The notes under the pieces: model-generated
Seen by the model: only the letters and a program-made list of their open reading frames with translations
What the model was told of the DNA's origin: nothing
Databases searched by the model: none
Program-made: the position numbers and the translations under genes
Shown here: one piece after another, positions 1-64,000 of the stretch
Layout of the letters: every line of letters begins with the position of its first letter
Numbering within the stretch: position 1 is the first letter of the stretch
NCBI GenBank assembly: GCA_903863195.1
Contig: CAIPAY010000134.1
Coordinates: 1 to 64,000, forward strand
DNA from: an uncultured Holophagaceae bacterium
Lineage (GTDB): Bacteria > Acidobacteriota > Holophagae > Holophagales > Holophagaceae
Reading direction: 5' to 3'
DNA length: 64,000 nt

Positions 1-1
1 C

Positions 2-967
2 CACAAGGAGGCGCAAGCCGAAGCGAAGGTGCTGCCCAAGGTGGCGGTCGCGCTGGTGGCACAGGGCTCGCCCGAGGGCGGCGTCTGGGTGGCCGGCACC
101 CTGCAGTCCACCCGCACGGCCATGATCGCAACCCGCATGGCGGCCCAGGTCCGTCGTGTCCTGGTCCAGGAAGGCCAGCGGGTGGCTGCTGGCGCCTTGG
201 TTCTCTCGCTGGGTGACGAGGACCTCCAGGGCCAGTTGAAGGCCGCGGAAACCGGTCTGGCGACCATCCAGGCCCATCACCGGCGCATCCAGGCCCTCCA
301 GGCCCTGAAGGCCAGCACCATCGCGGAGCTGGAGCAGGTGCAGGCCCAGGTGGCCCAGGCGCAGGCTGGGGTGGACGCATTGAAAGCCAACATTGCCTAC
401 ACCCAAATCCGGGCGCCCTTCTCGGGCGTGGTGCAGTCCCGCAAGGTGAACGAGGGCGACTTTGTCGGCCCCGGAATGCCCCTGCTGGAGCTGGTGGGTG
501 ACGGCGAGCAGGAGCTGGTTGCCACGTTGTCCGACCAGGAAGCGAAGGGCCTGAAGACCGGTGCCAAGGTGAAGTTCGAGTCCGAAGGCGTTCAGGGCGA
601 GGCCCAGATCTCTGGCCTGGCTCCTGGTGGGGATCCCTACAGCCACAAGGGCACCCTGCGTGCCAAGGTGCTCAAGCCCAAGGGCCTACGGCAGGGCTCC
701 TTTGCACGGATCCTGGTCTCTGGCGTGGCGGTGGAGGGGCTCTCCGTGCCTCGCAGCGCCCTGGTCCAACGGGGTGAACTCACGGGTGTGTTCATCGCCA
801 AGGAGGGCCGTGCCGAACTGCGCTGGCTCTCCCTGGGTGAAGGCAGCGGCAGCTACCTTCCTGTGCGCTCTGGACTGAAGTCGGACGAAAAGATCATCGA
901 CCAGCCCGGCGTGCTTCAGGATGGCCAGCCCATCGAGCTGTCCAGCGGGGTGAACCATGGCAAGTGA
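2..967 (+). CDS. RND efflux periplasmic adaptor subunit (5' end outside window)
   Basis: This is the membrane-fusion protein that links an inner-membrane RND pump to an outer-membrane channel. The frame is open to the left edge of the window, so the N-terminus, with any signal peptide, is missing; the GTG at 29 is internal. The visible part holds the two lipoyl-like half-motifs (VRRVLVQEGQRV near the start and IRAPFSGVVQSRKVNEGDFV near residue 140) separated by a short coiled-coil hairpin rich in Ala and Gln, then the beta-barrel region and a membrane-proximal domain ending VNHGK. The hairpin is short, as in adaptors of the MdtA/HlyD type. The stop overlaps the start of the RND pump gene by 11 bases, so the two are translationally coupled. 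The substrate cannot be told from sequence. Confidence 0.9.
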   Translation, partial: HKEAQAEAKVLPKVAVALVAQGSPEGGVWVAGTLQSTRTAMIATRMAAQVRRVLVQEGQRVAAGALVLSLGDEDLQGQLKAAETGLATIQAHHRRIQALQALKASTIAELEQVQAQVAQAQAGVDALKANIAYTQIRAPFSGVVQSRKVNEGDFVGPGMPLLELVGDGEQELVATLSDQEAKGLKTGAKVKFESEGVQGEAQISGLAPGGDPYSHKGTLRAKVLKPKGLRQGSFARILVSGVAVEGLSVPRSALVQRGELTGVFIAKEGRAELRWLSLGEGSGSYLPVRSGLKSDEKIIDQPGVLQDGQPIELSSGVNHGK

Positions 968-3900
968 GCCAAAACTTGGCTTGGCGGGAAAGCTTGCCAA
1001 AGGATTTCTGCGCAGCAAGCTGACGCCGCTCATCGTTGGCGCCTCCCTGTTGCTGGGCATCCTCGCGGTCGTCATCACGCCGCGTGAGGAAGAGCCCCAG
1101 ATCATCGTGCCGATGGTCGACCTCTACATTCCCTATCCCGGCGCCAGCCCCAAGGAGATTGAGAGCCAGGTCACCAACCCCATGGAGCGCCGACTCTGGG
1201 GCATCCCCGGCGTCGAATACCTCTACAGCATGAGCCGTCCTGGAATGGCCCTCATCACCGTGCGTTTCAAGGTGAACGAGCCCCAGGAGCCCAGCCTGGT
1301 GAAGATCTACCAGGAACTGGCCGCCAACCCACAGATGCTGCCGCCCGGGGCCATGAAACCCATCATCAAGCTGCAGACCATCGATGATGTTCCGTTCCTG
1401 GTGCTCACCCTGCATGGGGAAGGGCAGGCCCCAGGCCAGCTCCGCACCATGGGCGAGGTGATGGCGCGGGAACTCTCCGATGTCCCCAGCACGGCCCAGG
1501 TGAAGGTTACCGGAGGCGCCCGGAGGATGGTGCGCATCGAGCCCGATCCGGACCGCCTGCGGGCCCTCAACTTCACCATCGCTGAGCTTCAACCAGCCCT
1601 CCAGGCCGCCGAAGCCCAGCTTCCTGCAGGGGCGCTGATCGACCACGGCAAGCGCACGGAGCTGGAGGCCACGGGTTACATCCTGCAGGCCTCGGAGCTG
1701 AAGCGGCTGGTGGTAGGTGTTCGCAACCAGAAGCCCATCTACCTTGCCGATGTGGCCCGGGTGGTGGATGCCCCGGAATCAGAGCCGCCGATTGTGCTCT
1801 TTGCGGGGGCCGGTCAGTCCGGTTTCGAGCCCGCGGTAAGTGTGACCCTCTCCAAGCGGGCGGGTACCAACGCTACAGCCCTGGCCGAGCAGGTGCTGGC
1901 CAAAGTGGAGGCTCTCCGGGGCAACCTCATTCCCCGCGACCTCAAAGTCACTGTCACGCGCAACTACGGTGAGACCGCCGGCGACAAGTCCAATGAACTG
2001 ATCGAGCACCTCCTGATCGCGACGCTGAGCGTCATCGCTCTGATCTTCCTGGCCATGGGGTGGCGCAGCGCCGTAGTTGTGGGTGTGGCCGTGCCGGTCA
2101 CCCTAGCCCTAACACTGCTGATTACCTACCTGTTCGGCTACACGCTGAACCGAGTCACCCTCTTCGCTCTCATCTTCTCCATCGGCATCCTGGTGGACGA
2201 CGCCATCGTGGTGGTGGAGAACATCCACCGGCACATGCACCTGCCTGGCCACCGCAAGAGCTTCGCCACCGTGGTGATCGAGGCCGTGGATGAGGTGGGC
2301 AATCCCACGATTCTGGCTACCTTTGCGGTGATCGCCGCCATCCTGCCCATGGCCTTCGTTCGCGGGCTCATGGGGCCCTACATGCGGCCCATCCCCGTGG
2401 GTGCCAGTGTGGCCATGATCTTCAGCCTGATCATTGCCTTCGTCATCAGCCCCTGGGCCAGCCTGATCTTGTTCCGCAAGGAAGCCCACCTGCCTGAGAC
2501 CGATGAGTCAGGACTGCACCCGGCGACGCCCGAGACTGCCTCGCCTGAGCCCGTCCACGACCGGCAGGACAAGAACCCCGAAGTGGCACCTGATACGAAG
2601 CTCTCAGCCCTCTACCGACGGGTCATCCGGGCGCTGTTGTTCAAGCCTGCCGTACGCTGGGCCTCGTTTGTCGGCGTGGTGCTACTGCTCATCAGTGCCA
2701 TGTCCCTGGTGGGCCTGGGGGTAGTCAAGGTCAAGATGCTGCCCTTCGATAACAAGTCAGAGTTCATGGTCCAGATGGACCTGCCTGCTGGCACGCCCAA
2801 GGAGGATGCCGTGGCTGTGGGCCAGGACATCGCCCGCCGCCTGCTGAAGGAACCAACCGTCAAGGATGTGCAGGTCTATGCGGGAGAGCCCGCCCCGTTC
2901 ACGTTCGTGGGCATGGTCCGCCACAGCTTCCTCCGCCAGGAGGCGGAGATGGTGGACATCCAGGTGAACCTGGTCTCCAAGCACGACCGCAAGGAACAGA
3001 GCCACGAGATCGTCGTCCGCCTACGCCCCGAGCTTGAGAAGATCTCGAAGCCCGCAGGGGCACGTATGAAGCTCGTGGAGATCCCCCCGGGACCCCCAGT
3101 CATGGACACCATCGTGGCTGAAGTCTATGGCCCCACTGAAGCAGAGCGGATCCGCCTTGCGACGGAGGTGCTCGGGGCCTTCAAGAGTGTGGACGGCATC
3201 GTGGATGTGGATTCCACCCTGAACACGACGAGCCCCAAGATCAGCCTCGTCCTGGACCGCGAGAAGGCCGCTCTGCACGGCGTGGCTCCCGCTCACGTGA
3301 TCCAGACGCTCTACATGGCAGGTTACGGCCACACGGCGGGCACCTTCCACGTGCTGCGTGGCTCCAGCCAGGTGCCCGTGGTGGTGCAGCTCGCGCCTGA
3401 GAAGCGCCAGCGGCTCGACCAGATTCTCCAACTCACCGTTCCCGGTGCCCGGGGCATGGTGCCTGTGCGGGAGCTGGTGACGGTGAAGGAGGGTCGTGAA
3501 GAGGCGACCATCATGCACAAGAACCTGATGCCTGTGACCTATGTGTTCTCCGACCTGGCCGGTGCCATCGAAAGCCCGGTCTACGCCCTGGCGGCCCTCA
3601 ACAAGAAGATCGACGCCATGAAGGGCACGGCGGGTGCCCCTGTGCCACGCCTGGGTCTGGCCCATCCCGAGAACACCGAGTCCCTGGCCCTCAAGTGGGA
3701 CGGCGAGTGGCACATCACCCTGGAAGTGTTCCGGGACCTCGGCATGGCCTTCGCGGCTGTGCTGGTGCTGATCTTCGTGCTGGTGGTGGGCTGGTTCGAG
3801 AGCTTCGAGGTGCCCTGGGTGATCCTGGTGCCGATTCCGCTTTCGCTCATCGGCATCATCCCCGCCCACGGGCTTCTGGGGGCCTTCTTCACGGCCACCA

Positions 3901-4253
3901 GCATGATCGGCTTCATCGCCGGGGCGGGCATCATCGTCCGCAACAGCATCATCCTCGTCGATTTCATCGAGCTGAAGCTGCGTGAGGGCATGCCCCTGGC
4001 CCTGGCCGTGGAAGAAGCGGGAGTGGTTCGCTTCCGCCCCATCCTCCTCACCGCCGCGGCTGTGATCGTGGGATCCCTGGTCATGCTGGCCGACCCCATC
4101 TTCCAGGGTCTTGCCATCAGCCTCATGGCCGGTTCGGTCGCAGCGACCTTGCTGTCGGTGCCTTCGATCCCCGTCCTCTACTACCTCGTCGCCCGCCGGG
4201 GCCGCGCCGCGGACCTGCAGCGCGAAGCCTCCATCCACGCCACCGAAGAATAG
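957..4253 (+). CDS. Efflux RND transporter permease (AcrB/CusA superfamily)
   Basis: Proton-driven inner-membrane pump of 1098 residues, the usual size for the family. One transmembrane segment near residue 25 precedes the first large periplasmic loop. A helix bundle follows (about 345-505) carrying the proton-relay Asp pair in GILVDDAIVVVENIHRHM. A second periplasmic loop and a second bundle (about 925-1080) with GAGIIVRNSIILVDF complete the fold. A linker of roughly 45 polar residues (about 510-555, rich in Pro, Glu and Asp) between the two halves is longer than in AcrB. The gene overlaps the adaptor gene upstream and is followed after 10 bases by small membrane-protein genes. The HME-type metal-binding Met cluster is not evident, so drug or organic-anion export is as likely as metal export. 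Confidence 0.93.
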   Translation: MASEPKLGLAGKLAKGFLRSKLTPLIVGASLLLGILAVVITPREEEPQIIVPMVDLYIPYPGASPKEIESQVTNPMERRLWGIPGVEYLYSMSRPGMALITVRFKVNEPQEPSLVKIYQELAANPQMLPPGAMKPIIKLQTIDDVPFLVLTLHGEGQAPGQLRTMGEVMARELSDVPSTAQVKVTGGARRMVRIEPDPDRLRALNFTIAELQPALQAAEAQLPAGALIDHGKRTELEATGYILQASELKRLVVGVRNQKPIYLADVARVVDAPESEPPIVLFAGAGQSGFEPAVSVTLSKRAGTNATALAEQVLAKVEALRGNLIPRDLKVTVTRNYGETAGDKSNELIEHLLIATLSVIALIFLAMGWRSAVVVGVAVPVTLALTLLITYLFGYTLNRVTLFALIFSIGILVDDAIVVVENIHRHMHLPGHRKSFATVVIEAVDEVGNPTILATFAVIAAILPMAFVRGLMGPYMRPIPVGASVAMIFSLIIAFVISPWASLILFRKEAHLPETDESGLHPATPETASPEPVHDRQDKNPEVAPDTKLSALYRRVIRALLFKPAVRWASFVGVVLLLISAMSLVGLGVVKVKMLPFDNKSEFMVQMDLPAGTPKEDAVAVGQDIARRLLKEPTVKDVQVYAGEPAPFTFVGMVRHSFLRQEAEMVDIQVNLVSKHDRKEQSHEIVVRLRPELEKISKPAGARMKLVEIPPGPPVMDTIVAEVYGPTEAERIRLATEVLGAFKSVDGIVDVDSTLNTTSPKISLVLDREKAALHGVAPAHVIQTLYMAGYGHTAGTFHVLRGSSQVPVVVQLAPEKRQRLDQILQLTVPGARGMVPVRELVTVKEGREEATIMHKNLMPVTYVFSDLAGAIESPVYALAALNKKIDAMKGTAGAPVPRLGLAHPENTESLALKWDGEWHITLEVFRDLGMAFAAVLVLIFVLVVGWFESFEVPWVILVPIPLSLIGIIPAHGLLGAFFTATSMIGFIAGAGIIVRNSIILVDFIELKLREGMPLALAVEEAGVVRFRPILLTAAAVIVGSLVMLADPIFQGLAISLMAGSVAATLLSVPSIPVLYYLVARRGRAADLQREASIHATEE

Positions 4254-4263
4254 GAGTCCATTA

Positions 4264-4476
4264 ATGAACGTCGATCGCATCGTCCACACTGTCGCGGGCG
4301 CCTTCATCCTGCTGAGCCTCGCCCTGGCGAAGTTCCACAACCCCAACTGGATCTGGTTCACGGTCTTCGTGGGCGCGAACCTGCTGCAGAGCGGCCTCAC
4401 CAACTGGTGCCTGATGTCCACCATCCTGAAGAAGCTGGGCGTGCCGGAAGGCGCCGGCGTCGGCTGCTCCCGATGA
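4264..4476 (+). CDS. DUF2892-like (YgaP-type) small inner-membrane protein
   Basis: A 70-residue protein that starts MNVDRIVHTVAGAFIL and has two hydrophobic helices (about 8-22 and 28-46) around a short Asn/Trp turn. This matches the YgaP-type DUF2892 pattern, including an N-terminal Asn/Asp-Arg start and a Cys-containing C-terminal half (NWCLMSTILKKLG). The start at 4264 was chosen because the conserved N-terminus begins there; a longer frame opens upstream inside the pump gene. It lies 10 bases after the RND pump and its stop overlaps the next start (ATGA). In other bacteria DUF2892 domains are fused to, or sit next to, rhodaneses, and a rhodanese follows two genes downstream here. Confidence 0.82.
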   Translation: MNVDRIVHTVAGAFILLSLALAKFHNPNWIWFTVFVGANLLQSGLTNWCLMSTILKKLGVPEGAGVGCSR

Positions 4477-4649
4477 GGGCCACCGCGCTCCGCTTCGGCC
4501 TCGGGCTGCTCGTCGGCGGGGCCCTGGGCTACGGCTGGCACCGCCTGGTGGGCTGCAGCACCGGGGCCTGCCCCCTCACCGCCACGCCACTGCGGGGCAT
4601 CAGCTACGGCGCCATCATGGGCCTGATCTGGGCCCTGGGGAGAGCCTGA
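4473..4649 (+). CDS. Small DUF6132-like membrane protein
   Basis: A 58-residue protein beginning MRATALRFGLGLLVGG. It has two hydrophobic helices flanking a Cys pair in the motif GCSTGACPLTATPL. That motif followed by a Gly-rich helix is what I recall for the DUF6132 family of tiny membrane proteins, often found near rhodanese or sulphur-handling genes. The ATG at 4473 overlaps the stop of the preceding gene (ATGA) and its own TGA overlaps the next ATG (TGATG), so all three small genes are translationally coupled. The two Cys could carry sulphur or form a disulphide; that is inference. Confidence 0.75.
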   Translation: MRATALRFGLGLLVGGALGYGWHRLVGCSTGACPLTATPLRGISYGAIMGLIWALGRA

Positions 4650-4999
4650 TGCTCGACTACTGGATCTACCTCATCCCCATTGCCGCAGTGGGCTACGTGC
4701 TCTGGAGCCGCCGGTCTGCGCCGGTGGGCGATCTTAAGGCCATGCTGGCGCGGGGCGGGCAGATCGTGGACGTGCGCACCAAGGGCGAGTTCAAGGGGGC
4801 GCGCCACGGCCGCGCTATCAACATCCCCCTGGACCAGCTGGAGGCCCGGGCCAAGGAGCTGGACCGCGCCAGACCGGTGCTGGTCTGCTGCGAGTCCGGT
4901 GCCCGCAGCGGCTCCGGAGTCGCGATCCTGAAGAAGGCCGGCTTCACCGAAGTGGCCAACCTGGGCTCCTGGCGGCGGATCGAGAGCCTGCTGGGCTGA
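4649..4999 (+). CDS. Membrane-anchored rhodanese-like sulphurtransferase
   Basis: A 116-residue protein with one N-terminal membrane segment (YWIYLIPIAAVGYVLW) and a single rhodanese domain. Visible motifs are VDVRTKGEFKGARHGRAINIPL (CH2-A region) and the active-site loop CESGARSG containing the catalytic Cys that would carry the persulphide. The loop starts with a Cys doublet (VCCESG). It is the last gene of the coupled operon with the RND pump and two small membrane proteins, and its stop is 12 bases from that of the convergent cmk gene. The context suggests handling of reactive sulphur species at the membrane; the substrate is unknown. Confidence 0.88.
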   Translation: MLDYWIYLIPIAAVGYVLWSRRSAPVGDLKAMLARGGQIVDVRTKGEFKGARHGRAINIPLDQLEARAKELDRARPVLVCCESGARSGSGVAILKKAGFTEVANLGSWRRIESLLG

Positions 5000-5011
5000 G
5001 ACAGCCTCCCC

Positions 5012-5713
5012 TCAGGGATGCGACTGGTGCCGGGCCACGATCCAGTCCACCACCTGGTCGAGGCTCAGAGCGCTGGAGTCCAGCTCCGCGGCGTCCTCGG
5101 CGCGGCGGAGCGGGGCCACGGCCCGGGTGCTGTCGGCCAGGTCGCGGCGCTGGAGGTCCTGCAGCACCGCTTCCAGATCAGGGGACTGGCCCTTGGCCTG
5201 GAGTTCGAGGAAGCGCCGCCGGGCGCGGGCCTCGGGGCTCGCCGTGAGGAAGACCTTGCAGCAGGCCCCGGTGAAGACCACGGTGCCGATGTCCCGCCCG
5301 TCCACGACCCAGCGTCCCCGCGCCCCGATGCGGCGCTGCTGGTCCACCAGCACCTCCCGCACGCGGGCATCCGCGCTGACGGGGGTCACGAGCTGGGTGG
5401 TGGCCTGGCTGCGGATGGCCTCGCTGACGTCCTCGCCGGCGAGGAAGATGCGGGTGCCCTCCTGGCTGAGGTCCAGGGACTGCAGGAGGGCCTCCAGCGC
5501 CGGCCGATCGGACAGGGCGATCCCGGCGCGCTGGACGGCCAGGGCCGCGGCGCGGTACATGGCGCCGGTGTCGAGGTAGTACCAGCCCAGACGCTCGGCG
5601 ACCCGTCGCGCGGTGGTGGACTTGCCCACCCCGGACGGGCCGTCGATGGCGATGAGGGGAAGGGCGGGGGCAGTCATTCCGTCATTCTGGATGACTGCGC
5701 CCCGCTGTTCCAT
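5012..5713 (-). CDS. cmk: Cytidylate kinase
   Basis: Phosphorylates CMP and dCMP with ATP in pyrimidine nucleotide synthesis. The P-loop is GPSGVGKST, followed by LGWYYLDTGAMYRAAAL (substrate-binding region) and GRDIGTVVF (Asp/Arg of the CMP site); the LID region holds RRRFLELQAKG. The length fits the family. The frame opens at 5713, but similarity to known Cmk proteins begins at the second Met (MTAPALPLIAIDG, 5677), which may be the true start; neither site has a strong ribosome-binding site. The upstream cytochrome gene ends 2 bases before the 5713 start, so the two are probably co-transcribed. Confidence 0.93.
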   Translation of the reverse strand: MEQRGAVIQNDGMTAPALPLIAIDGPSGVGKSTTARRVAERLGWYYLDTGAMYRAAALAVQRAGIALSDRPALEALLQSLDLSQEGTRIFLAGEDVSEAIRSQATTQLVTPVSADARVREVLVDQQRRIGARGRWVVDGRDIGTVVFTGACCKVFLTASPEARARRRFLELQAKGQSPDLEAVLQDLQRRDLADSTRAVAPLRRAEDAAELDSSALSLDQVVDWIVARHQSHP

Positions 5714-5715
5714 CC

Positions 5716-7164
5716 CTACAGTCCGAAGGTCTTGAGGATCTTCGGGTCCTTCTCGTCCTGGGCCAGGATCGTGTGGCAGGTGTCGCAGTCGCCCTTGATG
5801 GTCCGGCCGTCGGCGGCGGTGTGGCTGCCGTCATGGCAGCGGAAGCAGCCCACGGCCTCTTCATGCCCGATGTTGTTGGGGTGGGTGCCCCAGGTGATCT
5901 TCATCTCGGGGAACACGTTGCGCAGGTAGATGGCCTTCACGGCCTCGCCCGCGGCGTCCACCTGGGCCCGCTTGTGCTTGAAGATCTCGGGGTAGGCGTT
6001 CCGGTAATACTCAGCCAGGGCCACGGGGATCTTGGCGGCCGCATCCTTCTGGTCGACGTAGTCCAGCTTCAGCAGCTCGACGGCCTTCTTCTTGATGAAG
6101 GGCAGCTCGGTGCTGATCCGCTTCTCGACGAGCATCTTGTCCATGGCCCGGTCCGGCAGCTGGAAGGCGTGGGTGGGCCGGTTGTGGCAGTCGATGCAGT
6201 CCATGCCGCGGGTGGTGGCCTTGTCGAGCTTCTCCTTCGGCAGGTTCTTGAACTCGTCGGTCACGTATTCGACCGTCTGGCCGTTGTCGTCGCGGTAGAC
6301 GACCTTCGGGATCTCCTGGCGGCGGCGATCGGTGGTGACGTAGCTGATGCGCTCCATGGCATCGAGATGGCGCCCGTGGATGCCCGTGGTGCCGTTGGGC
6401 GTGTGTCCGCCGATCTTCAGCAGGAGGATGCTGGTGGAAGCCGTGTTGGCCTCGTCATCGGCGTAGTGGGTGCGGACGATCAGCTTGTCGTTGGTGAACT
6501 TCTGGGGCCAGTGGCACTGCTCACAGGTCTCGCGGGCGGGACGCAGGTGCTCGACGGGGCTGGGGATGGGGCGGGAGTAGGTGCCGAAGGCCACCGCGAA
6601 CAGCTGCCGGGTGCCGGAGATCTTGGCCCGGACCAGGGCCGGGGCGCCATGGCCGATGTGACACTGGGCGCAGCCCACGCGGGAGTGGGGAGAGCCCAGG
6701 AAGGCCGTGTATTCCGGGCTCATGACCGTGTGGCAGGTCAGGCCGCAGAACTGGTTGGAGTCCATGTACTCCACGCTCTTGAGGCCGGCGGTGCCCATGA
6801 TGCTGACGTTGATGAAGGTGAGGATGCCGATGAGGGTGAGGAGCCGGCGCACGGCGGGCTGCTTGAAGTCCACGGCCTGGAGGGGCTGCGGCGCCTCGCC
6901 GGCGAGCCTGCGCTGGCGGCGGACCCGCAGGATGCCCAGGGGAATGAGCACGAGGCCGATGACGAAGAGCGCCGGCAGGATGATGAACAGGAGGATGCCC
7001 GCGTAGGGGTGCACCGAGCGCGGGCTGGTGAGCTCCATGAACCAGAACCAGACCAGCACGAAGGCGGAGCTGGTGGTCAGGGCCGCGCCCGTGAGGGTGA
7101 TCCAGTTGTTGCCCAGCTGGAAGGCCAGGCGGGTCAGGTCTCTGACGCGTTCTCCCAAGCTCAT
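5716..7164 (-). CDS. NapC/NirT-like membrane multihaem cytochrome c
   Basis: A 482-residue protein with two membrane segments near the N-terminus (about 30-50 and 60-90), a polar linker, a further hydrophobic segment near residue 125, and a periplasmic cytochrome domain. I count six haem sites: CGLTCH, which has three residues between the cysteines, and five standard CXXCH sites (CAQCH, CEQCH, CIDCH, CFRCH, CDTCH). The first site is followed by TVMSPEY, so a nearby Met could be an axial ligand. The start at 7164 was chosen because AGAGGTGAG precedes it; a longer frame begins at 7194. Proteins of this type pass electrons from quinol to periplasmic reductases. No reductase gene is adjacent. A possible promoter lies at 7225-7253. 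Confidence 0.88.
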   Translation of the reverse strand: MSLGERVRDLTRLAFQLGNNWITLTGAALTTSSAFVLVWFWFMELTSPRSVHPYAGILLFIILPALFVIGLVLIPLGILRVRRQRRLAGEAPQPLQAVDFKQPAVRRLLTLIGILTFINVSIMGTAGLKSVEYMDSNQFCGLTCHTVMSPEYTAFLGSPHSRVGCAQCHIGHGAPALVRAKISGTRQLFAVAFGTYSRPIPSPVEHLRPARETCEQCHWPQKFTNDKLIVRTHYADDEANTASTSILLLKIGGHTPNGTTGIHGRHLDAMERISYVTTDRRRQEIPKVVYRDDNGQTVEYVTDEFKNLPKEKLDKATTRGMDCIDCHNRPTHAFQLPDRAMDKMLVEKRISTELPFIKKKAVELLKLDYVDQKDAAAKIPVALAEYYRNAYPEIFKHKRAQVDAAGEAVKAIYLRNVFPEMKITWGTHPNNIGHEEAVGCFRCHDGSHTAADGRTIKGDCDTCHTILAQDEKDPKILKTFGL

Positions 7165-7190
7165 GAACTCACCTCTGCAGTAGGGTTGCA

Positions 7191-7204
7191 ACACTTGACA
7201 CTTG
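7191..7204. repeat. Tandem heptamer direct repeat upstream of cytochrome gene
   Basis: ACACTTG occurs twice back to back (7191-7197 and 7198-7204), 27 bases upstream of the cytochrome start and downstream of the proposed promoter. It could be a regulator-binding site; no regulator is known. Confidence 0.4.
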
Positions 7205-7224
7205 TGTATGAAATGTCTTCTTTC

Positions 7225-7253
7225 ACCCTAATTTCCTCCCAGGATCTCTGCAA
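7225..7253 (-). promoter_or_regulatory. Possible sigma70-type promoter for the cytochrome gene
   Basis: On the minus strand TTGCAG (7253-7248) and TAGGGT (7230-7225) are separated by 17 bases, upstream of the cytochrome start at 7164. Each box matches the consensus at only about four of six positions. Confidence 0.3.
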
Positions 7254-7332
7254 GCCGGCGATGCCGCCCCCGCCGGATAAACCGTTATGTATCAATCGGG
7301 ACGGTTCCGGGTTGTGACAGATGTCCAGGGCC

Positions 7333-9009
<1,677 letters not shown>

Positions 9010-9021
9010 GATCTCGGACAA

Positions 9022-10149
9022 TCAGCAGCCGCCGTCGAGGAGGGGCCCGATGGCGCTCCAGAAGGCCTGCATCTCTTCAGGCTTCCCGTAGGTGACGCGG
9101 ACGTGGTTGGTCAGGCCGTAGGCGTGCATGGGGCGCACGATGACGCCCCGCTGCAGGAGCTCCCGGAACAGGTCCTTGGCGGGGAAGACGCTCTCCAGGA
9201 GCACGAAGTTGCCGCTGGTGCCCGAGAGCTGGCAGCGGTGCCGTTCGGCTTCCAGGGCGAAGGCCGTCCGCGCGTCGGCGTTCTTCTGGCGGGAGAAGGC
9301 CTCGAATCCGAGGTCCTGCACCGCCACTTCCGCGGCGACCTGGGCCAGGTGGTTGGTGTTGAAGGGGCTGCGAACGCGCTCGATGCAGCCCAGCAGCTCC
9401 TTGGAGCCCAGCCCGTAGCCGATGCGCAGCGCGGCCAGGGCGTGGATCTTCGAGAAGGTGTGGAGCACCAGCAGGTTCGGGCGCTCACTCAGGTAGGCGG
9501 CGGCGTCCGGGTAGTCCGCGGGGTCTTCGTATTCCGCGTAGGCCTGGTCCACCACCAGCACGATGTCCTCCCGGAGCTGGCGCACCAGTCGCTCGAGGGC
9601 CTGCTGCTCGAGGCGGATGCCGGTGGGATTGTTGGGATGGCCCAGGTAGACAAGGCGGGTGTCTTCAGCCACGGAACGCAGGATGTCATCCACGTCCAGC
9701 TCGGTGGTCGAGGCCCGGGACTCGAGGACCCGGCCCCCCGCCGTCTGGGTGGCGATGCCGTAGATGGCGAAGCTGTGCCGGGGGATGACCGCGCTGCCTC
9801 CGTCCAGGAAGGCGGCCTTGGCCACCAGCTCCAGGAGCTCGCTGCTGCCGTTGCCGAGGACCACGCCGTCCAGCGCCACGCCCTTGCGCGCAGCGATGGC
9901 CTTCCGGAGGTAGTGGCCGTCGCTGACCGGATAGAGGTTTAGCCCCTCGGTGTCGGAGCCCAAAATGGCCGCAGCGACCCGGGCCTTCACCGCCTCGGTG
10001 GGCCCCCAGGGGTTCTCGTTGGAGGCCAGCTTGACGATCCGGGTCAGGCCCATCTCCCGCTGCACTTCCTGGATGGGCTTGCCCGGCACGTAGAGGGGAA
10101 TCCGTGACAGGTGCTTGAATCCATGGATGGTGGGAAGGCCTGAATGCAT
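9022..10149 (-). CDS. hisC: Histidinol-phosphate aminotransferase
   Basis: PLP enzyme of histidine biosynthesis (imidazole-acetol phosphate plus glutamate), 375 residues. Family signatures are SNENPWGPT near the N-terminus, GNGSSELLELV, YLGHPNNPTGIRL, VDQAYAEYED, and the PLP-lysine stretch TFSKIHALAALRIGYG. The start at 10149 was chosen because the conserved N-terminus begins there and the ATG overlaps the clpP stop (TGATG); the open frame extends further upstream only as a shadow of clpP. No other his genes are near, so this copy sits in an unrelated operon between clpP and recQ. Broad aromatic or histidinol-phosphate specificity cannot be resolved. Confidence 0.9.
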   Translation of the reverse strand: MHSGLPTIHGFKHLSRIPLYVPGKPIQEVQREMGLTRIVKLASNENPWGPTEAVKARVAAAILGSDTEGLNLYPVSDGHYLRKAIAARKGVALDGVVLGNGSSELLELVAKAAFLDGGSAVIPRHSFAIYGIATQTAGGRVLESRASTTELDVDDILRSVAEDTRLVYLGHPNNPTGIRLEQQALERLVRQLREDIVLVVDQAYAEYEDPADYPDAAAYLSERPNLLVLHTFSKIHALAALRIGYGLGSKELLGCIERVRSPFNTNHLAQVAAEVAVQDLGFEAFSRQKNADARTAFALEAERHRCQLSGTSGNFVLLESVFPAKDLFRELLQRGVIVRPMHAYGLTNHVRVTYGKPEEMQAFWSAIGPLLDGGC

Positions 10150-10745
10150 CAGGCGGGCCGCTCGGACAGGACCTTGTCCACGATGCCGTATTGCAGGGCT
10201 TCTTCGGCACTCATGAAGTAGTCGCGGTCCATGTCCTTCATGACCTTCTTCAGGGTCTGGCCCGTGTGCTTGGCGAAGCTTGCTGACAGGCTCTCCTTCA
10301 GGCGCTGGATCTCCTTGAAGGTGATCTCGATCTCGGTGGCCTGGCCCTGGGCGCCGCCGCTGGGCTGGTGGATCATGATGCGGGCATTGGGCAGCGCGAA
10401 GCGCTTGCCCTTGGTGCCGGCGGCCAGCAGGTGCGCGCCCATGGAGGCGCACTGGCCGATGCAGTAGGTGACGATGTCGTTCTTCACGAACTGCATGGTG
10501 TCGTAGATCGCCAGGCCCGCCGTCACGCTGCCGCCGGGGCTGTTGATGTAGATCTGGATGTCCTTGTCGGGGTCCTCGCTCTCGAGGAACAGCATCTGGG
10601 CCACGATGGCGTTGGCCACGCTGTCGTCGATGGCGGTGCCGAGGAAGATGATGTTGTCCTTCAGCAGGCGGGAGTAGATGTCGTAGCTGCGCTCGCCGCG
10701 GGGAGTCTGCTCGATGACGATGGGGGGATAGTAGCTGCTGGGCAT
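10149..10745 (-). CDS. clpP: ATP-dependent Clp protease proteolytic subunit
   Basis: The 198-residue serine peptidase that assembles into the ClpP tetradecamer. The catalytic Ser is in [14 protein letters not shown], the His in [15 protein letters not shown], and the Asp in the region [14 protein letters not shown]; the N-terminus carries the typical [16 protein letters not shown] and YINSPGG motifs. The start at 10745 is preceded by GGAGAG at good spacing. It follows tig and a hairpin, and its stop overlaps hisC. The usual tig-clpP-clpX order is broken: no clpX follows within the window. Confidence 0.96.
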
Positions 10746-10774
10746 GGACTCTCCGGCTGGATGGTCAGGATACC

Positions 10775-10800
10775 AAGAAGGCGCCTCGCGGCGCCTTCTT
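10775..10800 (-). terminator. Hairpin between tig and clpP
   Basis: A perfect 11-bp inverted repeat (10775-10785 with 10790-10800) with a 4-base loop lies between the tig stop and the clpP start. The stem ends in TTCTT but no longer T-run follows, so it may attenuate rather than fully stop transcription into clpP. Confidence 0.6.
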
Positions 10801-10818
10801 CGCGAGGACTGGGACAGA

Positions 10819-12381
10819 CTACTGCTTGGGGGCCTTCTTGGCCTTGGGCTTCTCGGCGGCTGGGGCTTCGGCCTCGGTCGCTTCCGCGGCCTTGCGGGGA
10901 GCCTTCTTCTTGGGCTTGGCCTCCTCGGCCTCGTGATCGTGGTCACAGTCGGGTCCGTGGACGTGGTCTGCGGAGGCCACGGCGGCGGGTTCGCCGCCCT
11001 CCTGGCCCTCGAGATCGCCCCCTTCCACGCCGCCGGCGTCAAAGCGGTTCACGGGGAGACCCGCCTCGCGCTTGCGCTCCAGCTCGACGAGGGCCTCGAA
11101 GGCCTCCTTGTCCAGGAGTTCCTCGGTGACCTGGGCGCTGCTGAGCAGGTGGTCGAAGATCCGGTCCGTGCGCAGCCGGCCCTTGATCTCAGTGGTGTTG
11201 CCGCGGCGATCCATCTCGGCCTTGAAGGTCTCGAAGGGCTGCTGCACCTGGTTCTCGGCCATGAAGCTGCGGATCTCGGCGTCGATGTCGGCCTCGGGTA
11301 CCTCGATGGACTCGGCGTTGCCGATGGACTGCAGGAGGTAGCCGCTGCGGACCGCGCGCTCCGCGTCGTTCAGCCGGTACTGGCGGTAGGCCTGCCAGTT
11401 CACCTTCTTGGGATCCATGCCCTTGCGGGTCACGTGCTGGGCGAACTCCTGGCAGTAGTCGTCGAGCTGCAGGATGACCATGGAGCGGGGCACCTCGAAG
11501 GGCACGGCCTCCAGCAGGGTGTCCAGCATGTTTGCCTGGAGGCGGGCCACGGCATCGCGGTCGGCGGCCTCTTCCAGGTCCTTCCGAACCGCAGCCTTCA
11601 GGGCCTCGAGGTTCTCGAAGTCGCCCATGTCCTTGGCGAAGTCGTCGCTCAGGACGGGCACTTCCTTGCTGCGGATGTCCTTGACCTGGACGTCGTAGGC
11701 CAGCACCCTGCCCGCCAGGACCGGGTTGTTGTCATCGGCGGGGTGGGTCAGGGTGAAGCTCTTGCTCTCGTCTGCCTTTAGGCCCAGCAGCTCGGCGTCG
11801 AAGGGGCGCGATCCGTCGATCTCCAGCACCTGGTCCTTGTAGGTCTGGGCCTTCAGGCCCTGGGGCTTCACGCGGATGTCGCAGGTGGCCACGAGGCCAT
11901 GGGCCACGGCCCCGTCCTCGACCGGCAGGTATTTGACAGCGCGCTGGCGGAGGCCCTCGAGGTGCTCGACCACGGTGGCCTCATCGATGGCCCGCTTCTT
12001 CTTGGTGAGAACCATGGTCTTGTAGTCGGGCAGGACCACTTCCGGGGCCACGTCGAACTGGGCGCGGAACACCGCATCGGCGCCTTCCTTCAGGTCCAGC
12101 TTCTCCAGCGAGGGGTGGGAGATGGGCAGGGCGCCGGCCTCCGTGGCGGACTTCCAGAAGTGCCGCTCCACGAGCTGCTGGGCCACGTCGGACTCGATCT
12201 CGCGGGCATACTTCTGCATCAGCACCGTGCGGGGGGCCTTGCCGGGCCGGAAGCCGGGGATGCGCACCTTCGGGGCGATCTTGGCCACCACCTCGTTGTA
12301 TGCGGCGTTCACCTCCGCGGCGGGCACCGTCACTTCGACGGTCTTGCGGGTGGGGGACTGGTGGTGGAGGGTGACGGACAT
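10819..12381 (-). CDS. tig: Trigger factor, ribosome-associated chaperone with His/Lys-rich tail
   Basis: Peptidyl-prolyl isomerase and chaperone at the ribosome exit tunnel, 520 residues. The ribosome-binding signature is near residue 45 ([16 protein letters not shown]). An FKBP-like domain occupies about 150-240 and the helical C-terminal domain about 250-430. After residue 435 an unusual tail appears: a His/Asp/Cys segment ([13 protein letters not shown]) and then a stretch almost wholly of Lys, Ala, Glu and Pro. The family is usually about 430-450 residues, so this adds roughly 70. AGGAG precedes the ATG. It is upstream of clpP and downstream of two tRNA genes. Confidence 0.94.
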
Positions 12382-12450
12382 GGATGCTCCTGGTGTTCCG
12401 GGGGGGATGCGGGGCTGTGGGGAGGCAGTCGTCGGGCTCTTTTTTCTTGT

Positions 12451-12478
12451 CTTCTGAATCGCCGAAGCGACTCAGAAG
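12451..12478 (-). other. Strong RNA hairpin with UUCG loop, 3' of tRNA-Leu
   Basis: On the minus strand a 12-bp stem (12478-12467 with 12462-12451, one G-U pair) closes on a C(UUCG)G tetraloop directly after the tRNA-Leu CCA end. It is followed by an A-rich rather than T-rich stretch, so it does not look like a classic terminator; a 3' processing or stabilising structure between the tRNA and tig is possible. Confidence 0.55.
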
Positions 12479-12563
12479 TGGTGCGAACGGTCGGACTCGA
12501 ACCGACACGGTGTGAACCGCTGGAACCTAAATCCAGTGCGTCTACCAGTTCCGCCACGCTCGC
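12479..12563 (-). tRNA. tRNA-Leu (anticodon TAG)
   Basis: An 85-base class II tRNA. Acceptor arms GCGAGCG and CGTTCGC pair with one G-U, the anticodon stem CTGGA/TCCAG encloses the loop TTTAGGT, there is a variable arm, and the T-arm is GTCGGTTCGAGTCCGAC. The CCA end is encoded. It lies 23 bases after the tRNA-Arg. Confidence 0.95.
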
Positions 12564-12586
12564 CAAAGAACCCAATTGTCAACCGG

Positions 12587-12663
12587 TGGTGCGCCCAGAG
12601 CGACTCGAACGCCCGACCCTCAGGTTCGAAGCCTGATGCTCTATCCAGCTGAGCTATGGGCGC
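12587..12663 (-). tRNA. tRNA-Arg (anticodon TCG)
   Basis: A 77-base tRNA with acceptor arms GCGCCCA and TGGGCGC, D-arm GCTCAGCTGGATAGAGC, anticodon loop CTTCGAA and encoded CCA. It is the first of the pair upstream of tig on this strand. Confidence 0.95.
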
Positions 12664-12714
12664 ACACCGAATCTTCTAGTCTACCTGGAAGCGGCGATCT
12701 CTTCGACCCCCGGG

Positions 12715-13647
12715 TTAACTCAGGCACCAGGCGTCCTCGGCTCCGTTTCTGCGGAGGGTGGCCAGCGCGTCGTCGTCCAGGCCCATGGCCCGGGCGGCGG
12801 CGCTCTCGGTGGTCAGGTCGCAGGGGATGACGCCGGGGTCGTCCGTGCCCAGGGCGCAGCGCACGCCGGCGGCCAGCATCCGGGGGAGGGGGTGCGGGGT
12901 GACATCCGAGGCCAGGGCGCCGTTGGAGCTGGGGCACACATCCACGGGAATGCCGCGCTCCGCCAGCAGCTCGAAGGTGGCTGCATCGGCCCGGAGGCCA
13001 TGGACGATGCGCTGGACCCCGCCTTCCATGACGGCCTCACGGACATTGGACCCCGGGCCATTCTCTCCGGCGTGGGCCGCGATGCGGAGGCCTGCGGCGC
13101 GGGCCCGGTCGAAGACGGGGACCCAGTCCCGGAAGGGCGAGCCCTCCAGGCCGCCGGTGGAGAAGCCCTTCACGAAGGGTGGCAACTCCGGCAGCACCAG
13201 GCTGAGCACCGAGTGTCCGTGCTTGGGGCCGAAGTGGTTGACCGCGTCCAGCACCACGCAGCTGGCCAGACCCCAGGTGCTCGCCTCCGCGAGGCCTTCC
13301 TCCAGGCCCAGCCAGAACTCCTCCAGCGAGATCTGGGCGCGGTGGACCACCAGGAAATGCGGTGACACCCAGAGGTCGAACCCTGCACCTCCGGCCCGCA
13401 GGGTGCGGCGGGCCGCGGCCAGGGCTGCCTCCCGCACGGCGGAGCGGCTGTCCAGAAGGGCCGCGCCGAACAGGAAGGCCTCGATGAAGCCCTCGAAGGG
13501 GGCTGCCGTGCCTTCCCACAGGCCGATCAGACTGGGCGGCACTGTCAAGCCGCGACGCAGGGCCTCCGCCCGCACCCAGACGGGATCCTGGGCACCCTCC
13601 AGGTGCGTGTGGCGGTCGATGAGGGGCGGGCTCGCGGGGTGGCTCAC
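12715..13647 (-). CDS. Adenosine deaminase-family amidohydrolase
   Basis: A 310-residue metal-dependent deaminase of the adenosine/adenine deaminase family. The zinc and catalytic residues are all visible: DRHTHLEG near the N-terminus, AAHAGENG (metal His and catalytic Glu), RIVHG, CPSSNGAL and LGTDDPGV with the Asp pair. The protein is about 20-30 residues shorter than typical adenosine deaminase. The canonical CPTSN and LNTDDP motifs are varied (CPSSN, LGTDDP), so the exact substrate (adenosine, adenine or a modified purine) is open. It is downstream of the FYDLN-type gene on the same strand. Confidence 0.85.
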   Translation of the reverse strand: MSHPASPPLIDRHTHLEGAQDPVWVRAEALRRGLTVPPSLIGLWEGTAAPFEGFIEAFLFGAALLDSRSAVREAALAAARRTLRAGGAGFDLWVSPHFLVVHRAQISLEEFWLGLEEGLAEASTWGLASCVVLDAVNHFGPKHGHSVLSLVLPELPPFVKGFSTGGLEGSPFRDWVPVFDRARAAGLRIAAHAGENGPGSNVREAVMEGGVQRIVHGLRADAATFELLAERGIPVDVCPSSNGALASDVTPHPLPRMLAAGVRCALGTDDPGVIPCDLTTESAAARAMGLDDDALATLRRNGAEDAWCLS

Positions 13648-13681
13648 CGAAACAGTATGCTCACCGCAGGCAGGGCCGCGC

Positions 13682-13978
13682 CTATTCGTCGTAGTCGTCC
13701 ATGCGCAGGTCGCCGGGATCGAAGCCTTCGCCGCGGCCCCCGCGCTCGATGGCCACCCCGCTCTCGGTGAAGGTCTCTTCGAGGTTCTCGGCCTCCGGCT
13801 CGGGGGTGAAGTCGTCCTCGATCACGTGGACGCTCTTTTCCTTCTTGACAGCCTTGGGTTTGGAAGGTGCTGCCTTCTGATTGGCCCCGCACTTGGGACA
13901 GAGGGCCTCCGGCTTGTCGAAGTCATAGAACTTCGCCGCGCACTGAAAGCAGGTGTACTTCTTGCCAAGATTCGCCAT
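13682..13978 (-). CDS. FYDLN-type zinc-ribbon acidic protein
   Basis: A 98-residue protein. The N-terminus MANLGKKYTCFQCAAKFYDF with CPKCG at about residue 32 forms a four-Cys zinc ribbon of the family named for an FYDLN motif (TIGR02300-like). The remainder is acidic and low-complexity (Glu/Asp-rich, ending DDYDE). The start at 13978 has GAGG eight bases upstream; an ATG at 13984 is too close to it. A good promoter candidate lies at 14012-14040. The function of the family is not established. Confidence 0.75.
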   Translation of the reverse strand: MANLGKKYTCFQCAAKFYDFDKPEALCPKCGANQKAAPSKPKAVKKEKSVHVIEDDFTPEPEAENLEETFTESGVAIERGGRGEGFDPGDLRMDDYDE

Positions 13979-14011
13979 GCCCATGTCCTCGTTCAAACCC
14001 AAAAGAACATG

Positions 14012-14040
14012 GTTATACCAGGGACCACCAGGGTTGTCAC
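14012..14040 (-). promoter_or_regulatory. Sigma70-type promoter for the FYDLN-type gene
   Basis: On the minus strand GTGACA (14040-14035) and TATAAC (14017-14012) are spaced by 17 bases, 34 bases upstream of the start at 13978. Both boxes match the consensus at five of six positions. Confidence 0.55.
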
Positions 14041-14059
14041 CCGGCGGCACCGCCATGGC

Positions 14060-15091
14060 TCAGGCCCAGGGCGCAGGGCCAAGCCTGCTGGCATCGTCGT
14101 TACAAAGCTGGTGGATAAGGGTGGTGGTAAAAATGCGGTAATTATTTTCAATATCTTCGCCGAAACGCTCCACGAAGGTGGCCCGGCTGCGATCCAGTTC
14201 GTTCCGCAGCAGCGGGTAGAGGTTCCCCTGGCTGCGGGCCTGGGCCACCTGGGCCGGGAAGTAGAGCTCGAGATCCTCCGCGAGGACCCGGGCCAGCCGC
14301 TCCGCCGCCGCCCGGGTCTGCGGATCCAGGCTGGCGGCGGGCGCCGCTGTCGGCTCGGCCGGCGCGGCCTGGATGGGTGCCGGGGCCGGCGGTGGTAGCG
14401 CGAGGGCCGCCTTGGGTTCCTCTTCCTTGCCGGCCGCGAGGGAGGCCAACAGGGCCGAGGTTGCCAGGACCAGGGCCCGGACCAGCTCGGGATGGGGCAG
14501 GCGCGGGAGGAGGTCGCTGTCCACCAGGAGCAGGGCCACGGTCTTCCTTCGGTGCCGGAGGGGGAAGATGGCGATGTCGGCCGCTTCGAAGTCGCTGAGG
14601 GGGCTGACCAGGGCGGTGTAGCCGGGGCTCCGGTGGCGGAGCGAGGGACTCAGCCCCTGGATCAGGTCCTCGAGCTCCGGCGTCGGGGGCACCCCGCCCG
14701 CCTTGGCGGCGGCCTGGTCCCCGAAGCCCCGCTGGGAATAGAGGAACGGCTGACCTTGCCTGAGGATGAAGAGGGCGCAGCGAGGGGCGAGTGGGGCCAG
14801 GGCCTCCAGCAGGCGTCGCAGCAGGTCCCCCTGGCTGGTGGCGCATTCCACCAGATCCAGCGCGGCCGCCAGCCGCTGCTCTCCCTGGGAGGGGTTCGGG
14901 GCCGGGGCGGGCGGGGCGCTCTCGGCCAGCCCTGCGAGCAGGGCTTCGTCAGGCTGGAGGCGGGACAGCGCGCCCCGCCAGGCCGCCGTCGCCTCATCAA
15001 GAATGGCCTGACGCTGCCGCTCGAGCCAGCCGTCCAGCCTGCCGCGGAGGGCATCGCGCTGTTGCTGGTCCGCAGGGCGGGCATCGCTCAT
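14060..15091 (-). CDS. Unrecognised cytoplasmic protein with GAF-like middle region
   Basis: A 343-residue protein I cannot assign. A helical N-terminus (about 1-60; Gln/Arg/Glu-rich, Trp at the helix ends) leads into a region of about 80-220 with alternating strands and helices resembling a GAF-type sensor fold (CALFILRQGQPFLYSQRGFG, then VALLLVDSDLL). A Pro/Ala-rich linker follows (about 230-270), and a conserved-looking helical C-terminus (ENNYRIFTTTLIHQLCNDD). There is no signal peptide or membrane segment. It is divergent from the STAS-ATPase-SpoIIE operon, with which it shares a promoter region, so a role in that signalling set is possible. The start at 15091 has GAGG at good spacing; the frame extends to 15118. 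Confidence 0.65.
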   Translation of the reverse strand: MSDARPADQQQRDALRGRLDGWLERQRQAILDEATAAWRGALSRLQPDEALLAGLAESAPPAPAPNPSQGEQRLAAALDLVECATSQGDLLRRLLEALAPLAPRCALFILRQGQPFLYSQRGFGDQAAAKAGGVPPTPELEDLIQGLSPSLRHRSPGYTALVSPLSDFEAADIAIFPLRHRRKTVALLLVDSDLLPRLPHPELVRALVLATSALLASLAAGKEEEPKAALALPPPAPAPIQAAPAEPTAAPAASLDPQTRAAAERLARVLAEDLELYFPAQVAQARSQGNLYPLLRNELDRSRATFVERFGEDIENNYRIFTTTLIHQLCNDDASRLGPAPWA

Positions 15092-15197
15092 GGGGGCCTC
15101 GGCATGGGTTGGCCTCAAGGGTAGCCGAAGCGCCTCGTGGAAGCTGCCGGTGGCATCTGGACAGCGAGCCGGGTTCCGCTGAAGGCCTCTTGAATGC

Positions 15198-15227
15198 TTG
15201 GACAGGTGTGGGAGGAACCGCTAGGAT
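15198..15227 (+). promoter_or_regulatory. Possible sigma70-type promoter for the partner-switching operon
   Basis: TTGGAC (15198-15203) and TAGGAT (15222-15227) are separated by 18 bases. If used, transcription would begin near 15234, which rules out the upstream ATG at 15226 and supports the start at 15253 for the STAS gene. Confidence 0.42.
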
Positions 15228-15252
15228 GGCCGAAGTTCCTTGGAGTTTTCGA

Positions 15253-15612
15253 ATGGCGGATCTTTCCATCGCGGTAAGGCACATCGGCGACGTGGCGGTG
15301 ATCCTTCCCGCGGGGTTCATCAACGCCCATACCGTCCGGGAATTCGAGGAGGCCCTCGAGGGCCAGGTCCAGCAAGGGCGCTACAAGATCCTGTTGAACT
15401 GCAAGGACCTCAGTTACATCAGCTCGGCCGGGCTGGGGGCGATCATGGGCCTCATTGAGACGGTGCGGGAGAACGACGGCGACATCCTGCTCTCCAACCT
15501 CCAGGAGAATGTCTTCGCCATCTTCGACACCCTCGGCTTCACTCAGCTCTACCGGGTGTTCCCCGAGGAAGACCAGGCCCTGGCCGCGGTCGCCCCGGAG
15601 TGGAAGGCCTGA
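15253..15612 (+). CDS. STAS-domain anti-sigma factor antagonist
   Basis: A 119-residue single STAS domain, the anti-anti-sigma component of a partner-switching module. The conserved loop DLSYISSAGLGAIMGL carries the Ser that a cognate kinase would phosphorylate. The fold spans the whole protein, with a short Ala/Glu-rich tail. The start at 15253 has GGAG seven bases upstream; an in-frame ATG at 15226 lies inside the proposed promoter. The next gene, an HATPase, begins at the stop of this one, and a SpoIIE-type phosphatase follows, so all three core components are in one operon. Confidence 0.88.
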   Translation: MADLSIAVRHIGDVAVILPAGFINAHTVREFEEALEGQVQQGRYKILLNCKDLSYISSAGLGAIMGLIETVRENDGDILLSNLQENVFAIFDTLGFTQLYRVFPEEDQALAAVAPEWKA

Positions 15613-15614
15613 TC

Positions 15615-16052
15615 GTGGCTGCCAAGGTGGACCACGCCCAGTTCCGGCTCGTGATCCCGAGCCAGACACGCTACCTCAACCTGGTGACCGGTCTGGCCAA
15701 GCGCGCCTCGCTGGTGGCGGGCCTGGACGACGCCACCGCGGCCAAGGTGAGCATCGCCGTGGACGAGGCTGTGACCAATGTGATCCTCCACGCCTACCGG
15801 GGCGAGGGTGAGCACAGCGTGGAGTTGGAGCTCCGCTTCACCGAGCAGGCGCTGGAGATCCACATCTGGCACACCGGCCAGGGCATCCGCAGCGACCAGC
15901 TGGTGCTGCCGGACCCCAAGGAGTACATCAAGCATCCACGGAAGGGCGGGCTGGGCCTGCTGCTTATGAGCCGGTTCATGGACGAGGTCCAGTTCAAGGC
16001 GGATGCCGTGTCCGGTCGCAATGAGTGCTGCCTGATCAAGAAGATCAGCTGA
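15615..16052 (+). CDS. RsbW/SpoIIAB-like anti-sigma ATPase/kinase
   Basis: A 145-residue GHKL ATPase. The N-box is KVSIAVDEAVTNVILHAYRG, and G-box residues appear as HTGQGI and GGLGLLLMSRFMDEV. Proteins of this type bind and phosphorylate STAS partners and may sequester a sigma factor. The start is a GTG at 15615 with GGAAGG upstream; another GTG at 15600 overlaps the end of the STAS gene. The usual DxGxG of the G1 box is replaced by HTGQG, a His in place of Asp, which could weaken kinase activity. Confidence 0.85.
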   Translation: MAAKVDHAQFRLVIPSQTRYLNLVTGLAKRASLVAGLDDATAAKVSIAVDEAVTNVILHAYRGEGEHSVELELRFTEQALEIHIWHTGQGIRSDQLVLPDPKEYIKHPRKGGLGLLLMSRFMDEVQFKADAVSGRNECCLIKKIS

Positions 16053-16071
16053 ACCGCCCGGTTTGACCGCG

Positions 16072-17643
16072 ATGCAGAGCCATCCCTTCGACCGCCTACG
16101 CCAACTGGCGCTGAAGATCCCCGAGGGGGCGCAGGAGCTGCTGCCCCTCATCGACTTCCTGGAGACCTTTCCCGATCAGGGCAGCGAGGAGGACCTGGTC
16201 CACCTGGTGGGCACCACGGCCATGGGCATTGCCAAGGCCCGGCAGGGCGGGCTGTGGGATGGCGGGAAGTGGCTCTTCCTCCGGGGCACCGCCCCTGCGT
16301 TCCCGACCCACCCGGGAGAAGGCTGGGAAGTGCGGCCCTGGCAATACGGCGACGAGCGCTACGGCCACCTCGTGCTGCGCGCGGAGACCCTGCCGGATGC
16401 GGTGCCGCTGCTGCTGACCATCAGTGCGCCCCTGCTGGCCTGGCGGCGGGCTGAGGCCGTGCGGAGCTCCCAGAACCAGACCCTGGCGCTGCAGCTCTCC
16501 CGCCTGAACACTGTCTTCGAACTCACCCGGAACCTGGGCGAGGTAGAGACGGGCCGAGACCTCATCCGCCTCATGGCGAACACCTTGATGGGTGAGTTCC
16601 GTATCATGCGCCTGCTGGTGGTGGACGTCCAGGGTCAGGTGCTGCTGGCCAAGGGCCTGGGCGTGCTTCCCCAGTACCTGGACGGAGCGCTGCTGAACGA
16701 GCTGCTGCAGGCCCGCTCGCTGGTGCACGCCATCGAGCTGCTGGACCAGAACCACAGCCACGGCTTCGCCTATGTAGCGGAGCCCGCCGTGGGCCAGCTG
16801 TCGGAGGACGACCTCATGTTCCTCCACACGCTGCTCAACCTGACCTCCTCCCAGCTGTCCAGCCTGGAGCTGCGGGAGCAGCGGATCCAGTCCGAGCGCA
16901 TGGAGAAGGACCTGGAGCTGGCGCGCAACATCCAGCGCAGCATCCTGCCGAAGGCCCTGCCGGAGCCCGAGGGCTGGCAGTGCGCGGCAGCGAACTTGCC
17001 CTACCAGGCTGTGGGTGGCGATCTCTACGACCTCTGGATGGCCCAGGATGAGGCTCATGGCGCGCGCCTGCACCTGGCGGTTGGGGACATCTCGGGCAAG
17101 GGCCTGCCCGCCTCGCTGATGATGACGCAGCTGTCCGCCTTCCTGCGGGCCATGGCGGATCAGCGGGTGCGGAACTGGGGCCACCTTGCTGAGCGGGTCA
17201 ACCGCCGCATGAACGACGTGCGGGACGGGAACCGCTACACCACCCTGTTCGCGGGCAGCCTGAACCCGCTGAACGGCGACCTCCGCTACGTGAATGGCGG
17301 ACACAACCCCCCGCTGCTGGTGCGGGCCGACGGCGAGGTGGCGCGGCTCTCTCCCACTGGCCCCATGATCGGCCTGCTGCCCGGCGTGTCCTTCACCGAG
17401 GGCCATGCGCACATGGAGCCAGGGGATGTGCTCGTGATCTTTACCGATGGCATTGTCGAGGCCGAAGACCCCGCTGGCGAGGACCTGGGGGACGGGCCCC
17501 TGGCCGAGGTGGTGCGGAGCCGGCCGCAGGCGGGGGCAGACGAGCTGTTCGAGGCCCTGCTGGTCTGCGCCTTCCAGCACCTGGGCGAAGGCCGCTTCCG
17601 GGACGACGTGACGCTGGTGGTCATCAAACGGATGGGCGCTTGA
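16072..17643 (+). CDS. RsbU-like SpoIIE-type PP2C phosphatase
   Basis: A 523-residue protein. The N-terminal half (about 1-280) looks like GAF-type sensory regions ending in a coiled coil (LREQRIQSERMEKDLELAR). The C-terminal half is a PP2C-like SpoIIE phosphatase with ILPKALPEPEGW, VGGDLYDLW, VGDISGKGLPASLMM, NGGHNPPLL and FTDGIVEAED containing the metal-binding Asp residues. In partner switching this enzyme dephosphorylates the STAS antagonist. It follows the anti-sigma ATPase by 19 bases. The start at 16072 is an ATG; a TTG lies 9 bases upstream. Confidence 0.9.
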   Translation: MQSHPFDRLRQLALKIPEGAQELLPLIDFLETFPDQGSEEDLVHLVGTTAMGIAKARQGGLWDGGKWLFLRGTAPAFPTHPGEGWEVRPWQYGDERYGHLVLRAETLPDAVPLLLTISAPLLAWRRAEAVRSSQNQTLALQLSRLNTVFELTRNLGEVETGRDLIRLMANTLMGEFRIMRLLVVDVQGQVLLAKGLGVLPQYLDGALLNELLQARSLVHAIELLDQNHSHGFAYVAEPAVGQLSEDDLMFLHTLLNLTSSQLSSLELREQRIQSERMEKDLELARNIQRSILPKALPEPEGWQCAAANLPYQAVGGDLYDLWMAQDEAHGARLHLAVGDISGKGLPASLMMTQLSAFLRAMADQRVRNWGHLAERVNRRMNDVRDGNRYTTLFAGSLNPLNGDLRYVNGGHNPPLLVRADGEVARLSPTGPMIGLLPGVSFTEGHAHMEPGDVLVIFTDGIVEAEDPAGEDLGDGPLAEVVRSRPQAGADELFEALLVCAFQHLGEGRFRDDVTLVVIKRMGA

Positions 17644-17677
17644 GCCCTTTTGTATCCTGGAATCAGGAGGTCGCTTC

Positions 17678-18517
17678 ATGAACCAGGCGAAGACCTTGCT
17701 TCTCATCGTGGCCATGACCGGGCTGCTGGTCTGGATCGGCGACCTGCTGGGGGGCCAGTCCGGCATGGTGCTCGCGCTGGCCGTCGGGCTGATCCTGAAC
17801 GGTGTCAGCTACTTCTTCTCGGACAAGATCGTCCTCGCCAGCTACGGCGCTCAGCCAGTGAGCCAGGCCGAGGCGCCGCAGCTCCACGCCATCGTGGCCA
17901 ACCTCGCCCAGCGGGCCGGGCTGCCCATGCCCCGCATCGCCATCATCCCCGAGGACACGCCCAATGCCTTCGCCACCGGGCGCAACCCGGAGCATGCGGT
18001 GGTCGCCGTCACCGAGGGGATCATGCGCGTGCTCAGCCGCCCGGAGCTGGAGGCGGTCATTGGCCACGAGCTGGGCCACGTCAAGCATCGGGACATCCTC
18101 ATCGGCAGCCTGGCAGCTGTCCTGGCCCAGGCCATCATGTTCCTGTCCCGCATGGCCTTCTGGATCAGCCCCCGGGATGAGGAGGGCCGCTCCAATCCCC
18201 TGGCGGGTATTGCCATCATGATCCTGGGGCCCCTGGCGGCCATCCTGCTGCAGATGGCCGTGAGCCGGTCCCGGGAATACCTGGCCGACGACTACAGCGC
18301 CCACCTGACGGGCCGCCCCGACCTGCTGGCCTCGGCCCTGGAGCGCCTGCATGCCTACAACCAGCAGTTGCCCATGCAGTCCGCCGAGCCTGCCACGGCC
18401 CACATGATGATCGTGAACCCGCTCAGCGCGGGAGGCCTCATGAGCCTGTTCTCCACCCATCCGCCCATGGCCGAGCGGGTAGAGCGGCTGCGGCACATGC
18501 CCATCGAAGCGCGCTAG
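17678..18517 (+). CDS. htpX: HtpX-type zinc metalloprotease
   Basis: A 279-residue membrane protease of quality control. Two membrane segments near the N-terminus (LLLIVAMTGLLVWIGDLL and MVLALAVGLILNGVSYFF) precede the catalytic motif GHELGHVKHRD (HEXXH). Two more hydrophobic segments lie at about 150-165 and 175-200. The third zinc ligand is the Glu in SRSREYLADDYS. An AGGAGG sits 8 bases before the ATG. It starts 34 bases after the SpoIIE gene and may be read from the same promoter. Confidence 0.93.
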   Translation: MNQAKTLLLIVAMTGLLVWIGDLLGGQSGMVLALAVGLILNGVSYFFSDKIVLASYGAQPVSQAEAPQLHAIVANLAQRAGLPMPRIAIIPEDTPNAFATGRNPEHAVVAVTEGIMRVLSRPELEAVIGHELGHVKHRDILIGSLAAVLAQAIMFLSRMAFWISPRDEEGRSNPLAGIAIMILGPLAAILLQMAVSRSREYLADDYSAHLTGRPDLLASALERLHAYNQQLPMQSAEPATAHMMIVNPLSAGGLMSLFSTHPPMAERVERLRHMPIEAR

Positions 18518-18547
18518 CCCGCCACCTGCCTGGGCTGGCGGTCTGGA

Positions 18548-18576
18548 TTGAATTGTCCAGAATTCCTGCCGATACA
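18548..18576 (+). promoter_or_regulatory. Possible promoter for the kinase gene
   Basis: TTGAAT (18548-18553) and GATACA (18571-18576) are spaced by 17 bases. The -10 box is a weak match. If used, transcription would start close to the ATG at 18583, giving a leaderless or nearly leaderless message, consistent with the lack of a ribosome-binding site there. Confidence 0.3.
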
Positions 18577-18582
18577 TTCCCC

Positions 18583-20607
18583 ATGCGGGACCGCCTCGGA
18601 AAATTTGAAGTCATCCGACTCCTTGGCAAGGGCGCCATGGGGGAGGTCTACCTGGGCCGGGATCCCAAGCTGGGTCGGGAAGTGGCCTTGAAGGTGATCT
18701 CCGAGGGTTCCGAGTTCGGAGACGAAGCCGAGGCCCGCTTCGAGCGTGAGGCCCGGGCCGCGGCCCTCCTGAACCACCCCCATATCGTCACGGTCTATGA
18801 GTTCGGCGAGGATGAGAGGGTCCACTATCTGGCGATGGAATACATCCAGGGCGAGGACCTCGAGGCCCTCATCCGGGGGGGGCAGACTCCGAAGGCGGAA
18901 CTCCTGGGCCTCCTGGTGCAGGTCTGCGAGGGGCTCGGCTATGCCCACGAGCAGGGCGTGGTCCACCGGGACATCAAGCCCGCCAACATCCTGGTCGCGC
19001 GGCATGGGAAGCGGCTCGATGCCAAGCTCATGGACTTCGGCGTGGCCCAGATGGGTCCCTCGGGCCTGACCCAGACCGGGACCTGGATGGGCACCGTCAG
19101 CTACATGGCGCCCGAGTACCTCGACACGAGCCATGCCACCTGCAGCTCGGACCTCTTCGCCCTGGGGGTGATCCTCTACGAGATCCTCACCGGGGGGCGG
19201 AAGCCCTTCCAGGGCGAGACCACCACCAGTGTGCTGAACCGGATCCTGCTGCACACCCCTGAGCCGATTCTCTCCGCCGAGCTGGAGGGGATCCCGCAGG
19301 GGCTCTTGTCGGTGGTGGAGCGGGCTCTGGCGAAGCGCCCGGAAGATCGCTATCCCGACGCGGAGGCCCTGGGTGAGGCGATCCGGGAGGTTCTGAGTCG
19401 ACCCGTGGAAGCGGCCCCCGAACTCTCCGGGGGCAAGGTCCAGGCAGGCCGGTCGCCCCGGGACACCACCGGCAAGCAGATTCGGGTGGGCAAGGGGGGC
19501 CAGGGGCAGTGCCTCAGCCTGAAGGTGGCCCTGCGCCAGGCGCTGCCCGGCACGGAGATCATCCTGCTGCCGGGGGTGTACCGCGAATCGGTCGTGGTGG
19601 ACAAGGGCGTGGCGATCCTGGGGCTGGGAGAGCCAGGCGAGGTGGTCCTGGAGGGCCACGCCGGCCCAGTCCTGCTCTTGCGCTCGGCTGGGGTCCGCCT
19701 GCACGGCCTCACGGTCCGGGCCGGGGCGGGGGGGGTGGCGATCAAGGTCGAGGGTGGCGCTGCCCGGATCGAAGCTTGCGAGATTCGAGGTGGATCGGTC
19801 TGGGTGGACTCCGGGGCGCAGGTCTCCCTCCGGGACTCCCGTGTCAACGCCGACAGCGGCGTCGGGCTGAAGGTGCGATACCGGGGACAGGCCTTGGCCG
19901 AGAGCTGTACTTTCGAGGGTGGGAGTGGGGCCGTGGAACTGGAGGGGAGCGCCAGGGCCCAGCTCACCGCCTGCACGCTCATGGGCAGCGCTTACGCGGG
20001 ACTCCTGGCCCTGGAGCAGAGCCATGCGGTGCTGGAGGACTGCGAGATTGGGGGGCATGCCTGCGCCGGGGTGCATGTGCTGGCGGGCGCCAATGTGGCC
20101 CTGCGCCAGTGTCGCCTGATGGGCAATGCCGGCTTCGGCCTTTCGGTCATGGACCGCGGGCTGGCCACGCTGGAAGGCTGCACCGTGCAGGCCAATGGCG
20201 GCTCCGGCCTGCTCATCCACCACGGCGCCACGGTCCAGGCCCGGAACAGCACGTTCTCCGAAGGGAAGTCCCTGGGTGTGGACTGTGCCGATGGGGGCCA
20301 GGGGGTGCTGGATTCCTGCGACATCTCTGGCAATGCGGGCGTCGGTGTCCAGGTGGAGCCCGGGGGCAGCCTGCTGCTGGTGCGCTGCTCGCTGAAGGAG
20401 GGCCGGGATACGGGCCTGCTGCTGCTGGAAGACTCCCAGGTGACGCTGGAAGAGTGCGTGGTCCATCGCAATGCTCGGGGCGGCATCCTTCTGGCCAAGG
20501 ACGCGGCCGACCCCATCCTCCGGGGTGGCAACCGGATCGAGGACGGCCTGCAGCGGGTGGACGGCGGCGGCAACCTCGTGCGGGTGGCGCCGGTCCAGGG
20601 CGGCTGA
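18583..20607 (+). CDS. Ser/Thr protein kinase fused to a right-handed beta-helix domain
   Basis: A 674-residue protein. Residues about 6-270 form a complete PknB-type kinase: GKGAMGEVYLG (P-loop), EVALKVI (Lys), VVHRDIKPANIL (catalytic loop), DFGVAQ and GTVSYMAPEYL. A linker of about 30 residues leads to a Gly-rich C-terminal half (about 310-670) made of repeats of roughly 23 residues, such as LEGCTVQANGGSGLLIHHGA, the pattern of a right-handed parallel beta-helix (pectate-lyase/NosD type). The first part of that region (ALPGTEIILLPGVYRESVVV) is a typical beta-helix cap. No membrane segment separates the halves, so the helix should be cytoplasmic. The start is the ATG at 18583; the frame opens at a TTG at 18553. 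No ribosome-binding site is seen. Confidence 0.9.
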   Translation: MRDRLGKFEVIRLLGKGAMGEVYLGRDPKLGREVALKVISEGSEFGDEAEARFEREARAAALLNHPHIVTVYEFGEDERVHYLAMEYIQGEDLEALIRGGQTPKAELLGLLVQVCEGLGYAHEQGVVHRDIKPANILVARHGKRLDAKLMDFGVAQMGPSGLTQTGTWMGTVSYMAPEYLDTSHATCSSDLFALGVILYEILTGGRKPFQGETTTSVLNRILLHTPEPILSAELEGIPQGLLSVVERALAKRPEDRYPDAEALGEAIREVLSRPVEAAPELSGGKVQAGRSPRDTTGKQIRVGKGGQGQCLSLKVALRQALPGTEIILLPGVYRESVVVDKGVAILGLGEPGEVVLEGHAGPVLLLRSAGVRLHGLTVRAGAGGVAIKVEGGAARIEACEIRGGSVWVDSGAQVSLRDSRVNADSGVGLKVRYRGQALAESCTFEGGSGAVELEGSARAQLTACTLMGSAYAGLLALEQSHAVLEDCEIGGHACAGVHVLAGANVALRQCRLMGNAGFGLSVMDRGLATLEGCTVQANGGSGLLIHHGATVQARNSTFSEGKSLGVDCADGGQGVLDSCDISGNAGVGVQVEPGGSLLLVRCSLKEGRDTGLLLLEDSQVTLEECVVHRNARGGILLAKDAADPILRGGNRIEDGLQRVDGGGNLVRVAPVQGG

Positions 20608-20653
20608 CGAACGGCGGGCTCCGCCCGATGCGAGTGTGGGGGCCCGGTTGGGA

Positions 20654-21904
20654 CTAGACCAGCCCTGCGAGATCGTCCAGGAGCAGGGGCCAGGTGGGAT
20701 CCTCGGCGGCTGGCCAGGGCAACCTGGGGAGGGTCGGGTCAGGCGCGCCAGGGGCCGCTTCGTCCTGGGTGAGCAGGACCACCTGCAACTCCTTCCGCTC
20801 TCCCAGTTCCTGCTGGAGGAGCTGGATATCTTCCAGGGAGGTGCGATCGGCCGGGCCAGGCTCGAGGAGCACCAAGGGCAGCGTGGTGCTCTGATCGAAG
20901 CGGAGGTCCGCCAGGGCCTGCTCCAGGGAGTCCGCGGTCTCCAGGCGCAGGAATCCATGGGCGCCCAGGGTCGCGGTGATCTGCTCACGCTCTGGCCCAG
21001 GGGCCATCACAAGGAGGAGCCGGGTGCTGCGGCGGCCAAGCTGGCCCAGGGCGTCCGGAGTCTGGCTGCCGGCCGGGGGGACCCGCGCAGCGGGACCCTT
21101 CGGCTCGGCCGGGCTCCGGGGGCTCGAATCCCGGGCCGCTTCCCCGGACACCCCGGGGGTGGACCGCTGGACCAGATCGCGCAAATCCAGGACGGCCTGC
21201 AGCTCTCTCTGCTCGCCTTCTCCCAGCTCGCCGAACTGGATGCCCACGATGGTCTCCCCGCCGCGCTCATAGGCGTTGGCGAGGATGCCGCGGGCCTCGA
21301 AGACTGGAAGCTTCGGCAGATCGCGGATCTTGAGCATGGGGAAGGCCTTGCCCCGCTCGAAAAAGCCGGGTCCTGGCGTCACGCGCAGGTGGTCATCCAG
21401 GCGCATCACGCGGTCGACCCGGAAGGCCAGACCGCCGACGGACAGGTTCACCAGGGGACCCGAGAGGCCGTGGCCAGGCACGGTCCCGTCCTGGACCACG
21501 ACATAGGCCTTCTCCCGGGGGCGGAAGGGGTAGCGCTTGTGGCGGCGGCGGTCCGAAGGGACCATCTGGGTGGGAAGGGCGAACCGGTAGAGCAGGTAGG
21601 CTTCCCGGCCATTGAAGACCGTGGGCGCCTCGAATCGCTGCTCGCCCACGGAGAAGACCATCTCGAAGAGGGCCCCCGCCGTCATCTCGTGGGGGAGGGG
21701 CCGGATGAGCTTGAGGTGGAGCATGCCCTTCTTGATGTCCAGGTGGGCGATCCGGGCGGTGTAGGGCAGGGTGTGGGTGCCCTCGACCTTGATGGGGAAC
21801 TCCGCCTCCAGCTGGATGAGGTCCAGCATGATCTGCTGGATTTGCGCAGGATCCTCCATGGGCGCTCCGCGCCCCGATCCTGGCCCCACTTTGCTCTGGT
21901 TCAT
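20654..21904 (-). CDS. PilZ-domain c-di-GMP-binding protein with receiver-like C-terminus
   Basis: A 416-residue protein. The N-terminal 110 residues resemble a YcgR-N type domain. A PilZ domain then carries the c-di-GMP signatures DRRRHKRYPF (RxxxR) and LVNLSVGGLAF (the N/DxSxxG motif). A Pro/Ser linker (about 245-290) separates it from a C-terminal region of about 115 residues with an alternating fold (RLLLVMAPGPEREQITATLG, then LPLVLLEPG) resembling a response-regulator receiver, though the phospho-acceptor Asp is not obvious. The start at 21904 has GGAGAG too close; an ATG at 21859 with better spacing is an alternative. It is convergent with the kinase gene. Confidence 0.78.
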   Translation of the reverse strand: MNQSKVGPGSGRGAPMEDPAQIQQIMLDLIQLEAEFPIKVEGTHTLPYTARIAHLDIKKGMLHLKLIRPLPHEMTAGALFEMVFSVGEQRFEAPTVFNGREAYLLYRFALPTQMVPSDRRRHKRYPFRPREKAYVVVQDGTVPGHGLSGPLVNLSVGGLAFRVDRVMRLDDHLRVTPGPGFFERGKAFPMLKIRDLPKLPVFEARGILANAYERGGETIVGIQFGELGEGEQRELQAVLDLRDLVQRSTPGVSGEAARDSSPRSPAEPKGPAARVPPAGSQTPDALGQLGRRSTRLLLVMAPGPEREQITATLGAHGFLRLETADSLEQALADLRFDQSTTLPLVLLEPGPADRTSLEDIQLLQQELGERKELQVVLLTQDEAAPGAPDPTLPRLPWPAAEDPTWPLLLDDLAGLV

Positions 21905-21953
21905 CTCTCCGCCTCACCCTCGGCATCGGGCCGGGAGGGGCGGAAATTGAGTC

Positions 21954-23054
21954 CTAGACGTTAAAAAGGAAGTTCATCAGGTCGCCGTCCTTCACGACGT
22001 AGTCCTTCCCTTCAGTTCGCATCTTCCCGGCATCCTTGGCGCCCTGCTCGCCACCGCACTGGATGAAGTCGTCGTAGGCGATGACCTGGGCCCGGATGAA
22101 GCCCTTCTCGAAGTCCGTGTGGATGACGCCTGCGGCCTGGGGGGCCGTGTCCCCCTTGTGGATGGTCCAGGCCCTGACTTCCTTCACGCCCGCCGTGAAG
22201 TAGGTCTGGAGGCCCAGGAGGTCATAGCTTGCGTGGATCAGCACATTGAGGCCCGGCTCGGCCAGTCCGGCCTCCTCCAGGAACAGCGGACGGTCCTCCT
22301 CGGGCAGATCCTGGATCTCGGCCTCGAGCTTGGAGCAGATGGGGATGCAGGGCGCCTGGCGGGCGGCAGCCAGGGCCTGGAGGCTCTTGTAGTGCGGATT
22401 GGCTTCGGGGTTCCGGATGTCCTCTTCCCCGATGTTCCCGACGAACAGCGTCGGCTTCAGGGTGAGCAGGCCATAGGACTTGACCAGGGCCTTCTCCTCG
22501 GCGCTCAGGCCGACGGTCCGGGCCCACTGGCCGGCGTCCAGGGCTGCGAAGACCCGCTCCAGCACCGTCACCATGGCCACGGATTCCTTGTTGCCGGTCT
22601 TGGCCACCTTGCGATGGCGCTCCAGGCCCTTCTCCACGGCATCCAGATCCTTGATGACCAGCTCCGTCTCGATGATGCTCAGGTCCCGCTCCGGGTGGAC
22701 CCCGCCCTCCACGTGCGTGACGTTGCTGTCTTCGAAGCAGCGCACCACCTGGACGATGGCGTCCGTCTCCCGGATGTGGCCGAGGAAGGCGTTGCCGAGG
22801 CCCTCGCCCTTGCTGGCCCCCCGGACCAGTCCGGCAATATCCACAAATTCCTGAGCCGCCGGGAGGACTCGCTGGGGTCTCACGATCCCTGCGAGCACCG
22901 CCAGCCTGGGGTCGGGGACGTCCACCACGCCCGTATTCGGCTCGATGGTGCAGAAGGGATAGTTCGCCGAGGCCGCGCCGGCGCGGGTAAGGGCGTTGAA
23001 AAGGGTGGACTTTCCTACATTGGGCAGACCCACGATGCCACAGGCGACAGCCAT
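21954..23054 (-). CDS. ychF: YchF/Ola1-type redox-regulated ATPase
   Basis: An Obg-family P-loop protein of 366 residues. The P-loop is [14 protein letters not shown], switch II region [17 protein letters not shown], and the C-terminal TGS domain ends with [17 protein letters not shown]. In the G4 position the motif NIGEE replaces NKxD, which in this family favours ATP over GTP. It is divergent from the mini-carrier gene. The role is in translation or stress response; details in this organism are unknown. Confidence 0.96.
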
Positions 23055-23183
23055 TCAATCCTCCAAGCCTTTCAGTATCTCAGAGACCAGATGTGACGAA
23101 AAGAAAGGCTTCTGCCCCTTGCGCAGTCCCCCTATGCGCCATACTCTCCCCGCCAAGGTCGCAGAACGGTGAAGGGGGACAGG

Positions 23184-23420
23184 ATGATCGTGCGGGCAGA
23201 ATGGCCGGGCTACGTGGTGGATGTGCTTGTCCGCCCTGGCCAGGAAGTGGAAGAGGATGAGCCCCTGGTGATCCTGGAGGGCACGGATGCTTCCCGCACC
23301 TCGTTCTACATCAATGCCCCAGAAGGGGGCAGGGTGCGAGAGGTCCTCATCGAGGAAGGCGACTTCGCCGACGAGGATGACGACCTTGTGGTGCTCGGTG
23401 ACTCCGATCGGGACGACTAG
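23184..23420 (+). CDS. Biotinyl/lipoyl-like mini-carrier domain protein lacking the attachment Lys
   Basis: A 78-residue protein, only the size of one biotinyl-domain hammerhead. It begins MIVRAEWPGYVVDVLVRPGQ, like short acetyl-CoA carboxylase carrier subunits. The site where EAMKM should appear reads EGTDASRTSFYINAP, with no Lys at the hairpin. The C-terminal half (VREVLIEEGDFADEDDDLVVLG) keeps the fold. The start at 23184 has GGGGGACAGG upstream; the frame opens at a GTG at 23169. It is followed after 41 bases by a truncated sibling and then enoyl-CoA hydratase. It is either a scaffold with lost modification or a divergent carrier. Confidence 0.72.
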   Translation: MIVRAEWPGYVVDVLVRPGQEVEEDEPLVILEGTDASRTSFYINAPEGGRVREVLIEEGDFADEDDDLVVLGDSDRDD

Positions 23421-23461
23421 CTGGCTACACTGGGGCCAGACGTCCTTTGCAAGGGGTGCTG

Positions 23462-23569
23462 ATGGCCGTGCTGCGAGCTGAGATGGCGGGGAAGGTGCTG
23501 GAGGCCTGGGGGGCCGAAGGCGGCGTAGCGGGGCAGCCAGGGCCCCTCGTCCGTCCGGGGCTGACCTGA
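23462..23569 (+). CDS. 35-residue ORF, N-terminal fragment of a biotinyl-like carrier
   Basis: A short frame that begins MAVLRAEMAGKVLEAWG, which resembles the opening strand of short biotin carrier proteins better than the intact gene upstream does. It stops after 35 residues, before the attachment hairpin. AAGGGG precedes the ATG, and its TGA overlaps the ATG of the enoyl-CoA hydratase (TGATG), so it may be translated and couple that gene. It could be a remnant of a second carrier or a small leader peptide. Confidence 0.5.
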   Translation: MAVLRAEMAGKVLEAWGAEGGVAGQPGPLVRPGLT

Positions 23570-24354
23570 TGGAGATCCGGGTCGAAGCACTTGCCGGTGA
23601 GGACGAGGGAATCATCCTGCTGGGCCTGGACCGGCCTGCCGCGAAGAACGCCCTCGGGCGGCAGCTCATGACGGAGTTCAGGCAGGCCGTGGCCAGCCTC
23701 CGCGCCGATCCCTCGGCCCGGGTGGTGGTGCTCCACAGCCTCGTGGAAGGAGTCTTCTGTCCCGGCGCAGACTTGAAGGAGCGGGCCGCGCTGCCCCAGT
23801 CCGAAGTGGCCGGGCTGGTGCACGGCCTGCAGACCGCCTTCACCGACCTGGAGAGCCTCCCGGTGCCAGTCATCGCGGTCCTGGAGGGCGTGGCCGTCGG
23901 CGGAGGGATGGAGCTGGCCCTGGCGGCGGACCTCCGCGTCGCGGGGGCTCAGGCGAGCCTGGGTCTGGTGGAGACGGCCCTGGCCATCCTCCCCGGCGCC
24001 GGGGGCACCCAGCGGCTGCCCCGGCTTATTGGCGCTTCCCGGGCCAAGGAGCTGATCTTCACCTCGCGCCGGATCAGTGCCACGGAGGCGGAGCGCCTGG
24101 GCGTGGTGGACCGGCTGGTGTCTGCGGGGACCGCCCTGGACGCCGCCCTGGCCTTGGCCCGGGAGATCCTGCCCAATGGTCCTCTGGCCGTGCGCCTGGC
24201 CAAGGTGGCCATCAACGCCAGCCAGAACATGGACCTGGCCGGGGGACTGGCCGTCGAGCGGGCCTGTTATGCCCAGGTCATCCCCACCCGGGACCGGCTG
24301 GAGGGACTGGCCGCTTTCCGCGAGAAGCGCAAACCCCGCTACCGGGGGGACTGA
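23569..24354 (+). CDS. Enoyl-CoA hydratase/isomerase (crotonase family)
   Basis: A 261-residue crotonase-fold enzyme. The oxyanion-hole and active-site segment GVAVGGGMELALAADLRVAG and the later LGLVETALAILPGAGGTQRL carry the two Glu residues of hydratases. In the sequence around the first oxyanion region, RPAAKNALGRQLMTE is typical. Its neighbours (mini-carriers) recall branched-chain amino acid (leucine) degradation clusters that contain methylglutaconyl-CoA hydratase, but no carboxylase is present here, so the substrate is open. Its stop overlaps the next ATG. Confidence 0.9.
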   Translation: MEIRVEALAGEDEGIILLGLDRPAAKNALGRQLMTEFRQAVASLRADPSARVVVLHSLVEGVFCPGADLKERAALPQSEVAGLVHGLQTAFTDLESLPVPVIAVLEGVAVGGGMELALAADLRVAGAQASLGLVETALAILPGAGGTQRLPRLIGASRAKELIFTSRRISATEAERLGVVDRLVSAGTALDAALALAREILPNGPLAVRLAKVAINASQNMDLAGGLAVERACYAQVIPTRDRLEGLAAFREKRKPRYRGD

Positions 24355-25304
24355 TGGGCCACTCGCATGGCCCCACCACCACCGGGAGGCTCGGTCTCAG
24401 CTCGCTGATCTTCGGCCTGAACTTCCTGGTCCAGGGGCTGGGGGGCGTCTGGACAGGCTCGCTGGGACTTGTGTCCGACAGCCTGGAGAACCTGAACGAT
24501 GCGGTGGTGAACCTGCTCGCCCTGGGCAGCATCCGCGTCGCGAACCGCCGTGAGCCCTGTGACCGCTGGACCTACGGCTGGCATCGCATCGAGATCTTCA
24601 ACACGCTGCTGGGGGGCTTCCTCCTGGTGGCGTTAGCGGTTGCGGTCCTGGTTGAAGCCTGGAACCGCCTGCGGCATCCGCATCCCATCCTGCTGGGCTG
24701 GGCCATCGGGTTCTCGGCGCTGGGCCTGCTTTTGAACCTGGCAGCCACCCGGGTGCTGATACCCTCGGAGGGCTCCCGGCAGGAGCGGGATCTCAACCTG
24801 CGCAGCGCCTACCTCCACGCCCTCGGAGACAGCCTGGCCAACCTGGCCGTGATGGTCGGCATGGTGGTGATCCGGCTCACCGGCTGGCGCTGGGTGGACC
24901 CCCTCCTGGCGGCGGCCATCGCCGCGCTCATTTTGCGCGGCGCCTATCTGCTGCTGCGGGACGCCTTCGGAATCCTCATGCACCGCGCCGCCTTCGACCA
25001 TGAGGAGGCCAAGGCGGAGCTGCTGCGGCTGCCTGGCGTCCTCGGCGTAGAGGACCTCCGCTCCTGGCGCGTCTGCAGCCACCTGACGGTCTGCACGGCC
25101 CACGTCATTGTGGAGACCGAGCAGCTCGCCGACACCGAGGCCCACCAGCAGCGCATCGAGCACCTGCTGGCGGAGCGCTTCGATGTCCGGCATCTGACCC
25201 TGCACTTCGAGACCCCAGCCATGGCGGAGCGGCATCACCACCGGTTCCTGCACCAGCACGATCAGGATGCTGAGGTACACCACGACTGCTCCGGACATCA
25301 CTGA
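24354..25304 (+). CDS. Cation diffusion facilitator (CDF) metal efflux transporter
   Basis: A 316-residue inner-membrane protein with six predicted membrane segments and a cytoplasmic C-terminal domain ending in a His-rich tail (RHHHRFLHQHDQD). It starts MGHSHGPT, another His cluster. Metal-site residues in TM5 are HALGD (HxxxD). In TM2 the corresponding segment reads SDSLENLNDA, so Glu stands where His is usual in zinc exporters. YGWHRIEI between TM2 and TM3 is a family hallmark. It overlaps the hydratase stop by one base, and a hairpin follows. Zinc, cobalt or iron could be exported. Confidence 0.92.
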   Translation: MGHSHGPTTTGRLGLSSLIFGLNFLVQGLGGVWTGSLGLVSDSLENLNDAVVNLLALGSIRVANRREPCDRWTYGWHRIEIFNTLLGGFLLVALAVAVLVEAWNRLRHPHPILLGWAIGFSALGLLLNLAATRVLIPSEGSRQERDLNLRSAYLHALGDSLANLAVMVGMVVIRLTGWRWVDPLLAAAIAALILRGAYLLLRDAFGILMHRAAFDHEEAKAELLRLPGVLGVEDLRSWRVCSHLTVCTAHVIVETEQLADTEAHQQRIEHLLAERFDVRHLTLHFETPAMAERHHHRFLHQHDQDAEVHHDCSGHH

Positions 25305-25323
25305 GGCGGCTTGCGCCGCCTCA
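25302..25323. terminator. Bidirectional hairpin between CDF and SPFH genes
   Basis: A perfect 9-bp inverted repeat (25302-25310 and 25315-25323) with a TTGC loop sits between two convergent genes and begins in the CDF stop codon. No T-run follows on either strand. Confidence 0.6.
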
Positions 25324-25349
25324 GATCTGAAAAGAAATTGATTCCGGCG

Positions 25350-26393
25350 TTAGCCGCCCATGCCGTGCTTCTTCATGATGACGGCGCGCTGGCCATCGTA
25401 TTCAGCCTGGGTGATCAGCTGGCCGTCGACGAGCTCCTTCAGGTCGGTCAGCTCCTCCTTGAGCGACTTGACCGGGGCCGCCGGGGCCGGGGCGTTGCCG
25501 GCGGGGAAGGGCTGCTGGCCCATCTGCTGGGCGGCGCCGCCCATCTGCTGACCCATGACGTTGCCCATGCCGAAGCCCAGGCCCACGCCCATGCCCATGC
25601 CCGCGATGCCGCTGGGATTCTGGGCGGCGAGGGGGATGGCGTCGGCGACCTGCATCTGGGTGTAGGCGCCCATGACCGGGGCCATCATGCCCACGCCGGT
25701 GCGCTTGTCCATCATGGCTTCCACTTCCTCGGGGAGGCTGATGTTCTCCACGAAGAACTTGGACAGCTCCAGACCCATGGTCTTGAACTCTTCCTGCAGC
25801 TTCTGCTTCACGAACTCCGACAGCTCGTCATACTTCGCGGCCAGGTCCAGGGCGGGGATCTTGGCCTCGCCCAGGGCGTCAGTGAAGCGGCTCATGATGG
25901 TCTTGCGCAGCTGCTCGGAGATGTCGGGCACGGTGTAGACACCGTTGGTGCCCACGAGCTGCTTGAGGAAGGTGCCGGCGTCCACCACCTTGATGGAGTA
26001 GATGCCGAAGGCCCGGATGCGCAGCATGCCGAAGTCGGCGTCCCGCATCATGATCGGGTTGGAGGTGCCCCACTTCAGGTCGTTGTAGAGCTTGGTGGAG
26101 ATGAAGTAGACATCGCTCTTGAAGGGGCTCTCGAAGCCGTACTTCCAGCCCTTGAGAGTGGCCAGGATCGGCAGGTTCTGAGTGGTCAGGTTGTGCGTGC
26201 CGGGCTTGAACACGTCGGCCAGCTGGCCTTCGTTGATGAAGACGGCCTCCTGGCTCTCCCGGACGACCAGCTTGCCGCCGTTCTGGATCTCTTGCCCCCG
26301 CATGGGGAAGCGCCACGCCAGCGTGTCGTTGGAATCATCCAGCCACTCGAGGATGTCGAGGAATTGGGCTTTGCCCCAGTCCATCAGACCCAT
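25350..26393 (-). CDS. SPFH-domain protein with C-terminal SHOCT motif
   Basis: A 347-residue protein of the YdjI/virion-core-like SPFH group. An N-terminal segment (MGLMDWGKAQFLDILEWL) precedes an SPFH domain (about 35-225). A Met/Gly/Gln-rich low-complexity region follows (about 240-300, with GMGMGVGLGFGMG). The C-terminus (SLKEELTDLKELVDGQLITQAEYD) is a SHOCT-type oligomerisation helix pair. No membrane segment is obvious, and members of this group are thought to form cytoplasmic or membrane-associated assemblies. The function is not established. It is followed by a hairpin shared with the CDF gene. Confidence 0.85.
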   Translation of the reverse strand: MGLMDWGKAQFLDILEWLDDSNDTLAWRFPMRGQEIQNGGKLVVRESQEAVFINEGQLADVFKPGTHNLTTQNLPILATLKGWKYGFESPFKSDVYFISTKLYNDLKWGTSNPIMMRDADFGMLRIRAFGIYSIKVVDAGTFLKQLVGTNGVYTVPDISEQLRKTIMSRFTDALGEAKIPALDLAAKYDELSEFVKQKLQEEFKTMGLELSKFFVENISLPEEVEAMMDKRTGVGMMAPVMGAYTQMQVADAIPLAAQNPSGIAGMGMGVGLGFGMGNVMGQQMGGAAQQMGQQPFPAGNAPAPAAPVKSLKEELTDLKELVDGQLITQAEYDGQRAVIMKKHGMGG

Positions 26394-26510
26394 GTGTCAG
26401 TCTCCTAGTGGCATCGGCCACGGCTATGATTCTAGGCCGGACTGTCAACAGAAGCAGAGCCTACGATGGTAAAAACCGGTGAACAGCCGGTGGGGACCGG
26501 GCAGCGCCCT

Positions 26511-26858
26511 TCAGCCGGTGCCCTTGACCACGCGGATCGGGCCTTCGGACGTGCCCTTGGTGCCGGGCTGCTCGATGCGGGTCTTGCTGTAGACCAGGTG
26601 GGTGTCCGCATCGATGATGCAGCGCCAGCCCTTGCCTTCGCGGGGCATGCGGACCTCCACTTCCCAGCCGCCGGAGGCGCCGTTGAGGGGGATGCGCCGA
26701 GCCGAGACGGCCTTGCCGCCGGTCTCCTGCTCGGCGATGGTCTTGGCCTCCTTTGCGGACCTGACGGGGCCGGAGCTGCGCTTCGGGGATTTCGAGGTGC
26801 CCGCACTGAGGAGCAGTGCTGGCAGGAACAGGGCCATGGCCAGGTGGCGGCTTCGCAT
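26511..26858 (-). CDS. Secreted PepSY-like small protein
   Basis: A 115-residue protein with a signal peptide (MRSRHLAMALFLPALLLSAG) and one PepSY-like domain: helix SAKEAKTIAEQETGGKAVS, then GGWEVEVRMPREGKGWRCIIDADTHLVYSKTRIE. PepSY proteins are thought to inhibit peptidases or bind partners in the periplasm. The start at 26858 has GGAG upstream; the frame opens at 26882. It lies 54 bases after the fabH end on the same coordinates' opposite side, and its own promoter is not clear. Confidence 0.7.
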   Translation of the reverse strand: MRSRHLAMALFLPALLLSAGTSKSPKRSSGPVRSAKEAKTIAEQETGGKAVSARRIPLNGASGGWEVEVRMPREGKGWRCIIDADTHLVYSKTRIEQPGTKGTSEGPIRVVKGTG

Positions 26859-26912
26859 GGGATCTCCAGGGGGACGAGGCATTCTAAGTCATCGGCCCGC
26901 CCCGGCAAGGCT

Positions 26913-27968
26913 TCAGGTTCGATAGATGGCCGCGCCCCAGTGAAGTCCAGATCCGAGGGCCGTGAAGGCCAGATTCATTCCTGGGCGAATGAGGCCGAGG
27001 GTCCGGCACTCATGGAACAGGATCGGCAACGTGGCCGCGGTGGTGTTGCCCCAGCGCTCGATGTTGTGCGGTACCTTCTCGGGTGGCAGGCCCAGGACCT
27101 TCTGCACGCCTTCGATGATGCGCATGTTTGCCTGGTGGACCAGGAGCAGGTCCAGATCCTCGACGGCAATGCCGGAAGCCTCACAGACCTCTCGGACCGC
27201 CTGGGGCATGAGGGTCACGGCCGACCGGAACACCTCCTTGCCGGACATGAAGGGGAGGGTATCTCCACGCTGGATCTGGTCCACGCTCACGAAGGGCCGG
27301 CGCTTGAAGCTGGCGCCGTGCATGGTGAGCACGCCGGCCCCAGTCCCGTCGGTATGGAGCCGGATCACGCCCAGGCCCGAATCACCTTCACGGGCCTCGA
27401 TCACCACGGCCCCGGCGCCGTCCCCGAAGAGCACGGTCCGGTCGCGGGTCAGGGTGTTCTCGGCGCGTTCCGCCTCGGTAATCTCCCGGGTGGACTGGCC
27501 GATGAGGGTGTCCCACCCCAGGTGCCAGGGCATGAAGCCCGTGTGGACCTCGGCGCCCACCAGCAGGACCCGGCGGTACCGGCCGCTCTGGAGGAACAGG
27601 TCCGCCAGCTCCAGGCCGTAGAGGAACCCGCTGCACTGCTGGCGGATGTCAAAGGTGGGGACGTCCCGCAGCCCCAGGGTGGTCTGGAGCAGGGGGCCGT
27701 TCCCCGGCAGCAGGTGGTCCGGTGTCATGGTGGCGAACAGCACTGCGTCGATGTCCATCGGGGTGAGGCCCGCATCGGCGATGGCGTTGCGGGCCGCCAT
27801 GACGCCCAGGTCCGTGGAGCCCTGGCCGGGGTCCGCGTAGCGCCGCTCCTGGATGCCGCTGCGCACCCGGATCCACTCGTCCGAGGTATCCATGAGCCGG
27901 GAGAGCGCCTCGTTCGTGACGACATTCGGAGGCACGCCGATGCCGGTTCCGGTGATGACACTTCGCAT
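26913..27968 (-). CDS. fabH: 3-oxoacyl-ACP synthase III
   Basis: Condensing enzyme that starts fatty-acid synthesis from acetyl-CoA and malonyl-ACP, or a related thiolase-fold enzyme. The catalytic triad is visible: Cys in IRQQCSGFLYGL, His in LLVHQANMRII and Asn in ERWGNTTAAT. The family C-terminus is NLAFTALGSGLHWGAAIYRT. At 351 residues it is about 30 longer than E. coli FabH; the extra residues are in HLGWDTLIGQSTREITEAER, between the Cys and the FGDGAGAV motif, so a specialised substrate is possible. AGGAG precedes the ATG. It is adjacent to the formyltransferase on the same strand. Confidence 0.88.
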   Translation of the reverse strand: MRSVITGTGIGVPPNVVTNEALSRLMDTSDEWIRVRSGIQERRYADPGQGSTDLGVMAARNAIADAGLTPMDIDAVLFATMTPDHLLPGNGPLLQTTLGLRDVPTFDIRQQCSGFLYGLELADLFLQSGRYRRVLLVGAEVHTGFMPWHLGWDTLIGQSTREITEAERAENTLTRDRTVLFGDGAGAVVIEAREGDSGLGVIRLHTDGTGAGVLTMHGASFKRRPFVSVDQIQRGDTLPFMSGKEVFRSAVTLMPQAVREVCEASGIAVEDLDLLLVHQANMRIIEGVQKVLGLPPEKVPHNIERWGNTTAATLPILFHECRTLGLIRPGMNLAFTALGSGLHWGAAIYRT

Positions 27969-28023
27969 GGAGACTCCTGGGGTGCGCGGATAAGCATACC
28001 GGGAAGCGGATGCGGGGGTCGGA

Positions 28024-28962
28024 TTAGCTTTGCAAGGGCGCGAGGGCTTCCTTCAGGCCAAGCGTGCGCAGCAGCCCCGCCTGCTCGGTGGGTCGTTCCA
28101 CCCGCAGCCCCTGGGCCTTCAGCGTGTGGATACTCAGGGCGCCGTCGGCGAACCCGAGCAGCAGCCCTTCCCCGCTCAAACGGAAACAGCCAGCCGGGCA
28201 GAAGTCGGCACTCGGCAGGGCCCAGGCGACCTTCACCGTGCCCAGCGGGGTCTCCAGGAAGGCATTCGGCCAGGGGTCGGCCACAGCCCGGATCTGGTTG
28301 AACGCCTCCTGGACCGTCATGGCGGCGTCCAGACGGGAATCCGCAGGCTTCCGGCCGCCGAAGTAGGTCGAGGGGCCGAGGGTCCGCTGGTCGATGCGCG
28401 GACTGCTGCCATCCAGCAGTCCCGGGATGGCCCCGGCCACCAGCTCCCTTCCGGCCTCGGCCGCCTTGGCCGTGAGGCTCAGGGCCGTCTCGTCCCAGGC
28501 GATGGGTAGGCGGGTCTGGGCCACGATGAAGCCGTCGTCGGGCTTGGGCGTCATGGCGTGCAGAGTGATCCCCGTCTCGGTCTCGCCCTTCACCAGCACC
28601 CAGTTGATGGGCGCCCGGCCCCGGTATCTCGGCAGGAGGCTGCCGTGCAGGTTGTAGGCGCCCAGGCGGGGGATGTCGAGCACGCGGGCCCGGATCATCT
28701 CGCGGAAGTAGAAGCTGAAGAGAAAGTCGGGCTGGTGCGCCAGGATGGCCGCATAGACGCTGTCATCGTTGAAAACCGGAGCCTCATGGACCGGGATGCC
28801 GTGGGCCAAGGCCACCGCCGCCGGGGGTGTGAACCACCGCTCATCCTCGCCCTGGGGATAGGTATAGAGGGCGCGGACCTCGACACCGGCCTTCAGCAAG
28901 CCCTCGAGAGCAGCCGTGCCCACACTGGAATAGGCGCACACGACGGCGCTGGGGCTCGGCAT
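28024..28962 (-). CDS. ArnA-like formyltransferase (stand-alone)
   Basis: A 312-residue formyl-THF-dependent transferase. The catalytic segment YNLHGSLLPRYRGRAPINWV (Asn and His), the Asp in PKPDDGFIVAQ and the FSFYFREMI motif match the N-terminal formyltransferase domain of ArnA closely. The C-terminal OB-like domain follows (STYFGGRKPAD onward). The dehydrogenase half of ArnA is absent and no aminotransferase or undecaprenyl transferase is near. A role in sugar or other amine formylation is likely, while Met-tRNA formyltransferase is a lesser alternative. GGAGGA precedes the ATG. It is divergent from the transglutaminase-TPR gene. Confidence 0.82.
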   Translation of the reverse strand: MPSPSAVVCAYSSVGTAALEGLLKAGVEVRALYTYPQGEDERWFTPPAAVALAHGIPVHEAPVFNDDSVYAAILAHQPDFLFSFYFREMIRARVLDIPRLGAYNLHGSLLPRYRGRAPINWVLVKGETETGITLHAMTPKPDDGFIVAQTRLPIAWDETALSLTAKAAEAGRELVAGAIPGLLDGSSPRIDQRTLGPSTYFGGRKPADSRLDAAMTVQEAFNQIRAVADPWPNAFLETPLGTVKVAWALPSADFCPAGCFRLSGEGLLLGFADGALSIHTLKAQGLRVERPTEQAGLLRTLGLKEALAPLQS

Positions 28963-28996
28963 AATTCCTCCAATCCCCCGAGCATCTCATAATCCA

Positions 28997-29024
28997 TTGA
29001 TCTTCCTGCCCGTAGACCTATGCT
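28997..29024 (+). promoter_or_regulatory. Possible promoter for the transglutaminase-TPR gene
   Basis: TTGATC (28997-29002) and TATGCT (29019-29024) are spaced by 16 bases, just upstream of the start at 29040 with GGAG between. Both boxes match the consensus at about four of six positions. Confidence 0.38.
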
Positions 29025-29039
29025 GGATCGGAGTTTTCC

Positions 29040-30095
29040 ATGCGTCTGCGAGTTCTGCCGTTCCTTCTGAGCACACTGCTTCTGTCCGCAGGGGAGGATC
29101 CCTTCGAGGCCCCCAAGGAACTGCAGGTCTTTGCCCGCCAGCACACCCTGAGCCAGATGTCGGTGACGGCCAAGGTCGGAGCCCTCCTGAGGGCCTTCTT
29201 CTCCGCCCCGGAGGATGGCGGGCTCGGCATCACCTACGACAACACCTATACCCGCACGCCCATCGAGACCTGGCGGGATCGCAAGGCCAACTGCCTCTCA
29301 CTCACGGCCCTGTGCGTGGCGGCCTGTCGGTCCCTGGGCCTGGAGGCCCGCTACGGGGAGTCCCTTCGGATCAGCCGCTGGCGAAGAGTCGGCACCACCA
29401 TCCGCTACGAGCGCCACATCGTGGCTGTGGTGCCCACGGGGGCCATCGGGCAGGAGATTGTCGCGGACTTCCTCCCGGAGGTGCGCCGGAATCCCCAACT
29501 CGTCGTGCCGCTCGAGCCCAGGCGAGTGCTGGCCCTGTATTACAGCAACCGAGCCGTGGAGCTCCTTGACGAGGGCAACCAGGACGAAGCCCGGCTAGCC
29601 GCGCTCCGGTCCATTCAGGTGGATCCGAAGCTAGGCGTGGGCTGGAACATCCAGGGGGTCGTCCAGCGTGCCCAGGGGCAGGATGCTGAGGCCGAGCGGT
29701 CCTTCCTCCGAGCCATCGAGGCGGATCCGCGGGACGGCGCGCCCTGCGGCAACCTGGAGAACCTGCTCAAGGCTCAGGGGCGAGATTCGGAAGCCCAGGT
29801 CTATCGGGACCGGGGGCTGGAAGTGCGGAAGAAGGATCCCTTCTTCAACGCCTTCCTCGCCGAGGAGGCCCTCGCGGACAGCCACTTCGAGGAAGCCGAT
29901 AAACGCATCAAGCAGGCCATCCGGCTGCTGCCCCAGGATCCGGACTTCCACCTGATCCATGCCCGGGTGTGCCTGGCCCGGGGCAAGCCGAAGGAGGCCA
30001 TCAAGGCTCTGGAGCAAGCCCGGAAATGGGCTTTGCCGGAGATGCAGGCCCGACTCGATTCCAAGCTTGCCCTGCTCAAGGGCGACAAGTCCTAG
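29040..30095 (+). CDS. Secreted transglutaminase-like protein with TPR repeats
   Basis: A 351-residue protein with a signal peptide (MRLRVLPFLLSTLLLSAG). A transglutaminase-like domain at about 40-150 has the Cys in KANCLSLTALCVAACRSLGL, the His in ERHIVAVV and an Asp in VADFLPEV, a plausible Cys-His-Asp triad. From about residue 165 there are four or so TPR-like repeats (NRAVELLDEGNQDEARLAAL, then WNIQGVVQRAQGQDAEAERS). Such proteins may act in the periplasm. It is convergent with another TPR gene, separated by 32 bases that hold a small 6-bp hairpin (30095-30110). Confidence 0.8.
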   Translation: MRLRVLPFLLSTLLLSAGEDPFEAPKELQVFARQHTLSQMSVTAKVGALLRAFFSAPEDGGLGITYDNTYTRTPIETWRDRKANCLSLTALCVAACRSLGLEARYGESLRISRWRRVGTTIRYERHIVAVVPTGAIGQEIVADFLPEVRRNPQLVVPLEPRRVLALYYSNRAVELLDEGNQDEARLAALRSIQVDPKLGVGWNIQGVVQRAQGQDAEAERSFLRAIEADPRDGAPCGNLENLLKAQGRDSEAQVYRDRGLEVRKKDPFFNAFLAEEALADSHFEEADKRIKQAIRLLPQDPDFHLIHARVCLARGKPKEAIKALEQARKWALPEMQARLDSKLALLKGDKS

Positions 30096-30127
30096 GCCTG
30101 CAGCCAGGCCGTTGATGGCTTACAGCT

Positions 30128-31813
30128 TCAGTTCGCCTCCAGCTCCGCCAGGCGGGTCTGGGCCTCCGGGCTGTCGGGGTGGTGGAGTAGGCACTCGCGG
30201 AGGTAGCGGCGGGCTCCTTCCAGGTCCTCCAGCTCCCGCCGGGCCTCGGCGAGGTGGATCAGCGTTTCTTCCTCCTGCGGCTCCAACTGAAGCGCCTTGC
30301 GCCAGTGGCTCTCGGCGCGGTCCCAGTCACCCAGCTCGGCACAAGCGTGGCCGGCATCCAGGAGGTAGCGCAAGGTCTGGGAATCCATGCGCACGGCGCG
30401 TTCCAGGTCCAGCCGGGCCGGCAGGCCGTCGCCCAGGTTGGCATGCGCCAGGCCGCGGAGGTGCCAGAAGGAAGGTCGCTCCCGGCAGCGCTCACCAAGT
30501 CCTTCGAGGAAGGGCAGCAGGGCTTCCCAGGCATCCATGCCGAGCAGGCACTCCGCCTGGAGCAGCAGCAGGTCCGGATCCTCGGGACTCGCCTGCAGGA
30601 GGCTGACCACCTCGGCATAGGCCGCCTCGAACTGGCCCTCGGCCACCTGGAGCTGGAGGCGGAGCGGGGGATGGTGGTCCCCCTGCGCATCGGGCGGGAC
30701 GGAGGCGAGCAGTTCCCGGGCGAAGGCGGGGTCGTCTTCCCACCAGAAGGCGAACTCCGAGCGCCGGAGCTGCCACTCTTCCCGGAGTGCCTTGCCTTCT
30801 GAGCCGCTCGGAATGGTGGGCCAGGCCAGGTCCAGGCTGCGGCGCGCCTCCTGGTCCTGGTGGAGCTCCAGAGTGATCTGGTAGCGCTCCAGCCAGAGCC
30901 GGAAGGACCCGGGCTGCTCCGCCAAGGCTGATTCAATGACCCGCCAGGCGCCTTCCCGGTCGCCCAGGTGGCGGCGGGAGACGGTCTCCACCAGCCAGAG
31001 CGCAGGACGATCCCGGCGCTCGGGAGGCAGGCCCTGGACAAGGGCGAGGGCCGCCGCCGGGCGGCCCTTCCGCAGCAGGTGCATGCCTGCGGCGCCCCGG
31101 TCCCAGGGAATCCGGGCGTCTCCATGACGAGCGCAGAGCACCGCTAGGGCCTGCTCCACCGTGTCCTCCCGGCCATGCTGGAGCCCTGCGAGCATCAGGT
31201 CCTCGAGGACCAGGGGGTCCTCCCAGGAGAGTGGCAGCGCCGCCTCGAAGTGCTCCCAGGCCCGATGCAGGGCCTCCGGTTCGGAGCTTCGAAGCAGGAG
31301 GATGCCCTGCAGGTGCCGGAGCCTTCCCATGCGCGGGGCCAGGCGGATCAACGAGGCTCCCCAGGCCAGACGGCGGGCCGTGGGAATGCCCGAGCTCTGG
31401 CGGAAGGCCCGGGACAGAAACCAGTACTGCCACCAGGACTGCCGCACCAGCTGTGCCTCGAGCAGGTCCAGCCAGGCGCGTTCTTTGTAACCGAGGGAGG
31501 CGTGGGCCAGCCCGAGCAGCAGGTGGATCCGATAGCCGAGCTCTCCCCGGGCCAGCGGGGCCTGGGCCAAGAGCTCCGCGACCTCGGAGGCCGGACCGGA
31601 CGCGGCCCAGCGGGCCTCCGCCCGGGCCAGCAGGCCGGGGTAGATCCAGACCTGCCGGAGAGCCCAACCAAGCCAGCCCCCCATGAGCAGAGAGCCCGCC
31701 AAGGCCCAGCCGGATGTCACACCCAGGGCCCAGCCCGCGCCAGCGAGCAGGGCTGCCAGCAGCAGCAGGAGGGCGCCCTGGACCGGGCGCGTGAGCGGAA
31801 GGAGCTTTCTCAT
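30128..31813 (-). CDS. Membrane-anchored TPR-repeat protein
   Basis: A 561-residue protein with two N-terminal membrane segments (ALLLLLAALLAGAGWALGV and WALAGSLLMGGWLGWAL) followed by TPR-like helical repeats over about residues 80-560. The last repeats are regular (WHLRGLAHANLGDGLPARLD, AGHACAELGDWDRAESHWRK). I recognise no other domain. It may be a scaffold for envelope or signalling proteins. It is convergent with the transglutaminase-TPR gene. Confidence 0.78.
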   Translation of the reverse strand: MRKLLPLTRPVQGALLLLLAALLAGAGWALGVTSGWALAGSLLMGGWLGWALRQVWIYPGLLARAEARWAASGPASEVAELLAQAPLARGELGYRIHLLLGLAHASLGYKERAWLDLLEAQLVRQSWWQYWFLSRAFRQSSGIPTARRLAWGASLIRLAPRMGRLRHLQGILLLRSSEPEALHRAWEHFEAALPLSWEDPLVLEDLMLAGLQHGREDTVEQALAVLCARHGDARIPWDRGAAGMHLLRKGRPAAALALVQGLPPERRDRPALWLVETVSRRHLGDREGAWRVIESALAEQPGSFRLWLERYQITLELHQDQEARRSLDLAWPTIPSGSEGKALREEWQLRRSEFAFWWEDDPAFARELLASVPPDAQGDHHPPLRLQLQVAEGQFEAAYAEVVSLLQASPEDPDLLLLQAECLLGMDAWEALLPFLEGLGERCRERPSFWHLRGLAHANLGDGLPARLDLERAVRMDSQTLRYLLDAGHACAELGDWDRAESHWRKALQLEPQEEETLIHLAEARRELEDLEGARRYLRECLLHHPDSPEAQTRLAELEAN

Positions 31814-31861
31814 CGCTCGAAGTATGAGGCCTCTGGCCGGGGCTCAGCTCCTCCGTACAGA

Positions 31862-31888
31862 CGGAGCCCCGGACAGGCCGGGGCTCCG
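31862..31888 (-). terminator. Hairpin after the cold-shock gene
   Basis: A perfect 11-bp stem (31862-31872 with 31878-31888) with a 5-base loop lies 13 bases past the cold-shock stop on the minus strand. No T-run follows. Confidence 0.55.
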
Positions 31889-31901
31889 AGAGCCGGTTCC
31901 T

Positions 31902-32105
31902 TCAGACTTTGTTGACGTTCGCCGCCTGGGGTCCCTTGGGCCCCTGGACCACCTCAAAGCTGACCCGCTGCTTCTCCTCCAGGGTCCGGAACCCCTTGGT
32001 CTGCACGGCAGAGTAGTGGACAAAGACATCACTGCCGCCTTCGTCGGGCGTGATGAAGCCGAAGCCCTTTTCGGCGTTGAACCATTTGACGGTGCCTTCG
32101 GACAT
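31902..32105 (-). CDS. Cold-shock protein (CspA family)
   Basis: A 67-residue RNA-binding OB-fold protein. RNP1 is [10 protein letters not shown] and RNP2 is DVFVHYSAV; it starts [17 protein letters not shown]. The start at 32105 was chosen on family length; a longer frame opens at 32159. The leader upstream is long: 215 bases back to the acyl-CoA dehydrogenase end, with an imperfect inverted repeat at 32206-32226 (GGGATTCCC / GGGAGTCCC). Many csp messages have structured long leaders, so temperature control at that level is plausible. Confidence 0.95.
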
Positions 32106-32320
32106 GACGCTCTTCCCTGGGACGGTGCCCCTCGTGCCTGGAGGTTGATCGCGCGGCACCCACCAGGCATGGGGGTCGCGAGGGCTTGCGCTCCGGAGTT
32201 GAACAGGGATTCCCGGCGGGAGTCCCTCCCCTTCTTCACGGCTCTTGGGCTGTTAAAGATGGATGGTTGAGAGGGATTTTAGGATCGGGTGTGGGGGCGT
32301 TCAAGGCCCAAAAGCGGTGA

Positions 32321-33466
32321 TCAGTTTCCCTGCTGGATTTCCTTGGCGATGACCAGCCTCTGGATCTGGTTCGTCCCCTCATAGATCTGGAGGAGCTTGG
32401 CGTCGCGCATGCACTTCTCGACGAGGTAGTCGCGGCTGTAGCCATTGCCGCCGAGGATCTGCACAGCGTCCGTGGTGACCTCCATGGCCGTGTCCGTGGC
32501 GAAGGTCTTGGCCATGGCGCTGTGCTTGGAGTTCTTGATGTTGTTGTCGGTCATCCAGGCGGCCTGCCAGGTGAGCAGGCGGCTGGCTTCGATCTTCTTG
32601 GCCATGTCCGCCAGCATGAAGCTGATGGCCTGGTTGGCGAAGATCGGCGCGCCGAACTGGATGCGGGTCTTGGCGTACTCCAGGGCGATCTCGAAGGCGG
32701 CGCGGGCGACGCCCACGCCTCCGGCGGCCACGGCGGCCCGGGTCTGGTCGAGGGTCTTCATGGCGATGATGAAGCCCATGCCCTCCTTGGCCAGCAGGTT
32801 CTCGACGGGCACCTCGGCGTCGTTGAAGTAGAGCTCCACCTGGTTGCTGGCGCGCTGGCCCATCTTGTCCAGGGCCTTGCCCACCACCAGACCCGGCGTG
32901 TCCCGGGGGACGACGATGCAGCTGGCGCCCCGGGCGCCCTTGCTGGGGTCGGTGCTGCAGAACAAGGTGTACCAGTCGGCGTAGCCACCGTTGGTGCAGT
33001 AGCACTTGGTGCCGTTGATGATGTACTTGTCGCCCTTCTTCTCGGCGCGACAGGTCATGCCACCGGCGTCGGAGCCAGCGTTGGGCTCGGACAGGCTGAA
33101 GGCGGCGAACTTGGGCTCTTCTGCGATCATGCCCAGCCACTTCTTTTTCTGCTCGGGGCTCCCGGCGATGAGCACCGGCGTCATGGCCAGGCCGTTCGCC
33201 ATGATGGAGGTGTAGAGGCCCGCGCAGCCCCAGGCCAGCTCTTCGCAGACCACGACCTCTTCCATCTGCGAGGCGCCGGGCCCACCGCAGTCCTCGGGCA
33301 CCATGGCCTGCAGGTAGCCGAAGTCGAAGGCGGACTTGTAGACGTCTGTGGCCCACTCCCCGGTCTCGTCATACTTTCGGGCCACCGGGCGCATGATCTT
33401 CTCGGCGAAGGTATGGGCGCGCTCTTTCTCAGCCTGCAGCTCGGGAGGGAGGGTGAAACCGAACAT
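32321..33466 (-). CDS. Acyl-CoA dehydrogenase
   Basis: A 381-residue flavoenzyme that oxidises acyl-CoA to enoyl-CoA. FAD- and substrate-binding motifs are FSLSEPNAGSDAGG and the region GTKCYCTNGGYADWY. The catalytic Glu is in LLQIYEGTNQIQRLVIAKEI near the C-terminus. The whole family length is present. The gene stands alone, divergent from the aminotransferase gene and upstream of the cold-shock gene. Chain-length specificity is not evident, although short-chain or methyl-branched acyl-CoA enzymes are closest in appearance. Confidence 0.93.
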   Translation of the reverse strand: MFGFTLPPELQAEKERAHTFAEKIMRPVARKYDETGEWATDVYKSAFDFGYLQAMVPEDCGGPGASQMEEVVVCEELAWGCAGLYTSIMANGLAMTPVLIAGSPEQKKKWLGMIAEEPKFAAFSLSEPNAGSDAGGMTCRAEKKGDKYIINGTKCYCTNGGYADWYTLFCSTDPSKGARGASCIVVPRDTPGLVVGKALDKMGQRASNQVELYFNDAEVPVENLLAKEGMGFIIAMKTLDQTRAAVAAGGVGVARAAFEIALEYAKTRIQFGAPIFANQAISFMLADMAKKIEASRLLTWQAAWMTDNNIKNSKHSAMAKTFATDTAMEVTTDAVQILGGNGYSRDYLVEKCMRDAKLLQIYEGTNQIQRLVIAKEIQQGN

Positions 33467-33608
33467 GGATACCTCGTCGAAAGGGGAGGAAGGTGAGAGG
33501 TCGGGATGGATCCGTCCGGGCCAGTCTATCGTCAGCTCCGGTCCGGGGCAGGATGACCCGGGTCACACCCCCCTCCCCTCCGCGCTAAACTAGACCACCG
33601 GAGTGCCT

Positions 33609-34964
33609 ATGACCATCCGCATGTCTGACATCAGCAAGGCCGTTCTCGCGACGGAGTACGCGGTGCGGGGTGCCATCGTGGCCCGCGCCGGGGAGCTGGA
33701 GAAGCAGGGACGGAAGATCATCTACTGCAACATCGGCAACCCTCAGTCCCTCGGGCAGGCCCCCCTCACCTGGGTCCGCCAGCTTCTGGCCCTGTGCGAG
33801 TACCCGGCCCTCATGGAATCCGCACCGGGAGCCTTCCCCTCGGACGCCATCGAGACCGCCCGCGCCATTCTTGCCGGCACGCAGCACGGCCTCGGCGCCT
33901 ACAGCGAGAGCCGCGGGGTGCGGTCCATCCGGGAGGCCGTGGCGGAGTTCATTCTCGAGCGCGACCACATCGGCGTGGATCCCGACGCCATCTTCCTGAC
34001 GGACGGGGCGAGCAAGGGCGTGCAGACTGCGCTCCGCATCCTGATCTCCGGCCCCGGGGACGGCATCATGATCCCCATTCCCCAGTACCCGCTCTACTCG
34101 GCCAGCATCACGCTCTACCGGGGCCGCATGGTGCCCTACTTCCTGGACGAGGCCGACGGCTGGAAGGTGAGCCGCCCCATGCTGGAGGACTCCCTGGCCA
34201 AGGCCAAGGCCGAGGGGACCCATGTCAAGGCGATCTGCGTGATCAACCCCGGCAACCCCACGGGCGCGGTGCTGGACGAGGCCACCATCGCCATGATCAT
34301 CGACTTCGCGCAGGCCCACGGCCTCTCGATCCTGGCCGACGAGGTCTACCAGGAGAACATCTACCGGGCCGGCGATGCGTTCGTCTCCTTCGCCAGGGTG
34401 CTCCACGAGAGGGAGGTGAAGGACGTCTCGCTCTTCAGCTTCCACTCCTGCTCCAAGGGGCTGCTGGGCGAGTGTGGTCACCGGGGCGGCTACTTCGAGT
34501 TCCGGAACGTTCCGGACGACGTGGCGGGCCACATCCTGAAGCTGCAGAGCATCGCGCTCTGCGCCAACCTGGCCGGTCAGGTCGCGGTCCATGCCATGGT
34601 GTGCGCCCCGAAGCCGGGCATGCCCTCCTACGCCCTCTACACAGCGGAGAAGCGGGCGATCCTGGATACGCTGAAACAGCGCGCCACCCTCCTGGTGGAT
34701 GGCCTGAACCGCATTCCTGGGATCACCTGCAACACCATCACCGGGGCCATGTACGCCTTCCCGAGGATCACCCTGCCTCCCGGCCGCACCGACTCGGACT
34801 ATGCCATGGCCCTGCTGGAGCAGACGGGCATCTGTGTGGTCCCCGGCTCCGGCTTCGGCCAGATGGAAGGCACGGCCCACTTCCGCACGACCATCCTCCC
34901 GCCCACCGACCAGATCCAGAAAGTCGTGGAAGCCATGGGCGAGTTCCACCGGACTTTCCGGTAA
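33609..34964 (+). CDS. Alanine aminotransferase, eukaryote-like type
   Basis: A 451-residue PLP aminotransferase. The PLP-lysine stretch SFHSCSKGLLGECGHRGGYF, NPGNPTGAVLDE, and the C-terminal VVPGSGFGQMEGTAHFRTTI closely match eukaryotic alanine aminotransferase (glutamate-pyruvate transaminase) rather than E. coli AlaA/AlaC. The N-terminus (VLATEYAVRGAIVARAGELE) is also of that type. The start at 33609 is an ATG with GGAG seven bases upstream; the frame begins at a GTG at 33603. Bacterial members of this group are known. It is followed by an SDR gene after 73 bases. Confidence 0.87.
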   Translation: MTIRMSDISKAVLATEYAVRGAIVARAGELEKQGRKIIYCNIGNPQSLGQAPLTWVRQLLALCEYPALMESAPGAFPSDAIETARAILAGTQHGLGAYSESRGVRSIREAVAEFILERDHIGVDPDAIFLTDGASKGVQTALRILISGPGDGIMIPIPQYPLYSASITLYRGRMVPYFLDEADGWKVSRPMLEDSLAKAKAEGTHVKAICVINPGNPTGAVLDEATIAMIIDFAQAHGLSILADEVYQENIYRAGDAFVSFARVLHEREVKDVSLFSFHSCSKGLLGECGHRGGYFEFRNVPDDVAGHILKLQSIALCANLAGQVAVHAMVCAPKPGMPSYALYTAEKRAILDTLKQRATLLVDGLNRIPGITCNTITGAMYAFPRITLPPGRTDSDYAMALLEQTGICVVPGSGFGQMEGTAHFRTTILPPTDQIQKVVEAMGEFHRTFR

Positions 34965-35037
34965 GGCGCGGTGAACTGCTCCCCGCAGGCCTCGCGCGCA
35001 TGAAAGCCGCTTGAATCAAGTCATCGGAGGAAGACCC

Positions 35038-35805
35038 ATGCGTCCCGAACATCCCATCGTCCTCATCACCGGCGCTTCCAGCGGCTTCGGCGCCGCCATG
35101 GCCCGGCTGCTGGCCGCGCAGGGCTGCCATCTGGCGCTGGGCGCCCGCCGGCTCGACCGGGTGCAGGGTCTGGCGGATGCGCTGGCCAAGGCCCACGGCG
35201 TGCAGACCTTCGCGGGTCAGGTGGATACCCGGGATACGGCCAGTGTGAACGCATTCGTGGAGGCTGCGGCTGCGGCCCTGGGCGGCCTGCACGTGCTGGT
35301 GGCCAACGCCGGCCTCGCCAGCGGCACCTTCAAGCTCTGGGAGACGCCGGACGAGGATCTGGAAGCCATGATGCGCACCAACATCGAGGGCGTGGTGAAG
35401 ACCATCCGCGCTGGCCTGCCCCATGTGCGCAAGGCCGGCTGGGGGCACGTGTTCTTCATCGGCTCCGTGGCGGGTCACCAGCCCTACGAGGGCGGCAGCG
35501 TCTACTGCGCCAGCAAGATGGGCCTGCGGGCCATGGCCCACAGCCTGCGCCTGGAGCTGAACGGCGAGCAGATCCGGGTCACCGAGCTGGACCCGGGCAT
35601 GGCTGAGACCGAGTTCTCCAACGTGCGGCTAAAGGATGACGACAAGGCGGCGGCCATCTACAAAGGCGTGAAGCCCCTGACGGCCCACGACGTGGCCGAG
35701 TGCGTCCGCTGGTGTCTGATGCTGCCGGACCACGTCAACATCGACGAGATGCTGGTGAAGTGCGTGGACCAGGCGGCCCCGCACAAGCTGCACCGCAGGG
35801 TCTGA
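35038..35805 (+). CDS. Short-chain dehydrogenase (YdfG-like 3-hydroxy acid dehydrogenase type)
   Basis: A 255-residue NAD(P)-dependent oxidoreductase. The cofactor motif is LITGASSGFGAAMA followed by GARRLDRV, where the Arg residues favour NADP. NAG is in VLVANAGLASG, and the active site is IGSVAGHQPYEGGSVYCASK (Ser, Tyr, Lys). The C-terminal segment (VTELDPGMAETEFS) resembles YdfG-type serine and 3-hydroxypropionate dehydrogenases. GGAGGAAG precedes the ATG at 35038; the frame opens at 35011. Confidence 0.9.
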   Translation: MRPEHPIVLITGASSGFGAAMARLLAAQGCHLALGARRLDRVQGLADALAKAHGVQTFAGQVDTRDTASVNAFVEAAAAALGGLHVLVANAGLASGTFKLWETPDEDLEAMMRTNIEGVVKTIRAGLPHVRKAGWGHVFFIGSVAGHQPYEGGSVYCASKMGLRAMAHSLRLELNGEQIRVTELDPGMAETEFSNVRLKDDDKAAAIYKGVKPLTAHDVAECVRWCLMLPDHVNIDEMLVKCVDQAAPHKLHRRV

Positions 35806-35806
35806 G

Positions 35807-36952
35807 TCAGTCCCGGCTCATCCGCAGGGTCAGGGGCAGCACCGCGAGCAGGGCGAGGGCGCCCAGGGCCCAGCCCAGGCGATAGCCGTAGTGGCCGATG
35901 GTCCAGCCCAGGCTGAAGCTGCCGAGGCCGATGCCGGCATCGAAGGCGAACAGCAGGGCGCCGAACGCGGAGCCGCGCCGCAGGGGATCCACCGTCTCCA
36001 ACAGCTTCGCGTTGAGCAGGGTGTGCAGCATGCTGTAGCCCGCGCCGTAGAGCAGGGCCGAGACCACGTGGCGGGCCGTGCCGCCAGGCAGAAAGGCCAG
36101 CAGGGCGAGGCCCGCGGTGGCGCCCAGCAGCATGGCGGGCAGCTTCCGGATGGGCCGGCGGCCGAAGCCCCGCCGCAGCATCACGAGGCGCATGAGCACC
36201 ATGCCGATGGCCATGCAGGACAGGAAGGCCGAGGGCAGGGGCAGGCCCAGGGCCAGGGCCTCCTGCGCCGTGTAGGTGCCCAGGGCGCCGTAGCCCAGGG
36301 CCACGCCGAACAGGACCACACAGGGCCCGATCACCGTGGCGTTGGGCCACTGGAAGCCCTGGACCCGGCCCTGGGGGTGGTCTTCGGGCAGGGTGGTCGC
36401 CAGGCCCCCGAGCAGGAGGAACAGGCCCGCGAGATACCAGCCAATGGGTGCGAAGCCCCAGCGCTGCTGGATCCAGAGCCCCAGCAGGGGTCCCACGATG
36501 ACCCCGCCTGGGCTGGCCAGGCCGTAGAGGCTGAGCCCATCGGCCCGCCGCTCGTCCGGCAGCACGTGGGCCAGGGAGGCCATGGTGGCCGTCAGGAGGC
36601 CCGACCAGACAATGCCGTGGGGAAAGGCCAGGAGGTAGAAACCCCAGCGGGTCGGCAGGTAAGCATAGGCGGCCAGGAACCCTGCGTAGCCCACGGCGGA
36701 GGCGATCACCAGCCGCCGGTGCCCCATGCGGTCACCCAGGTGCCCGGTGAAGAGCGCACCCAGGGCGCTGCCGAGGGTGAAGAGGGTCATGAACCGGCCG
36801 CTCTCCGCCAGGCTGGCGCCGAGCTCCCGCAGGCGCAGGGGGACGGTGGGAAACAGCTGGAACGCCGCGAAGAAGGTGATGAAGGTCAGGGCCCAGACAA
36901 GGGCGAACTGGCGGGTGAGGAGCCGCGGACGAGGGTTGGAAAGAGCCTTCAT
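35807..36952 (-). CDS. MFS transporter (first of tandem pair by coordinate)
   Basis: A 381-residue major facilitator with about twelve hydrophobic segments. The MFS loop motif GHLGDRMGHRRLVIASA follows TM2. The motif SLAESGRFMTLFTLGSALGAL matches the neighbouring paralogue almost word for word, so the two arose by duplication. The ATG overlaps the stop of that gene (ATGA) and they are surely co-transcribed. The substrate is unknown. Confidence 0.9.
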   Translation of the reverse strand: MKALSNPRPRLLTRQFALVWALTFITFFAAFQLFPTVPLRLRELGASLAESGRFMTLFTLGSALGALFTGHLGDRMGHRRLVIASAVGYAGFLAAYAYLPTRWGFYLLAFPHGIVWSGLLTATMASLAHVLPDERRADGLSLYGLASPGGVIVGPLLGLWIQQRWGFAPIGWYLAGLFLLLGGLATTLPEDHPQGRVQGFQWPNATVIGPCVVLFGVALGYGALGTYTAQEALALGLPLPSAFLSCMAIGMVLMRLVMLRRGFGRRPIRKLPAMLLGATAGLALLAFLPGGTARHVVSALLYGAGYSMLHTLLNAKLLETVDPLRRGSAFGALLFAFDAGIGLGSFSLGWTIGHYGYRLGWALGALALLAVLPLTLRMSRD

Positions 36953-38148
36953 GGCTCCAGGATGGCAGAGGGGGCGGTCCCAGTTGTCACGGTCCGGCTC
37001 TCCCGGGCGATGCGCCGGGCCGCAGGCATGGCCAGCGCCAGCAGGACCACGCCTGCGGCCCAGCCCCAGCGGAAGCTGGTGAGCTCCATGCCCCAGCCCA
37101 GCCCCAGGGCGCCGAGGGCCGTGCCCACGTCGAAGGCGAAGAAGAGGGCCCCCACGCCGGTCCCTCGCCGTTCCGCCGGGCAGGTGTCGATGATGTGCAT
37201 GAAGAGGAGCGTGTGCACCATGCCGTAGCCGCCGCCATAGACGAGGCCAGCCGTGAGATGCCGCGCCGCGCCGCCCGGCAGAAAGGCCAGCAGGGCCGAA
37301 CCCACGGTTGCTACTGCGAGCATGAGGGGCAGCAGGGCCACGGGGCGCCGCCCCATGCCGGTCAGGCTGAGCAGGGCCCGGATGCCGACCATGCCAAGGG
37401 CGAAGCAGGTGAGGAAAGCCGAGGGCCAGGCCATGCCCAGGGCCTTGGCCTCCTGGGCGCTGTAGGGGGGCATGGGTCCGAAGCCCAGACCCAGCAGGAA
37501 GAGCAGGACGACGGGCGCCCAGACCGAGCGATCCGGTAGGGTGAGCGGCTGCCTGGGACCCGTCTCCCGGGCCTCCCGGGGCAGGCTCCCGATGAGCAGG
37601 TGGAGGACGGCGAAGACCAACGCCAGGATGGCGAGCATCCAGGCGAAGCCCAGGTGGGGTAGCAGCCAGAGGCCCGCGAGCGGTCCCAGCGCCACGCCCC
37701 CGGGGCCGGAGAGGCCGAAGAGCGACATGCCCTGGGCCCGGTGTTCCGGCGTTAGGATGCCCCCTACCTTGGCGACGGAAGCGGTTCGCAGCGCGGACCA
37801 GAGCACGCCGTGGAGGGGCGCCAGGAGGTAGAAGCCCCAGCGCACCCGCAGCAGGGCATAGGCCGCGAGGATCAGCACCAGGAGCAGGGAGGACAGGCGC
37901 AGGACCCTTCGCGGGCCGAGCCGGTCACCCAGGGGGCCCGTGAACAGCGAACCAATGCCGGAACCAAGCATGAAAGCAGTCTGGAACCGGCCGCTCTCCG
38001 CGAGGCTGGCACCCAGGTCCCGCAGGTGCAGGGGCACCACCGGGAACAGCTGGTAGCCGGCGGCGAAGACCAGGAAGTAGAAGGCCCACAGGATCAGGAA
38101 CGGACGGGTGAAGATCCCCTGCTGCTCTGCTTCTGCGGACTCTGCCAT
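36949..38148 (-). CDS. MFS transporter (paralogue, second of tandem pair)
   Basis: A 399-residue major facilitator with about twelve hydrophobic segments. The N-terminal 20 residues are polar. The start at 38148 is preceded by GGAGGG and the frame opens at 38190. LGASLAESGRF and TGPLGDRLGPRRVLRLSSLL align with the neighbouring transporter. It begins 14 bases after the cytochrome c' gene stop, which places it between that gene and its paralogue in one operon. The substrate is unknown. Confidence 0.9.
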   Translation of the reverse strand: MAESAEAEQQGIFTRPFLILWAFYFLVFAAGYQLFPVVPLHLRDLGASLAESGRFQTAFMLGSGIGSLFTGPLGDRLGPRRVLRLSSLLLVLILAAYALLRVRWGFYLLAPLHGVLWSALRTASVAKVGGILTPEHRAQGMSLFGLSGPGGVALGPLAGLWLLPHLGFAWMLAILALVFAVLHLLIGSLPREARETGPRQPLTLPDRSVWAPVVLLFLLGLGFGPMPPYSAQEAKALGMAWPSAFLTCFALGMVGIRALLSLTGMGRRPVALLPLMLAVATVGSALLAFLPGGAARHLTAGLVYGGGYGMVHTLLFMHIIDTCPAERRGTGVGALFFAFDVGTALGALGLGWGMELTSFRWGWAAGVVLLALAMPAARRIARESRTVTTGTAPSAILEP

Positions 38149-38162
38149 CCCTCCAGGATGGC

Positions 38163-38534
38163 TTACTTGTCCCGGAATTTGGCGTGGCAATCCGCGCAGG
38201 TGGCCTTGAGCTCGCCCAGTCGCGCCTTGAGCACGGCTTCATCCCCGCCCGCGGCGGCGTCGGCCGCCGCCTTCGCCAGGTCGGACACCTTCTGGTTGAA
38301 CACCTTGCGCTCGCCCTCGACGCCCGCGGCGACCTTGGCCGCCTGCTTCGAGAGCGCCTCGGCATCCTTGGCCACCTCCGGGAGGTTCTTGGCGGCCAGG
38401 TTCTGGCTCATGGCCTTCATCCAGCCCGCGCGGGCCTGCATGAGTATTTGAAGGGGGCGCAGCTCGGACTGGGCTGAGGCCAGGCTGGCCATGCCGGCCA
38501 GGATGAGCGCGATCGGGAAGAGGTAGGTTTTCAT
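38163..38534 (-). CDS. Cytochrome c'-like monohaem protein
   Basis: A 123-residue periplasmic protein with a signal peptide (MKTYLFPIALILAGMASLASA). The rest is all-helical, consistent with a four-helix bundle, with one C-terminal haem site CADCHAKFRDK, the position typical of cytochrome c'. A Met near residue 40 (WMKAMSQN) is the region that usually contributes to the haem pocket. It is the first gene of an operon with two MFS transporters. Cytochromes c' bind NO; whether that holds here is inference. Confidence 0.82.
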   Translation of the reverse strand: MKTYLFPIALILAGMASLASAQSELRPLQILMQARAGWMKAMSQNLAAKNLPEVAKDAEALSKQAAKVAAGVEGERKVFNQKVSDLAKAAADAAAGGDEAVLKARLGELKATCADCHAKFRDK

Positions 38535-38709
38535 GGGTGAGTTCTCCGTCAGAGGCTGCCTCTGTGGCTTCCACGCTAGACGGTAGTGCGCGCCGGTGAA
38601 CCCTCCGGTTCAGAGATAGCTGCCAGTCCGGTCAGTCTCCGGCCCTCGTTTCCCCCGACCCCAACTTTCTCTCTGCGCTATGCTTCCGGACACCTTTCCG
38701 GAGGCAGAC

Positions 38710-39228
38710 ATGTTCCGACGCGTGGAGGACTTCAAGTCCATCTGGCAGCAGGAAGCGGAAAAGACGCTGGCTGTGTTCGCGGCCATCCCCGATGCCGCCG
38801 CCCATCAGGCTGTGGACGCCCAGCACCGCGACCTGCGGCGCCTCGCCTGGCATCTGGTGGAGACCATCCTGGAACTGCCCCAGAACCTGGGCCTCAAGGT
38901 GAAGGGTCCCGTGGCCCTCGGGTCGGACGGCTTCATCGGCGCGCCGCCCCCGACCATGGCTGAGATCGGCAGCGCCTACCGAGCCGTGAGCGAGTCGCTC
39001 CTGGATCACATGGGCAGCTGGAGCAATACGGAGCTGGGCCGCAACTTCACCCTGTATGGCGAGACCTGGACCGGCGCCTTCGCCCTCTACGTCCTCGTCT
39101 CCCACCAGACCCACCATCGCGGCCAGATGACGGTCCTCATGCGGCAGGCGGGCCTGGCCGTGCCCGCCGTCTATGGTCCGACCCGGGAAGGCTGGGCTGA
39201 CTTTGGGCTGGAACCGCCCAAGGTCTGA
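38710..39228 (+). CDS. DinB-family protein
   Basis: A 172-residue four-helix metalloprotein of the DinB family. Metal ligands are likely the His in RRLAWHLVETIL and the pair in VSHQTHHRGQMTVLMRQAG. The start at 38710 has GGAGG five bases upstream; an ATG at 38680 is also in frame. DinB-fold enzymes act as thiol transferases or on damaged-cell small thiols. It is divergent from the cytochrome c' gene. Confidence 0.88.
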   Translation: MFRRVEDFKSIWQQEAEKTLAVFAAIPDAAAHQAVDAQHRDLRRLAWHLVETILELPQNLGLKVKGPVALGSDGFIGAPPPTMAEIGSAYRAVSESLLDHMGSWSNTELGRNFTLYGETWTGAFALYVLVSHQTHHRGQMTVLMRQAGLAVPAVYGPTREGWADFGLEPPKV

Positions 39229-39659
39229 CCTTCTCCTTCCTGGGATGGCCCCGAACCAACACGCCTGAATTTTTCCCCACCATCGGTTCGTCTGGGCGGT
39301 GGGATAGGCCTTGGACTGCCTATAAAAATCTGGACGAAACCACAATTGGGATCACGCCCATCGGCTATGGGTGTAAATAAGGAATGTAAAAATTAATCTA
39401 TTATTATTTAATATTATCGATATTTTCTATGTGAAATCTCAATACAGCCTGGGTTTTTAGTGAAAAATTTCATTATTAAATTATTATGAATTTCTCAATA
39501 AATCATTTAATCAAAAGACAAGCACATCGTTTCTTGTGTCGCTTGACAGGGCCGATCAAGACTTAGAATGAGTGCAAAGTAAGTAATTTTACGTATCTCA
39601 GATCGGGCTGGTCGGCCGGATTCTGCTGGGCGCAAAGCACTCCCTACCGAGGTCAAGCC
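39229..39659. other. AT-rich intergenic island
   Basis: This 430-base stretch holds no convincing gene. Its centre (39361-39540) is about 25% GC by hand count, while flanking genes are about two-thirds GC. It contains runs such as TTATTATTTAATATTATCG and an imperfect palindrome at 39465-39493. A perfect TTGACA lies at the right edge of the AT-rich core. A transferred segment, a silenced regulatory region or a nucleoid-protein site are possible. Confidence 0.8.
39543..39569 (+). promoter_or_regulatory. Sigma70-like promoter at the edge of the AT-rich island
   Basis: A perfect TTGACA (39543-39548) and TAGAAT (39564-39569) are spaced by 15 bases, shorter than optimal. It would transcribe the ORFan at 39660 with an 80-90 base leader. 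Confidence 0.45.
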
Positions 39660-40133
39660 ATGAACCCTACGCCCACTGCCTTGCTGGACCTGCTCCGCAT
39701 GGCCATCATCCGCTGCGGCATCATCCTGCAGAATCCGCAGGGGGGTGACGCTGGGACCTTGGTGATCCAGGTGGCTCCCGGACCCATGCCCCTGGTCGTA
39801 AAGGACCCGTCCGCGGTCCGATTCCTGTTTGTGATGCGGAAGGAAGAGGTCGACCTCGGCTTCCAACTGGAACCCCAGGGAGAGGGGAGCCAACAGCTTG
39901 TCCTTTGGCTCAGCCAGGGTGGAACCCAGGTCGCTGTCCCCGTGGCCCGGGCCACGCCAGTTGGAGTGGGGGCCGGGATGCCGCTCCTGGCCATGGAACT
40001 GAACCTCCGGGGGATCCTCCTGGGGCTCTCCCAGGCCCTGTCCAACCTGAGGTGCCCTGCGACGGTCCGTCCGCAGCCGCTCCAGGCAGGGCAGGCCCAT
40101 GGCTGGGATTTTCGACAGGTCTCAGGCACCTGA
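39660..40133 (+). CDS. Hypothetical protein (unrecognised)
   Basis: A 157-residue protein I cannot assign. It begins MNPTPTALLDLLRMAIIRCG, has a beta-strand-rich middle with alternating Val and Leu (GTLVIQVAPGPMPLVVK), and contains no clear signal peptide or membrane segment. GAGG precedes the ATG by eight bases. It follows the AT-rich island and a promoter candidate, and precedes another unrecognised gene by 32 bases, so the two may be an operon. Confidence 0.6.
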   Translation: MNPTPTALLDLLRMAIIRCGIILQNPQGGDAGTLVIQVAPGPMPLVVKDPSAVRFLFVMRKEEVDLGFQLEPQGEGSQQLVLWLSQGGTQVAVPVARATPVGVGAGMPLLAMELNLRGILLGLSQALSNLRCPATVRPQPLQAGQAHGWDFRQVSGT

Positions 40134-40165
40134 CGCGGCGCCCGTGAACCGAGGTGAGTGGATTG

Positions 40166-40648
40166 ATGCTGTTCCCGGGAATGCTACCCTCCTATCCGCA
40201 GGGCGTGTTCGCCCAGGCTCTGAGTCGAGGGCATGCGCTGCCTGAGCCGGGACCCCTGCATCCCCTCCTCCCGGAGAAGGGGCTGCACGTCAGCGTCTCC
40301 CCGGGGTGTGAGGCCCAGGTGCATTCCTATCTGGGGGAGTTCGGCGTAGGAAGATACGCCTGCGGGATCCTCGGGATCAGCTACCAGCCGGGGTTCCGGC
40401 GATACCTGCCCGACCTTGGGCGCTGGCTCCCCACGGAGGCAGAGGCCTGGTCCTGCGCGGAGAGGCTGCTCAAGCACTTCGCGTCGGGGCTGAGGAAACG
40501 GGCCCTGCTCAGGCTGGAAGAGGGAACTCCTGCCCATCTCGTGCTGGCGGTGGTGATTCCCCTGGAGGGACCGTGCGGTCACGCGACCGCCTGCAGGGTC
40601 CTGGGAGAGGCCTTTCCCCCCAGCCGAATCGATTACAGTCCGAGATAA
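40166..40648 (+). CDS. Hypothetical protein (unrecognised)
   Basis: A 160-residue protein with no family I recognise. It starts MLFPGMLPSYPQGVFAQAL and includes a Tyr/Gly-rich middle (GEFGVGRYACGILGISYQPG). The ATG at 40166 has GAGGTGAG at ideal spacing, a near-perfect ribosome-binding site; an upstream GTG at 40154 lies within that site. Its codon composition is GC-rich like its neighbours, unlike the island before it. It is probably co-transcribed with the preceding ORFan. Confidence 0.6.
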   Translation: MLFPGMLPSYPQGVFAQALSRGHALPEPGPLHPLLPEKGLHVSVSPGCEAQVHSYLGEFGVGRYACGILGISYQPGFRRYLPDLGRWLPTEAEAWSCAERLLKHFASGLRKRALLRLEEGTPAHLVLAVVIPLEGPCGHATACRVLGEAFPPSRIDYSPR

Positions 40649-40791
40649 TTTCAGTTTTTTACCAGGATGTCCTTTCCTGGAGAAGGATTGAGAGGCTATG
40701 CTCTGGCCCGAGCACCCCTGCGCCTGCCGCTCAACCGCTCCCCAATTCCTTCGTAGCCGACTCAAGCCCAATTTCCTGAGGAGTCCCACCC

Positions 40792-43512
40792 ATGACCCAT
40801 CCCCATCTCCTGACCCGGCTCCTGCAGTCAGGCCTTGCCCTGGCCTTGGTTCTGCCGCTGGCCGCAGAGGGAGTCAAGGCTCCCGCCTCCGCCACCGGCC
40901 GAAAGGCCCAGCTTCCGCCCCTTGTCGATCGGGACAAGTTCTTCGGCAATCCTGAGATCGCCGGCGCCCAGCTGTCCCCGGACGGGCAGTGGATTGCCTT
41001 CCTCAAGCCCTGGAAGGAGACCCGGAACGTCTGGGTCAAGAAAGTGGGGGAGCCCTACACCAAGGGGCGTCTCATCACTGCTGATCCCAAGCGGCCCATC
41101 CCCGGCTTCTTCTGGAGCCGGGACAGCAAACAGATCCTCTTCGTCCAGGACAAGGATGGCGACGAGAACTACAACGTCTATGCCGTGGATCCCGCAGCCC
41201 CGGCCGCCGCAGGCAAGGAGGCTCCCGAAGCCCGCAACCTGACCGCCGCCAAGGGGGCCAGGGCGATGATCTATTCCGTGCCCAAGGCCGATCCCGACAC
41301 GATCTACGTCGGTCTCAACGATCGCGATGCCGCCTGGCATGACGTCTACAAGGTCAAGATCTCTACGGGCGAGCGGACCCTGCTCCGCAAGAACACCGAG
41401 CGCATCGCGGGCTGGGTCTTCGACAAGCAGGCCAACCTGCGTCTGGCGCTGCGCACCACGGAGAAGGGGGACACGGAGATTCTCCGGGTGGATCCTGAGG
41501 GCTTCACCAAGGTCTACGAATGCACGGTGTTCGAGTCCGCCGATCCCGTGGCCTTCCACAAGGACGGGAAGCGGGTCTACCTAGAGACCAACAAGGGCCA
41601 ACGGGACCTGACGGAACTGGTCCTCTTTGATCCCGCCACGGGCAAAGAAGAAAAGCTCGAGTCGGATCCCAAGGGCCGTGTGGACTTCGGCTCGGCCATC
41701 TTCTCGGACCTCAGCGATGAGCTGATCGCCACCACCTACCAGGACGACCGCACCCGGATCTACTGGAAGGACAAGGCCTGGGAGGCGGACTACAAGCTGC
41801 TCCAGAAGCAGCTGCCCGGGCGGGAGATCGGCATGGGCTCCTCCAGCGCCGACGAGCAGCTGCTGATGGTGGCGGCTTCCAGCGACCGGGACCCGGGCAC
41901 CCGCTACCTCTTTGACCGCCGCACCAAGAAGCTCAGCCTGGAGTACGTCTCCCGCGAGGACCTGCCCCGGGATCCTCTGGTTCCCATGCAGTCCATCCGC
42001 TACAAGTCCAGCGACGGTCTGGAGATTCCCGGCTACCTGAGCCTGCCCAAGGGGGTCCCGGCGAAGGGACTGCCCCTGGTGGTGTTCCCGCACGGGGGAC
42101 CCTGGGCGCGGGACGGGTGGGGCTTCAATCCCTACGCCCAGTTCCTGGCCAACCGCGGCTACGCGGTGCTGGCTCCCAATTTCCGGGGTTCCACTGGCTA
42201 CGGGAAGAAGTTCCTGAACGCTGGCAACAAACAGTGGGGCGACCTCATGCAGGACGACCTCACCTGGGGCGTGAAGCACCTGGTCAAGCTCGGCACCGTG
42301 GATCCCAAGCGCGTGGCGATCATGGGCGGCTCCTACGGCGGCTACGCAACCCTCGCGGGTGTGGCCTTCACGCCTGACCTCTATGCCGCCGCGGTCTCCA
42401 TCGTCGGCCCTTCCAACCTGCTGACGCTGCTGGAGACCATCCCCCCCTATTGGGAAGCTGGCCGCATCATCTTCCACGAGCGCATGGGCAACCCCAACAC
42501 GCCCGAGGGCAAGAAGCAGCTGGAGCGGCAGTCCCCGCTGAACTCCGTCGCCAAGATCAAGACCCCGCTGCTGGTGGTGCAGGGCGCCAATGACCCCCGC
42601 GTCAAGAAGGCCGAGAGCGAGCAGATCGTCATCGCCCTCCGAGACCGTGGCTTCCCCGTGGAGTACATCTGCGCCCCGGACGAGGGACATGGCTTTGCCC
42701 GGCCTGTGAACAGCCAGGCCATGATGGCCGCCGCGGAGAAGTTCCTTGCCAAGCACCTCCAGGCCCGGTTCCAGGAGGGCGGGAAGCCCGATGTCATGCA
42801 GCGCCTGCCCGAGATCACCGTGGACCCCAAGACTGTGGTGCTGGTGAAGAAGACGGATGCCGGTTCCGTGGGGGTGCCCACTCCCAGCGCCAAGCTGACG
42901 GCCGGCAGCTACACCTATGTCGGGAGCATCGCCATGGGCCCGCAGAGCATGCCGCTCTCCATGGTCCGCACCGTGAAGGAGGAGGGTGGCACCTGGCTGG
43001 TCACTGAGACCACCAAGCTGCCCGGTGGCGAAGCTGTGGATGCCGTCTGCCTGGCCAAGGACTCCCTGGTACCAGTGAAGCGCACGGTGAAGCAGGGGCC
43101 CGTCACCATCGAGCTGGCCTTTGACGGCGCCAAAGTCATCGGTTCCATGGCCATGGGCGGGGCCCCCAAGCCCATCAGCCTCGACCTGGGCGGCGGCGCG
43201 TTCGCCGACGGCCCGGGAGCCCAAGAGGTACTGGCCTGCCTGCCCCTGGCCACAGGCTACAGCGTCACCTTCCGCAACGTGGATCTTCAGCGCCAGAAGG
43301 TCGAGCTCAAGAAGGCTGCGGTCACGGGCCAGGAAGATCTCCAGGTTCCCGCCGGAAGCTTCAAGGCCTGGAAGCTGGAGCTGACCTCCGCTGAGGGGGA
43401 TCCCGGCCGCACCACCGTCTGGATTGACACGGTCACCCGCAAGGTGCTGAAGACCTCCGCCACCCTGCCCCAGATGGGGGGTGCGGTGCTCACCCTCGAA
43501 TTGCAGCCGTAG
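40792..43512 (+). CDS. S9 prolyl oligopeptidase-family peptidase with extra C-terminal domain
   Basis: A 906-residue secreted serine peptidase. The signal peptide is LLQSGLALALVLPLAAEG. A seven-bladed propeller region covers about 40-400 and an alpha/beta-hydrolase about 405-660. The nucleophile is in MGGSYGGYATLAG, the Asp in GANDPRVKKAES and the His in DEGHGFARPVN. The final 210 residues (about 695-906) form an additional beta-rich domain with APTPSAKLTAGSYTYVG-like strands, resembling a DUF3108-type fold, that S9 enzymes usually lack. A strong hairpin follows. Confidence 0.92.
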   Translation: MTHPHLLTRLLQSGLALALVLPLAAEGVKAPASATGRKAQLPPLVDRDKFFGNPEIAGAQLSPDGQWIAFLKPWKETRNVWVKKVGEPYTKGRLITADPKRPIPGFFWSRDSKQILFVQDKDGDENYNVYAVDPAAPAAAGKEAPEARNLTAAKGARAMIYSVPKADPDTIYVGLNDRDAAWHDVYKVKISTGERTLLRKNTERIAGWVFDKQANLRLALRTTEKGDTEILRVDPEGFTKVYECTVFESADPVAFHKDGKRVYLETNKGQRDLTELVLFDPATGKEEKLESDPKGRVDFGSAIFSDLSDELIATTYQDDRTRIYWKDKAWEADYKLLQKQLPGREIGMGSSSADEQLLMVAASSDRDPGTRYLFDRRTKKLSLEYVSREDLPRDPLVPMQSIRYKSSDGLEIPGYLSLPKGVPAKGLPLVVFPHGGPWARDGWGFNPYAQFLANRGYAVLAPNFRGSTGYGKKFLNAGNKQWGDLMQDDLTWGVKHLVKLGTVDPKRVAIMGGSYGGYATLAGVAFTPDLYAAAVSIVGPSNLLTLLETIPPYWEAGRIIFHERMGNPNTPEGKKQLERQSPLNSVAKIKTPLLVVQGANDPRVKKAESEQIVIALRDRGFPVEYICAPDEGHGFARPVNSQAMMAAAEKFLAKHLQARFQEGGKPDVMQRLPEITVDPKTVVLVKKTDAGSVGVPTPSAKLTAGSYTYVGSIAMGPQSMPLSMVRTVKEEGGTWLVTETTKLPGGEAVDAVCLAKDSLVPVKRTVKQGPVTIELAFDGAKVIGSMAMGGAPKPISLDLGGGAFADGPGAQEVLACLPLATGYSVTFRNVDLQRQKVELKKAAVTGQEDLQVPAGSFKAWKLELTSAEGDPGRTTVWIDTVTRKVLKTSATLPQMGGAVLTLELQP

Positions 43513-43524
43513 CCTCTGAACCTG

Positions 43525-43562
43525 CAAAGACAACGGCCGGGCTTGCCCGGCCGTTGTCTTTG
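43525..43562. terminator. Bidirectional 17-bp hairpin between S9 peptidase and dtd
   Basis: A perfect 17-bp inverted repeat (43525-43541 with 43546-43562) with a 4-base loop lies between two convergent genes. The right arm ends TTGTCTTTG, giving a T-rich 3' end on the plus strand. Confidence 0.8.
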
Positions 43563-43572
43563 CATTCCTGCC

Positions 43573-44007
43573 TCAGTGCTCCAGGATGAAGGTCACCGGG
43601 CCATCGTTGACCAGCTCGACCTCCATGTGCTCCTGGAAGAAGCCGGACTTCACCTGGGGATGCTGGGCCTTCAGCAGCTCCAGGAAGCGCCGGAAGAGCA
43701 CCCGGGCCTCGTCCTGCTTCATGGCCCGGTCGAAGGAGGGGCGGCGGCCCTTGGCGATGCTGCCGGCCAGGGTGAACTGGCTCACCGCGAGGATCTCGCC
43801 GCCGATGTCCTGCAGGCTGAGGTTCATCTTGCCGTCGGCATCGTAGAAGATCCGCAATGCGGCGATCTTGGCGGCGGCCCAGGCACAGGTCTCTTCCGTG
43901 TCTCCGGCTTCCAGACCCACCAGCACCAGGAGTCCCGGGCCGATGGTGGCCTCGAGGTCGCGGCTCCGTACGCTGGCCCGCTGCACGCGCTGGATCACGG
44001 CCTTCAT
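43573..44007 (-). CDS. dtd: D-aminoacyl-tRNA deacylase
   Basis: A 144-residue enzyme that removes D-amino acids from tRNA. Family motifs are MKAVIQRVQRASV at the N-terminus, VSQFTLAGSIAKGRRPSFDRAM, and the C-terminal NDGPVTFILEH (Gly-Pro motif). The ATG overlaps the murJ stop (ATGA), so it is the last gene of the operon. The family length is normal. Confidence 0.95.
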   Translation of the reverse strand: MKAVIQRVQRASVRSRDLEATIGPGLLVLVGLEAGDTEETCAWAAAKIAALRIFYDADGKMNLSLQDIGGEILAVSQFTLAGSIAKGRRPSFDRAMKQDEARVLFRRFLELLKAQHPQVKSGFFQEHMEVELVNDGPVTFILEH

Positions 44008-45611
44008 GGCCTACCCCGTCCCAACTTCGAGCGCACCTTCCCGACCAGCTCCAGCGCTTCGGGGTGGCCGAAGGCAGAGGCCAGCAGACCGTAGGCGGCC
44101 GCGCAGAGGGCCACCAGGGGCAGCAGGCGCAGACCCAGGGCCCAGCGCGTGAAGGCATGGGGGGCATCCAAGTGGAGCAGCTGACCTCCGAACCAGGCCA
44201 GGAGGCCCATGAGAGCCGCGGCGGCCAGGGCCCTGCCCGTGGCCTTCAGCAAGGGCCCCAGGTCCATGCCGGGCAGGCGCGGCTGGAGGCGCAGCACCAC
44301 GCCCAGGAGGCCCGCCAGGCTGGCCAGGCCATTGGCCAGAGCCAGACCGCCGGTGCCCAGGGGCTTGAGCAGCGCCAGACTCAGCGCGACGTTCAGCGCC
44401 AGGGTGAAGCCCGCCATGGTGGCGGGACCTCGGTAGTCCTTGAGGGCGTAGAGGGCCTGGTTGCCCAGGCGCTGGGCCGCCACGAAGACCAGGCCCACCG
44501 TGCCGAAGGCGACAGTGAGGGCGGTCCAGTCCGCGGCGGCGGGTGTATAGGCGCCGGTGCGGAAGAGCAGGGCGCAGATGGGCCGAGCCAGCACGGCGAG
44601 GCCCACCGAGGCCGGCAGCACCAGCAGGGCCGACGCCGAGATCGACTGGGTCAGGCTGCGGTTCAGGGCGGGCCAGTCCCGGGCCTCGGCCTGCCGGCTC
44701 AGGGTGGGCAGGCCCGCCGTGGCCAGGCTCATGGCGAACAGCCCCAGCACCATCTCGCCCATCATGCCGCTGTTGTAGAGCACGATCTGGGCGCCATCCG
44801 CCAGCTTCGAGGCCAGCATGGTGCTGATCAGGGCATTGATGGGGTAGATGCCCGCAGCCAGCAGGCCGGGCCCCATGCGACCCAGGGCCTTGCGCACCCA
44901 GGGATCCCGGAGGTGGAAGCCGAGGGACAGCCCGAAACCTTCCTGGCGCACGGCGGGCAGGATCACCAGCAGCTGCAGGACACCGCCCGCCAGGACGGCG
45001 AAGGCGCACACGACGCCGACGGTCTCGTAGGGCGCAGGGCCACCCCGCTCCAGCACCTGCAGCGTGGTCCAGCCGAAGGCGATGAAGGCCAGGTTCCAGA
45101 ACACGGAAACCGAGGCTGCTAGGGCAAAGCGGTGGCGCAGGTTGAGCAGCCCCGTGAAGCCCGCTGTGAGGCTCACCAGGGCCAGGTAGGGGAACATGAT
45201 CCGGCCCAGCCTCGCCGTCAGCTCGCCCTGGACGCCTGGTCTTCCCAGCATGAGCAATCCCGCCAAGGGCCCCATGAACAGCAACACCAGAACGACGCCA
45301 AGCAGCAGGAGCGCCAGCAGGGTTCCCAGGAAGCGGGCGGCCACGGCCTTCATGGTGGCCTCGCCCTCGGCCGCCTCGGCCTCAGCCAGGGTGGGCAGGA
45401 AGGCGGCGGTCATGGTGCCTTCGGCGGTGAAGCGGCGCAGCAGGTTGGGCAGGCGGAAGGCGACGGCATAGGCATCCGCCGCAGGACCGGCTCCGAGCAC
45501 ATGGCTGAGGAAGAAGGTCTGGAGCAGGCCCGTCAGGCGGCTCAGCAGCGTCATGAAGGACACCACGGCCGCGGAGCGCAGCAGGCTGGGCCTGCGGGGG
45601 GCGTCGCTCAT
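44004..45611 (-). CDS. murJ: Lipid II flippase MurJ
   Basis: A 535-residue polytopic membrane protein that flips lipid II for peptidoglycan synthesis. Visible signatures are SFMTLLSRLTGLLQTFFLSHVLG, FRLPNLLRRFTAEGTMTAAFLPTL and the central Arg/Asp residues of the MATE-like fold. About 14 membrane segments are evident. It is the middle gene of an operon with a NicO-type transporter upstream and dtd downstream, joined by overlapping ATGA starts and stops on both sides. Confidence 0.95.
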   Translation of the reverse strand: MSDAPRRPSLLRSAAVVSFMTLLSRLTGLLQTFFLSHVLGAGPAADAYAVAFRLPNLLRRFTAEGTMTAAFLPTLAEAEAAEGEATMKAVAARFLGTLLALLLLGVVLVLLFMGPLAGLLMLGRPGVQGELTARLGRIMFPYLALVSLTAGFTGLLNLRHRFALAASVSVFWNLAFIAFGWTTLQVLERGGPAPYETVGVVCAFAVLAGGVLQLLVILPAVRQEGFGLSLGFHLRDPWVRKALGRMGPGLLAAGIYPINALISTMLASKLADGAQIVLYNSGMMGEMVLGLFAMSLATAGLPTLSRQAEARDWPALNRSLTQSISASALLVLPASVGLAVLARPICALLFRTGAYTPAAADWTALTVAFGTVGLVFVAAQRLGNQALYALKDYRGPATMAGFTLALNVALSLALLKPLGTGGLALANGLASLAGLLGVVLRLQPRLPGMDLGPLLKATGRALAAAALMGLLAWFGGQLLHLDAPHAFTRWALGLRLLPLVALCAAAYGLLASAFGHPEALELVGKVRSKLGRGRP

Positions 45612-46384
45612 GCCTTGAGCAGCAGGTAGAGGCCCACCACCACGTTGCCCACCCCAGAGAGGGCGTAGAGCAGGCGGCGGAAGCGGGCCTGGGTGCCCAT
45701 GCGGGTCGCCAGCCAGCCGGAGGCCGCGCTGAGCAGGGTGAACATGGCCGTGATGCCCAGGCCGAAGAGCAGGAGCGCTTCGAGAAACTGGACCTGACCG
45801 GAGATGCCGGCGTTCTTCATCAGCGAGGTGAAGCCCCGGACCCCGCCCAGGCCGAAGAAGGCGCCCATCCAGGCGGCGGCGTGGTGGTAGCCGTGGGCGG
45901 AGGCACCGCTGGCGTGGTGCTTGGGCGCCCGGCGGGCCAGGGGCTGGAGGGCCGAGGTGACCGTGCGGCGCGTGGCGGACTGGCTTGGCTGGCGGCCCTG
46001 CTTCAGCTGGAGCCGGAGCCCGGCGGCGCTCCGGGTGTGGAGATGGGGGTGGTCATGGGCCAGGGGGCCGTGCTGATGGGCGTGGCTGTGGGTGGCGATC
46101 CGGCGCAGTCCCAGGGCCGCGGCCAGGTTCCACAGCCCCAGGGCGAGCACCAGGGTCCAGGCCGCCCGGTCCATCCACAGGAAGAAGCGGTCACCCAGAA
46201 AGGTCTGGCCAAGGAAGGTCGCGGCCACGGCGATGAGGGCCACGGCCAGCATGTGCGAGGCGCCGAAGGCCAGCCCCACTTTCCATGCGCCCCGGCGGTC
46301 GCCCGAGAGCGACACGCCCGTCACCACGGCCACATGGTCGGGTTCGACGGCATGCAGGATGCCCAGGTAGAGCGGCAGGAACAT
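45608..46384 (-). CDS. NicO/NiCoT-like nickel-cobalt transporter with His-rich loop
   Basis: A 258-residue membrane protein. The N-terminal HAVEPDHVAVVTGVSL is the HxxxxDH signature of nickel-cobalt transporters. About six membrane segments are seen. A cytoplasmic loop (about 95-170) is rich in His (HSHAHQHGPLAHDHPHLH and later HHASGASAHGYHH), as in RcnA-like exporters. Its stop overlaps the murJ start. Uptake or export cannot be settled from sequence. Confidence 0.8.
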   Translation of the reverse strand: MFLPLYLGILHAVEPDHVAVVTGVSLSGDRRGAWKVGLAFGASHMLAVALIAVAATFLGQTFLGDRFFLWMDRAAWTLVLALGLWNLAAALGLRRIATHSHAHQHGPLAHDHPHLHTRSAAGLRLQLKQGRQPSQSATRRTVTSALQPLARRAPKHHASGASAHGYHHAAAWMGAFFGLGGVRGFTSLMKNAGISGQVQFLEALLLFGLGITAMFTLLSAASGWLATRMGTQARFRRLLYALSGVGNVVVGLYLLLKA

Positions 46385-46446
46385 GGTCCGAGGATAGCGC
46401 GGAAGCCCATGGTGCTCAGGCGGAAACCGCCGCCCGGACCAGCCAC

Positions 46447-49400
46447 TCAGGCCGGAATCTCGCTGCCCACCAGGGGCAGGCTTACCCGGAACACCGAGCC
46501 GCTGCCCACTTCGCTCTCCACTTCGATGCGTCCGCCGTGGGCCTCCACGATGGTCCGGCAGATGTAGAGGCCCAGCCCCCAGCCCTTCTTGGCATCCTGA
46601 TGCTGGCCCTGCTCGAAAGGATGGAAGAGCCGCTCACACTCGGCTCGGGGAATCCCCCGGCCCGTGTCCCAGACCTCCAGGTGCCAGTGATTCTCCTTCA
46701 GGTGGGTCCGGACTCCCACGGCGCCCGGGGGCTCCGTGAACTTGAGGGCGTTCTCCACCAGGTTGAACAGCACCTGCCGCATGGCCACCGAGTCCAGCAG
46801 GACCCAGGTCTTGCCCAGGTCCGCATCGAGGTCCAGCCGCGTCTGGAGCCCCCGGGCTTCTGCCTTGAGCTGGAGGGTGGTCTCGAGGTTCTCGAGCAGG
46901 TCCTGGGGATGGGTCAGCTTCAGGGACAGCCGGTCAGTCAGGGATTCGGCGCGGTTCTTGTCGAGCAGACCCTTGAGGATGGCGTCCAGCCGGTGGGCCT
47001 CGTGCTTCATGATGCCGAGCACTCTCGCCAGGCCGGGTTCGACCTCGGCTCCGCCCCCGTTGATGCGCTCCACGCTGAGCAGGATGCTGGTGAGCGGAGA
47101 GCGGAGGTCATGGCTGACGGTGTTGATCATCTGCATCCGGGACTCGAGGGTATCCTTGAGCTGCCGCTGGGTCCACTCCATGCCCTGGTTCCGCAGCGCC
47201 AGTTCCCGTGTCCAGGCCTGCAGCTCCTTGGTCCGGGAGCGGACCTTCGCCTCCAGGGCCTCGTTGTTCCGCTCCAGGGTGCGGAAGCGTGCCTGGATGA
47301 CCAGGATGCAGGCAAAGGCCAAGACCGCCATCAGGATCAAGCGGGCCCAGAGCGTCTGATACCAGGTGGGCTTGATGGTCAGGCGCACCGGTGCGGCCTC
47401 GTTCCAGACCGTGCCGTCGAGGCTGGTCCGGAAGCGCAGCAGGTGGGTTCCGGGGCTCAGGCCCCCGAACTGGATGCTCCCGTTGCCGGATTCCAGGGCC
47501 TGCCAGCTGCCGCCGAGCGCGTCTAGCTGGGCCTCGAAGCGGACCGGGACAGGCGTGTTGGGTGAGCCGGAGTCCACGTGGACCACCAGGGAGGCGTAGC
47601 CGGGAGGCAGGGTGACCTCCCTGGGCATCCAGAAGGTTCCCTGCTCCCAGGTGATGTCCAGGACCACGGGAGTCGGCAGGGGGTATTCCGGGACGCTGGC
47701 CCCGGCTTCCAGGAAGCAGGCCCCGCCCACCATCCCGATCCAGAGGCGGCCCAGTCCATCTTCGAGGGCACCCCCCTGATTGGTCTCGTCCGAGATCAGT
47801 CCCAGCCGGTGTGTGATCAGCACGGGCTTACCTACCTTGGGCAGCAGGGTGACGCCCTTGGCATGGCCGATGGCGGTGCCCCCGGAAGCGAGACCGCGGA
47901 TCCAGGTGATGCCATACAGCGGCTGTCCGCCAGCCTCCAGGTCCAGGCTGCTCCACGAACCCTCTGCCGGATCGTTCACCAGGAGGCGCTGGGAACTGCC
48001 CACCCAGAGGCGCTGCCGGGCGTCGGCATGGAGGGCCAGGATCTGGATGTGGTCCGCGGGACCGTTGGCGAGAAAGCGGTGGAAGCTTCCCTGCTCGAAC
48101 CGGAAGAGACCGATGCTGGTGCCCACCAGCAGCTCCTCGCCACGCACCAGCAGGCAGTGAACCGAGGTGTAGCCGGTCTCCGGGACAGGGTGGTGGCGTC
48201 CCAGAAACCGCCCCCGGAGATCCAGCTCCACCAGGCCCATGTCCGTCCCGACCCACAGCCGGTTGCCCTGCCGGACCATGCACTGTATGTGGCTCTTCTT
48301 CAGCTCCGGAGGACCTGGCCGGATGCGCCCGTCGGACCCCAGGTGGCCGAGTCCGTTCAAAGTCCCGACCCAGGCTCCCCCGGCGCCGTCCTCTTTCAGC
48401 ATCCACACGTCCTCGGAAGCCAGACCATCCCGGCGCAGCCAGCGTCTCTGCACGCCCTTCCCCTGCTGCCAGAGAATGACCCCGTTGTTGCTCCCAAACA
48501 GTATGCGGTTGCCGGGAAGCGCCAGGAAGGAGGTCACTGAGCCGAGGCCAAGGCTCAGGTCCGTCTCGGTGTCGTGGGTCAGGCTCCAGAGGCCCGGGAG
48601 CGCCTGGACCCAGAGGTAGTCCCCGTCCGTTCCGATCCAGAGTCCGCCGTTCCGGTCGCGCAGGGCGCAGTTGATGGAATCCCGGCAGAGCAGGTTCTGG
48701 CGATTCAGGAGCCGGTGGCTGCCATCGGCTCGCCGCAGGTAGAGTCCATCCGAGCCGAGCGAGAGGAGGAGTTCTCCCTCTGGGGTGAAGGTGAAGGCTG
48801 TGAAGACGGCTGAGGAGGGCAGGCCCGGCAGGGCCTCCACCTGCCAGTGGCCGTCCCGGCTCCGCCTCATGACGCGCTCCGACTCGAGAATCCAGACCTG
48901 GCCGGAGGGATCCGCCCGGATGGAGATCAGGGGGGACATCTCCGCCGGTGCGGGTAACTCGGCCACCTCGAAGGCCCCCTCCTTCCACCGGGCAACGGTT
49001 CCCTTGCGGGCACCAAGCCACACCCAGCCTTCAGCGTCCTCGGCCAGAGCCTGGATGGGGGCAAGGCCCCAGGGCTCCGGCAGGGGAATGCGCTCGAATC
49101 TCTCTCCCTGGCGTCGCACAAGGCCCTGACCGGTGCCAACCAGCAGGTCCCCGCGCCGGGTCTCCAGGAGGGCCCGGGTGGTCTCGTCCGGGAGGCCGTC
49201 CTTGAGACCGAAGGTTGTGACCTCCCGGCCGCGGATCCGCGCAACGCCGCGCTCGGCGCTGGCGGCCCAGATCGCCCCGGCGCGGTCTTCCAGCAGGCAG
49301 ACGATGTCCTTCGAGCGCAGGCCGGTCGTGGCATCGAACAGCTGATACCCGTTGGGTCCCAGTCGAGTCACTCCCTCGTTGGTGCCGGCCCAGATGAAGC

Positions 49401-49656
49401 CGTTGCGGTCCTCGAGCAGGGCTGTCACCTGGCTCTGGGGTAGGCCGTCCCGCCGGTCGAAGTGGCGCATGGCCAGCGCCTGGGCCGCGAGAGGGACCGC
49501 GAGGAGCAGGCTGAGCGCAAACAGCCAGATCCGATGGGGGAGGCGCACCGCGAGCCCCCGGGTCAACCGGGCAGACCCCCTCTGGCCCGCCTCCAGCGCC
49601 TGGAGGCAAGCGGAAACGCCACGATCTAGACTGAATCGCCCTCCCTGGAAGGTCAT
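46447..49656 (-). CDS. Propeller-sensor histidine kinase (Reg_prop/Y_Y_Y type)
   Basis: A 1069-residue sensor. A hydrophobic export segment (LPHRIWLFALSLLLAVPLAA) begins near residue 39, after a polar extension; a GTG at 49548 may be the true start. The periplasmic part (about 70-720) has two-component propeller repeats (such as LLEDRNGFIWAGTNEGVTRL) and a Y_Y_Y domain (near 690-760). A membrane segment (LILMAVLAFACILVIQ) and coiled coil follow. The kinase has the H-box NTVSHDLRSPLTSILLSV, the N-box LFNLVENALKFT, DTGRGIP and GWGLGLYICR. There is no receiver domain. It is the last gene of the signalling cluster. Confidence 0.9.
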   Translation of the reverse strand: MTFQGGRFSLDRGVSACLQALEAGQRGSARLTRGLAVRLPHRIWLFALSLLLAVPLAAQALAMRHFDRRDGLPQSQVTALLEDRNGFIWAGTNEGVTRLGPNGYQLFDATTGLRSKDIVCLLEDRAGAIWAASAERGVARIRGREVTTFGLKDGLPDETTRALLETRRGDLLVGTGQGLVRRQGERFERIPLPEPWGLAPIQALAEDAEGWVWLGARKGTVARWKEGAFEVAELPAPAEMSPLISIRADPSGQVWILESERVMRRSRDGHWQVEALPGLPSSAVFTAFTFTPEGELLLSLGSDGLYLRRADGSHRLLNRQNLLCRDSINCALRDRNGGLWIGTDGDYLWVQALPGLWSLTHDTETDLSLGLGSVTSFLALPGNRILFGSNNGVILWQQGKGVQRRWLRRDGLASEDVWMLKEDGAGGAWVGTLNGLGHLGSDGRIRPGPPELKKSHIQCMVRQGNRLWVGTDMGLVELDLRGRFLGRHHPVPETGYTSVHCLLVRGEELLVGTSIGLFRFEQGSFHRFLANGPADHIQILALHADARQRLWVGSSQRLLVNDPAEGSWSSLDLEAGGQPLYGITWIRGLASGGTAIGHAKGVTLLPKVGKPVLITHRLGLISDETNQGGALEDGLGRLWIGMVGGACFLEAGASVPEYPLPTPVVLDITWEQGTFWMPREVTLPPGYASLVVHVDSGSPNTPVPVRFEAQLDALGGSWQALESGNGSIQFGGLSPGTHLLRFRTSLDGTVWNEAAPVRLTIKPTWYQTLWARLILMAVLAFACILVIQARFRTLERNNEALEAKVRSRTKELQAWTRELALRNQGMEWTQRQLKDTLESRMQMINTVSHDLRSPLTSILLSVERINGGGAEVEPGLARVLGIMKHEAHRLDAILKGLLDKNRAESLTDRLSLKLTHPQDLLENLETTLQLKAEARGLQTRLDLDADLGKTWVLLDSVAMRQVLFNLVENALKFTEPPGAVGVRTHLKENHWHLEVWDTGRGIPRAECERLFHPFEQGQHQDAKKGWGLGLYICRTIVEAHGGRIEVESEVGSGSVFRVSLPLVGSEIPA

Positions 49657-49723
49657 GCCTTATTTTTCGGTCAGGCTTGGCGCCAGAGTTAATCCAAGCC
49701 ACCGTTCTCCGGATCTCAGCGCC

Positions 49724-51376
49724 TCAGCAGGCCAGGGTAAAGGAGACGGCGTTGCCCACCTCATTGAACTGGAAGTCCGAGGTGAGTGCCCTCATCAGGA
49801 GAATACCCCGGCCGTGAGGAGCCAACTCACCTGGACCCGTGGACTGAGCCTGGGCGGCCCAGTCGAAGCCGGGCCCATCGTCCGAGATGTCGACGGTCAG
49901 GTGGTGCAGGGCCGGGGTTGCACCGAGGGTGTAGTGGAGCGCCAGTCGGCAGCGGGCAAGGCCAGCTCCGTGGGCATCGAGGGCTTCCTTCCTGTGGGCC
50001 TCATAGTCCTCAAAGCCACCGGTCTTGAGGGTCGACAGGAGACCGAGCAGGCCATGATCCACGGCATTGTCGAGCCCTTCCGTAAGGACGATCCCCAGCT
50101 TCTGGAGTGTCGAGGAGGGCACCCCCTTGTAGCCCAGCAGGCCAAGGATGTTCGGCACCAGGTCCCGGACTCCATGAATCCTCGGATCCAGGTCGAACTG
50201 GAGCGCCAGGCCCTCCACGGTCTCGGTGGGGAAGAGGAGGGGATCCTGCCCCAGATCCAGAGGTATGGGCGGGGGTACTTCCCACAGGGCCCAGGTGAGG
50301 TCGTCATGCTGCTCCGCATTCTTCAGGCTCACCCGGAGGGTGTTTCTCAGCCAGGCCTGGTCCTCCGCGGCTGAGTATCTTGTGCCGCGGCGCAGGAAGC
50401 GCCTTCGAAGAAGAGGCTCAGCGAACAGGTCGAGCAGGCCATCGCTGCATGCGAAGAGGCGATCCCCGGGGACCACGGCGGCATCCTCGACTTCGATCTC
50501 ACCTTGATCCTCCAGGATGCCGGCCGGGAAGTTCCTGGAGGTGAAGACCCGGAGCTCCTGGCTGTCCCTCCTGAACAGGAACACATCGGGCATCCCCGCG
50601 TTGAGCACCGTCAAGAGGCCCATCTCGGGGTCCAGCCTGAACATGATGAGGCAGGTGAAGCGGTCGGAGGGGAGCAGCCGGCACAGCTTGGTGTTGATCT
50701 CGCGATAGATCGATTCGAGCGGGATGTCCCGGGAGGCCATGGTCTGGAAGGTCTCCAGGACCGGCAGGGTGCTCACGCCGGCTACGAGGCCATGTCCGGT
50801 CGCATCGCAGAGCAGGCCGAAGTGGTTGCCCCCGATGCCTCTCAGGTAGGAGCAGGCATCGCCATTGATCCGGCGGGTCTGGAGGGTCTCCATGGCGAAG
50901 CCTGGCGGCATGAGCTTCAGGCCCGGTGAGGTCAGCCGCTCAAGCAGATGCTTGACGATGGCAATCTCACCCAGGGTCTCCTCCTGGTTGTTGGCCAGGG
51001 TGAAGTGCATGGCCGACATGGCGGCAATGGCCCTCACCCGGGCGACCAGCTCGTCTGGGCGGATGGGCTTGTTGAGGAACTCCAGGGCGCCCGCCTCCAG
51101 GCTGTTGTGGAGCAGGTCCGCGTCCTGTCCGCCCGTAAGCATGATGATGGGCACGAACCGCTCGCCACGGCCGACCGTCAGCTTGCGGCAGAGCTGCAGG
51201 CCGTCCATGCGGGGCATCTGGAAATCGGTGATGACGATGTCTGGCGCAGCCTGGACAAAGCGCTCCAGGGCGTCCAGGCCGTCGATGGCAAGCGTGACTT
51301 CGTAGCCCTCCTTCTCCAGCACACGCTGGATCAGGAGGCGGGTGGCAGCGTCATCTTCGGCGACAAGGATGCGCAT
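49724..51376 (-). CDS. Response regulator with SpoIIE phosphatase and HATPase domains (HsbR-like)
   Basis: A 550-residue protein with three modules. A receiver domain (1-120) has the phospho-Asp in IVITDFQMPRMDGLQ and Lys in FLNKPIRP. A SpoIIE-type PP2C domain follows (about 150-370; NGDACSYLRG, LLCDATGHGLVAG, FACSDGLLDLF). A C-terminal HATPase domain (about 400-550) has GLDNAVDHGL and DISDDGPGFDW, then HGRGILLMRAL. This layout matches HsbR of Pseudomonas, which acts with the STAS protein HsbA. Here an STAS gene lies 9 bases upstream. The receiver would connect the propeller kinase or chemoreceptor to the switch. Confidence 0.9.
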   Translation of the reverse strand: MRILVAEDDAATRLLIQRVLEKEGYEVTLAIDGLDALERFVQAAPDIVITDFQMPRMDGLQLCRKLTVGRGERFVPIIMLTGGQDADLLHNSLEAGALEFLNKPIRPDELVARVRAIAAMSAMHFTLANNQEETLGEIAIVKHLLERLTSPGLKLMPPGFAMETLQTRRINGDACSYLRGIGGNHFGLLCDATGHGLVAGVSTLPVLETFQTMASRDIPLESIYREINTKLCRLLPSDRFTCLIMFRLDPEMGLLTVLNAGMPDVFLFRRDSQELRVFTSRNFPAGILEDQGEIEVEDAAVVPGDRLFACSDGLLDLFAEPLLRRRFLRRGTRYSAAEDQAWLRNTLRVSLKNAEQHDDLTWALWEVPPPIPLDLGQDPLLFPTETVEGLALQFDLDPRIHGVRDLVPNILGLLGYKGVPSSTLQKLGIVLTEGLDNAVDHGLLGLLSTLKTGGFEDYEAHRKEALDAHGAGLARCRLALHYTLGATPALHHLTVDISDDGPGFDWAAQAQSTGPGELAPHGRGILLMRALTSDFQFNEVGNAVSFTLAC

Positions 51377-51385
51377 GAGCCCGGG

Positions 51386-51700
51386 TCAAGTGTTGGAGGT
51401 TTCGAAGAGCTTGTCGAACTTGATCATCTTGAGGGTGGGAAGCAGGGTCGGATTCGGATTCCGCAGCGTGACCTTCTTGCCTTTGGCGGTGGCCTTCTCT
51501 CTCAGGAGCAGGAGGCTTCCCAGGGAGGACGAGTCCATGTAGGAGACCGTGGCCAGGTCGATACAAATGGTGGTGACCGAGGGGTTCTCGACCAGCGGAT
51601 AGGAGGCTTCCTTGAAGGCGGTGTGGGACTCGGAGGTGAACCTGCCGGATGGGCTCAGGACCGCGACAGCGCCTTGGATCTTGATGGTGGGACTGCTCAT
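51386..51700 (-). CDS. STAS-domain anti-sigma antagonist (HsbA-like)
   Basis: A 104-residue single STAS domain. The phosphorylatable loop is VSYMDSSSLGSLLLL, with three Ser in a row. It is 9 bases upstream of the HsbR-like gene and 52 downstream of the chemoreceptor. It is likely the substrate of the phosphatase and kinase halves of that neighbour. Confidence 0.9.
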   Translation of the reverse strand: MSSPTIKIQGAVAVLSPSGRFTSESHTAFKEASYPLVENPSVTTICIDLATVSYMDSSSLGSLLLLREKATAKGKKVTLRNPNPTLLPTLKMIKFDKLFETSNT

Positions 51701-51752
51701 GCTGGTTCCTTCAGGAAGGGGCAGCAGCCGCTGCTGCTGCCTGGATGGGGCC

Positions 51753-53330
51753 TCAAACGGTGAATCGACTGACGGTCTCCGCTAGGCCATCCGCGACTCG
51801 GGACAGCTCGTGGGCGGTGGCGGCGACCTGCTCTGCGCTGGCACTTAGCTCGATGGCCGCGGAGGCATTCCGCTCGGCCTGGCTCTCCCCTTCCAGAACC
51901 TGGGCCCGGATCTGCTCAATGGCGTTCCCCTCCTCCTCCGTGGAGATCCGGATGGAGAGCACGGTGCCAGTGAGTTCGAGGATGCCCGAGAGGATGACCT
52001 GCAACTTCTCCAGGGTGAGTCGGGACGTCTCCTGACCCCGTCCCACCGCCTGATGGGTCTCCTCGATCATCGCGGAGATCTCCCGGGCAGCCCCACCCGA
52101 GCGCTCAGCCAGCTTCCGGACCTCTTCCGCGACCACCGCGAAGCCCTTGCCCTGGGCGCCCGCCTTGGCCGCTTCGATGGCGGCGTTCAGCGAGAGCAGG
52201 TTGGTCTGGCGGGCGATCTCCTGGATGAGCTGGACAGCCTTCACGATCCGGTCTGAGACCGTCTTGATCTCCTCCATGGCCTGGAAGCTCTCCTCCGCAG
52301 CCGCCCGGCCGGATTCCGTGGCCTCGACGGCGCCCTCCACCTGCAGGGCGGCCTGGCCGATCTGCCCCCCGGTCTGGTCCAGGGACTCGCGCACCTGCTC
52401 GATGCTGCCGACATTGCGCTCCAGGGCCGCCTTGAGGACCTGGGCGCCAGTCGCGACCTCCTCCGCGGCCCGCAGCTGCTCGTGGCTGGTGGCGCTGAGC
52501 TGGGTGGCTCCAGAGGCCGTGGATTCTGAAGCGTGCAGGATCCCCTTGAAGTCGCTCTGGAGGCGCTCGGCCAGACCGTTGAGGTTGCCCGCCATCTCCG
52601 CCAACTCATCCTTCCCCAGCACCTGGAAGCGATGGGTGAGCCGGCCTGCCACGATGGTTTCGATGCCGTCCCGGACTTCCCTGACCGAGGTATTGATCCT
52701 GCCCGTCATGACCCGGAAGACCGGGAACGCCAGCGACATGACGATCACCATCCCGAGGCCGAGGGCGGTGGCCATCCGCCAGCCTTCGGCCGCGACATCA
52801 TCCAGGTAGACCCCGCTGCCGATCACCCAGCCCCAGGGGGGGAAGAGCTTCACGAAGGAGATCTTGGGCACCGCCTCGCCTGTCTGCGGCTTCAGGAAGT
52901 CGTAGGCGACAAAGCCTTCCCCGGACTGCCGGGCAACCTTGGCGATTTCCACCATGTAGGTCTTTCCGGAAGCGTCCTTCAGGGCTGCAACGGACTGTCC
53001 TTCAAGCTCGGGCTTGGTGGGATGCATGAGCATCCGGGGCTCCAGATCGTTGATCCAGAAATAATTCCCGCCCTCGAAGCGCAGAGCCCTGAGCGCGTCC
53101 TGCGCCCTTGACTGGGCTTCGGCCCGGCTCGCCTTCCCAGAGGACTCCATGGCGGCGAAGTGTTCGACGACACCGTAGGCGACCTCCACCACCGCCTTGT
53201 TCTCCTGCTGCCTGCGTTCGAAGAGCTTTGACTTGAATGTCGGCAGCACATAGAAGGCTTCCTGGAGGGCGAAGAGCCCGCAGACCAGGAACACGAGTGC
53301 CCGGATTTTGAATCCCATGGTCCAGTTCAC
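51753..53330 (-). CDS. Methyl-accepting chemotaxis protein with sCache-type sensor
   Basis: A 525-residue chemoreceptor. One membrane segment near the N-terminus ([16 protein letters not shown]), a periplasmic Cache-like domain (about 35-185; [18 protein letters not shown] and [15 protein letters not shown]), a second segment ([18 protein letters not shown]), HAMP (about 215-265) and a cytoplasmic signalling helix. The hairpin tip is [28 protein letters not shown]. The start is a GTG at 53330 with GGAG five bases upstream, and an ATG at 53318 is an alternative. It is first in the cluster with the STAS, HsbR-like and kinase genes. Confidence 0.93.
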
Positions 53331-53411
53331 GCCGACTCCAACCTGTTCACTGGACCATCGGGTGAATTTCCTTTGAAGGTTAGGAATTGCCTATTTGGAC
53401 TCAGGCACACG

Positions 53412-53436
53412 AAAACGGCCACCGGAAGGGTGGCCG
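53412..53436 (-). terminator. Intrinsic terminator after tRNA-Thr
   Basis: On the minus strand an 8-bp stem (53436-53429 with 53423-53416) with a 5-base loop is followed by TTTTC, an intrinsic terminator 16 bases past the tRNA-Thr CCA end. Confidence 0.8.
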
Positions 53437-53452
53437 AGAGCACATCACGGAC

Positions 53453-53528
53453 TGGAGCCGCCTACCCGAATCGAACGGGTGACCACCAGATTACAAAGCT
53501 GGAGCTCTACCAACTGAGCTAAGGCGGC
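53453..53528 (-). tRNA. tRNA-Thr (anticodon TGT)
   Basis: A 76-base tRNA with acceptor arms GCCGCCT and AGGCGGC, anticodon loop TTTGTAA (TGT) and encoded CCA. The anticodon stem CCAGC/TCTGG has a C-T mismatch next to the loop. It lies 43 bases after accC and is followed by the terminator. Confidence 0.93.
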
Positions 53529-53571
53529 GCAGGGTCCATTCTATCGGAAGGGGGAGCGTTCCTGAACGGCC

Positions 53572-55002
<1,431 letters not shown>

Positions 55003-55004
55003 GG

Positions 55005-55571
55005 CTAGCCGATTCTCACGGCGAAGAGCCGTTCGCCGTACTCGACGGGGGTGCCGTTCTCCACCAGCACCTTGATGACCTCGCCCGCCACATCGCTCTC
55101 GATTTCGTTCATGAGCTTCATGGCCTCGATGATGCAGAGGGTCTGGCCCGGTTTGACGTAGTCACCCGGGGAGGTATAGGGCGTGGCGGTCGGGTTGGAG
55201 GCCCGGTAGAAGGTCCCCACAATGGGACTCGTCACGAAATGGATGTTGGGATCTTCGACAGGTTGAGTGGCAGGAGCAGCTATCGGCGCGGCCAAGGCTT
55301 GCATCATGGGGGCCGCAGGGGCCGTCATCATCATGGGGGCCGCCACCGGGGCCTGCATCACAGGCGCGGGGCCGTCCTTGCGGATGCGGAAGCGCATGTC
55401 GCCCGCCTCGAACTCGAACTCCTGGAAGGGCTCGCGGCCCACTAGGGCGATCAGGGCCTTGATCTCCTCGAGACCCAGGGGGCTCGAGGCGGACTTGGCG
55501 GGGCGCGAAGCCGGCCGAGCTGCGGCTGGAGCCTGTTTTTCGGCAGGGGACTTCTTGCGGGGGGTGCTCAT
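55005..55571 (-). CDS. accB: Biotin carboxyl carrier protein of acetyl-CoA carboxylase
   Basis: A 188-residue carrier. The biotin site is [16 protein letters not shown] and the domain spans about 105-188. The N-terminal part is Pro/Ala/Met-rich ([20 protein letters not shown]), and a Lys-rich start with a helix ([20 protein letters not shown]) is typical. The start at 55571 has GGAG upstream; the frame opens at 55625. It precedes accC by 2 bases. Unlike the mini-carrier at 23184, this protein has the attachment Lys. Confidence 0.95.
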
Positions 55572-55640
55572 CGAGGCTCCAACGATCAGGTCAGTCGGGG
55601 GAAGGGATCGAGCATAGCAAACCAAGGGGGGCTGGTCAGG

Positions 55641-56108
55641 TTAGGAATCTTCGGCAGATTCTGCCGCGGGTGCTTTCTTTTTGATCCTTGGGCCGGTTTC
55701 TTCTGGACGGAACTCTTTTCTTGCCGCGTCAAGAATGCCGTTCAGGAATTGAGTGCCCTCTTGGTCGCTGAACTCTTTCACGATCTCAAGGGCCTCGTTG
55801 ATGACGATGGGGAAGGGAACCTCCCGCACGAACATCAGCTCATAGAGGCCGAGTCGGAGGAGGTTCCGATCCACGGCGGCCATGCGATGGATTTTCCAGT
55901 GCTCTGCGTACTTGGCCAGGGCGCTGTCGATCTCCTCCAGGTGGCCGTGCACGCCATCCACCAGCCGGCGGGCGTAGTAGAAGGCGTCCCGGTTCAGGTC
56001 CTGGATGGTGTAGAAGCCAGCAAAGACCTGGTCCGGCTGGTAGCCGGTGAGGTCCATGGCGTAGAGCATCTGCAGGGCATATTCCCGCCCCCGGCGGCGA
56101 ACACCCAT
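55641..56108 (-). CDS. nusB: Transcription antitermination factor NusB
   Basis: A 155-residue all-helical protein for rRNA antitermination. It begins MGVRRRGREYALQMLYAMDLTG, with RNLLRLGLYELMF, VPFPIVINEALEIVKEFSDQEG and FLNGILDAA in the C-terminal helices. The ATG directly follows the ribH stop. The last 25 residues are Lys/Glu/Ala-rich. Neighbours ribH and accB suggest a growth-linked operon. Confidence 0.94.
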   Translation of the reverse strand: MGVRRRGREYALQMLYAMDLTGYQPDQVFAGFYTIQDLNRDAFYYARRLVDGVHGHLEEIDSALAKYAEHWKIHRMAAVDRNLLRLGLYELMFVREVPFPIVINEALEIVKEFSDQEGTQFLNGILDAARKEFRPEETGPRIKKKAPAAESAEDS

Positions 56109-56594
56109 CTAGTTGCGCCCTTTCTTGGCACCGAGGGTGCGGGTCAGATCCACCATCTCGAGGACGCTCATGGCGGCCTCCCAGCCTTTGTTGCCCATCT
56201 TGGCGCCAGCGCGGTCGATGGCCTGTTCCACGCTGTCCGTCGTGAGGACGCCGAAGCTCATGGGCAGCCCTGTGTCCAGAGCCACCTGGGCAACGCCCTT
56301 GGTGACCTCCGCCGCGATCATGTCGAAGTGGGGCGTGCCGCCCCGGATCACCGTGCCGAGCACGATGACACCCGCGTAGCGGCCGCTCTGGGCCGCCAGC
56401 TTGGCCACCTGAGGCAGCTCGAAGCTTCCGGGAACCCGGATGAGGTCCAACTGGTCTTCCTTCCCACCGTGGCGAAGGAGGCAGTCCTGCGCGCCCTGGA
56501 TCAGCCGCTCGACAATGAAGTCGTTCCAGCGCGATGCCACCAAGGCGAAGCGGTCGCCTTCATGAACGCGGATGTGGCCCTCAAAGATCCCCAT
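56109..56594 (-). CDS. ribH: 6,7-dimethyl-8-ribityllumazine synthase
   Basis: A 161-residue enzyme of riboflavin biosynthesis that condenses the ribityl pyrimidine with a four-carbon phosphate. Family signatures are [48 protein letters not shown] and [17 protein letters not shown]. The pattern GxxIRGxTxHxD has the catalytic His. Other rib genes are not in the window. GGGGGG lies close to the ATG. Confidence 0.95.
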
Positions 56595-56964
56595 GGGAAC
56601 CCCCCGAAAGGTGGTTGAAGAGGAAAAAGTCTAGCATGAACTCAAGTTATGCAAATCGAAAAGCAGTCCCCAAGACGTGGGGTTCCGTGCCTGCGAAAGG
56701 GGGCGCTTGAGCGGTGCTCGAATCGGGCCCCGGGGCTGGTTGTTCGGCGGCCTGGGGATGTCCAGAATTTTCACAGAGGTTTCTCCGGTGAGTGCTGAAG
56801 CAACCCTGAGCCAGGACTGGCCTCGGGTTGCGGCGGAAAGGGTCGGCTCTGAGGTCAGTATGTGGATCCTCTGGACCCCTTGGACCACTTGACAGAGCCT
56901 GTCTCCGCGCGAAGTTAAAGACTCGCAGGTGGAAACAATCACGGCAGGTTCAAAGAAAGGTCTC
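56595..56964. other. Intergenic region between ribH and the DUF5131 gene
   Basis: This 370-base gap holds no gene I can support. An ORF of 71 codons (56677-56892, +) has no recognisable features. I looked for an FMN riboswitch on the ribH side and found none. Less GC-rich tracts near 56620-56660 could hold a ribH promoter. Confidence 0.6.
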
Positions 56965-57753
56965 ATGGCTCACGTCATTCCCACGCTCCGCGATGGTTAT
57001 TCAGTCGATTTCTGGCGGACCCGGAACGAGGTCTCCCAGGTCTGCGCCATCTGCTACGCCGAATCCCGGCCCGGGAAGTCGCGAAACCCGAAGGACCCGG
57101 TCTCCACCGAGGCCGATGGTGCTCTCCAGCCGGGTGGGGAGAACGCCCCCCGCCCCAAGCACTGCATCTCTCTGGCACCCGCCTGCGAAGCGGCCCGCAA
57201 CTGGAACCGGGAGGCCGGGGAGGACGGGCGGAGCCTGAAGATCTTCACCAACTCCATGGGGGAGTTCTGGGCCGATGACAGAGCATTGGACCAGGCTCGG
57301 CGGGTGGCCTTGGAGACCATGTACCAGACGCCCAACCTGGTCTGGATGCTGCTCACCCGCCAGCCCAAGGCCATCCCCACTCTGCTGCAGGCAACGATCG
57401 AGCTCGCCCGGTCTGAACCGAGTGCTGGTGGGGTGGGCTCGTTCGTCGAGTGGCTGGAGCGCTGGGTGGCAGGCGACCCCCCCCGAAACATCTGGATGGG
57501 AACCACCATCGAGGACCGGGCTGGAGCCCAGCAGCGGATCCTGGCGCTGCTCAAGGTTCCCGCTGCGGTGCGGTTCCTCGCCTGCGACCTCAGCTGCCCC
57601 AGGGCCCTGTTCGGAATCCCCGCCAACGGCACAGGCTCCAGCCTGGGCCAGACGTTCTACCCGTGGCTGGCGAACGGACCTACGGCAGAGGCCTTCCTGA
57701 AGGACATCCTGAACTACCTGAGCGTGAACCGGATGGGGGCGACGGGTTCCTAG
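56965..57753 (+). CDS. DUF5131 (phage Gp37/Gp68-like) protein
   Basis: A 262-residue protein. The family motifs are recognisable: C-containing VCAICYAES (usual CxxCYAE), [26 protein letters not shown], and [31 protein letters not shown]. The usual N-terminal opening with NPWTGC is replaced by [14 protein letters not shown], so the first Cys of the cluster is missing. The family is common on phages and mobile elements, but nothing else mobile is seen here. Its stop overlaps that of acnB. The ATG at 56965 was preferred to an upstream GTG. Confidence 0.72.
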
Positions 57754-60326
57754 ACCGTCACGGTATCGGCGACCTCACGGAAGTCAGGGATCTGGTCGAA
57801 GTTCATGTAGCGGTAGATGTCCTTGGACTTCTGGGCGATGACCCCGACGAGCTCCGCGTATTCGGCCACCGTCGGAATCTTCCCGAGCAGGGCGCAGATG
57901 GAGGCCAGCTCCGCGGAGCCGAGATAGACCCGGGTATCCAGGCCCAGCCGGTTGGGGAAGTTGCGCGTGGAAGTGGACATGGCCGTGCTGCCCTTGCGAA
58001 CCTGCGCCTGGTTGCCCATGCACAGGGAACAGCCGGGCATCTCCATGCGGGCGCCGGTGCGGCCCAGGATGCCGTAGTAGCCCTCCTGGGTGAGCACGTA
58101 GGCATCCATCTTGGTGGGCGGGGCGATCCAGAGGCGCGTGGCGAGGTCGGACTTGCCGTCCAGCAGCTTCCCGGCGGCCCGGAAGTGGCCGATGTTCGTC
58201 ATGCAGGAGCCGATGAAGACCTCGTCGATCTTGTCGCCAGCCACGGTGGAGAGCAGCTTGACGTCATCGGGATCGTTGGGGCAGGCCACGATGGGTTCCT
58301 TCACGTCGGCTAGGTTGATCTCGATGACCGCCGCGTAGTCGGCGTCAGCATCCGGGGCCAGCAGCTCGGGGTTGGCAATCCAGGCTCGCATGGCCTTGAT
58401 GCGGTTCTCCAGGGTCTCCCGGTGCTCGTAGCCATTCGCAATCATCCACTTCATGAGCGTGATGTTGGACGTCATGTATTCGATGATCGGTTCCTTGTCC
58501 AGGTGCACGGTGCAGCCCGCGGCGGACCGCTCGGCCGAGGCGTCAGAGAGCTCGAAGGCCTGCTCCACCTTGAGCTTGGGGAGCCCTTCGATCTCCAGGA
58601 TCCGGCCGCTGAAGAGGTTCTTCTTGCCCTTCTTCTCGACGGTGAGCAGGCCCTGCTTGATCGCGTAGTAGGGGATCGCGTTCACGAGATCCCGCAGGGT
58701 GATGCCGGGCTGGAGGTCGCCCTTGAAGCGCACGAGCACGGACTCCGGCATGTCGAGGGGCATGACGCCAGTGGCGGCGGCGAAGGCCACCAGGCCCGAG
58801 CCCGCCGGGAAGGAGATGCCGATGGGGAAGCGGGTGTGCGAGTCGCCGCCGGTGCCCACGGTGTCCGGCAGCAGCAGGCGGTTCAGCCAGCTGTGGATGA
58901 CGCCGTCGCCGGGCTTCAGCGACACGCCACCCCGGTTGGTGATGAAGGGCGGCAGCTCCCGGTGGGTCTTTACGTCCACGGGCTTCGGATAGGGTGCGGT
59001 GTGGCAGAAGGACTGCATGACCATGTCCGCGGAGAACTGCAGGCAGGCGAGGTCCTTCAGCTCATCCCGGGTCATGGGGCCCGTGGTGTCCTGGGAACCC
59101 ACGGTGGTCATGCGGGGCTCGCAGTAGGTGCCGGGACGGATGCCCTTCACGCCACAGGCCTTGCCCACCATCTTCTGGGCCAGGGAGAAGCCCTTCCCGG
59201 TGTCCGTGGGGATCGCGGGGAAGCGGAAGATCGTGGACTCGGGCAGGCCGAGGGCCTGGCGGGCCTTGGCCGTGAGGCCCCGGCCGACGATCAGGGGGAT
59301 GCGGCCGCCAGCGCGGACTTCGTCGAAGATGACCTCGGACTTGACTTTGAACTCCGAGATGACCTGGCCGTTCTTTAGGGCCTTGCCCTCATAGGGGCGC
59401 AGCTCGATGACGTCGCCCATGTCCATGCTGTTCACGTCCAGCTCGATGGGCAGGGCGCCGGCATCCTCCATGGTGTTGTAGAAGATGGGCGCGATCTTGG
59501 AGCCCAGGCAGACACCACCGAAGCGCTTGTTGGGCACGAAGGGGATGTCCTCGCCGGTGAACCACAGCACTGAGTTGGTGGCGGACTTGCGGGACGAGCC
59601 GGTGCCGACCACGTCCCCCACATAAGCGATCAGGTGGCCCTTGGCCCTCAGGGCGTCGAGCTGCTTGATGGGACCCACCTTGCCCGCGTCGTCGGGCTCG
59701 ATGCCGGGCCGGGCGTTCTTCAGCATGGCCAGGGCGTGGAGCGGGATGTCGGGGCGGCTCCACGCGTCCGGGGCCGGGGACAGGTCGTCGGTGTTGGTCT
59801 CGCCCGTGACCTTGAACACGGTCAGGGTCAGGCTCTGGGGCACCTCGGGGCGGCTGGTGAACCACTCGGCCTCGGCCCAGGACAGGAGGACGGCCTTGGC
59901 GTTGGCGTTGCCGGCATCGGCCTTGGCCTTCACCTCGGCGAAGGCGTCGAAGACCAGCAGGGTCTTCTTGAGGCCCTCGGCTGCGATGGCGCCCACCTTG
60001 GCATTGTCCAGCAGATCGATGAGAGGCTTCACGTTGAAGCCGCCCAGCATGGTGCCGAGGAGCTCTGTGGCCTTCTCGGGAGAGACCAGGGCCACCTTCT
60101 CCTGGCCCTTGGCGATGCTGGCCAGGAAGGCCGCCTTCACCCGGGCGGCATCATCTACGCCGGCGGGGACGCGGTGGGTCAGCAGGTCGAGCAGGACCTT
60201 CTCCTCGCCCGCGGGGGGATTGGCGAGCAGGGCGGCCAGTCCGGAGGTTTGGGCTTCCGTGAGCGGCAGGGGCGGAATGCCCATGGCGGCGCGTTCAGCG
60301 ACATGGAGGCGGTAGGCTTCGAGCAC
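57750..60326 (-). CDS. acnB: Aconitate hydratase B
   Basis: An 858-residue iron-sulphur enzyme of the TCA cycle that interconverts citrate and isocitrate. The [4Fe-4S] ligands are the Cys in [11 protein letters not shown] and the CxxC in [11 protein letters not shown]. The N-terminal HEAT-like domain begins [16 protein letters not shown], which matches E. coli AcnB. The start is a GTG at 60326 with AGGGGAG upstream; the frame extends to 60383 without family similarity. It is convergent with the DUF5131 gene and divergent from the HD-GYP gene. Confidence 0.95.
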
Positions 60327-60531
60327 GGTCAACTCCCCTGAGAGCGCCGCTGGGCGCGGTACGAACCCCCATTCTACATCCACCCCCCTCCCGGGGTGCC
60401 AGATGCTCTGCGGGGTCCTCCCCCCCCCTTCGGGGAGGCCCAGAGGCCGCCGCCGAATCTGGACAAGCCTGGTCCGCTTTCAACCTCGGGTCCTTCCGGG
60501 CCGATTCAGAGGCAGGCGGTGGACTAGGGTC

Positions 60532-60627
60532 ATGGTGATCAAGCGGGTGCGGGTCGAGGATCTCAGGACGGGGATGTACATCCACGACCTGAACTGCGGC
60601 TGGCTCCAGCACGGCTTCCTGCGGTAG
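60532..60627 (+). pseudogene. N-terminal part of the HD-GYP gene, ended by an in-frame TAG
   Basis: A 31-codon frame starting MVIKRVRVEDLRTGMYIHDL and ending at TAG (60625-60627). It is the beginning of a DUF3391 domain, which in HD-GYP proteins continues with WLxHPFLRxRFxI. The frame after the stop continues in register with RFMLNHPGQIQKMRDQGM. No base insertion or deletion is needed to join the halves; one codon is a stop. A GGGT precedes the ATG. Confidence 0.8.
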
Positions 60628-60633
60628 CGCTTC

Positions 60634-61734
60634 ATGCTCAACCACCCGGGCCAGATCCAGAAGATGCGGGACCAGGGCATGCATGAGCTCTACATCGACA
60701 CCGAGCGTGGGGACGATGTGGCCGGGGCCCCGACCAAGGCCGAGATTGACCTGGTGCTTGACCAGCAGCTGAAGCAGTCGGCCGCGGCCGGCGCTGCTTT
60801 GCCCACGGCCCGCGTCTCCCAGCAGCAGGAGTCCGTTCAGGCCAAGCGGATCCTGGGTGAGGCCTCAGTCATGGTCGACGGACTGCTCCAGGACGTTCGC
60901 CTGGGCAAGCAGGTGGACCCTGCCAAGGCCGGACCCCTGGTGAAGGAGATCAACGCCTCGGTGCTCCGCAATCCCGGGGCCCTGCTCAGCCTCTGTCGCA
61001 TCAAGGAGGCGGACACCTATACCTTCCAGCACAGTGTTAGCATCTGTGCACTGCTGGTCTCGTTCACGAACGCGCTGGGCATGCCTGCGGACCTGGTTCA
61101 TGAAGCGGGCCTCGGCGGGCTGCTCCATGACATTGGGAAAATGAAGATCCCGAACGAGATCCTGAACAAGCCCGGGAAGCTCACGGAAGCGGAATTCACC
61201 ATCATGAAGTCCCATGCTGCCATCAGTCGGGACCTGCTCTCGGGTGTGCCCGGGATCTCCGACATGGTCATTCGGGTCGCGGGTGAGCATCACGAGCGCA
61301 TGGGCGGCGGGGGCTATCCCGCGGGCATTCCCGGGGAGGGCATCTCCCAGATCGGGCGCATGGCGGCCATCGTCGATGTCTACGACGCGTTGACCTCCAA
61401 CCGGGTCTACCACAAGGGGATGGAGCCTTCCGAGGTGCTGAAGAAGCTGCTGGAGTGGAGCGGCGCTCACCTAGACGGCGACCTGGTTCAGCAGTTCATC
61501 CGCACCCTGGGCATCTACCCCGTGGGCGCGCTGGTCCGCCTCACGAGCGGGCGCCTGGCGGTGGTCGTCGAGCAGAGCGAGGATCTCCTGCGCCCCACGG
61601 TGCGCCTGGTGTTCGACACCAAGCTGGGCCTGGCGCTGCCCGTGCGGGACCTGCACCTGCTCCACGCTGCTGAGGAAATTGAGGACTACGAGGAGCCCGA
61701 GGACTGGGGCCTGGATCCGCTGGTGTTTCTTTAA
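60634..61734 (+). CDS. HD-GYP c-di-GMP phosphodiesterase (body of interrupted gene)
   Basis: A 366-residue frame holding the rest of the DUF3391 domain (about 1-45) and a full HD-GYP domain (about 120-290). Metal and catalytic residues: HSVSICALL, LGGLLHDIGKMKIPNEIL, EHHERMGGGGYPAGI (the HD and GYP motifs) and DVYDALTSNRVYHKG. It would degrade c-di-GMP. Translation could begin at the ATG at 60634, eight bases after the TAG, but no ribosome-binding site precedes it. Reinitiation, readthrough or a recent inactivating mutation are all possible. Its stop overlaps the ggt stop. Confidence 0.88.
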   Translation: MLNHPGQIQKMRDQGMHELYIDTERGDDVAGAPTKAEIDLVLDQQLKQSAAAGAALPTARVSQQQESVQAKRILGEASVMVDGLLQDVRLGKQVDPAKAGPLVKEINASVLRNPGALLSLCRIKEADTYTFQHSVSICALLVSFTNALGMPADLVHEAGLGGLLHDIGKMKIPNEILNKPGKLTEAEFTIMKSHAAISRDLLSGVPGISDMVIRVAGEHHERMGGGGYPAGIPGEGISQIGRMAAIVDVYDALTSNRVYHKGMEPSEVLKKLLEWSGAHLDGDLVQQFIRTLGIYPVGALVRLTSGRLAVVVEQSEDLLRPTVRLVFDTKLGLALPVRDLHLLHAAEEIEDYEEPEDWGLDPLVFL

Positions 61735-63437
61735 TACCCCGCGGCCTGGCCATCCTTGCGTGATTCCGAGGCCCCGAAGAACACCTTCTGCCTGGGATCC
61801 CAGCGGATGGCCTGGTAGCCGCCGTAGCCCCCGAGCAGCCAGGCCACGCCGTGCCCCCGGTTCATGAGCTCCCGGACGGTCTCATAGGGGAACCCGCTCT
61901 CCAGCTGGATGGTGCCCGGCAGCTTCCCCTTCTCGCCCGTGGGCTCCGGTGAGCCGTCATGGCTCATGCGCGGGGCGTCCCCGGCCTCCTGGGCGTTCAT
62001 GGCGAAATCGACCATGTTCATGACGATCTGGGCGTGGCCGATGGGCTGGAACTCGCCGCCCATGACGCCGTAGCTTAGGAACGGCTCGCCACCCTTGGTG
62101 ATGAACCCAGGGATGATGGTGTGGAAGGGGCGCTTGCCCGGGGCATAGGTGTTGGCGTTGCCTTCTTCGAGGTTGAACAGCTCACCCCGGTCCTGGAGGC
62201 AGAAGCCCAGGTCGCCCGGGGTCATGCCGCTGCCCATGCCCCGGTAGTTGCTCTGGATCAGGCTCACCATGTTGCCGTCGCCATCCGCGGTCGTGAGGTA
62301 GATGGTGTCGCCCTCCTTCAGGGGCGGGTGGCCCGCCTCGAGGCGGCGGGCGGCGCGGCCCTCGTCAAGGAGGGCGCGGCGCTGGGCGGCGTAGTCCTTG
62401 GAGAGCAGCCAGCCCAGGGGCACCTTCATGAAGGCGGCGTCTGCGTAGAACCTGGCCCGGTCCTCGAAGGCCAGCTTCTTGGCCTCGGTGAACAGGTGGA
62501 CGTGCCGGGGGCTTCCGAAGGGGATCTTCGTGAAGTCGTAGCCCTCGAGGATGTTCAGCATCTGCAGGGCCGCGATGCCCTGGCCGTTGGGGGGCAGCTC
62601 CCAGACATCGTAGCCCCGGTAGCTCACGGAGACCGGCTCCACCCAGTCCGAGTGGTGGGCGGCGAAGTCCTCATAGCTCAGGAACCCGCCCTGGGCCTTC
62701 ATGTAGGCGTCGATCTTGCGAGCGACCTCGCCCTTGTAGAAGGCGTCGCGCCCCTCCTTGGCCAGGAACTCCAGGGTGCGGGCCAGGCGGGGGTTGCGGA
62801 AGACCTCCCCGCTGCGGGGGGCCCGCTTGCCATCCACCGTGAAGGTCTCCAGGAAGCCCGGGAAGCGGCCCAGGGCGGGCACGCTGCGGTCCCAGTAGTA
62901 GGCGACCAGCTCCGAGACGGGGAAGCCCTCCCGGGCGTAGCGGATGGCCGGGGCCAGCACCTGCGCCATGGGGAGCCTGCCGAACTTGCGGTGCAGCTCG
63001 AACCAGGCGTCCACACAGCCGGGCACGCTGACGGGCAGGGGACCCTGGGGCGGGATGTGCTTGAGGCCGAGCTTCCGGAAGTGCTCAAGGCTGAGGCTCT
63101 TCGGCGAGCGGCCGCTGCCGTTCAGGCCGTGGAGCTTCTTCCCCTTGGCGTCCCAGACCATGGCGTAGAGGTCGCCGCCCATGCCGCTCCCTGTGGGCTC
63201 CATGAGGCCCAGGGCCGCGTCCGCGGCGATGGCCGCATCCACGGCGGAACCCCCCTGCTTGAGGATGTCCAGGGCGATCTGGGTGACCAGGGCCTGGCTG
63301 GTGCAGGCCATGCCGTGCTGGGCCGCCACTTCAGAGCGGGTGGCGAAGGCCCGGCCGGTGACGCGGTCGCCCGCCCCGAGGGACTGGCAGGCCGCGAGCC
63401 CGAGGGCCAGCGCGAGAAGAATCCGGGTGGTGGGCAT
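61731..63437 (-). CDS. ggt: Gamma-glutamyltransferase (lipoprotein)
   Basis: A 568-residue N-terminal nucleophile hydrolase that cleaves gamma-glutamyl bonds of glutathione and similar peptides. The signal peptide MPTTRILLALALGLAACQSLG has the lipobox LAAC, so it is probably a lipoprotein. The self-cleavage site is in GDTIYLTTADGDGNMVS, with Thr as new N-terminus. Other motifs: QGGSAVDAAIAADAALGL, and GSGMTPGDLGF in the small subunit. It follows the metalloprotease gene by 39 bases on the same strand, suggesting an operon. Confidence 0.93.
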   Translation of the reverse strand: MPTTRILLALALGLAACQSLGAGDRVTGRAFATRSEVAAQHGMACTSQALVTQIALDILKQGGSAVDAAIAADAALGLMEPTGSGMGGDLYAMVWDAKGKKLHGLNGSGRSPKSLSLEHFRKLGLKHIPPQGPLPVSVPGCVDAWFELHRKFGRLPMAQVLAPAIRYAREGFPVSELVAYYWDRSVPALGRFPGFLETFTVDGKRAPRSGEVFRNPRLARTLEFLAKEGRDAFYKGEVARKIDAYMKAQGGFLSYEDFAAHHSDWVEPVSVSYRGYDVWELPPNGQGIAALQMLNILEGYDFTKIPFGSPRHVHLFTEAKKLAFEDRARFYADAAFMKVPLGWLLSKDYAAQRRALLDEGRAARRLEAGHPPLKEGDTIYLTTADGDGNMVSLIQSNYRGMGSGMTPGDLGFCLQDRGELFNLEEGNANTYAPGKRPFHTIIPGFITKGGEPFLSYGVMGGEFQPIGHAQIVMNMVDFAMNAQEAGDAPRMSHDGSPEPTGEKGKLPGTIQLESGFPYETVRELMNRGHGVAWLLGGYGGYQAIRWDPRQKVFFGASESRKDGQAAGY

Positions 63438-63476
63438 GGGGCCTCCCTGGGGCTCGTTGATCAGGCTGGCGTGACG

Positions 63477-64000
63477 TCAGTTCTCGAGGCTTGCCGCGCT
63501 GGGCCAGCAGGTCTCCTCCGCCCGGCGGGACGGGGTGGCCACGGCGGCCGAGGGCTGGGCGGCCTGGAACTTGGGATCCAGCACTCGGGTGATCTGATCC
63601 TTCAGGTCCTCCAAGTGGGCCCGGGTGGCCTTGGGGGCGGCAGGCTTGGTCATGAGGGCCTGGAGTGCCTTCAGCTCGGCGCGGACGGCGCCCCGGCAGT
63701 CGTCGCTGGTGTTGACCATGAGGACGGTCATGCCCAGCCCTCCGGCGGCCATGCTCGGCATGGCCGGCTGGTTGAGCAGGTTCCCGAGCAGCTCGAGGTA
63801 GGCGCGCTGGAGGTTGCGGCGGTAGGGATCGACTTTGGGCGCCGTCCCGGTGAGCTCGGTGAAGATGCCCGCCCGCAGATCCGCCAGCAGCTGGCCGATG
63901 GCGTAGGACTTCTCGCCAAGCTGGGCCTCCTGTTCCTCCAGGCGGCTGAGCCGGGCCCGATCCAGCAGGGCTCCGAGGACCCCGCGCTGTGCGGACAGCA
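63477..64000 (-). CDS. Zinc-dependent metalloprotease, DUF5117/DUF4953 type (C-terminal part only)
   Basis: The frame is open to the right edge; only the last 174 codons are visible. The segment LLDRARLSRLEEQEAQLG, then LLADLRAGIFTELTG, DPYRRNLQRAYLELLGNLL and RAHLEDLKDQITRVLDPKF closely matches the C-terminus of the large secreted zinc-dependent metalloproteases that carry DUF5117 and DUF4953. The catalytic HExxH part would be outside the window. The frame's ATG at 63761 is internal. The last 25 residues are Ala/Ser-rich. Confidence 0.8.
   Translation of the reverse strand, partial: LSAQRGVLGALLDRARLSRLEEQEAQLGEKSYAIGQLLADLRAGIFTELTGTAPKVDPYRRNLQRAYLELLGNLLNQPAMPSMAAGGLGMTVLMVNTSDDCRGAVRAELKALQALMTKPAAPKATRAHLEDLKDQITRVLDPKFQAAQPSAAVATPSRRAEETCWPSAASLEN

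Follow-up and report, generated by a model that had tools for sequence, protein, structure and literature searches.

The AT-rich island at positions 39361 to 39540 of the window (the whole 64,000-nucleotide stretch of DNA analysed here) is probably the regulatory region at the 5' end of an operon of two genes, ORF A and ORF B. This promoter reading is the best one because a TTGACA hexamer, a -10 hexamer, an upstream box and a 19-base element are conserved at the downstream end of the island, and AT-richness is kept upstream of them. An AT-rich promoter region is an ordinary kind of feature; what is gained is that an anonymous AT-rich patch becomes a testable promoter with named boxes.

Composition and gene context of the island

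The window corresponds to positions 1 to 64,000 of contig C134 of the source genome G000 (3.6 Mb, 267 contigs, 93% complete); G, C and L numbers designate genomes, contigs and loci. The features of the region are as follows.

38680-39228, + strand: DinB-family gene, left neighbour, syntenic in relatives
39324-39350, + strand: upstream conserved stretch AAAAATCTGGACGAA..., left border of the island
39361-39508: AT-rich upstream segment, 14-25% GC
39510-39535, + strand: conserved box ATCAAAAGACAAGCACATCGTTTCTT upstream of the -35 hexamer
39543-39548, + strand: -35 hexamer TTGACA
39564-39569, + strand: -10 hexamer TAGAAT
39577-39595, + strand: 19-base element AAGTAAGTAATTTTACGTA, just 3' of the -10 hexamer, partly dyad
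39660-40133, + strand: ORF A, 157 aa, no family match
40154-40648, + strand: ORF B, 164 aa, no significant family match
40792-43512, + strand: S9-family peptidase, right neighbour

Between 39361 and 39540, 45 of the 180 bases are G or C (25.0%) compared with a window mean of 67.0%, in agreement with the sequence-only reading, which had estimated about 25% GC. For 180-base windows the mean is 0.67 with a standard deviation of 0.049, and the next-lowest non-overlapping stretch has a GC fraction of 0.517. The best-scoring AT segment runs from 39374 to 39603 (230 bases, 27% GC), so that the island extends about 60 bases further than first described. Its AT-richest tracts are 39371-39430 and 39454-39513. 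The island was said to hold no gene, and indeed it fully contains no ORF of at least 80 aa; the start of a mechanical minus-strand ORF (39507-40100) does fall in its edge.

To place these values in their own genome we used the window together with fetched stretches, 810,791 unmasked bases in all, a sample enriched for islands because part of it was picked for runs of 18 A/T. The island is the lowest-GC 180-base stretch in this sample, which contains 180-base stretches of at most 30% GC at five places:

Island in the window: 24.4% GC at best
C20 near 2000: 25.0% GC, precedes a CheR-type gene
C141 near 19900: 26.1% GC, precedes a MerR-type regulator with a B12-binding-domain match below the Pfam cut-off
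C43 near 2900: 28.3% GC, inside an AT-rich 257-aa ORF
C43 near 34000: 28.9% GC, precedes a MerR-type regulator with a B12-binding-domain match above the Pfam cut-off

Similar islands ahead of many ordinary operons, raised earlier as a sign of normal promoter composition, are thus not what the sample holds; the island is rare, not unique. The 257-aa ORF (L041:2789-3562) has no significant family match and is possibly a recent arrival. The island itself is single-copy in a search of its own genome (the remaining matches were short and weak), the one Rfam match is a chance match outside it, and the fold of the 5' leader is nothing special (z 0.55).

Neither ORF A nor ORF B has a match in Pfam, NCBIfam or PHROGs; ORF B has a weak PADLOC match (E 0.021). 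The structure models of the two (mean pLDDT 76) gave no Foldseek match in the PDB at E 0.001. The top Foldseek rows of ORF B are YbjN/AmyR proteins (E 0.04, not significant), and a second structure comparison gave best Z scores of 3.7 (ORF A) and 6.2 (ORF B), values at which similarity may reflect nothing more than a shared arrangement. ORF A evolves fast, and in 12 of 12 pairs tested the third codon positions are the most divergent, the pattern expected for coding DNA.

Anatomy of the proposed promoter and conservation in relatives

ORF A occurs in 6 of 60 genomes, its own included. A scan of the named collection yielded six ORF A loci, all in 'Holophagaceae' metagenome assemblies, one of them a further carrier, G069; the operon was seen in part of one Holophagaceae genus only. 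The order DinB, AT-rich stretch, ORF A, ORF B is shared by the window, G023, G022, G069, G035, G030 and G027, with lowest 180-base GC fractions of 0.244, 0.317, 0.35, 0.306, 0.311, 0.394 and 0.344, respectively. In all seven carriers an AT-rich stretch (24-39% GC) and TTGACA precede ORF A.

We examined DinB loci from 30 of 48 matches. They comprise 24 non-carriers and four carriers (one cut by a contig end), together with one locus without the anchoring motif and one with 3 bases of room. In 23 of the 24 non-carriers no 180-base stretch is at or below 0.40 GC, and five of these fall between 0.42 and 0.50. The exception is G017, with 0.344 before an ice-binding-type gene. In G003, ORF A, TTGACA and the very low GC are lost together (lowest value 0.428) and a homologue of ORF B is retained. 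In G017, as a separate observation, DinB is followed by the ice-binding-like gene (L184:2352-3107), which has AT-rich DNA ahead of it.

Conservation along the island is uneven. Identity to G022 and G023 is 64-66% over 39311-39360, compared with 40-50% in the neighbouring segments. It amounts to 0.43-0.50 over 39361-39480, 0.64-0.71 over 39481-39508, 84-91% over 39509-39540 and 75-82% over 39541-39600. For comparison, 52-62% of the four-fold sites in ORF A are identical in these pairs, against 75-91% identity over 39509-39600. This profile indicates that the promoter core is constrained and that the AT-rich tract preserves its low GC, with the letters mostly not kept; G023 and G022 are less extreme in this respect (27-49% GC over 39361-39480).

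The core resembles a sigma-70-type promoter. TTGACA is invariant in six of six aligned carriers and is also present in G069. The -10 hexamer is TAGAAT in the window and TACAAT in G022, G023 and G069, each matching TATAAT in five of six positions; it is less clear in G035, G030 and G027. A spacer of 15 bases separates the two hexamers in G000, G022, G023 and G069, which is short for a sigma-70-type promoter, where about 17 is usual, and was missed by a scan for spacers of 16-18 bases. The island had been described as ending at TTGACA; the hexamer is there, three bases beyond the end given, and is one of 12 copies in the window (both strands counted). An imperfect palindrome noted at 39465-39493 is likewise present in the letters but is at chance level and is not conserved in relatives: when the island was shuffled by mononucleotides, 177 of 200 shuffles reached its best palindrome score of 6.0, and the fold of the palindrome has z = -0.45.

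Classical UP elements are located at about -40 to -60. Housekeeping-sigma promoters of the UP type share with the island AT-rich DNA upstream of TTGACA and conserved -35 and -10 hexamers. They differ from it in that its AT-richest tracts are found 30-170 bases ahead of the -35 hexamer, outside the classical position, and in its spacer of 15 bases. The UP position is instead taken by the box, in a segment (39509-39540, 38% GC) that is conserved in sequence. The proposal of a strong upstream promoter element comes close, given the conserved promoter core at the island end and the AT-rich stretch in all operon carriers, but the position of the tracts differs. At up to three mismatches the box was found in 4 of 47 genus genomes, in this promoter only, and the control gave no matches; it is probably the site of an activator or another regulator.

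Based on this arrangement we propose the following mode of action. A housekeeping sigma factor would recognise the -35 and -10 hexamers across the short 15-base spacer. A positive regulator may bind at the box upstream of the -35 hexamer, and the 19-base element, probably an operator, may be occupied by a repressor or some other regulator. The AT-rich tract could assist by bending, by melting, or by docking the alpha subunits of RNA polymerase or a nucleoid protein.

Alternative origins of the AT-rich DNA

The AT-rich DNA might have come with, or been left by, a mobile module of island, ORF A and ORF B that was gained between DinB and its former neighbours. What follows DinB differs within the genus, as seen in G003 and G017, in G027, where a DUF5131 gene separates DinB from the island (by eye, G030 has a similar one), and in G066, where only 780 bases separate DinB from DTD. 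We nevertheless consider such a scar unlikely, as GC is ordinary across ORF A and ORF B, none of nine scanned neighbouring proteins is an integrase or transposase, and the letters of the core show the conservation of a functional promoter. The earlier suggestion of a silenced or transferred segment is also not supported, since DinB and the island remain syntenic even in relatives whose DinB is only 80% identical.

Docking of an AT-binding nucleoid protein or a silencer at the island is a still less probable reading. AT-richness retained while the letters drift would suit it, as would the rare similar islands that precede regulator genes. A search for H-NS (PF00816) and Lsr2 (PF11774), the two families covered, however gave no match in the 93%-complete genome, and a control genome was positive for each. 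Xenogeneic silencing of the H-NS/Lsr2 type thus has no candidate protein here and is not supported. As for a chromosome-maintenance site (origin or dif), an AT-rich, intergenic location is what such a site would have, but this possibility is very remote: it is contradicted by the DnaA-box, dif and GC-skew tests, as the window gave neither a DnaA-box nor a dif-like match and the skew does not turn at the island.

The 19-base element and MerR/B12-type regulators

Within the promoter reading, the 19-base element offers a lead to a regulator. A search of G000 with the ORF A promoter pattern returned, besides ORF A, a match at C43:34070 (2 mismatches) and one at 3 mismatches; the control gave one. 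The C43:34070 match falls in the AT-rich DNA that separates a MerR/B12 gene from a TrpR gene. The element precedes a MerR/B12-type regulator, again within AT-rich DNA, in five genomes (G000, G069, G022, G023 and G003), which makes a regulator of this type a candidate for binding it. On the MerR side, identity of the element to its G000 counterpart is 95% in G003 and 84% in G022, with 30-90% identity in the 20-base flanks. A looser pattern gave 25 matches in 47 genomes at up to two mismatches, against 27 for the reversed control, so the counts alone show no excess; of the 25, seven are at the ORF A promoter and five in MerR/TrpR intergenic DNA, 12 in all. The pattern had been derived in part from its own sites, and the element is supported by position and conservation among orthologues only.

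The carriers G035, G030 and G027 have no close orthologue of the element-bearing MerR gene, and other MerR/B12 paralogues fetched from them have no element nearby. The element is only partly symmetric, and an alternative reading of it is a small hairpin at the 5' end of the mRNA. The MerR island on C141 was rejected as an element site: its version has three mismatches and is not kept in G069.

Autoregulated promoters of the CarH type (MerR/B12) offer a comparison (PMC9304148). The CarH operator is described there as tandem 11-base repeats nnnnTnnACAn. The MerR/B12 gene of G000 likewise has its own AT-rich upstream region with the 19-base element. Tandem TnnACA repeats of the CarH type were absent from four G000 promoters (ORF A and three MerR/B12 upstream regions), and both MerR proteins scanned are far below the NCBIfam CarH cut-off, at 110-115 of 400 bits. 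One MerR/B12-type regulator with a 19-base operator unlike that of CarH might autoregulate and also control ORF A-ORF B, with rare AT-rich islands of 200-400 bases as the shared promoter architecture of this small network; we put this forward tentatively, as a model with a fairly low chance of being right. It would link a lineage-specific operon to a B12-type regulator in a poorly studied phylum.

Further copies of the element with one mismatch were observed in AT-rich DNA at L176:4110-4128 (G023) and L180:2042-2060 (G014). Both follow a gene of 334-345 aa without a family match, away from ORF A, MerR and TrpR. A DUF5131 gene of G016 (L182:1192-2019; compare L181 of G003) has a one-mismatch element directly upstream. 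In addition, contig ends of G023 and G003 (L166, L171, L174, L175 and L177) share the end of an insertion element (...CCGGACACTAGTG) in AT-rich MerR islands. Its flanks in G023 suggest a short target duplication, and it appears that one element has used these MerR islands as landing sites.

Follow-up and report, generated by a model that had tools for sequence, protein, structure and literature searches.

Proteins joining a DUF3391 domain (PF11871) to an HD-GYP domain form a family with orthologues of about 63–95% identity in Geothrix/Holophagaceae and of about 50% in Chromobacterium, Thiocystis, and others. In V. cholerae, deletions of single HD-GYP genes left motility and biofilm formation unchanged, and none of the assays used detected activity of VC2497, a protein with DUF3391 (PMC4212101). 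Two further systems are close to a gene of this family with a premature stop, namely the young nonsense pseudogenes of bacteria and termination-reinitiation (translational coupling), which operates across very short distances between stop and start in E. coli and Haloferax and fades by about 14–40 nt (PMC10666635). A search of the literature on stop codons in metagenome-assembled genomes and on nonsense reinitiation yielded nothing directly usable. The gene described here, located in a window of 64,000 nt (the whole stretch of DNA that was analyzed), revealed the domain order and the invariant residues of the DUF3391 plus HD-GYP family, but unlike that family it carries one TAG inside DUF3391. 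It resembles young nonsense pseudogenes in its one lesion, the sense codon found in its close relatives (26/26), the lack of decay, and the redundancy of the genome, while differing from them in that its stop is read from a draft consensus. With termination-reinitiation it shares the short distance from stop to start, though a poor ribosome site, an unconserved start, and the lack of a second cistron selected for restart set it apart. Our main reading, to which we assign a probability of about 0.6, is a young nonsense allele of a chromosomal DUF3391–HD-GYP gene whose full enzyme would be lost.

Translation of the gene revealed a single internal stop at codon 32 ahead of the closing TAA (61732–61734), and no second lesion was found in the frame 60532–61731. 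Coding sequence lies on both sides of the TAG, since Pfam places DUF3391 at residues 3–132, across the stop, and the catalytic domain HD_5 at residues 162–318. Both matches exceeded their cut-offs, DUF3391 with 99.1 bits (E 3.9e-28) when the stop was read as X, and HD_5 at the protein level with 105.7 bits against a curated value of 27.2 (E 3e-30); searching the entire genome in six frames recovered the same DUF3391 match with one TAG inside. Thus, the initial annotation, made from the letters alone, was right in placing an in-frame amber codon within DUF3391 and in letting the HD-GYP frame run on behind it. Orthologues in the codon alignment share the start codon found at 60532.

The initial annotation had also regarded the catalytic residues as intact, which seems to hold for the HD-GYP metal-site positions (H167, H199, D200, K203, H228, H253, H254, and D282), all invariant across 39 homologues, but less so for the signature at 61288–61320 (residues 253–263), which reads HHERMGGGGYP instead of the textbook HHExxDGxGYP, with GYP kept and D replaced by G. 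This replacement is common to most orthologues of the Geothrix group, while most other homologues have HHExxDGxGYP, and it is therefore unlikely to be damage of the window's copy. The metal-binding set of the domain thus looks kept, and hydrolysis of cyclic di-GMP is predicted.

For comparison of codon 32, 60 related genomes were used, which provided 26 orthologues for a codon-by-codon alignment. All 26 had a sense codon in this column, namely 17 CAG, one CAA, five proline codons (three CCC, one CCT, one CCG), and three serine codons (two TCG, one AGC). Among the four closest species (about 90% nucleotide identity), CAG was found in L003, L004, and L005 and CAA in L034, the latter taken from a second collection. 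The proposal that a single change such as CAG to TAG explains the stop was thereby borne out. When 110 loci were scanned in translation, a set that contains some genes more than once and relatives as distant as about 34% identity, the stop was detected solely in the window's copy (0 of the 109 others). An intact codon in related strains had been named at the outset as the finding that would reduce the stop to an error or a strain mutation, and an intact codon in related genomes is what the alignment revealed. The features of the locus are listed in Table 1.

Table 1. Coordinates of the interrupted gene, its parts, and its neighbours in the window
Feature	Position	Strand	Remarks
Interrupted gene, putative DUF3391 + HD-GYP cyclic-di-GMP phosphodiesterase	60532..61734	+	400 codons plus TAA
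DUF3391 domain, stop inside	60538..60927	+	PF11871, 102.3 bits from DNA, one TAG within
In-frame TAG, codon 32	60625..60627	+	all 26 orthologues of the alignment have a sense codon here, CAG in most
ATG, possible restart (M35), 6 nt past the TAG	60634..60636	+	Leu codon in L003, L004, and L034; ATG in L005
HD-GYP (HD_5) catalytic domain, frame intact	61015..61485	+	PF13487, 107.9 bits
acnB, aconitase B, divergent upstream neighbour, intact	57750..60383	-	TIGR00117, 1491 bits
Gamma-glutamyltransferase gene, convergent downstream neighbour, 4-nt overlap	61731..63437	-	TIGR00066, 366.6 bits

With an outgroup and the four closest relatives as references, six nonsynonymous and 19 synonymous changes proved to be unique to the window's copy, and the corresponding numbers in intact sister genes were 8/21 for L005 and 3/16 for L034. 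Pairwise Ka/Ks values between the window's copy and three sisters ranged from 0.07 to 0.09, compared to 0.03–0.11 for the intact genes among themselves. If constraint had been lost over the whole branch, roughly 60 nonsynonymous changes per 19 synonymous ones would be expected, as estimated from the numbers of sites; judged by these counts, the gene was under constraint for about 85–90% of its terminal branch or more. Apart from the stop, the gene has not decayed, and therefore the stop is very recent, absent from the DNA of the cells, or bypassed. An undecayed remainder would be no less expected with an erroneous stop or with a product that is still made.

The stop is thus most likely either a very recent loss of function by one letter or an error of the draft genome, and not a new control device. 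Of the four options put forward in the initial annotation, recent loss of function and sequencing error survive, whereas readthrough is unsupported and reinitiation weak. Under the favoured nonsense allele, one recent C-to-T transition would have turned a glutamine codon into TAG, and ribosomes starting at 60532 would stop after 31 residues, so that the full enzyme would be absent or made in traces via leaky decoding or a weak restart at 60634. The allele would be young, perhaps a variant at the level of strains, and would be tolerated owing to the other HD-GYP proteins and the EAL protein of the genome and given that the gene is missing from many congeners. The stop, the sense codon in the relatives, the lack of further decay, and the redundancy are observations, and from them we infer that the cells truly carry this base and that the enzyme output is lost. 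With regard to redundancy, profile searches of the genome resulted in eight HD_5, eight GGDEF, and one EAL match, and 11 of 36 genomes of the same genus, several of them 95–99% complete, had no full-length match or orthologue. Loss of the window's DUF3391–HD-GYP gene should be tolerable. Beyond this genome its meaning is slight: the case cleanly illustrates a very young, single nonsense codon in a conserved gene, and demonstrates that comparing codons with those of sister species allows a stop in a draft genome to be dated.

In the genomes devoid of an orthologue (G001, G005–G008, G011, G015, G018, G021, G025, and G026), the best match covered the HD-GYP domain only, with E values of about 1e-24 to 1e-28. 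Content of DUF3391–HD-GYP genes is patchy within the genus.

Possible, though clearly less probable than a real mutation, is an error of consensus or binning or a mixture of strains, in which case the cells would have a sense codon and the T would be an artefact of the draft assembly. The genome of 3.6 Mb, which belongs to the Geothrix/Holophagaceae group (Acidobacteriota) and lies closest, among named records, to metagenome-assembled genomes of Holophagaceae/Geothrix, is a draft in 267 contigs with a completeness of 93%, and a lone substitution in a gene that is well preserved elsewhere and intact in all relatives would fit such an error. Against this, substitution errors are rare in deep short-read consensus sequences, and comparison of the 112.7-kb contig with a sister species revealed, among its 84 coding ORFs, no clear frameshift and no clear nonsense codon within a conserved domain except that of the HD-GYP gene. 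A coding filter was applied to the compared ORFs, as long antisense ORFs, frequent in this G+C-rich DNA, had distorted the unfiltered set. The remaining flagged stops lie in probable N-terminal over-extensions or antisense frames, and an apparent truncation at contig position 95341 was discounted, its frame being antisense-looking and of low complexity. A generally error-rich contig was not seen in this comparison. The genome of sister species G023 is largely collinear with the window at about 90–95% identity.

Reinitiation at the ATG at 60634, which would yield an enzyme with a shortened sensor that is still active and perhaps deregulated, is doubtful. It is allowed by the gap of only 6 nt, a spacing for which restart has been measured in other species (PMC10666635), and by the intact and constrained frame downstream, but Shine-Dalgarno pairing to the 16S tail ahead of this ATG is weak (-3.0 kcal/mol, compared to a background median of -3.7 and to -6.6 for the normal start), and three of the four closest species have a leucine codon instead. 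Moreover, the product would be devoid of strands 3–7 and 16–19 and of the invariant residues G14, M15, W24, and F29. An AlphaFold2 model of the frame with the stop read through (mean pLDDT 89) places these two strands within residues 1–34, along with the loop that bears the invariant W24 and F29, so the DUF3391 domain of a restart product would probably be damaged. The suggestion that translation may resume at this ATG is thus feasible in principle but handicapped by a poor ribosome site, an unconserved start, and the lost residues. Should restart still supply a product, this would offer a natural test of the effect of DUF3391 on an HD-GYP enzyme. Less probable still is a gain of function by one base, in which a first ORF of 31 codons followed by restart at 60634 would release a sensor-less, constitutive HD-GYP enzyme from control by DUF3391.

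Programmed or tolerated readthrough of UAG as a control step, with the complete enzyme as its product, is highly improbable. The site itself might allow it, as column 32 tolerates Gln, Pro, and Ser in the orthologues and codon 32 lies in a loop adjoining the stretch of lowest confidence (residues 25–29) in the AlphaFold2 model, so that insertion of an amino acid at this position would probably be tolerated. In addition, the genome harbors a tRNA-Gln(CTG), and such a tRNA could misread UAG at a low rate. Against conserved control, no relative carries TAG at codon 32 (0/26 orthologues, 0/109 other loci); a conserved regulatory stop was rejected on these grounds, a sense codon being present in every orthologue and other locus scanned. 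The search for a UAG suppressor tRNA, proposed at the outset as a check, revealed no CTA anticodon among the 43 tRNAs of the 93% complete genome (ARAGORN run on every tRNA match), while release factor 1 is present (488.7 bits). With overlapping ORFs retained in the count, TAG closes more of the conserved ORFs of the 112.7-kb contig than either other stop codon, and 73 of 77 conserved ORFs ending in TAG end within five residues of the end of the sister ORF; they stop where the sister ORFs stop, and therefore TAG works as a stop in this genome. Stop-codon readthrough as a control step, raised in the initial annotation, is thus not supported, the stop occurring in no other species and being unmatched by a UAG-reading tRNA. 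Reassignment of UAG to an amino acid, for which a single conserved frame interrupted by TAG could be cited, was rejected as next to impossible, given that TAG terminates conserved ORFs at matched ends, release factor 1 is encoded, and a cognate tRNA was not found in the 93% complete genome.

Around the HD-GYP gene, no consensus promoter or terminator was found. The region 60379–60450, between acnB and the start of the HD-GYP gene, contains C- and G-rich tracts able to pair, but revealed no T-run, and no terminator was called. A search of the genome for c-di-GMP-I riboswitches gave no match, which carries no weight as it was run without a positive control.

A split orthologue was observed at locus L098 (positions 1244–2658, Holophagaceae MAG UBA706), whose N-terminal part up to the HD motif is in frame 2 and whose second piece is in frame 1. 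The second piece begins like a different HD-GYP domain (NDEIVFSLVHAVEAKDTYTRGHSERV), and the split is possibly an assembly chimera or the result of recombination between HD-GYP genes. Adjoining pairs of DUF3391–HD-GYP genes were also detected, arranged in tandem in L070, L088, L092, and L097 and on opposite strands in L062, L064, and L066; their hosts are Holophagales, Neomarinimicrobiota, Nitrospira, and purple sulphur bacteria.
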